Source: Solirubrobacterales bacterium
Lineage (GTDB): Bacteria; Actinomycetota; Thermoleophilia; Solirubrobacterales; Solirubrobacteraceae
NCBI GenBank assembly: GCA_003134675.1
Contig: PLBZ01000090.1
Coordinates: forward strand, 1 to 23,191
Length of the DNA stretch: 23,191 nt
Direction of reading: 5' to 3'
Within the stretch, counting starts at the first letter, position 1, and every line of letters starts with the position of its first letter. The translations under genes were made by a program, and so were the position numbers. This document shows positions 1-23,191 of this stretch, one piece after another. The notes beneath the pieces were generated by a model that saw nothing but the letters and a program-made list of their open reading frames with translations, was not told where the DNA came from and made no database searches.

Positions 1-513
1 ATCATCGACGAGCTGCGCGCGATGGACTGGGTGCCGCGCAGCGTGCGCTCGCGTGCCCGCGAAGTGGAGCGCGCGAACGCGAAGCTCGAGCACAGCCTGC
101 AGCGGGCGCCGACCGACCAGGAGCTGGCGGCCGAGCTGAAGATCACGGTCGACGAACTGAACGACTCGCTGCTGGCGATCTCGCACTCCTCGATCGTCGC
201 GTTGGACGAGCTGTGGAGCGTTTCGGACTCCAGCGGCGATCAGGTGTCGCTGATGGACACGATCGAGGACCACGGGGCGCCCGACCCCGCGAAGGCGCTC
301 GACGTGGGCGACCTGAAGGACCGGATCGCCGAGTCGATCGCAAAGCTGCCGGAGCGTGAGAAGCTCGTGATCGCACTGTACTACTACGAGAACCTGACCT
401 TGCGCGAGATCGGCGAGGTGCTCGGCGTGACCGAGTCGCGCGTGTCCCAGCTGCACACGAAGGCCGTGCTGCGTCTGCGCTCGCGGATGCAGGAGGATTC
501 GTTCGACGGCTGA
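1..513 (+). CDS. RNA polymerase sigma factor, FliA/WhiG (sigma-28) family, 5' partial
   Basis: The reading frame is open from base 1, so the gene starts upstream; the 170 visible residues are the C-terminal part. It opens with IIDELRAMDWVPRSVR, the hallmark of the end of region 2/start of region 3 in FliA/WhiG sigma factors. Region 3 follows (residues about 15-60), then region 4 with a helix-turn-helix (LTLREIGEVLGVTESRVSQ, about residues 130-148) that would bind the -35 element. Such factors direct RNA polymerase to flagellar (FliA) or developmental (WhiG) promoters. No flagellar or sporulation gene is visible here, so the regulon cannot be told, and FliA cannot be separated from WhiG. The product ends in a short acidic tail after region 4. 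About 200 bases without a recognisable gene follow. Confidence 0.93.
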   Translation: MIDELRAMDWVPRSVRSRAREVERANAKLEHSLQRAPTDQELAAELKITVDELNDSLLAISHSSIVALDELWSVSDSSGDQVSLMDTIEDHGAPDPAKALDVGDLKDRIAESIAKLPEREKLVIALYYYENLTLREIGEVLGVTESRVSQLHTKAVLRLRSRMQEDSFDG

Positions 514-698
514 CTGCCGCCGTTCAGGAGGCCTGTTCGACCTGATCGTCGCCTTTTGGGAGACGCGATCGCGTCATTCCCCGTATTGGACCTGTTGGCG
601 CCGGTCACGACAGCTTGTGTCGCTGAGATAGGCCTTCTGACGCGGGCGTCCGCTGCGACCGCCACGCACGGCGGTCCGCGAGGTGGCGCGGGTCCAGG

Positions 699-704
699 TA
701 GTCT
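699..704 (+). promoter_or_regulatory. Candidate -10 element (TAGTCT) for the CxxC hypothetical gene
   Basis: TAGTCT lies 8 bases before the ATG at 713, which would put the transcript start at or within a few bases of the start codon. No convincing -35 was found. The call rests mainly on the same arrangement recurring at other starts in this window. Confidence 0.3.
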
Positions 705-712
705 GGGGGCCG

Positions 713-1468
713 ATGGCAACCCGTTCGATCGTCACCTCCCAGCCCGACGTCGCCTGCGACGTATGCGGGCGACGGCTGCTGCGCGGCGAGCTGCCCGACG
801 TGTTCTTGGCGGGTGGCCGGCGTCGCACCGTGTGCGAGCTGTGCGCGCCGCGCGCGGCGCACGAGGGCTGGCTGCGCGAGGCGGACCGCCACTCGATAAG
901 CCTGCCGCCGTCGCGTGTGAGGCGCGGACGCAACCTGTTCGAGCGGCTGCGTCCGCAGCAGCGCGAGTCGATTTCCGATCGCTCCGAGGAGGACTTCGCG
1001 GGGGAGGGATCAGGATCCCTCCCACCCGCGCCGCCGATCGTTGATCTCGAGCCCGAGTCCTATGATTTTCTGGGAGCCATCGCGGGGGCCTCGAAAGAGC
1101 CATCCGTGCCGTCATCGATCACGCCAAGTGAGGAGTTCGCTGCGGTGTTGACCGGTGGCGAGGTGAAGGTCGAGCGGGCGCTAGAGGTTTTCAACGCCGG
1201 CGAGTACCCCAGGCGCGTGGCGGGTGTCGCCCGTTCGTTGGGCGAGCCGAGCGTCGCTGTCCGCCCGGTCGCTGACTCCGGGAGCGTGGTTGCGATCGTG
1301 GTCGCGTGGGAGCTGTGCTGGTATCGGTACGAGGTGGATCTCGGCGACGAGGCGGCCGGGGCGTGGGTGGCGGCGCAGGGAACGGAGCTGGGGGAGCTCA
1401 CGGAGGAGGATCGGCTAGTGAATGCCGTGGCCGACGAGCACGGCGCGCTGTTACGCCTCGACATTTGA
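713..1468 (+). CDS. Hypothetical protein with N-terminal CxxC...CxxC zinc-ribbon-like motif
   Basis: A 251-residue protein of unknown function. The N-terminus carries C15-x2-C18 and C41-x2-C44, a four-cysteine arrangement typical of a small zinc ribbon, followed by a basic stretch. The middle (about 85-150) is acidic, Ser/Pro-rich and probably disordered. The C-terminal ~100 residues look folded (EVFNAGEYPRRVAGVARSLG and a Trp/Tyr-rich ELCWYRYEVDL) and end in a short acidic helix. There is no signal peptide or membrane segment, so it is probably cytoplasmic. I chose ATG 713 over the in-frame ATG 683 because a -10-like TAGTCT sits just upstream and the 10 extra residues look like non-coding sequence. 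It lies between a sigma factor and small cytoplasmic genes, which does not reveal its job. Nucleic-acid or protein binding through the ribbon is a guess. Confidence 0.75.
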   Translation: MATRSIVTSQPDVACDVCGRRLLRGELPDVFLAGGRRRTVCELCAPRAAHEGWLREADRHSISLPPSRVRRGRNLFERLRPQQRESISDRSEEDFAGEGSGSLPPAPPIVDLEPESYDFLGAIAGASKEPSVPSSITPSEEFAAVLTGGEVKVERALEVFNAGEYPRRVAGVARSLGEPSVAVRPVADSGSVVAIVVAWELCWYRYEVDLGDEAAGAWVAAQGTELGELTEEDRLVNAVADEHGALLRLDI

Positions 1469-1478
1469 GCTGCATCCC

Positions 1479-1506
1479 TTGCGCATTCGCGGCGGAAGAG
1501 TAGGAT
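1479..1506 (+). promoter_or_regulatory. Candidate promoter TTGCGC-N16-TAGGAT, leaderless
   Basis: TTGCGC (1479-1484) and TAGGAT (1501-1506) are separated by 16 bases. TAGGAT ends 8 bases before the ATG at 1515, so the transcript would start at or near the start codon. This is the best -35/-10 pair I found in the window. Confidence 0.45.
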
Positions 1507-1514
1507 TTGGGCAG

Positions 1515-1760
1515 ATGATCTATTGCGTTGTCCCCAAGCCATTGGCAGACGAGCTGTATCCAAAGCTCGTCGAGCACTACCAACACGAGGATAATGTGAC
1601 GGTGATCGTCGACCGGCGTGAGTTTGACCGGCGCGCCCGCCAGGGAAGCTCGGTCGCGAAAGCATCAGCTCCCGAAGGCTCACCGAGACGTGTGATCCGT
1701 GACCGCCGCAGGGCTCGCGTGGCCGGGGATATGCCTCCCCTCGCACGCGCGTCGTCGTAA
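1515..1760 (+). CDS. Small hypothetical protein, 81 aa
   Basis: The first ~46 residues look well folded: MIYCVVPKPLADELYPKLVE, then a hydrophobic strand NVTVIVDRREFDRR. The remaining ~35 residues are basic and low in hydrophobics (many Arg, Ala, Ser), probably disordered. I do not recognise a family. The start at 1515 is supported by the promoter-like TTGCGC-N16-TAGGAT immediately upstream; starting at the earlier in-frame ATG 1422 would overlap the previous gene by 47 bases and add poorly structured sequence. It is co-directional with the RNase H gene, 40 bases upstream of it. It has no signal peptide or membrane segment. The short N-terminal fold with a strand ending in an Asp/Arg patch could bind a ligand or partner, but nothing shows which. 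Confidence 0.6.
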   Translation: MIYCVVPKPLADELYPKLVEHYQHEDNVTVIVDRREFDRRARQGSSVAKASAPEGSPRRVIRDRRRARVAGDMPPLARASS

Positions 1761-1800
1761 CTCCCGCGTTTCGTCTTAGCCGATCTGGATACTTCGGGCG

Positions 1801-2217
1801 ATGAAGGTGATCGTGCACGTCGACGGCGGCGCCCGCGGCAACCCCGGGCCGGCGGCGGCCGCGTGCGTGATCACCTCACCCTCGGGCGAGATGCTGGGTG
1901 AGCACGCCCAGCTGCTCGGCACGACCACGAACAATGTGGCCGAGTACCGGGCACTGCTACTCGGACTTCAGCGGGCGCGGGAGCTGGGCGCAAGCGAAAC
2001 CGAGGTTGTGGGCGACTCGGAGCTGATCGCAAAGCAGGTGAGGGGCCTCTACAAGGTCAAGCACGAGGCGATGAAGCCCTTGCACCGTGAGGCGATGGCG
2101 GCCTTGGGGCAGTTCGAGCGCTGGTCGATCCGGACGGTGCCGCGCGTGCAGAACGCGCACGCCGACGCGCTCGTGAACGCGGCTCTCGACCAAGCGCGCA
2201 CGGCAGCTTCGAGCTAA
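1801..2217 (+). CDS. rnhA: Ribonuclease HI-family protein
   Basis: A 138-residue RNase H-fold protein that would cleave RNA in RNA:DNA hybrids in the cytoplasm, such as R-loops and Okazaki primers. The four acidic catalytic positions of the family are all visible: D8 in VDGGARGNPG, E48 in NNVAEYRALL, D72 in VGDSELI and D122 in NAHADALVN. It is slightly shorter than E. coli RNase HI (155 aa) and has the 'ARGNPGPAA' loop of the actinobacterial/archaeal-like group, which lacks the basic protrusion. In some actinobacteria this domain is fused to a CobC-like phosphatase; here it stands alone and ends 17 bases before the convergent LCP gene. The start is the only sensible one, as D8 must lie on the first strand. 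A GATACT element 8 bases before the ATG could be a -10. Confidence 0.92.
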   Translation: MKVIVHVDGGARGNPGPAAAACVITSPSGEMLGEHAQLLGTTTNNVAEYRALLLGLQRARELGASETEVVGDSELIAKQVRGLYKVKHEAMKPLHREAMAALGQFERWSIRTVPRVQNAHADALVNAALDQARTAASS

Positions 2218-2234
2218 GGAAACGCATCACGCGC

Positions 2235-3779
2235 TCAGTGAAGGGACTCTGCCGAGCGTGCGATGCCGAGCATCTGTTCGTTGGTGAGATCCTCGAGTAG
2301 CGTGTTGGTGAGCCAGTACAGGACCGGCCCCTGGCGCCAGGCGACCGTGTGGATGTGGCCCCCATCCGCAAAGATCCTGTAGGCGACACCACCGATCTTG
2401 TGGGTTTCGGTGGGATGGGCGACGACCGGTGGGTTCAGCCAGTCGGTGCCCTCCAAGTCGTAGTAGCCGCCGAGACCGTTCTGCTGCCAGACCACTACGT
2501 AGGCGTGGCGCAGATGGTGGTCATTGTCCAGCAAGGTATAGGCGCGCACCGGCTGCTGCACAGCGGGACCGGTCTGCAGCGACGGGTAAAGAACGCGGAA
2601 GGGCACATTGATAGCGGCCTTGACGAGTTCATCCTGGCCCGAAGAGTGCGTGGGGTATAGCCCGATCGACGCGGCACTGGAGCCGGTCGAGCGGTGATGT
2701 CCGTGGTCGCTGCGCTGGGGTGGGGTGATCGGCTTGGGTGCGCTGACTTTCTGCTGGCCGTGCAGAAAGTCAGCGAGCGTGGTCTTCGCCAGCGAAGGCG
2801 TAGTCGTGACAAAGGACTGTCCCTTGAACCCATAATTTCCGTTGGCGACCCGGAACTTGACTTGGCGCAGCGGCTTGCTCTGCGAGAACCCGACCAGCTT
2901 GGCGAGATCGATTAGCTGGCTCGCTGAAGAGCTGAACCCGGCGGTGACGATTGCCCGGCCCACCGCTTTGGCGACCTGGTCGATCTGGCCGATCGCGTTT
3001 TCAGGCGAGATCTGCTCGCGCAGGTTACGGAGGAAGTCCTGTTGGCGGGCTACGCGCACGAAGTCCGAGTCACCGTGACGGTAGCGCACGTAGCTCAGGG
3101 CGTTGTTGTAGCAGAGCTTCTGGTAGCCCGGCTGGAGGTTGATTTCGGAATATTCTTCGCCACCTTCGCCTTTGACGTGAAGGTAGCGGTGGTCGACGTT
3201 GATGTAAACGCAACCGAGCGTGTCGACGACCTTGATGAAGCCACCAAAATTCACGTCGACGATGCCGTTCAGCTTCAGGCCGGGGAACACTTCGTGCTCG
3301 ATTGTCTCGGCCGCCAGCACCATCGATCCCCTGGTGCCACCCAGCAGCGCGCCGTAGGTGTAGGCCGCGTTGATCTTTGACTGCGGGTAGTACTGGCCCT
3401 TGTCGCTTTTGATGTTTACAAGCAGGTCGCGCGGGATCGAGAGCACCGAGGTTTGGCCCTGTTCGGGGTCGAAGCGGACGAGCAGGATCGTGTCGCTGTG
3501 TGGCGGGTCGCTGCGGTCATATACGTCTTTCGAGGCGGCTCGCCTGTCAGAGCCGAGGATCAGGTAGGTCTCCGGGCCCCCGCTGTATTCGGGGACGACG
3601 AGCCCCTTGGGCGCATGGATCTGGTTGACGCTGGGGAAGATGTCGTGTGCGAGGCCGCTTGCGGTGTTCAGCGCGACCGTCGCCGTCGCCCCTCCGCTGA
3701 GCAGCACGATCAGCACGCCGCCGATCACGAAGCGCTTCCACATGCTCATCCACAGGGAGGGTGGGTGCTCGTCATCCAT
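2235..3779 (-). CDS. LytR-CpsA-Psr (LCP) family protein, cell-wall polymer ligase
   Basis: A 514-residue membrane-anchored LCP protein. This family transfers lipid-linked glycopolymers onto peptidoglycan outside the cell. Residues 1-15 are cytoplasmic and 16-36 form one transmembrane segment. The LCP domain (about 70-260) has the family motifs: GSDRR (76-80), HSDTILLVRFD (94-104), LSIPRDLLV (113-121), KINAAY (135-140) and a YVRYRH-DSDFVRVARQQDFL block (230-250) with the Arg residues that bind pyrophosphate. C190 and C223 could form a disulfide. After a His/Ser-rich linker (about 350-370) comes a ~140-residue C-terminal region that I do not recognise as the usual LytR_C domain. The start is the first ATG after the intergenic gap; later in-frame ATGs at codons 11 and 13 are possible. 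It is divergent from the SEDS gene, so both belong to envelope building. Confidence 0.92.
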   Translation of the reverse strand: MDDEHPPSLWMSMWKRFVIGGVLIVLLSGGATATVALNTASGLAHDIFPSVNQIHAPKGLVVPEYSGGPETYLILGSDRRAASKDVYDRSDPPHSDTILLVRFDPEQGQTSVLSIPRDLLVNIKSDKGQYYPQSKINAAYTYGALLGGTRGSMVLAAETIEHEVFPGLKLNGIVDVNFGGFIKVVDTLGCVYINVDHRYLHVKGEGGEEYSEINLQPGYQKLCYNNALSYVRYRHGDSDFVRVARQQDFLRNLREQISPENAIGQIDQVAKAVGRAIVTAGFSSSASQLIDLAKLVGFSQSKPLRQVKFRVANGNYGFKGQSFVTTTPSLAKTTLADFLHGQQKVSAPKPITPPQRSDHGHHRSTGSSAASIGLYPTHSSGQDELVKAAINVPFRVLYPSLQTGPAVQQPVRAYTLLDNDHHLRHAYVVVWQQNGLGGYYDLEGTDWLNPPVVAHPTETHKIGGVAYRIFADGGHIHTVAWRQGPVLYWLTNTLLEDLTNEQMLGIARSAESLH

Positions 3780-3897
3780 GGGGTATCGGCACGCAGCAGC
3801 TCATATCGACATAAGGCAAGCTAACGCCGCCCCCCGACGACGTGCTCGTCCGGTAAGGGTAGCGAGCCTGTCGGCGTGCCCGCGCCGGGATGCGAGG

Positions 3898-3903
3898 TAC
3901 GCT
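3898..3903 (+). promoter_or_regulatory. Candidate -10 element (TACGCT) for the SEDS gene
   Basis: TACGCT ends 7 bases before the ATG at 3911, predicting a leaderless transcript. The identical hexamer with the identical 7-base spacing precedes the cupin gene at 21322. Confidence 0.38.
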
Positions 3904-3910
3904 CGCGGGC

Positions 3911-5287
3911 ATGCTCAGCCCCCGAAATCGCGAGCTGCTGGGGCTTGTTCCCGCCGCGCTGCTGGTCACGGCGGGCTTTACCGCGATCTTCATCCAAGCC
4001 GAGAACAACTCTCCCGGGGGTTCGACGAACCTCACGCTGAACCACGCCTCGGGCGTGTCGCTCACGTACGGCGCCCTGTTTCTGGGGTTGTGCTTGGCGG
4101 CGCACCTGGTGATCCGCTTCGCGTTGCCGCACGCCGACCCATACCTGTTTCCGCTCGGGGCCGTGCTCGCGAGCGTGGGGATCGTGATGGTCTACCGGAT
4201 CAATCCGTCTCTGGCACGCCAGCAGGCACAGTGGATGGTGCTCGGTTTGATCCTGTTCGCCGCCACCATCGTATGGCTGCAGCGCACCGGTGTCGGGGTG
4301 CTCGAGCGCTACCGCTACACGATCGCCTCGGTCGGGATCGCTATGGCGGTTATGCCGAGGCTCCCCGGCATCGGCGAGCAGGTCAACGGCGCCTATCTGA
4401 ATATCCACGTCGGACCTATCTCCTTCCAGCCCGCCGAGCTCGCGAAGATCGCGATCGTGATCTTCCTCGCAAGCTATCTGCGCGATAACCGCCAGATCCT
4501 CGTGACCGCGGGGCGGCGTGTGCTGGGGCTGACGATCCCGCCGATGAAGCAGTTCGGCCCGATGCTCGTCGTGTGGGGGGCGGCGATGGCTACGCTGCTG
4601 TTGACCCGGGAGCTCGGCACTTCGCTGATGTTCTACGGCGCCTTCCTCGCACTGCTGTATGTCGCCACCGGGCGCTTCTCGTTCCCGCTGATCGGCCTGA
4701 TCCTGTTCGCCGTCGGTGCGTGGTTCGTCGCCGGGCACGTCGGGCATGTGCACGCGCGGGTGCTCGCCTGGGAACACCCGCTCGACCGGACGCTGTACAA
4801 CCAGCCGGGCGGCAGCTACCAGCTAGCCCAGTCACTGTTCGCCCAGGCCGACGGCGGGCTGCTCGGCACGGGCTTTGACCAGTCGCTGCTGCAGTACCCG
4901 GTCGAACTGGCAAACCATCACGTCGTGCGTCGCTCGATCCTGCCCGTGCCGGAAAGCGATCTGATCTACGCGGTCATCACCAACGAGCTTGGCCTCGTCG
5001 GCGCCGCCGGCCTGCTGCTCGTCTACCTGCTATTCGTCGCACGTGGCCTGAAGACCGCGATGCTCGCCAAGGACTCCTTCTCCAAGCTGCTGGCGACCGG
5101 CCTGTCGTTCGTCGTGGCAATGCAGGTGTTCGTGATCGTGGGCGGCGTCACGCGCCTGATCCCGCTGACTGGGGTGACACTACCGTTCGTCGCCTACGGG
5201 GGTTCCTCGGTCGTAATGAACTTCGTGCTGCTCGCGCTTTTGCTGGTGGTGTCTGACCGTGCGCGGCGACCCTATTCACGAGCCTGA
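3911..5287 (+). CDS. SEDS-family peptidoglycan glycosyltransferase (FtsW/RodA/SpoVE)
   Basis: A 458-residue polytopic membrane protein that would polymerise lipid II into glycan strands, normally with a class B penicillin-binding protein partner. Family signatures: FQPAELAKIAIVIFLASYL, LLLTRELGTSLMFYGAFLAL, a YQLAQSLFAQADGGLLGTGF periplasmic block, LPVPESDLIYAVITNELG with the putative catalytic Asp (about residue 350), and the C-terminal TLPFVAYGGSS. About ten transmembrane helices can be counted. ATG 3911 is preferred to the in-frame ATG 3890: it begins directly at MLSPRNRELLGL, how actinobacterial homologues usually start, and a TACGCT element sits 7 bases upstream. In many actinobacteria the RodA-like SEDS gene lies in an operon with a PBP, FHA proteins and a Ser/Thr kinase. 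None of these is next to it here; the neighbours are an LCP gene and an EAL gene. Division versus elongation role cannot be decided. Confidence 0.93.
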   Translation: MLSPRNRELLGLVPAALLVTAGFTAIFIQAENNSPGGSTNLTLNHASGVSLTYGALFLGLCLAAHLVIRFALPHADPYLFPLGAVLASVGIVMVYRINPSLARQQAQWMVLGLILFAATIVWLQRTGVGVLERYRYTIASVGIAMAVMPRLPGIGEQVNGAYLNIHVGPISFQPAELAKIAIVIFLASYLRDNRQILVTAGRRVLGLTIPPMKQFGPMLVVWGAAMATLLLTRELGTSLMFYGAFLALLYVATGRFSFPLIGLILFAVGAWFVAGHVGHVHARVLAWEHPLDRTLYNQPGGSYQLAQSLFAQADGGLLGTGFDQSLLQYPVELANHHVVRRSILPVPESDLIYAVITNELGLVGAAGLLLVYLLFVARGLKTAMLAKDSFSKLLATGLSFVVAMQVFVIVGGVTRLIPLTGVTLPFVAYGGSSVVMNFVLLALLLVVSDRARRPYSRA

Positions 5288-5391
5288 CGGGCGTCCGTTG
5301 CGTTTACATAGTCGCTGGGGGATTTCGGGCGAAAACCTTCATAACCTGTGCCCTCGCAGGTGAGCTCCAAGCGCCGTCGAAAAGGAGGGCC

Positions 5392-6273
5392 GTGCTGACT
5401 TCGACGATTGCGGCGACTCCGCGCCTGTTCCTGCGGACACCGCCGCAGCCCGTGCACCACCGCTACGCCGGCCTGGCCGGCCCGCGATCGCTTGCCAGTG
5501 GCCTGTCCTCTCCGGCCGGGCTACATCGGCGACCGTGGCTAGCGCGTCTGCGCCGCGCGTTGGAGGAGCAGCTGTTCGTACTGCACTACCAGCCGATCAT
5601 GTCATTGCGGGATGGGAGCGTGTCGCATTACGAGGCGCTTGTGCGGCTCGCCGACGAGCCGGGCGGAGGATTGGTGGCACCCGGCAGGTTCCTACCCGCC
5701 GCAGAGCGCTACGGGCTGATCCGCGAGATCGACCGGATGGTGCTGAGCCAGGTAGCCACACTACTCGCGGGCGAGCACGGCAAGCAGGGCGTGCGCATCG
5801 CGATCAACTGCTCGTCGCTGTCGATCACCGATGGGGAGATGCTTGCGCAGATCGAAGCAGCGCTCGCGCTTGCGAGGGTCGATCCCGCACAGCTGGTGAT
5901 CGAGGTCACCGAGACCGCCGCGATCTCCGACATGGGGCGGGCGCGGTCCTTCTGCGCGGGTGTACAGGCGCTCGGCTGCATGGTCGCACTCGATGACTTC
6001 GGCGCCGGCTTCGGCTCTTTTCAATACCTCAAGCACCTGCCCTTTCAGTACTTGAAGATCGACGGCGACTTTATTCGCGGCCTGTCGGCTTCGCCGAAGG
6101 ACCAGCTCGTGGTCAGGGCGCTTGTGGAGCTCGCCCGCGGGATGGGCAAGCAGACGATTGCCGAGTACGTCGGCGACGAGGCCACTGTGAAGCTGTTGCG
6201 CGACTACGGTGTGGACTATGCCCAGGGGTTCGAGGTGGGTGCTCCGCACCCGGTTGTACCCCTCGCGGCATAG
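5392..6273 (+). CDS. Stand-alone EAL-domain protein, putative c-di-GMP phosphodiesterase
   Basis: A 293-residue protein whose EAL domain (about 58-285) would hydrolyse cyclic-di-GMP to pGpG. Visible active-site residues: E81 (EAL), N139 (INCSS), E171/E174 (EVTET), D201-D202 (DDFGAGFGSF), K222 (LKIDGDF), E258 (AEYV) and Q278 (AQGF). The position three residues after E258, normally Glu in 'AExVE', is Gly261. The first ~57 residues are Pro/Arg/Leu-rich with no sensory domain, GGDEF domain or transmembrane segment, so the protein is probably cytoplasmic and not directly input-regulated. Start: GTG 5392, with a strong AAAGGAGGG (5381-5389) just upstream, although the spacing is short (about 3 bases). 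It lies 104 bases after the SEDS gene, so it may have its own promoter, and it converges on the SDR gene. Confidence 0.9.
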   Translation: MLTSTIAATPRLFLRTPPQPVHHRYAGLAGPRSLASGLSSPAGLHRRPWLARLRRALEEQLFVLHYQPIMSLRDGSVSHYEALVRLADEPGGGLVAPGRFLPAAERYGLIREIDRMVLSQVATLLAGEHGKQGVRIAINCSSLSITDGEMLAQIEAALALARVDPAQLVIEVTETAAISDMGRARSFCAGVQALGCMVALDDFGAGFGSFQYLKHLPFQYLKIDGDFIRGLSASPKDQLVVRALVELARGMGKQTIAEYVGDEATVKLLRDYGVDYAQGFEVGAPHPVVPLAA

Positions 6274-6280
6274 CCAGCTG

Positions 6281-7126
6281 CTACTTGGGCTGAGGAAACT
6301 GGGTGCGCATCGCCGCGTCCCAGACCCGATCCGGGAGCAGCTTGCGCTGCAAGATCGAAAGGCGAGCAGAGGGCGTCACCGGGACTCGCGTTGGTGCACG
6401 GCGCCGCGAGATCGCTTTTTCGATCGCCTTTGCGACCACCTCCGGGCCGCCACCGAGACGGCGCATTGGCCCCTCATAGACGCCAGTTGTCAACGCCGAG
6501 ACCTTCGCGTCGAACTCTGTGTAGGGGCCGTCGGTGGAGATCTCGCTGTTCTTTGCCATGGCGTTAGCGGCAAACTCGGTGGTGATCAGCCCCGGCTCGA
6601 GCAGCACGACGTCGACCCCAAAGCCGCGCACCTCAAAGCGCAGGACGTCGCTGATCGCCTCGACCGCATACTTGGTGGCGTGGTAGAGACCGCCGCCGGG
6701 AAACGTCAGGCGGCCGCCCATCGAGCCGATGTTGACCACCTTGCCCCAGTGTTGGTCGCGCATCGCAGGCAACACCAACTGGGTCATGCGAATGAGCCCG
6801 AAGACGTTGGTCTCAAACTGGCGGCGTGCGGCATCTAGGGGAACCTGCTCAATAGCGCCACCCTGGCTGTAGCCGGCATTATTTACGAGCACGCCAACAG
6901 CGCCCTCGGTACGCTCCACCTCCTCTACCGCGGCTTGCATCGAGTGCTCGTCGGTCACGTCGAGCGCCAGCGTGCGACAGCCGGAGTCTCTGAGATGCTC
7001 GATCGCCTCCAGCCGGCGGGCGGTCGCGTACACGGTCCAGCCACCAGTGGCCAGGCGGCGAGCCGTGGCCTCGCCGATGCCGGAGGAGCAGCCGGTTATC
7101 AGCACTGCCTTGGAGATCTCTGGCAT
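6281..7126 (-). CDS. Classical short-chain dehydrogenase/reductase (SDR)
   Basis: A 281-residue NAD(P)-dependent oxidoreductase with a Rossmann fold. Motifs in order: TGCSSGIG (11-18, cofactor binding), ALDVTD (54-59), NNAG (82-85), N107, catalytic S135 (NIGSMGG), and Y148-x3-K152 (YHATK). 'TARRLEAIEHL' after beta-2 has two arginines where NADP-preferring SDRs are basic, so NADP(H) is the more likely cofactor (inference). The C-terminal ~80 residues have a substrate-loop and tail pattern common in the family; the substrate cannot be told from sequence. It is divergent from the alcohol dehydrogenase gene across 67 bases, so the two may share control, and its 3' end is 7 bases from the EAL gene's. 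It has no membrane segment or signal peptide. Confidence 0.92.
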   Translation of the reverse strand: MPEISKAVLITGCSSGIGEATARRLATGGWTVYATARRLEAIEHLRDSGCRTLALDVTDEHSMQAAVEEVERTEGAVGVLVNNAGYSQGGAIEQVPLDAARRQFETNVFGLIRMTQLVLPAMRDQHWGKVVNIGSMGGRLTFPGGGLYHATKYAVEAISDVLRFEVRGFGVDVVLLEPGLITTEFAANAMAKNSEISTDGPYTEFDAKVSALTTGVYEGPMRRLGGGPEVVAKAIEKAISRRRAPTRVPVTPSARLSILQRKLLPDRVWDAAMRTQFPQPK

Positions 7127-7178
7127 CGGCGTAGCAGCATACGGGTTCTGGGTGCAGCCAAAAGGCGCCGCCGTTCTC

Positions 7179-7184
7179 TAGGCT
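7179..7184 (+). promoter_or_regulatory. Candidate -10 element (TAGGCT) for the alcohol dehydrogenase
   Basis: TAGGCT lies 9 bases before ATG 7194 inside the 67-base divergent gap between the SDR and the dehydrogenase. It predicts a leaderless or nearly leaderless mRNA, as no Shine-Dalgarno-like sequence is present. Confidence 0.38.
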
Positions 7185-7193
7185 GGGGCGCCG

Positions 7194-8228
7194 ATGCGTG
7201 CGGTCACCTTTCAGGCTCCCGGCGAGGTACTCGTCGAGGAGGTCCCCGAGCCCGAGCTCGTCGATGCCCGAGATGCGATCGTGCAGATCGAGGCGACGGG
7301 CGTATGCGGTTCGGACCTGCACATCTATCACGGCCGCGTGCAGATCGAGCGTGGCTTCACGATCGGCCACGAGTACGTCGGCACGGTGATCGCCGCCGGC
7401 GAGGACGTCCGCGACGTGCAGATCGGTGACCGCGTGCTCGGCTGCTTTCAGACGGCTTGCGGGAGCTGCTTCTTCTGCCGGCGGGGTTGGTTTCACAAGT
7501 GCGACTTCTCGCGCACATTCGGCCACGGCGCGGCGCTCGGTTCGCTGCCTGGAACTCAGGCCGAGCGGGCGCTCGTACCGAACGCCGATCTCGTGCTGCG
7601 CAAGGTGCCCAATGGCATGAGCGAGGATATAGCGCTGTTCGCCGGCGATGTCATGGGCACCGGCTACCACGCCGTCGAGCAGAGCGGCCTTGCACCCGGT
7701 GATGTGGCCGCTGTGCTGGGCCTTGGGCCGGTGGGGCTGTGCGCAGTGCAGGCGGCGCGGGCAGTGGGCGCGGCGCATGTGATCGCGGTCGACTCTGTCC
7801 CCGAGCGGCTGGCGATGGCGGAGTCCTTCGGCGCTGAGCCGGTGCACCTGAGCGAGGGAGACCCACGCGCTGCCGCACGTGAGGCAACTGACGGGCGCGG
7901 GGTGGACGTGTGTATCGACGCCGTCGGCGATCCGCGCGCTCTCGAGCTGGCGCTGCGCCTGACGCGCAAGTGCGGGACAGTGCAGGCGATCGGGGTCTAC
8001 GCCGAGCGCTGCGAGGTGCACATGGGGCTGCTGTGGATCAAGGCTTTAAATCTCCACTCGGGACACGCCAATGTGATCGGCCATGTCGACAGTGTCCTCG
8101 AGATGATGTCCGCCGGCCTGCTCGACCCGAGCTCGCTCGTCACTCACCACATGTCTCTCGATGAAGCCCCCGAGGCCTATGCGCTGTATGACCGGCGCGA
8201 GGCGCTTAAGATCGTGCTGAAGCCGTGA
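7194..8228 (+). CDS. Zinc-dependent medium-chain alcohol dehydrogenase
   Basis: A 344-residue MDR-family enzyme oxidising an alcohol (or reducing an aldehyde) with a nicotinamide cofactor. Catalytic-zinc ligands are visible in GVCGSDLH (C38) and GHEYVG (H59, E60). The structural zinc site is complete: C89, C92, C95 and C103 in a CGSCFFC-x7-C lobe. The Rossmann segment has GLGPVG (176-181), and Asp200 at the end of the second strand favours NAD(H). The 36-base gap to a co-directional aldehyde dehydrogenase makes a two-step alcohol to aldehyde to carboxylate pathway likely; the substrate is unknown. Formaldehyde/glutathione-type or sorbitol/threonine-type MDRs are alternatives, but I see no diagnostic motif. 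The start ATG 7194 is preceded by TAGGCT and no SD. Confidence 0.92.
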   Translation: MRAVTFQAPGEVLVEEVPEPELVDARDAIVQIEATGVCGSDLHIYHGRVQIERGFTIGHEYVGTVIAAGEDVRDVQIGDRVLGCFQTACGSCFFCRRGWFHKCDFSRTFGHGAALGSLPGTQAERALVPNADLVLRKVPNGMSEDIALFAGDVMGTGYHAVEQSGLAPGDVAAVLGLGPVGLCAVQAARAVGAAHVIAVDSVPERLAMAESFGAEPVHLSEGDPRAAAREATDGRGVDVCIDAVGDPRALELALRLTRKCGTVQAIGVYAERCEVHMGLLWIKALNLHSGHANVIGHVDSVLEMMSAGLLDPSSLVTHHMSLDEAPEAYALYDRREALKIVLKP

Positions 8229-8264
8229 ACCCGCTCGAGTCGTGAATCTGCGCAAGGAGTCGCT

Positions 8265-9779
8265 ATGACCGCCGCTGCCGATACCGCCACCCCTCCCGTC
8301 CTTCCCGAGGCGCTCGGGTCCGCCGCGCGCGCGTTCGTCGCCGGTCCTCACCGTCTGCTGATCGGCTCTGAGCGCCTACAGGCCGCCGACGGGCGCATGT
8401 TCTCCACACTTGATCCTGCCACCGGCCGTGAGATTGCCCGGGTGCCGCAGGCGGGCGAGCAGGATGTGGAGCGGGCGGTGCAGGCGGCGCGCGCGGCGTT
8501 CGCTGAGGGTCCGTGGGCAACGATGGCGGCCGCGGGGCGCGAGAGATTGATTAGCGCGCTGGCCGACGCGGTGGAGGAGCACGCCGATGAGCTCGCGCAG
8601 ATCGAGTCGCTGGACAACGGCAAGCCGGTGGCGCTCGCGCAGTTCGTCGACGTGGCCGGCACGGCCGCCCATCTGCGTTATTTCGCGGGCTGGCCGACGA
8701 AGATCGAGGGTGGCGTCCTGCCTGTCGGTGCGCCAAACATGCTCTGCTACACCCGTCGCGAACCCGTCGGGGTGTGCGCCCAGATCGTGCCATGGAACTT
8801 CCCGCTGCTGATGGCCGCCTGGAAGATCGCACCCGCGCTGGCGGCCGGGTGCACAATCGTGCTCAAGCCCGCCGAGCAAACACCGCTCAGCGCGTTGCGC
8901 CTCGGCGAGCTGGCGTTGGAGGTGGGCTTTCCGCCCGGCGTGCTGAACGTCCTGACCGGTGATGGCGAGACCGGTGCCGCTCTGGTCGACCATCGGGGGA
9001 TCGACAAGATCGCCTTCACCGGCTCCACGGAGGTGGGGCGCGAGATCGGCGCGAAGGCCGGCCGCGCACTGAAGCGGGTGACGCTCGAGCTGGGAGGCAA
9101 GTCGCCGAACATCATCCTGCCGGACGCCGACATCGAGGCAGCAGTCAAGGGCTCCTACCAAGCGATCTACTTCAACTCGGGACAGGCCTGCAACGCGGGC
9201 TCGCGGCTGTTCGTACCGGCCGAGCGCTTCGACGAGGTCATGAGCGGGTTGGTCTCGCAGGCCGCGAACGCACGCTTGGGGCCCGGCCTCGATCCCGGCA
9301 CCCAGCTCGGACCGGTCGTGTCGGCAGAGCAGCACGAGCGAGTCATGGGCTACATCGAAGCCGGCCGCGCCGAAGGCGCTGAGGTCGTGGCGGGAGGCGA
9401 GGCGGCCCTGACGGACAGCGGCGGCTACTTCATCGCTCCGACGCTGTTCAGCACCACCTCCGATGAGTTGCGAATCTCCCGCGAGGAGATCTTCGGACCC
9501 GTGCTGGTGGCCTCTCCTTACGAGACCCTCGAGGAGGTCGCAGGGCGTGCGAACGAGAGCGAGTACGGGCTCGCGGCCGGCGTATGGACACGCGACCTCT
9601 CGAGTGCCCATCGCTTGGCCGCGATGCTGCGCGCCGGCATGGTCTACATCAACACCTGGGGGGTGGTCGATCCGTCGGCGCCGTTCGGCGGGTTCAAGGC
9701 CTCCGGCGTCGGCCGCGAGCATGGCCGGGATGGCCTCGAGGCCTACTTGGAGACCAAGACGGTTTGGGCGGCGTTGTAG
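8265..9779 (+). CDS. NAD(P)-dependent aldehyde dehydrogenase
   Basis: A 504-residue member of the ALDH superfamily, full length (family about 480-510). It would oxidise an aldehyde to the acid via a thiohemiacetal. Catalytic and cofactor residues: N178 in PWNFPLLM, K201 in LKPAEQTPLSAL, FTGSTEVGREI (251-261), general base E275 in LELGGKSPNI, and nucleophile C309 in FNSGQACNAGSR. The C-terminal EIFGPVL and PFGGFKASGVGREHG motifs are also present. It resembles the betaine/retinal-type class 1/2 ALDHs, but the substrate is undetermined. Translation is set by a clear AAGGAG (8252-8257) seven bases before the ATG, consistent with an internal operon gene after the alcohol dehydrogenase. Cytoplasmic; no signal peptide. 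Confidence 0.95.
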   Translation: MTAAADTATPPVLPEALGSAARAFVAGPHRLLIGSERLQAADGRMFSTLDPATGREIARVPQAGEQDVERAVQAARAAFAEGPWATMAAAGRERLISALADAVEEHADELAQIESLDNGKPVALAQFVDVAGTAAHLRYFAGWPTKIEGGVLPVGAPNMLCYTRREPVGVCAQIVPWNFPLLMAAWKIAPALAAGCTIVLKPAEQTPLSALRLGELALEVGFPPGVLNVLTGDGETGAALVDHRGIDKIAFTGSTEVGREIGAKAGRALKRVTLELGGKSPNIILPDADIEAAVKGSYQAIYFNSGQACNAGSRLFVPAERFDEVMSGLVSQAANARLGPGLDPGTQLGPVVSAEQHERVMGYIEAGRAEGAEVVAGGEAALTDSGGYFIAPTLFSTTSDELRISREEIFGPVLVASPYETLEEVAGRANESEYGLAAGVWTRDLSSAHRLAAMLRAGMVYINTWGVVDPSAPFGGFKASGVGREHGRDGLEAYLETKTVWAAL

Positions 9780-9796
9780 GGGGCAGCGGCGGCGTT

Positions 9797-11167
9797 GTGG
9801 GAGGCGGCGTCGTAGATCCTCGCGTGGCCGGCCGGTCGCATCTGGACGAGGGCGCCGAGCGCCGTGCCTCGCGCTTGGGGCGTCTGCGTGCTCGTCCAGA
9901 TGCGGAGCGCTGGGTGCGTGGGCTGATCGTCCTGTGTGCGCTCGTGCTCGTGGCCGCCACCGCCGAGATCGTTCTCGACGGGGCGGGCGGACACTCGCCG
10001 CTGATCCCAAAATCGCCACAGATCGCCGGCTGGTTGAGCGGAATCGGCGAGCGTCTCGGCTACCGCGTCTTTCTGATCGCGCTGCTCGCTTTCACCGGTG
10101 CCTACGTGGTGATGCTGGGACTCGCGCGGCGGATCTCAAAACGCTGGGCAATCGTACTGGTGGGGGCGTTGCAACTGATCGTCTTCGCCGGGCCGATCTT
10201 GATCTCGACCGATGTGTTCAGCTACATCGCCTACGCGCGCATGGGTGTCGAGCACGCGCTCAATCCCTACACCCACGGGCCGATCGCGATTGTGCATGAC
10301 CCGGTTTATCCCTACGTCGGCAAAGACTGGAAGCACGTCGCCACCGCCTATGGCCCGCTGTACTCGCTGCTCTCCTACCCGCTTGCGCCGCTCGGGCTGA
10401 AGGGCGCCATATGGGGAATGAAGCTCGAGGCGCTGCTCGCGGGCTGTGGGACGCTCGCGCTCACCTGGCGTTGCGCACGCGCGCGAGACATCAACCCGGG
10501 GGGGGCGCTGCTCGCGGTGGGTGCCAACCCGCTATGGGTGATCTACGGTCTCGGGGGCGCGCACAATGACCTGATCATGACCCTGTTCATGATGGTCGCG
10601 GTGACCCTCTCGTTTGCTGGACGGGATGCTCCGGCGACCGCGTCGGTCCTGGCAGGCGCACTCGTGAAGGCCACCGCCGCCGCGTTGCTGCCATTCATGA
10701 TCCTGTCGTCCCGCAAGCTCGCGTCGGTACTCGGCGCGCTGGGAGCACTGGTGCTCGGGGCGCTGATCGGCTACGCCGTGTTCGGCGTGCACGGGATCGA
10801 TGTCGTCGCTGCGCTGAACCGCGACGCCGCGTTTGTCTCGACCGACAGCTTCCCCACCGAGATCGCCCACCTCGTGGGCAAGCCCGGGGTGTTCCCGATC
10901 GACCATGACCTGCTCAAGGGAGCGCTCGTGCTGATCGTGGCATATCTGCTGTGGCGCACGTGGCGAGGCTATGACTGGATAGCCGCGTCTGGCTGGACAT
11001 TGCTTGCGATCTCCGTGACGAGCACCTGGCTTTTGCCCTGGTACACGCTGTGGTCGTTGCCGCTGGCCGTGATCGCCCGCGACCGCCGTCTGCTCGTCGC
11101 GACGTTGGCGGTGCAGGTGCTGTTCATCGTCCACCAACTCGCTCCGCTGTTGGTACCGGTCTCATGA
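9797..11167 (+). CDS. GT-C-fold membrane glycosyltransferase (GT87/MptB-like)
   Basis: A roughly 456-residue polytopic protein (about 11-12 predicted helices) of the type using polyprenyl-phosphate sugars on the outer face of the membrane. Family features: ILISTDVFSYIAYARMG with the catalytic-type Asp (about residue 139) after helix 2, NPYTHGP, ATAYGPLYSLLSYP, and the NPLWVIYGLGGAHNDLIM loop. All are typical of actinobacterial alpha-mannosyltransferases such as MptB, but sugar and acceptor are not proven. The start is uncertain: the frame is open well into the previous gene, and the region between contains three copies of a GGCGGCGTTGT-like repeat. GTG 9797 is my choice; GTG 9824 is equally possible. 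The first ~50 residues are Gly/Val/Arg-rich and cytoplasmic. Its stop overlaps the next ATG by 4 bases (ATGA), indicating translational coupling. Confidence 0.82.
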   Translation: MGGGVVDPRVAGRSHLDEGAERRASRLGRLRARPDAERWVRGLIVLCALVLVAATAEIVLDGAGGHSPLIPKSPQIAGWLSGIGERLGYRVFLIALLAFTGAYVVMLGLARRISKRWAIVLVGALQLIVFAGPILISTDVFSYIAYARMGVEHALNPYTHGPIAIVHDPVYPYVGKDWKHVATAYGPLYSLLSYPLAPLGLKGAIWGMKLEALLAGCGTLALTWRCARARDINPGGALLAVGANPLWVIYGLGGAHNDLIMTLFMMVAVTLSFAGRDAPATASVLAGALVKATAAALLPFMILSSRKLASVLGALGALVLGALIGYAVFGVHGIDVVAALNRDAAFVSTDSFPTEIAHLVGKPGVFPIDHDLLKGALVLIVAYLLWRTWRGYDWIAASGWTLLAISVTSTWLLPWYTLWSLPLAVIARDRRLLVATLAVQVLFIVHQLAPLLVPVS

Positions 11168-11700
11168 GCGACGCCGAGACTCCTGTCCAGCGCGATAAGT
11201 GGGATCGCCTGCCCGCATGGTTACGCCCGCGCGATGTCGAGCTGCCGGGCACAGGCCGCAGGCGGCTGGTCGAGGTGACGCTGCTCTTGCTCGCGGGCCT
11301 GCTGCTCGCGATCGCGACGGTTAACGATGTGGTCAAGCAGACCCACGTAAACCATCGCCTGATCGCCGACCTGCGCACGTGGCGGTCCTACACCGGTCAC
11401 GACTATCGCAACCTGTCGACCGAACAGGACTTCTACGGTCACACCACCCGCGATGTGGTCTGCGGCAACACCACTCCCGGAGCCCCGAAAGAGCGGGTAC
11501 AGCTGTGTCTGCGGATGACGGGACCTGTGATCCGGGGACGACGCACCGCGGGCGGTGGCTGGTACTTGCCCCCAAAGGTTGAAGACGTGCCGGCCTCACG
11601 CTACGGCTGCTTCGGCACGGCAAAGAGCGCACAGCTCTGCGGTCCGGCCGCACGAGGCTCGGAAAGTCCCGAAGGCACGTCGCCGGAAACCGGCCAGTGA
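11164..11700 (+). CDS. Single-pass membrane protein with four extracytoplasmic cysteines
   Basis: A 178-residue protein I do not recognise. Residues 1-35 are polar and charged (cytoplasmic). Residues 36-53 (VEVTLLLLAGLLLAIATV) form one transmembrane helix, and the rest should lie outside. The outer part has C100, C115, C149 and C159, which could form two disulfides, and ends in a Ser/Glu/Pro-rich tail. The start overlaps the preceding glycosyltransferase stop (ATGA) and the stop overlaps the next GT39 GTG (GTGA). All three genes are therefore translationally coupled and probably work together, perhaps with this protein as an accessory subunit of a polyprenyl-phosphate-sugar-dependent glycosylation system. 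That role is inferred only from position. Confidence 0.8.
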   Translation: MSDAETPVQRDKWDRLPAWLRPRDVELPGTGRRRLVEVTLLLLAGLLLAIATVNDVVKQTHVNHRLIADLRTWRSYTGHDYRNLSTEQDFYGHTTRDVVCGNTTPGAPKERVQLCLRMTGPVIRGRRTAGGGWYLPPKVEDVPASRYGCFGTAKSAQLCGPAARGSESPEGTSPETGQ

Positions 11701-13196
11701 GCGCGACCGTCCCGTCGTCGGAAGACGCCCCTCGCGCCGTCGTTGTGCGCGGTCACATGCTGCCGACGTGGTGGGCGCTCACGGGACTGGTGGTCTTGGC
11801 CGCAGGCCTGCGGTTCTCGACGCTCGGGTCCCAGAGCCTGTGGTACGACGAGGCGTTCACCCCCGTGCACGTGCTTCACGCGGATCTCGGGGCGACGCTG
11901 CGAGCGGTGGTGCACACCGAGAACACGCCGCCACTCTGGTACGTGCTCGTCTGGGCGTGGTCGCGGGTCCTCGGCACCGGCGCCGTTGCGCTGCGCCTTC
12001 CCTCGGCGCTGTTCGGGGTGGCGACCGTGCCGGTTGCGTGGGCGATCGGACGTGAGCTGTCGGGACGCCGTGCGACAGCGATCGCGGCGGCCGCCTTTGT
12101 CGCCGTGAACCCTCTGTTCGTGTGGTACTCCCAGGAGGCGCGCGCGTATGCGTTGTTCGTGCTGACGAGCGCCCTGACGATGCTCTGCTTCCTGCGCGCC
12201 AAGCGAGAGCCAACTCCGGGGCGTCTGGCAGCCTTCGCGGTGAGCGCCTCGCTAGCGCTCTTGAGTCACTACTTCGCGGCTTTCCTCGTGGCTCCGATGA
12301 TTCTCTGGCTGCTGCTGCGCAGCCGGCGCGCGTCCCTCCTCGCGTGCGGCGTGGTGGCCCTCGTGGGCTTTGCGCTGCTTCCGCTGGCCTTCGCTCAGGG
12401 CGGTCACGGCGCGCAGTGGATTGAACGGTGGGCTCTCTCCAGCCGGCTGCAGGCGATCCCGCAGTACTACCTGGTGGGCGAGTCGGGCGCACCGCTCGGA
12501 CACGGCATCGAGTTGCTCGTGGCGCTGACGATCCTCGCCGGTCTCGGGTTTGGCTTGTGGCGCGTGCTCGAGCCTCGCGAGGAGCGCGGCGCGCTGATTG
12601 CGCTGGCGGTGGCGGCGAGCGGGGTGCTGGCGCCGATCGTGCTCGTTGCCTTCGGCGCCGATTACCTGGCGCCGCGCAATCTAGTCGCGGCGATGATTCC
12701 CGTGAGCGCCACGATCGCGGTGGTCGTCACGGCACGGCGGGCGGGGCGCGTCGGCGCGGTGCTTGCCGCGCTGATCGCACTTGCGTTTCTGGCGATATCG
12801 ATCGACGTCGATCTCAGCCCGCGCCTGCAGCGCGGCGACTGGCGCGGTGTCGCCAAGGTTCTGCGTGGCACGAGGCACCACGATCGTGTAATCACGACTG
12901 TGGAGCTCGGCGCGGCGCCACTGGAGTACTACCTGCCGCCGCTGCACAACCTAGCCCGTGGCGGGACGGTGACGGTGAGCGAGATCGACGAGACTGGCTA
13001 CGCGCCCTTGAAGGCCTCCGCTAGCAGCCCGCCGGTGTCCGGCTTTCACTTGCTCAGCCGCCACGATGTGAGCGGTCTGATCGTCTATCGCTTCGTCTCG
13101 CAGACGCCGCGGAAGGTCTCCGAGGCGACGCTGCGCCGGCACGTGATCACCGAAGCGCACCCCGAGGTGCTCGTCTCACCTCAGGCGCCGTTGTAG
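11697..13196 (+). CDS. GT39-like integral membrane glycosyltransferase (PMT/ArnT superfamily)
   Basis: A 499-residue polytopic GT-C enzyme expected to transfer a sugar from a polyprenyl-phosphate donor to a lipid, protein or polysaccharide on the outer face. The first outer loop has SLWYDEAF with catalytic-type D51-E52, then TENTPPLWYVLVWAW (about 74-88), ALRLPSALFG, and FVWYSQEARAYALFVL (about 140-155), all hallmarks of the ArnT/GT39-like family. The last ~110 residues are a soluble outer domain with YYLPPLHNLARGG. The start GTG 11697 is chosen because GTGA overlaps the preceding stop; in-frame ATG 11757 (MLPTWWALTG) is the alternative. The 3' end overlaps the convergent deacetylase-like gene by 16 bases. 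Confidence 0.88.
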   Translation: MSATVPSSEDAPRAVVVRGHMLPTWWALTGLVVLAAGLRFSTLGSQSLWYDEAFTPVHVLHADLGATLRAVVHTENTPPLWYVLVWAWSRVLGTGAVALRLPSALFGVATVPVAWAIGRELSGRRATAIAAAAFVAVNPLFVWYSQEARAYALFVLTSALTMLCFLRAKREPTPGRLAAFAVSASLALLSHYFAAFLVAPMILWLLLRSRRASLLACGVVALVGFALLPLAFAQGGHGAQWIERWALSSRLQAIPQYYLVGESGAPLGHGIELLVALTILAGLGFGLWRVLEPREERGALIALAVAASGVLAPIVLVAFGADYLAPRNLVAAMIPVSATIAVVVTARRAGRVGAVLAALIALAFLAISIDVDLSPRLQRGDWRGVAKVLRGTRHHDRVITTVELGAAPLEYYLPPLHNLARGGTVTVSEIDETGYAPLKASASSPPVSGFHLLSRHDVSGLIVYRFVSQTPRKVSEATLRRHVITEAHPEVLVSPQAPL

Positions 13197-14269
13197 GAGG
13201 AGGGGGCCGGCGGGTCTTCGCGGATGCCCGCGATCAGCGCCAACAGCGCCGCCGGCGTGGTTTCACCGAGGACGCGCAGCCGGTGTAGGCGGTAGGAATC
13301 GTCGCCGGAGTGCGCCCAGCCGGGAATCACGGTTGTCGATCCCGCGTAGCCGGCGGCTCTGACCGCGGCGACGACTGTCGCGTTGTAGTGTCCGGAGGGG
13401 TAGCAGAACCAGTTGACCGCGACGTGGTAGCGCTGCTGCAGGACCCGGCGCGCGACAGCCACCTGGTAGTGCAGCTCCTCAGCGCTCAGCGTGATCAGGT
13501 CGGCGTGGCTGAATCCCTGCGTGTCGAGCTCCCAGCCTGCGGCGATCAGGCCGCGGACCTGTCCCTGGCCGAAGCCGCCCTGCGATGGTGGCAGGCCGGA
13601 CAGCTGGATGTTCTCGACGCCGACCCAACCGAGCCGCTGCAGGACTCCGAGCGCCTGCGTGTATTGGGACTGGTAGCCGTTGTCGAAGCTGAGCACGATT
13701 GGTTTGCCTGCTCCCAGCGATGCACCGCTGCGCCAGTTGGCCTCGACCTGGTCGAGGGTGACAGCGTGCCAGCCGGCGCGCTTGAGCGCTTGCATCTGCG
13801 CGGCGAACTCGGCCGGCGCCACGTACAGCCCGGGGAACGGCGCGCCCGGCGGTGGCGCGGCGATCACGTGGTACATCAGGATCGGCACCGGCTCGGTATT
13901 AGAGCCGCCCGCCCGCCCCCGGCCGGTCCCCTGACTCGTGCTCAGCGGGGGCCGCGCCTGTCCCTGGGGATCGCTTGCGCCAGAAGGCGTGTGGCTCGAG
14001 GCAGTCTGCGAGGAGACGGGGGTGTTTCCCGATTGGATACCGGAGATATCGCCCAGGAGGACGACGCCCACGGACAGGATCAGCAGCGTGATCAGTCCGG
14101 CGGCTTGATAGCGGTGGCGGCGGATTGCTCGCCGACTGGCCTCAGGACGGTTGCGCAGCTCCTCGGGAGGCTCTATCTGTGGCGAGGGCACTGGCGAAGG
14201 ATGGCATGAAGCCCGGGAGTTCGAGTAGTAGACGGCGATGAAGATCACCGCGGCGAAGAGCGGCATCAC
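13181..14269 (-). CDS. Polysaccharide-deacetylase-like (CE4/NodB fold) membrane protein with degenerate metal site
   Basis: A 362-residue protein. Residues 1-15 are hydrophobic and a second hydrophobic helix lies at 55-73. A Ser/Gly/Pro-rich linker (75-125) leads to a NodB-homology domain (127-350) starting PVPILMYHVI. Motif 1, normally TFDDG, is SFDNG (194-198), so the metal-binding second Asp is Asn197. Motif 2, normally HTxSH, reads TQGFSH, so the first His is Gln251 while His255 remains. Motif 3 is FCYPSG (288-293) and the late LHRL His is present. CE4 enzymes need the Asp-His-His metal triad for deacetylation, so this protein is likely inactive or altered, perhaps carbohydrate-binding (inference). 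Start: GTG 14269 is followed at once by ATG 14266; the helix-like sequence runs further upstream to a stop at 14291-14293, so a CTG start at 14290 is conceivable. It lies 51 bases downstream of the response regulator, probably the same transcript. Confidence 0.82.
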   Translation of the reverse strand: MMPLFAAVIFIAVYYSNSRASCHPSPVPSPQIEPPEELRNRPEASRRAIRRHRYQAAGLITLLILSVGVVLLGDISGIQSGNTPVSSQTASSHTPSGASDPQGQARPPLSTSQGTGRGRAGGSNTEPVPILMYHVIAAPPPGAPFPGLYVAPAEFAAQMQALKRAGWHAVTLDQVEANWRSGASLGAGKPIVLSFDNGYQSQYTQALGVLQRLGWVGVENIQLSGLPPSQGGFGQGQVRGLIAAGWELDTQGFSHADLITLSAEELHYQVAVARRVLQQRYHVAVNWFCYPSGHYNATVVAAVRAAGYAGSTTVIPGWAHSGDDSYRLHRLRVLGETTPAALLALIAGIREDPPAPSSYNGA

Positions 14270-14320
14270 GATCGCGACCCAGGCGGTCAGTCACCGGCGC
14301 AGCCCGCCCAGTTCAATCGT

Positions 14321-14992
14321 CTAGCTCGCATCGTCCAGGCGATAGCCGACAGAGCGGACCGTGAGGATCGGCGCCGGGTTCTCGGGAGTGCCCAGCTTGC
14401 GCCTGAGATACCCGATGTAGACGTCCACGACATTGGTCTGCGGGTCATGCCGATAACCCCACACTGTGGACAGGATCTCCTCACGTGAGAGGACCTGACC
14501 GCGGTGGCGCATGAGATGGACGAGCAGGTCGAGCTCGGTGCTCGACAGCCGCACCGGCTCCCCGGCCCGGTGCACTTCACGAGTGAGCAGGCTGACCTCG
14601 ATATCGCCCACACGCAGCGATGTCGTGGGGGCCTGTGCGGCCAGGCGCAACTGCGCGCGTACCCTGGCGGCCAGCTCGGCAAGCGAGAAGGGCTTGACCA
14701 GATAGTCGACCGCGCCCGCATCGAGACCGGCCACGCGATCCTCGATCTCACCGCGTGCGGTGAGCACAATCACTGGTACCGTCACCTCGGCTTGGCGCAG
14801 CGAGCCGAGGATCTCGAGACCGTCGCGGCCGGGCAGCATCAGGTCGAGCACGATCAGATCGAAGCTTTCCTGCAGCGCGCGCCGCTCACCTTCGGCCCCA
14901 TCCAGAACGGCCTCCACCGCAAACCCCTCGGCCTCGAGGCCACGCTTGACGAAGTCGACGATCCCGGGCTCGTCCTCGATCAGGAGAATCAT
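14321..14992 (-). CDS. OmpR/PhoB-family response regulator
   Basis: A 223-residue two-domain transcription factor. Receiver domain (1-118): acidic pocket E6-D7, phospho-acceptor D50 (IVLDLMLPG), T78 (VLTAR) and K100 (VKPFS). The C-terminal winged helix (about 130-220) has LSSTELDLLVHLMRHRGQVL and the recognition segment TNVVDVYIGYLRRKLG, ending VGYRL. ATG 14992 is chosen because it begins at MILLIEDE; the 38 residues possible upstream are not receiver-like. No histidine kinase is visible on either side, so its partner lies elsewhere or is lost. It is divergent from the ApbE/SLBB operon across a 104-base, relatively AT-rich gap. In many actinobacteria such a regulator sits next to ferric-reductase/FMN-binding/ApbE genes, so it plausibly controls that operon. 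Confidence 0.95.
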   Translation of the reverse strand: MILLIEDEPGIVDFVKRGLEAEGFAVEAVLDGAEGERRALQESFDLIVLDLMLPGRDGLEILGSLRQAEVTVPVIVLTARGEIEDRVAGLDAGAVDYLVKPFSLAELAARVRAQLRLAAQAPTTSLRVGDIEVSLLTREVHRAGEPVRLSSTELDLLVHLMRHRGQVLSREEILSTVWGYRHDPQTNVVDVYIGYLRRKLGTPENPAPILTVRSVGYRLDDAS

Positions 14993-15096
14993 CGCTCGAC
15001 AATAAAGCGCAAAAGGGAGAAGAGAGGGAAACGACCATAAGAACTCTCTAACCGGCTCTTTAGTGAGAAGAAGACAAAGTTGTCGAAGATGCCCAT
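14993..15096. promoter_or_regulatory. Divergent control region between response regulator and ApbE operon
   Basis: This gap is AT-rich compared with its surroundings. It holds an inverted pair TCGACAA (14996-15002) and TTGTCGA (15080-15086), one near each start codon. It also holds a tandem pair CTCTCTA (15044-15050) and CTCTTTA (15056-15062) with a 12-base period, the kind of direct repeat that OmpR-type regulators bind. Autoregulation and operon control by the regulator are inferred. Confidence 0.4.
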
Positions 15097-15282
15097 ATGA
15101 GAACATTGGATTCGAGGCGTTCTCGAGACGCCGCTCTACGCCGGCTGGCGCGGTGCAACCGCTGGCTGCTCGCTGGCGCCGTGACGCTCACGGGGGTGCT
15201 CTCGGAGGTCGCCGCGCAAGCCTTCCCCGGCAACTCAGCCTCGGAATCGAGTTTCCCCCCGGTGGTGTCCGGGGGATCGTGA
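15097..15282 (+). CDS. Small single-TM protein, first gene of ApbE/SLBB operon
   Basis: A 61-residue protein. A basic N-terminus (RRSRDAALRRLARCNRWL, about 7-24) is followed by one membrane helix (about 24-41, LLAGAVTLTGVLSEVAAQAF) and a Ser/Pro/Gly tail. Small proteins with an RRLxRxNRWL-helix layout precede ApbE in other actinobacterial ferric-reductase-type clusters as I remember them; there they have no assigned function. The coding call is supported by this pattern, its position 10 bases before apbE, and the membrane topology (positive-inside). The SD is weak (GAAGA). It may anchor or assemble the redox complex; this is inference. Confidence 0.68.
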   Translation: MRTLDSRRSRDAALRRLARCNRWLLAGAVTLTGVLSEVAAQAFPGNSASESSFPPVVSGGS

Positions 15283-15292
15283 GGGATCCGCG

Positions 15293-16252
15293 ATGCCTGT
15301 CGCCCTGAGCACGCCCGTGGAGAGCAGGTGGGAGGCGCTTGGCACGAGCGCGGTCCTGCTGGTAACCGATCCCAACGCTCTGGGGCGGGCACGAGCGATC
15401 GTCAAGCGAGAGTTGGAGGAGATCGATCGCGCGTGCAGCCGCTTTCGATCGGACTCGGACTTGCAGCGTGTGAATGCTGGCGCGGGGCGATTCATACCGG
15501 TCGGCCAGTTGCTGATCGAAGCGGTGCAGGTCGCGCTGCGCGCCGCTGAGCTGACCAACGGGAACGTCGACCCGACGGTCGGCGACGCCTTGGTGCTCGC
15601 TGGCTATGACCGCGACTGGCGGCTGTTGGAAAAGCCAGCCGATGAACCTGAGCAAGCTGAAAGCCCGACCATACAAGCGCACGTCACGCCCGGATGGCAG
15701 GCGGTCGAGATCGACCGGGAGCACGCCGCAATACGCATCCCAACCGGCGTGCGCCTGGATCTGGGCGCCACCGCGAAGGCGTGGGTGGCGGATCGTGCCG
15801 CAAGCGCGGTGCACGAGGCGACCGGTGCGGGCAGCCTGGTCAGCCTGGGCGGCGACATCGCCACTGCCGGCGCCGCTCCCGAGGGTGGCTGGCGGATTTA
15901 TGTCACTGACGACCACCGCAGCGCTCCGGGTGGGCAGGGACAGACGATTTCGATCGTCTCGGGTGGTATCGCCACTTCCAGCACGTCAGTGCGGCGCTGG
16001 AGTCACAAAGGTCAGACGAGGCATCACATCATCGATCCCATGACGGGTACGTCCGTCATCCGGACTTGGCGCACCGTGAGCGTCGCGGCGGGGACGTGCC
16101 TGGACGCGAACATCGCCAGCACCGCGGCGCTCATCCGTGCGGGCTGCGCTCCGGCGTGGCTCGAGCAACTCGGCTTGCCCGCACGCCTGGTGAGCACCGA
16201 CGGCGCCGTGCGCCTGGTGAGTGGCTGGCCCGCACAGAGTGGGTCGCTATGA
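15293..16252 (+). CDS. apbE: FAD:protein FMN transferase, ApbE family
   Basis: A 319-residue enzyme that covalently attaches FMN, from FAD, to Ser/Thr of target flavoproteins using Mg2+. Motifs: RWEALGTSAVLL near the start, CSRFRSDSDLQRVNA (44-58), DPTVGDALVLAGYD, DLGATAKAWVADRA (variant of DLGGIAKGYA), SLVSLGGDIATAG, HHIIDPMTGT and the late VSVAAGTCLDANIASTAALI. The N-terminus has no lipoprotein or TAT signal, so it should act in the cytoplasm. GAGGGA six bases upstream serves as SD. Its usual substrate, an FMN-binding-domain protein, is not in the window. The stop overlaps the ATG of the following 25-codon ORF (ATGA), so translation is coupled. Confidence 0.93.
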   Translation: MPVALSTPVESRWEALGTSAVLLVTDPNALGRARAIVKRELEEIDRACSRFRSDSDLQRVNAGAGRFIPVGQLLIEAVQVALRAAELTNGNVDPTVGDALVLAGYDRDWRLLEKPADEPEQAESPTIQAHVTPGWQAVEIDREHAAIRIPTGVRLDLGATAKAWVADRAASAVHEATGAGSLVSLGGDIATAGAAPEGGWRIYVTDDHRSAPGGQGQTISIVSGGIATSSTSVRRWSHKGQTRHHIIDPMTGTSVIRTWRTVSVAAGTCLDANIASTAALIRAGCAPAWLEQLGLPARLVSTDGAVRLVSGWPAQSGSL

Positions 16253-16326
16253 CACTGATCGGCGCCGTTGGTCCCAGCGCATACTGGTATCTCACGCGCT
16301 CCACAGTGGGGTCGTCTGAGAAATGA
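16249..16326 (+). pseudogene. Remnant of ferric-reductase-like/cytochrome b transmembrane gene (25 codons)
   Basis: Translation gives MTLIGAVGPSAYWYLTRST, then VGSSEK and stop. 'GPSAxWYLTRSTG' is how I remember the first helix of actinobacterial ferric-reductase-like transmembrane proteins, which normally lie between apbE and the SLBB gene and run about 200 residues. Here the similarity stops after WYLTRST. Both junctions are preserved: ATGA overlap with the apbE stop and ATGA overlap with the next start at 16323. The simplest reading is an internal in-frame deletion that spared translational coupling. A genuine 25-aa leader peptide cannot be excluded. Confidence 0.5.
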
Positions 16327-17642
16327 GCCTGCAAGCCGATCCTGCCAGCCTGCCACGGCTACTCACGGGCATCCCCGTCCACGGCGCCATGGACCTCAAG
16401 GAGCATGTGGCGATTCACGGCGAGGCACCCTTCGCTAAGCGCCGTGAGCGACGGGGAGCAGGCACGCTGATCGACCTCGTCGAGCAGGCTGGTCTGCTCG
16501 GCCGCGGGGGCGCCGCATTCCCTGCGGCGGCGAAGATGCGGGCGGTCGTCGGTGCCGGCCGATCTCGGATCGGCGTACGACCGATCGTGCTTGCCAACGC
16601 GGCCGAGGGGGAGCCCGCGAGCCTCAAGGACCGCGTGCTCCTGGAGGGCCTGCCTCATCTGGTGCTCGACGGGGGAGTCCTGGCCGCACGGGCCGTTGGA
16701 GCCGACGAGCTGATCCTCTGCATCGATGAGTCGGCCGGGCCGGCCCTGCAGAGCGCGACCAGCGCGATCAGAGAGCGCGAGCGGACCGGTGGCGACGCTC
16801 TGAAGGTCAGTATCCAGCCCGTTCCCGTGGGATACGTCTCGGGCCAGGAGTCGGCGCTCGTGAACCTCTGCAGCGGCGGGCCGGCAAAGCCGACGCTCAC
16901 CCCGCCGATGCCATTCCAGCGAGGAGTCCGTCGGCGCCCGACATTGATCAACAATGCCGAGACGCTCGCCCACCTCGCGCTGATTGCTCGCTACGGGCCA
17001 CAGTGGTTCCGCCAACTCGGCACGCAGGCGCATCCCGGTTCGACGCTGCTCACGCTCTCCGGCGCCGTCACCCACCCCGGCGTGTACGAGATCGAGTATG
17101 GTGCGCCACTCGCGTCGCTGATCGAGGCCGCCGGCGGCACGAGCACTCCAATTCGCGCTGCTCTGCTCGGCGGCTACGCGGGCACCTGGTTCGACGGTGC
17201 AGCGATCTCCACGCTCGCGCTGTCCAACGATCACCTGGCTCCTCACGACGCATCGCTCGGCGCGGGGATCGCCGTGCTTCTTTCCCAGGAGACATGTCCG
17301 GTGGCCGAGACCTCACGTGTCACACGTTGGCTGGCGGGACAGAGCGCCGGTCAATGCGGGCCCTGCGTGCACGGTCTGGGGGCGATAGCCGGTGCGATCG
17401 AGGAGTTCGCCGCCGGCACTGCGTCGGCCGAGACGGGACAGCGCACCGTCCGCTGGGCTTCGCAGGTCAAGGGACGCGGCGCCTGTCGTCACCCGGATGG
17501 AGTCGTAGGCTTCGTCACGAGTGCCTTGGATGTATTCGCCGAGGAGTTCGCCGACCACGCCCGGCATGGGCCATGCGATGCGTGCTCGCGGGCGCGCGAA
17601 CTGCCTTTGCCGATGCCAATCGAGCTGGCTACGGCCGCGTGA
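16323..17642 (+). CDS. NuoF/SLBB-domain flavoprotein (NADH dehydrogenase 51-kDa-like)
   Basis: A 439-residue protein related to complex I NuoF and RnfC, which pass electrons between NAD(P)H, FMN and Fe-S centres. FMN/NADH-binding fold: GLLGRGGAAFPAAAK (57-71), NAAEGEPASLKDR (92-104) and GYVSGQESALVN (170-181). An SLBB-like region (about 240-290) includes TLLTLSGAVTHPGVYEIEYG. The Fe-S end is incomplete against NuoF: SAGQCGPCVHG supplies C345 and C348, C388 lies in GACRHPDG, but the first Cys of the NuoF triad is Ala342. C418 and C421 form an extra CxxC near the C-terminus and could help. Its start overlaps the upstream remnant (ATGA). In related clusters it would link a ferredoxin to a membrane cytochrome; both partners appear broken here. 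Confidence 0.87.
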   Translation: MSLQADPASLPRLLTGIPVHGAMDLKEHVAIHGEAPFAKRRERRGAGTLIDLVEQAGLLGRGGAAFPAAAKMRAVVGAGRSRIGVRPIVLANAAEGEPASLKDRVLLEGLPHLVLDGGVLAARAVGADELILCIDESAGPALQSATSAIRERERTGGDALKVSIQPVPVGYVSGQESALVNLCSGGPAKPTLTPPMPFQRGVRRRPTLINNAETLAHLALIARYGPQWFRQLGTQAHPGSTLLTLSGAVTHPGVYEIEYGAPLASLIEAAGGTSTPIRAALLGGYAGTWFDGAAISTLALSNDHLAPHDASLGAGIAVLLSQETCPVAETSRVTRWLAGQSAGQCGPCVHGLGAIAGAIEEFAAGTASAETGQRTVRWASQVKGRGACRHPDGVVGFVTSALDVFAEEFADHARHGPCDACSRARELPLPMPIELATAA

Positions 17643-17646
17643 GAGA

Positions 17647-17805
17647 ATGAGCGTGCGCCTGAAGGTGAATCCGATCGTGCTGGCGGTGGGTATTACGCGC
17701 GGCTGGTCTTCTGCGCTGGCCGGTGTGGGCGCCGCTGTCGCTGTACTGACGGCTGTGGTCGAAGCGCCAGGCGAGGACGTCGAGCGCTTAAGCGTAAACG
17801 CATGA
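17647..17805 (+). pseudogene. Possible internally deleted ferredoxin gene (52 codons, no cysteine)
   Basis: The product begins MSVRLKVNPI, matching the N-terminus of small actinobacterial ferredoxins as I know them (VNPI followed by C-x5-C). The next residues are VLAVGITRGWSSALAG and no Cys occurs in the whole 52-residue product, so it cannot hold a cluster. The end (AAVAVLTAVVEAPGEDVERL) could be what is left of the usual C-terminal helix near the last cysteine, which would mean an in-frame deletion of the core. It sits 4 bases after the SLBB stop and its own stop overlaps the next ATG (ATGA). Alternative: an unrelated small hydrophobic protein that replaced it. Confidence 0.45.
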
Positions 17806-17996
17806 CAGCGCTACGGGCATTTCCGCAGGCGGTCTGGGAGTTCATTGTCGGCGATGACTGGCGCACTGCACTGGGTGTGGTACTCGCGCTGGCGATCACC
17901 GCCCTAATCGCCACAACGAGCGTTGCGGCATGGTGGGTGATGCCGATCGCGGTGCTCGGCCTGCTCGGCCTCTCGCTCTGGCGCGCCTCCCGCTGA
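17802..17996 (+). CDS. Small two-helix membrane protein, last gene of ApbE/SLBB operon
   Basis: A 64-residue protein: an amphipathic N-terminal stretch (MTALRAFPQAVWEFIVGDDW), then two hydrophobic helices (about 22-41 and 43-58, AWWVMPIAVLGLLGLSLW) and a short basic end. The FIVGDDWR segment followed by two helices resembles small proteins that close similar actinobacterial redox clusters as I remember them, with no assigned role. Its ATG overlaps the preceding stop (ATGA), so it is co-translated with the ferredoxin-like remnant. It converges on ftsH with a 5-base gap. Confidence 0.68.
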   Translation: MTALRAFPQAVWEFIVGDDWRTALGVVLALAITALIATTSVAAWWVMPIAVLGLLGLSLWRASR

Positions 17997-18001
17997 ATGG
18001 A

Positions 18002-20029
18002 TCAGGAGATCACGGCTGGCTCTTCGCGACGCGCGGGCACACCCGCTGCCGTGTACGCGTCGAGTTCGTCCAGCGTCTCGGTCTTCAGTAGCGCCTGCGC
18101 GAGGCTCTCCAGCTGATCGCGGTGGTCGCCGAGCAGGTGTGTGACCTGCTGATGGGCGAGGTCGATCAGCCGCCTGACCTCCTCGTCGATGAGGCGCTGG
18201 GTGGACTCTGAGGTCGCGCTCACACCGGGTAGGAACGGTCCCTCGCCGTCGGCGGGGAGCACGGCGATCGGGCCGACCGCCTCGCTCATCCCCCAGCGCC
18301 CAACCATCTGCCGGGCGATCTGGGTGAGCTGCTGAATGTCAGACTCGGCACCGGTCGTGATCGTGCCGTAGACGATCTCCTCGGCGACCCGACCGCCGAG
18401 GGCAACGCGAATCTTCGCCTCGAGATCTTCACGGGAGTAGGAGACACGGTCTGAGTCCGGAGTGGAGAGGGTCACGCCGAGTGCCATCCCGCGAGGGATG
18501 ATCGAGACCTTGCGTACCGGATCTGCGCCGGGTGTGAGCATGCCCACGAGGGCGTGCCCGGACTCGTGATAGGCGGTTCGCTCGCGGTCGGCGGCAGAGA
18601 GCAGGATGCCGCGTGGTGAGCCGAGCATGATCTTCTCCAGCGAGTCGGTGAAGTCGCTCATCCGTACCTTCTCGTGGCCGCGGCGCGCCGCGAGCAACGC
18701 GGCCTCGTTGGCGAGGTTGGCGAGGTCCGCCCCGACCATGCCGGGGGTGCTGGAGGCGATCGCCTGCAGGTCGGCGTCGTCGTCTAGGGGTATCGAGCGG
18801 GTGTGGACCTCGAGGATTTCGACACGCCCCTTGCGGTCGGGGGCTTGCACGGTCACCCGCCGGTCAAAGCGTCCGGCACGCAGGAGTGCAGGGTCTAGGA
18901 CGTCGGGGCGATTGGTTGCCGCGAGCACGATCACGGCCTGGGAGGACTCGAACCCGTCGATCTCGGTGAGGATCTGGTCGAGCGTCTGCTCGCGCTCGTC
19001 GTTGGCGCCGGTGACCGACACCGAGCCTTGGCGCGAGCGCCCGATCGCGTCGAGCTCGTCGATGAAAATGATCGCCGGCGCTGCCTCCTTGGCCTTGGCG
19101 AACAGATCCCTGACGCGCGATGCGCCGACGCCCACGATCGCCTCGATGAACTCCGAGGCTGAGATCGAGAAGAAGGCAGCGTGCGCCTCGCCAGCGACGG
19201 CGCGGGCGAGCAGTGTCTTACCCGTACCCGGTGCTCCGGAGAGCAGCACACCGTGGGGCATGCGCCCGCCGAGGCTCCCGTAGCGGTCGGGATTTCGCAG
19301 GAAGTCGACGATCTCTGAGAGCTCGGACTTGGCCTCGTCGATCCCCGCGACGTCGGCGAAGGTGACGCGGATCTTTTCTGGGTCCACGCGGCGCGCCTGG
19401 GAGCGCCCGAAGTTGCCCAGCGCGCCCATGCCGCTGGCGCCCTTCGCGGCGCGGCGGGCGATCAGCACGAACAGGCCGACGATCAGCAACGTCGGGCCGA
19501 AGCCGAGCAGTAGCTCGGTGAGCAGCGATTTGCTTTCGCTCGTCGATTCGGCGTTGATCTTCACTGCCTTTTCCTGCAATAGCGCAGACAGCTGGCTGCC
19601 GTTCCAGAAGCTCGGCACCTGGGTGGCGAACAGCTTGGTGGGCTTTGCTTTCTTATCGGTCGACGGGTAGCGCAGCTTGGTCTTGAACTTGCCCTGGATC
19701 GTGTCTCCCTTGGAGGAGATCGCTGCGACCGAGCCTTCCTTGACCTGTTCTAAGAAGTACGGGCTAAACGGAACGGTTACCCGCTGTTCACCTGAGGAGG
19801 GCTGGAAGAGCAGCAAGGACAGCCAGTTCAGCGCGATCAGGATCAGTACGAACCACAGAAAGCCGGGTCTGCGGTGTGCCGCAGGACCCTTCGGCGTCTG
19901 CTCGGGCATGCCACGCCCGTCGGGCGCGGGGGAGACCTGCCAGCCCCGCTTGTCGCGTGGCATCGGCGGGTGCGCATCCGCCCGGCTCGCGCTCAGGTGA
20001 TTGGGCTCGTTTGGCGATGTATCGGGCAC
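18002..20029 (-). CDS. ftsH: FtsH-family ATP-dependent zinc metalloprotease
   Basis: A 675-residue membrane AAA+ protease that unfolds and degrades membrane and regulatory proteins. An extended polar N-terminus (1-54), TM1 (about 56-75), an outer domain (80-168) and TM2 (about 171-192) lead into the AAA domain: Walker A GAPGTGKT (265-272), Walker [10 protein letters not shown] (320-328) and second region of homology [20 protein letters not shown] (371-390). The protease domain has HESGH (488-492) and TTGAESD with the third zinc ligand D564. The substrate-gripping pore loop, usually FVEMFVG, is FIEAIVG (294-300): the aromatic residue is Ile298. The '[13 protein letters not shown]' variant suggests a divergent FtsH subgroup. 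GTG 20029 is preceded by AAGGCGG and by a 7-bp inverted repeat. Confidence 0.95.
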
Positions 20030-20042
20030 CCGGCCGCCTTCT

Positions 20043-20069
20043 CGTTCACGGGGTGGGGAAGGGTGAACG
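20043..20069 (-). promoter_or_regulatory. Inverted repeat upstream of ftsH start
   Basis: CGTTCAC (20043-20049) and GTGAACG (20063-20069) form a perfect 7-bp inverted repeat with a 13-base spacer, ending 13 bases before the ftsH start. On the transcript the hairpin would sit directly upstream of the SD-like AAGGCGG. It could be an operator or a 5'-UTR structure; nothing more specific can be said. Confidence 0.35.
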
Positions 20070-20146
20070 TCTCGGCAAACATGACTGGACGATCAACATA
20101 GCGGTTGCGTTGCACAGAGACCCCGCCTGCCGGCACCCGGCGAGGC

Positions 20147-20152
20147 TAGACT
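20147..20152 (+). promoter_or_regulatory. Candidate -10 element (TAGACT) for the tRNA
   Basis: TAGACT lies 10 bases before the first base of the mature tRNA, giving a 5' leader of only a few bases. No clear -35 was found at 16-18 bases upstream. Confidence 0.4.
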
Positions 20153-20162
20153 GCGCTACCCC

Positions 20163-20236
20163 GCCGGAGTAGCTCAGCTGGTTAGAGCAGCGGAATCATA
20201 ATCCGCGTGTCGGGGGTTCGAGTCCCTCCTCCGGCA
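20163..20236 (+). tRNA. tRNA with CAT anticodon (tRNA-Met, elongator; tRNA-Ile2 possible)
   Basis: The cloverleaf folds cleanly. Acceptor GCCGGAG/CTCCGGC (20163-20169 with 20229-20235), D stem GCTC/GAGC, anticodon stem GCGGA/TCCGC around loop ATCATAA with anticodon CAT (20197-20199). A 5-base variable loop follows, then T stem GGGGG/CCCTC (one G-T pair) with loop TTCGAGT. The discriminator is A20236 and CCA is not encoded. The first pair is G-C, so it is not the initiator type with an unpaired first position. The CAT anticodon fits elongator methionine, or isoleucine-2 after lysidine modification by TilS; the sequence alone does not decide. Confidence 0.93.
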
Positions 20237-20286
20237 TCGCTCAAAACCCTGGCGAAACGATATTTAGCCGCTAGCAGCACCTGTGA

Positions 20287-20667
20287 TCAGACGACGTGCA
20301 CTGCGAGGTCACGGCCGATCGCGGCGGCGATGCGACGCAGATCATCAGGATCGCTGGTCACGACCAGATCTCCCCGGTCAAGCGCGGTGACCACGACCGC
20401 GGCGTCAACCAGATCACGCCCATCACTTGCCGCAAGGGCCGCGCCGGCAGAGCGCGCCTGCTGCTCGGTGAACGGCTCGATGCGACACCCGCGCACGAGT
20501 CGCGACAGCCGCGCCTGGGGCCCGCCTCGCCAAGCTTGGCCCAACACAACCGTCGGGAGCGTCGGATACATCCCACGTTCGAGCAGACGCCTGTGCAGTC
20601 GCCACACGGATTTCGAATCGCGTTCGGCCGCGATCAACGCGCCCGCATCGTAGGTGACGCCACTCAC
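20287..20667 (-). CDS. vapC: PIN-domain ribonuclease toxin, VapC family
   Basis: A 126-residue PIN-domain protein. The acidic residues expected around the Mg2+ site are visible: D7 in TYDAGALIAAER, E15, D85/D88 in GRDLVDAAVV and D106 in VTSDPDDL. VapC toxins cleave RNA, often tRNA or rRNA, when freed from their antitoxin. The GTG start at 20667 overlaps the TGA of the upstream antitoxin gene (GTGA), so translation is coupled as in most vapBC operons. The gene ends 50 bases from the tRNA-CAT gene on the other strand. The targeted RNA is unknown. Length and motif spacing are normal and the toxin looks intact. Confidence 0.88.
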   Translation of the reverse strand: MSGVTYDAGALIAAERDSKSVWRLHRRLLERGMYPTLPTVVLGQAWRGGPQARLSRLVRGCRIEPFTEQQARSAGAALAASDGRDLVDAAVVVTALDRGDLVVTSDPDDLRRIAAAIGRDLAVHVV

Positions 20668-20939
20668 GCGGCGCGACGGGGCTCGCGCTTACGGCCAATC
20701 CCCGCGGCGTCGAGCACCGCGTCGGCCTTGGCTAGCTCCTCCGCCGAGATCGGCCCATGTTCGGCTTCCCACTCCGCGACCCCGGCCAGACCGTCCTGGA
20801 GACGAACCTCAGTCTCCAAAGCGCTCACGGACGCCTCGTTCAACCAGGCCGACAGGCTCATACCCCGGCGTTTGGCGGCCTGCTTGGCGGCATCCGCGAC
20901 CGACTCTTCCAAGGCGACGGAGAGCTTGCGAACGGGCAT
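20664..20939 (-). CDS. vapB: Antitoxin partner of VapC (VapB-like)
   Basis: A 91-residue protein. The N-terminus (MPVRKLSVALEESVADAAKQ, then RRGMSLSAWLNEAS) looks like a ribbon-helix-helix DNA-binding domain of the CopG/Arc type that dimerises and represses its own operon. The C-terminal half is acidic and Ala/Glu-rich (EWEAEHGPISAEELAKADAV), suited to wrap and block the toxin, and ends in a basic tail. ATG 20939 is preferred to a longer frame because the RHH begins there and a TGCTACTAT promoter element lies just before it. No SD is present, so the mRNA is probably leaderless. Confidence 0.85.
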   Translation of the reverse strand: MPVRKLSVALEESVADAAKQAAKRRGMSLSAWLNEASVSALETEVRLQDGLAGVAEWEAEHGPISAEELAKADAVLDAAGIGRKREPRRAA

Positions 20940-20945
20940 ACCAAA

Positions 20946-20975
20946 ATAGTAGCACCTGAGTCGTACCGTACTCGT
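20946..20975 (-). promoter_or_regulatory. vapBC promoter: extended -10 with repeated CGTAC upstream
   Basis: On the minus strand TGC-TACTAT (the hexamer is plus 20946-20951) ends six bases before the vapB ATG, placing the transcript start on the A of ATG. Just upstream, plus 20962-20971 is a tandem CGTAC-CGTAC, a plausible autorepression operator. The -35 is weak. Confidence 0.42.
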
Positions 20976-21018
20976 CTTCGCTGGCCCATGGCCCAAAGAG
21001 CTCCTCACGCACGTCTTG

Positions 21019-21052
21019 GGCCGCTGCCCCGACTGCTCCTGAGGCAGCGGCC
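21019..21052 (-). terminator. Strong hairpin downstream of the 54-aa gene, possible terminator
   Basis: GGCCGCTGCC (21019-21028) and GGCAGCGGCC (21043-21052) form a perfect 10-bp stem with a 14-base loop, starting 12 bases past the stop of the 54-aa gene and 79 bases before vapB. No T-run follows, as is common in GC-rich actinobacteria, so the terminator role is inferred from position. Confidence 0.45.
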
Positions 21053-21064
21053 TTGATGCGCTCG

Positions 21065-21229
21065 TCACCGAGGTTTGGACTTCTTCTCGCGTCGGGCTTG
21101 TGCGTCGTGCTTGAGCTGGGCTTGCTTTCCGGCTATCTCAGCGGTGCGTTCGGCTTGTCGCTCCTGGGCCATGCTGCGTGATTTGGCGGCGTTGGCGATG
21201 TGGTCCTTGCGCGTTTGTTGTTGATCCAT
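21065..21229 (-). CDS. Small basic hypothetical protein, 54 aa
   Basis: A short ORF: MDQQQTRKDHIANAAKSRSM, then a helix-forming stretch rich in Ala, Gln, Glu, Lys and Arg, ending REKKSKPR. It has no cysteine and almost no hydrophobic core, so it is probably a single long charged helix or disordered. Support for coding: a strong GAGGAGG four bases before the ATG, a candidate TAGAGT -10 inside an inverted repeat upstream, and a stable hairpin just after the stop. I recognise no family; nucleic-acid or ribosome binding would suit the charge but is unproven. Confidence 0.6.
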   Translation of the reverse strand: MDQQQTRKDHIANAAKSRSMAQERQAERTAEIAGKQAQLKHDAQARREKKSKPR

Positions 21230-21239
21230 GCAGCCTCCT

Positions 21240-21260
21240 CGTAGAGACAGTCACTCTACG
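21240..21260 (-). promoter_or_regulatory. Inverted repeat overlapping a TAGAGT -10-like element
   Basis: CGTAGAG (21240-21246) and CTCTACG (21254-21260) form a 7-bp inverted repeat with a 7-base spacer. On the minus strand TAGAGT (21258 to 21253) within it is placed well to be the -10 of the 54-aa gene. A dimeric repressor could bind here; the divergent cupin gene starts 62 bases away. Confidence 0.38.
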
Positions 21261-21308
21261 CCCATTCACAACGCCCACACGGCCAGAAGTTTCTGCCTGA
21301 ACCGCGAC

Positions 21309-21314
21309 TACGCT
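21309..21314 (+). promoter_or_regulatory. Candidate -10 element (TACGCT) for the cupin gene
   Basis: TACGCT ends exactly 7 bases before the GTG at 21322, the same hexamer and spacing as at the SEDS gene. A leaderless transcript is predicted. Confidence 0.38.
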
Positions 21315-21321
21315 TTGCCTC

Positions 21322-21804
21322 GTGCCGAACATCAACGATCCCAGCTTCGATGAGCCGCGCGAGCATCCTGGATTTCAGTGCGTGCGCGCTCGGCTTAGCC
21401 GCCAGGCAGGGAGCGAGCGGCTGGGATTGAGCCTGTGGGAGGTGCCGCCCGGCGAAGCCGCTTATCCATACCACCACCATCTCGGCGAGGAGGAGCTCAT
21501 CCTCGTGCTGGAGGGTAGCCCCAGCCTGCGCACGCCGGAGGGCTGGCGCGAGTTGCAGGAGGGTGAGGTCGTCGCGTTCCTGCGCGGCGAGGGCGGTGGG
21601 CACCAACTCGTGAACCGGACCCAGGAGACCGTGCGCTTCTTGGCGTTCAGCACGAGCGGCGAGCCGGACATCGTGATCTATCCCGACTCGGGCAAGGTCG
21701 CGGCCTGTGAGCGGCTGCCGGAGGGCGGTGGACTGCGCACGATGTTCCGCTTCACCGACGCGGTCGACTACCACGAGGGCGAGCAACCACCCGACCAAGA
21801 GTAG
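21322..21804 (+). CDS. Cupin-domain protein
   Basis: A 160-residue single-domain cupin. Motif 1 reads PYHHHLGEEELILVLEG, giving metal-type ligands among H51-H53 and E56-E58. Motif 2 is GGGHQLVNRT with H94. The jelly-roll strands are apparent between them (SLRTPEGWRELQEGEVVAFL). It probably binds a divalent metal and a small ligand, acting as an isomerase, dioxygenase or sensor; nothing in the sequence names the substrate. Many close cupins of this length are annotated only by domain. The GTG start is supported by the upstream TACGCT element. The C-terminus is acidic. It directly precedes, and in frame overlap abuts, the formiminotransferase gene, so the two are probably co-transcribed. Confidence 0.85.
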   Translation: MPNINDPSFDEPREHPGFQCVRARLSRQAGSERLGLSLWEVPPGEAAYPYHHHLGEEELILVLEGSPSLRTPEGWRELQEGEVVAFLRGEGGGHQLVNRTQETVRFLAFSTSGEPDIVIYPDSGKVAACERLPEGGGLRTMFRFTDAVDYHEGEQPPDQE

Positions 21805-21812
21805 GTCCTGCC

Positions 21813-22691
21813 ATCCTTCTCGCCGCTCCCAATGTCTCTGAGGGTCGTAACGTAGACACTGTCGAGGCGATCTCGCGAGCATTCACGGCTGACGGCAAGG
21901 TGCGGCTTCTGGATGTCCACTCCGACGCCAACCACCATCGCTCTGTGTTCACGCTCGCAGGACAGCCCGGCGAGCTTTCAGATGCGCTGATGCGGGGTGC
22001 GGCGGAGGCGACCTCACGGATCGACGTGATGTCGGATCGTGACACTCGGCGCGGCGAGCATCCCCATGTTGGGGCGATCGATGTCGTGCCGGTGGTCTAC
22101 TTGAACAATGCCGCGCGCGGAGCAGCATGCGCCGAGGCGCTGGTGGTTGCCGACCGCATCGGCGAGGAGTTGGACGTGCCGGTGTTCCTATATGGCGCCC
22201 TCGCGGACGGACGGACGCGCGCGGAGGTGCGGCGGGGCGGAGCGATGCGGCTAGCGGAGCGGATGCGCTCAGGTGAGCTGGAGCCGGACTTCGGTCCGGG
22301 GAAGCTGCATCCTGGCGCGGGCGCCACACTGGTCGCGGCGAGGGAGCCGCTGGTGGCGTTCAACCTGGAGCTGTCGGCGCCGGCGACGGTCGAGGATGCG
22401 CGCAGGATCGCCGCGCTGGTCCGCGAGGGCGGCGCGGAGGGCCTCTCCGGCGTGCGAGCGATCGGGGTCGCTCTCGCCGGCGGGGTGGCGCAGGTGTCGA
22501 TGAACGTCGAGCGCCCGTTGGATATCTCTCTGGCCAAGGTGATCGAAGCAGTGGGAAGGTATGCGGAGGTGCGCAGCGCTGAGCTCGTGGGGCTGGCGCC
22601 GCGTGCGGCACTCGAGGGCTTCCCCGAGGACGTGCCCATGCCGGGCTTCGATCCTGCGTGCCACGTGATCGAGAACGCACTAGGCTGCTAG
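21813..22691 (+). CDS. Glutamate formiminotransferase (FtcD N-terminal domain type), apparent non-AUG start
   Basis: About 292 residues homologous to the formiminotransferase domain of FTCD, which moves the formimino group of formiminoglutamate (histidine breakdown) to tetrahydrofolate. Conserved blocks: ILLAAPNVSEGRN at the very start, LLDVHSDANHHRSVFTLAG, and RRGEHPHVGAIDVVPVVYL with H83, matching the catalytic His of mammalian FTCD. FGPGKLHPGAGATLVAAREP and the C-terminal subdomain follow. The cyclodeaminase half is absent. The conserved start lies upstream of the first usable GTG (21900). Between the in-frame stop at 21708 and 21900 there is no ATG, GTG, TTG or CTG. ATC 21813, six bases after a GTAGGT sequence, is the best-placed initiator. 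Starting at 21900 would delete the PNVSEG strand and loop. No hut genes are nearby. Confidence 0.8.
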   Translation: MLLAAPNVSEGRNVDTVEAISRAFTADGKVRLLDVHSDANHHRSVFTLAGQPGELSDALMRGAAEATSRIDVMSDRDTRRGEHPHVGAIDVVPVVYLNNAARGAACAEALVVADRIGEELDVPVFLYGALADGRTRAEVRRGGAMRLAERMRSGELEPDFGPGKLHPGAGATLVAAREPLVAFNLELSAPATVEDARRIAALVREGGAEGLSGVRAIGVALAGGVAQVSMNVERPLDISLAKVIEAVGRYAEVRSAELVGLAPRAALEGFPEDVPMPGFDPACHVIENALGC

Positions 22692-22693
22692 TC

Positions 22694-23083
22694 ATGGCTC
22701 AGACAAAGCGCAAGCGGCAGACCAAGCATCGGGGGAACGCGGCCGGTGTGGTTGAGTCGCGAGGTCGCACCGGGCGCAAGCCGACAGCCGCGGAGAAGAG
22801 TGGCAAGGGCAAGGACCTCGCCAAGGAGCGCGAAAGGCTGCTAGACAAGCGCGACCGTCTGCCCACCTGGCGCGGCGCGTTCGTCAAGGCGATGTTCGCC
22901 GCGGTGCTACTGCTGCTGTTCGCGATCGTCTTCCTGAAGCAGTCGAACCAGGCAATTGGGCTCTTCCCGGTCGTGCTCGTTATGTACACGCTCATCAGCT
23001 ACTTCACCGACAAGTGGATCTACGACCGCCGCCAGCGCAAGAAATCCAGGGCGGGCGGTGGCGGGAAGGCGGCACCGCGATGA
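22694..23083 (+). CDS. Basic two-TM membrane protein, hypothetical
   Basis: A 129-residue protein. Residues 1-62 are strongly basic and low-complexity (many Lys, Arg and Gly), probably cytoplasmic and disordered. Two hydrophobic helices follow (about 64-82, FVKAMFAAVLLLLFAIVFL, and 88-108, IGLFPVVLVMYTLISYF), with a short basic C-terminal tail. Both ends should therefore lie inside. I recognise no named family. ATG 22694 is chosen over the in-frame ATG 22658 because it avoids overlap with the previous gene, starting 3 bases after its stop. Its stop overlaps the next ATG (ATGA), so it is translated together with the metallo-hydrolase. The long basic arm suggests contact with nucleic acid, ribosome or acidic lipids, but that is only a possibility. 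Confidence 0.8.
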   Translation: MAQTKRKRQTKHRGNAAGVVESRGRTGRKPTAAEKSGKGKDLAKERERLLDKRDRLPTWRGAFVKAMFAAVLLLLFAIVFLKQSNQAIGLFPVVLVMYTLISYFTDKWIYDRRQRKKSRAGGGGKAAPR

Positions 23084-23191
23084 GCGTTCTGAATGTGCGG
23101 GCGTTCACCGTCGGGCAGATCCAGGAGAACGCCTACATCGTGTCGGTCGATGGATCCAAACGAGCGGTGTTGATCGACCCGGGGGCGGAGG
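23080..23191 (+). CDS. Metallo-beta-lactamase-fold hydrolase (glyoxalase II-like), 3' partial
   Basis: Only the first 37 residues lie in the window: MSVLNVRAFTVGQIQENAYI, then a strand ending AVLIDPGAE. The 'QENAYIV...LIDPG' pattern is the standard opening of MBL-fold hydrolases of the GloB/YcbL type, which hydrolyse thioesters such as lactoylglutathione or mycothiol adducts. The HxHxDH metal motif would come after the window end, so activity cannot be judged. The ATG overlaps the previous stop by 4 bases. Confidence 0.85.
   Translation, partial: MSVLNVRAFTVGQIQENAYIVSVDGSKRAVLIDPGAE

What the first reader, a model, noticed from the sequence alone, without database searches (positions are those of the whole stretch)
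14321..17996. Redox operon that kept its flavin machinery but seems to have lost heme, Fe-S and FMN-acceptor partners
A response regulator without a kinase is divergent from a six-gene coupled cluster: 61-aa TM protein, ApbE, cytochrome remnant, SLBB/NuoF flavoprotein, ferredoxin remnant, 64-aa TM protein. Related clusters normally contain a ferric-reductase cytochrome, an FMN-binding protein and a ferredoxin. Either this is an operon in decay, or a reduced system in which ApbE and the SLBB protein work with the small membrane peptides. ApbE and the SLBB gene show no disabling change in their flavin motifs, which argues against simple neutral decay.
Basis: partly seen in the sequence, partly recalled or inferred. 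Interest (0 to 1): 0.7.

Follow-up and report, generated by a model that had tools for sequence, protein, structure and literature searches.

The report
Eroded operon with C-terminal flavin tails
A bacterium carries a half-eroded electron-transfer operon that still keeps its flavin-attaching enzyme, and comparison with relatives suggests that such enzymes hang flavin on the very last serine of a floppy, membrane-anchored protein, a kind of target I did not find described.

Summary
Same-genus relatives show the full operon: kinase-RR, a cytochrome-like gene (in most), a one-TM 'tail' protein, ApbE, MsrQ-like cytochrome, NuoF-like SLBB protein, ferredoxin. In the window, deletions removed kinase, cytochromes, ferredoxin and the tail's linker. 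The same fusion ORF is on 7 contigs in the protein set and other deletion alleles exist, so this is erosion rather than one misjoin. ApbE, SLBB and RR stay conserved. The 'missing' genes are on contig C89 of the same bin, beside no ApbE of this subtype. The main correction: I found no FMN-binding-domain gene inside these clusters. The likely FMN acceptor is the family of the 61-aa protein: TM helix, disordered linker, C-terminal SGGS* (94 of 109 homologues), which fits the 7-residue ApbE motif. Tail endings covary with ApbE subtype: Asn-type with [ST]G[AG]S*, Glu/Lys-type with T..S* endings such as VTRTS*. I think this ApbE survives because it is the only Asn-type one found in the bin. Flavinylation is inferred, not shown; one genome (G138) and four loci with other endings do not fit.

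The parts
14228..14308 (-). Remnant of the sensor kinase (first TM helix, with an in-frame stop), running into the start of the polysaccharide deacetylase ORF 13181-14269
   Evidence: E 4.6e-9 to a relative's kinase, best of 200 shuffles 0.003
14321..14992 (-). Response regulator, intact
   Evidence: 0 of 91 invariant columns broken
15097..15282 (+). Shortened 'tail' protein (61 aa): N-terminal TM helix kept, linker lost, C-terminal PPVVSGGS* kept
15259..15279 (+). Seven codons PVVSGGS before the stop: proposed FMN attachment site (last Ser)
   Evidence: motif from PMC12052999 section 8
15293..16252 (+). ApbE, Asn-type, intact
16109..16111 (+). Codon of Asn273, at the column of position 280 (Asp) of chain 4xgw_A
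16249..16326 (+). Remnant of the MsrQ-like/ferric-reductase gene: about 19 codons of its start and 6 of its end
16323..17642 (+). NuoF-like SLBB flavoprotein, intact
17647..17676 (+). First ten codons of the ferredoxin
17674..17805 (+). Shortened permease-like gene X fused to the ferredoxin start
17802..17996 (+). 64-aa membrane protein that pairs with gene X in relatives; not part of the redox operon

Best explanation
The locus is a second, eroding copy of an MsrQ-like/NuoF-like electron-transfer operon. In the intact operon NADH electrons would pass through the NuoF-like SLBB protein and a ferredoxin to a membrane cytochrome (FRD) and on to FMN carried by a one-TM disordered 'tail' protein; the Asn-type ApbE would attach that FMN to the tail's C-terminal serine (...PVVSGGS*). 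In the window, deletions removed the kinase, cytochromes, ferredoxin and tail linker. ApbE is retained because it is the only Asn-type ApbE found in the bin and serves in trans the full-length SGGS tail of the C89 cluster, which has cytochromes, ferredoxin and kinase but no Asn-type ApbE. Shown: anatomy, deletions, conservation, motif, covariation. Inferred: FMN on the last serine, the electron path, the trans service.
For: Full operons in relatives. 28 of 30 and 14 of 14 N-terminally recognised tails end [ST]G[AG]S*, against 0 of 239 other genes; 94 of 109 database homologues end SGGS, with conservation confined to exactly seven residues, the length of the known minimal ApbE motif. ApbE subtype and tail ending covary. 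G141 lost the operon's ApbE, its single detected ApbE is Glu/Lys-type, and its tail ends TRVS. Of 8 SG[AG]S/TGGS tails without ApbE in the fetched stretch, 7 are in genomes with an Asn-type ApbE elsewhere. 17 of 20 genus genomes with a window-type ApbE have no FMN_bind match. The bin's three ApbEs are one Asn-, one Glu/Lys- and one Asp-type.
Against: No flavinylation was observed. These ApbEs show no clear signal peptide (L041 is borderline), and positive-inside charge favours a tail outside in only 15 of 22, though in the window clearly (+5 against -1). The motif has Gly where the published one has Ala, and Pro where it has Asp. G138 has an SGGS tail but only Asp-type ApbEs were found (85% complete). 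Four Asn-type loci end in Cys-containing tails (L095, L096, L098, L099). The Asn replaces a metal-ligand Asp, so these ApbEs might be altered in activity. The bin is 67% complete, so another Asn-type ApbE could be missing. Retained SLBB and RR duplicate C89 genes and are not explained by this. The exact 61-aa protein was not found in the protein set.
Confidence: 0.55

Rival explanations
1. Plain decay: a redundant second copy is being lost by random deletions; ApbE, SLBB and RR have simply not been hit yet and the 61-aa ORF is debris.
For: At least two further deletion alleles of the locus exist (P0006, P0007), one seemingly without SLBB; ApbE ranks high for broken invariant columns (3rd of 17, 2nd of 30); C89 holds duplicates of RR and SLBB; the exact 61-aa protein is not in the protein set.
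Against: 0 of 94 and 0 of 91 invariant columns broken in SLBB and RR; no disabling change seen in ApbE motifs; four recognisable junctions all keep frame (1 in 81 if random, but only junctions inside open frames are easily seen); the tail lost its linker but kept both ends.
Confidence: 0.3
2. The C-terminal SGGS/T..S endings are recognition or docking signals for ApbE or for another partner, not the place where FMN is attached.
For: No adduct shown; the ApbEs seem cytosolic while the tails are predicted to point outward; Cys-containing endings occur beside some Asn-type ApbEs.
Against: Seven-residue block ending in Ser like the known acceptor motif; endings exactly [S/T]GAS in L065, L070, L077; the Asp-type ApbE beside a standard FMN_bind protein in this bin also lacks a signal peptide, so that objection is not specific.
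Confidence: 0.25
3. A reduced but self-sufficient system in which ApbE and SLBB work with the two small membrane proteins.
For: ApbE, SLBB and the mini-tail are intact ORFs in one coupled cluster.
Against: No heme or Fe-S carrier remains in the cluster to link SLBB with a tail; the 64-aa protein pairs with gene X in relatives.
Confidence: 0.07
4. Assembly artefact: the deletions are misjoins.
For: The bin is a draft with N runs and wholly masked contigs elsewhere.
Against: The 52-aa fusion ORF heads a cluster of 3 sequences on 7 contigs, one of 284 kb, so not the window's 29.6 kb contig alone; no N in 13182-18002; 8 of 10 other window proteins tested gave essentially complete Pfam domains and 2 gave none. 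The 7 contigs may share a sample.
Confidence: 0.04

Closest known systems
MsrQ-like flavinylation gene clusters with a NuoF-like subunit (31 clusters in PMC8238504, section 10)
   Same: PF01794 membrane cytochrome, ApbE, NuoF-like protein (PF10589), Actinobacteria
   Different: Those clusters typically include an FMN-binding-domain gene; here none was found in the operon and a tail protein sits in its place. In the window the cytochrome is deleted
ApbE substrates outside FMN_bind: DUF2271 and DUF3570 (PMC8238504 section 7), Flavodoxin_4 and FMN_red (PMC11334425 section 6)
   Same: [S/T]GA[S/T]-like motif in a protein encoded beside apbE; in FMN_red the sites lie on an unstructured C-terminal extension
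   Different: Those are folded domains, FMN_red with a flavin pocket; the tail has no domain, only a TM helix and linker, and the motif ends at the last residue
Flavin-tag (engineered; PMC12052999 passages)
   Same: A seven-residue motif at a protein terminus suffices for ApbE
   Different: Engineered; the tails would be natural counterparts with Gly for Ala and Pro for Asp
Cytosolic ApbE of Klebsiella pneumoniae (PMC12052999 passage)
   Same: No signal peptide
   Different: Its target is a soluble fumarate reductase

Membership tests
MsrQ-like flavinylation cluster with NuoF-like subunit | PF01794 membrane cytochrome | tested here: not met
   Only a 25-aa remnant in the window; met in relatives and at C89
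MsrQ-like flavinylation cluster with NuoF-like subunit | ApbE and NuoF-like protein (PF10589) | tested here: met
   Pfam hits above cut-off
MsrQ-like flavinylation cluster with NuoF-like subunit | FMN-binding-domain gene in the cluster | tested here: not met
   PF04205 in 5 of 24 genus genomes, not at the fetched operon loci
ApbE FMN transferase | PF02424 match and conserved GGD, Ser and His-x-x-Asp-Pro segments | tested here: met
   168 bits; alignment
ApbE FMN transferase | Asp at the metal-ligand position (D280 of E. coli Ftp) | tested here: not met
   Asn273 in the window and Asn in all 55 window-type ApbEs; mapping, ligand from PMC4767422 passage
ApbE substrate | [S/T]GA[S/T] motif ending in the modified residue | tested here: inconclusive
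   Window has SGGS; exact [S/T]GAS in three homologues
ApbE substrate | Covalently bound FMN | not testable with these tools
   Needs co-expression and mass spectrometry

The most novel reading that the evidence does not exclude
Actinobacteria use a class of natural C-terminal flavin tags: membrane-tethered disordered polypeptides with no flavin-binding fold, whose last serine carries FMN as a swinging-arm electron carrier. At least two ApbE subtypes (Asn and Glu/Lys at the metal-ligand position) each read their own C-terminal code ([ST]G[AG]S* and T..S* endings such as VTRTS* and VTTSQS*), so that enzyme and tag coevolve as a specificity pair.
Probability: 0.55. Interest if true: 0.8.

Novelty: new variant of a known kind. 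Interest (0 to 1): 0.6.

Why it matters
ApbE genes without a recognisable substrate are an acknowledged open point (PMC8238504 section 7: 4% of genomes remained orphan, and less prevalent substrates are said to remain unidentified; [quoted passage not shown] A tail-only substrate would explain a group of them, would show that covalent FMN may work without a flavin-binding domain, and would offer natural enzyme/tag pairs for labelling. It also gives a reason why ApbE can outlive its operon.

Tried and rejected
Rejected: that the 61-aa and 64-aa proteins form one reduced complex (the 64-aa gene pairs with X elsewhere); that the remnants are one misjoin. Not settled: whether C67 and C89 come from one organism. 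Tetranucleotide correlation to 14 other contigs is 0.973-0.985 for C67 and 0.959-0.989 for C89, but same-genus relatives score 0.974-0.994 too, so the test cannot see same-genus contamination. dN/dS was not computed: at 60-65% protein identity I expect synonymous sites to be saturated; leave-one-out conservation was used instead. The single genome-contig scan gave three relatives only. No structure was predicted.

Weak spots of the counts. One search picked tails without looking at the C-terminus (TM helix plus disordered stretch near the ApbE start). L045 was mis-picked (its tail ends PVVSGGS), L046 and L141 were missed (their tails end SGGS and TTRQS), the L073 pick is the end of a kinase, L151 has no type (contig edge). 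L093 came from a search that used the C-terminal motif itself, so it is no independent support. In one search, 15 of 109 lack the motif; some (such as P0089) look cut at a contig end, but I did not examine the cause. L035 and L055 are the same locus; L035 was left out of the tail counts but both are in the 23-locus control set. Fisher's values ignore shared ancestry. Further ApbE forms (Asp with Lys) occur in G131 and G136.
Full report
Anatomy. The window is G000:C67:1-23191 of a 1.43 Mb, 98-contig bin, 67% complete, 0.6% contaminated. The order is taken as Solirubrobacterales because a same-family genome (G141, contig C6) matches a named Solirubrobacterales MAG record in contig length and gene layout.

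The ancestral operon. The fetched same-genus loci read, where complete, HK-RR divergent from CYB, tail, ApbE, FRD, SLBB, FDX; CYB was not seen in L046, L047 and L059, and L052 shows only ApbE-FRD-SLBB-FDX. FRD is a PF01794 protein and FDX a single-cluster ferredoxin. CYB has no Pfam match and is called cytochrome-like from its membrane pattern only. SLBB is NuoF-like (E 3e-50 to chain 1 of solved complex I).

What was lost. HK: part of its first TM helix remains, with a stop, and runs into the polysaccharide deacetylase ORF. CYB: no trace found. Tail: the linker is gone (61 aa against 102-179 in relatives) and both ends stay. FRD: about 19 codons of the start and 6 of the end. FDX: ten codons, fused to gene X, itself shortened, whose stop overlaps the start of the 64-aa gene, as in most relatives printed. 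X is weakly like iron permeases (OFeT_1, E 3e-4, below cut-off). The four recognisable junctions inside ORFs keep frame.

Not a single misjoin. The 52-aa fusion heads a 90%-identity cluster of 3 sequences on 7 contigs, one of 284 kb. Variants show other joins: P0006 joins X to the 64-aa gene; P0007 joins the FRD start to X, so FRD body, SLBB and FDX would be absent; P0008 and P0009 have X with its own start and the same short end. Their contigs were not seen. The 61-aa protein itself was not found; its best matches are four proteins of 67-101 aa.

What is kept. Within the genus the window breaks 0 of 94 invariant columns in SLBB, 0 of 91 in RR and 3 of 84 in ApbE (the ApbE columns are A165V, A214G, P254S).

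The rest of the bin. PF02424 matches lie at three places: C67 (window), C65 and C89. C89 holds HK, RR, CYB, a full-length tail ending APVVSGGS*, FRD, SLBB (65% identical to the window's) and FDX. Its ApbE is Asp-type, some kb away, beside a flavoreductase and an FMN_bind protein. C65 holds a third cluster with a Glu/Lys-type ApbE, a PF01794-like protein just below cut-off and a ferredoxin-like protein.

The tail family. A search with residues 1-55 of one tail gave 109 homologues, 94 ending SGGS; in those 94 the last seven positions are P 0.98, V 0.95, V 0.99, S, G, G, S 1.00, and entropy rises from 0.17 bits at -7 to 1.93 at -8. Names given by sources are 'hypothetical protein' or unrelated labels. 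Among fetched loci 28 of 30 and 14 of 14 more N-terminally recognised tails end [ST]G[AG]S*; all 44 end in Ser. Of 239 other genes in 23 loci none ends so and 38 end in S or T. Endings exactly [S/T]GAS* occur in L065, L070 and L077. Tails picked without the motif also precede ApbE in other families of the phylum (L097, L100 with SGGS). The published motif is D-x-x-[S/T]-G-A-[S/T], minimal length seven, FMN on its last residue; as a tag it works best at a terminus (PMC12052999, section 8 and passages).

Covariation. At the column of chain position 280 of 4xgw_A (E. coli Ftp ligand D280, PMC4767422 table passage; that the chain is the E. coli protein is recalled; mapping), the C89 ApbE has Asp, window-type ApbEs Asn, C65-type ApbEs Glu with Lys four residues on. 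Over 77 ApbE genes: Asn-type 55, of which 37 [ST]G[AG]S*, 3 [ST][RSQT]xS* (SSGS, SQGS, SSGS), 3 other Ser endings, 4 other, 8 no tail picked; Glu/Lys-type 19, of which 15 [ST][RSQT]xS* (VTRTS, VTTSQS and the like), 1 other Ser ending, 3 none; Asp-type 2, no tail picked, beside FMN_bind proteins; 1 untyped. On loci with a tail Fisher's test gives 1.4e-8 and 1e-10, ignoring shared ancestry. G141 is the best single case: operon without ApbE, tail changed to PVVTRVS*, one detected ApbE, Glu/Lys-type. Eight other tails have no ApbE for them in the fetched stretch and end SGGS, SGAS or TGGS; seven are in genomes with an Asn-type ApbE elsewhere (G000, G118, G140, G144, G131, G143, G245) and one is not (G138, only Asp-type found). 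In G143 that ApbE lies on the same contig just beyond the stretch; G245's tail was found by its motif.

Function. Established for the families: ApbE transfers FMN from FAD to Ser/Thr; NuoF-like proteins take electrons from NADH; MsrQ-like proteins are proposed to move them through the membrane. Inferred: the tail is an extracytosolic FMN carrier. Against it: these ApbEs have no clear signal peptide (13 of 14 N-termini below 1.2 mean hydropathy, L041 1.53), so modification would have to precede export, or the tail faces inward. The same holds for the Asp-type ApbE beside a standard FMN_bind protein in this bin.

Literature. Searches (held open-access library) listed no paper that by title or abstract describes C-terminal disordered ApbE substrates. 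Read: PMC8238504 (passages, sections 7 and 10), PMC11334425 (outline, sections 5, 6, 7, 15), PMC12052999 (passages, section 8), PMC4767422 (passages). None of these parts describes it; the nearest is FMN_red, whose sites lie on an unstructured C-terminal extension of a folded flavoprotein (PMC11334425 section 6).

Verdict. The finding itself is ordinary operon erosion, well seen. What it led to, a probable tail-only ApbE substrate class with an enzyme/tag code, is the interesting part and can be tested by one co-expression experiment. Confidence in the full explanation was lowered slightly (0.55) after one search gave the G138 exception.

Noticed in passing
L039 (G000:C65) 2620-3877; L134, L135, L137, L139, L140: Beside Glu/Lys-type ApbEs lie further TM-anchored disordered proteins with several internal TR[AST]SG motifs, possibly carriers with many flavins.
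   Followed up: partly
L095, L096, L098, L099 (one family, f53): Tails beside Asn-type ApbEs end in a Cys-flanked PSG segment (such as CYTTPSGSTVCS) instead of SGGS.
   Followed up: no
window 16323-17642: The NuoF-like protein has S-A-G-Q-C-G-P-C where Thermus complex I has S-C-G-K-C-T-P-C, so one Cys of that segment is absent; fetched relatives that I looked at share it.
   Followed up: no
window 17674-17996 and L079-L089: Gene X (weak match to an iron permease family) and the 64-aa membrane protein form a conserved pair in 11 genus relatives; function not studied.
   Followed up: partly
L073 (G128:C122): ApbE is followed directly by SLBB with no FRD match between them, like the window.
   Followed up: no
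window 20287-20939 (-): Two overlapping small genes that by eye look like a PIN-type toxin and its antitoxin; the smaller had no Pfam match, the larger was not searched.
   Followed up: no
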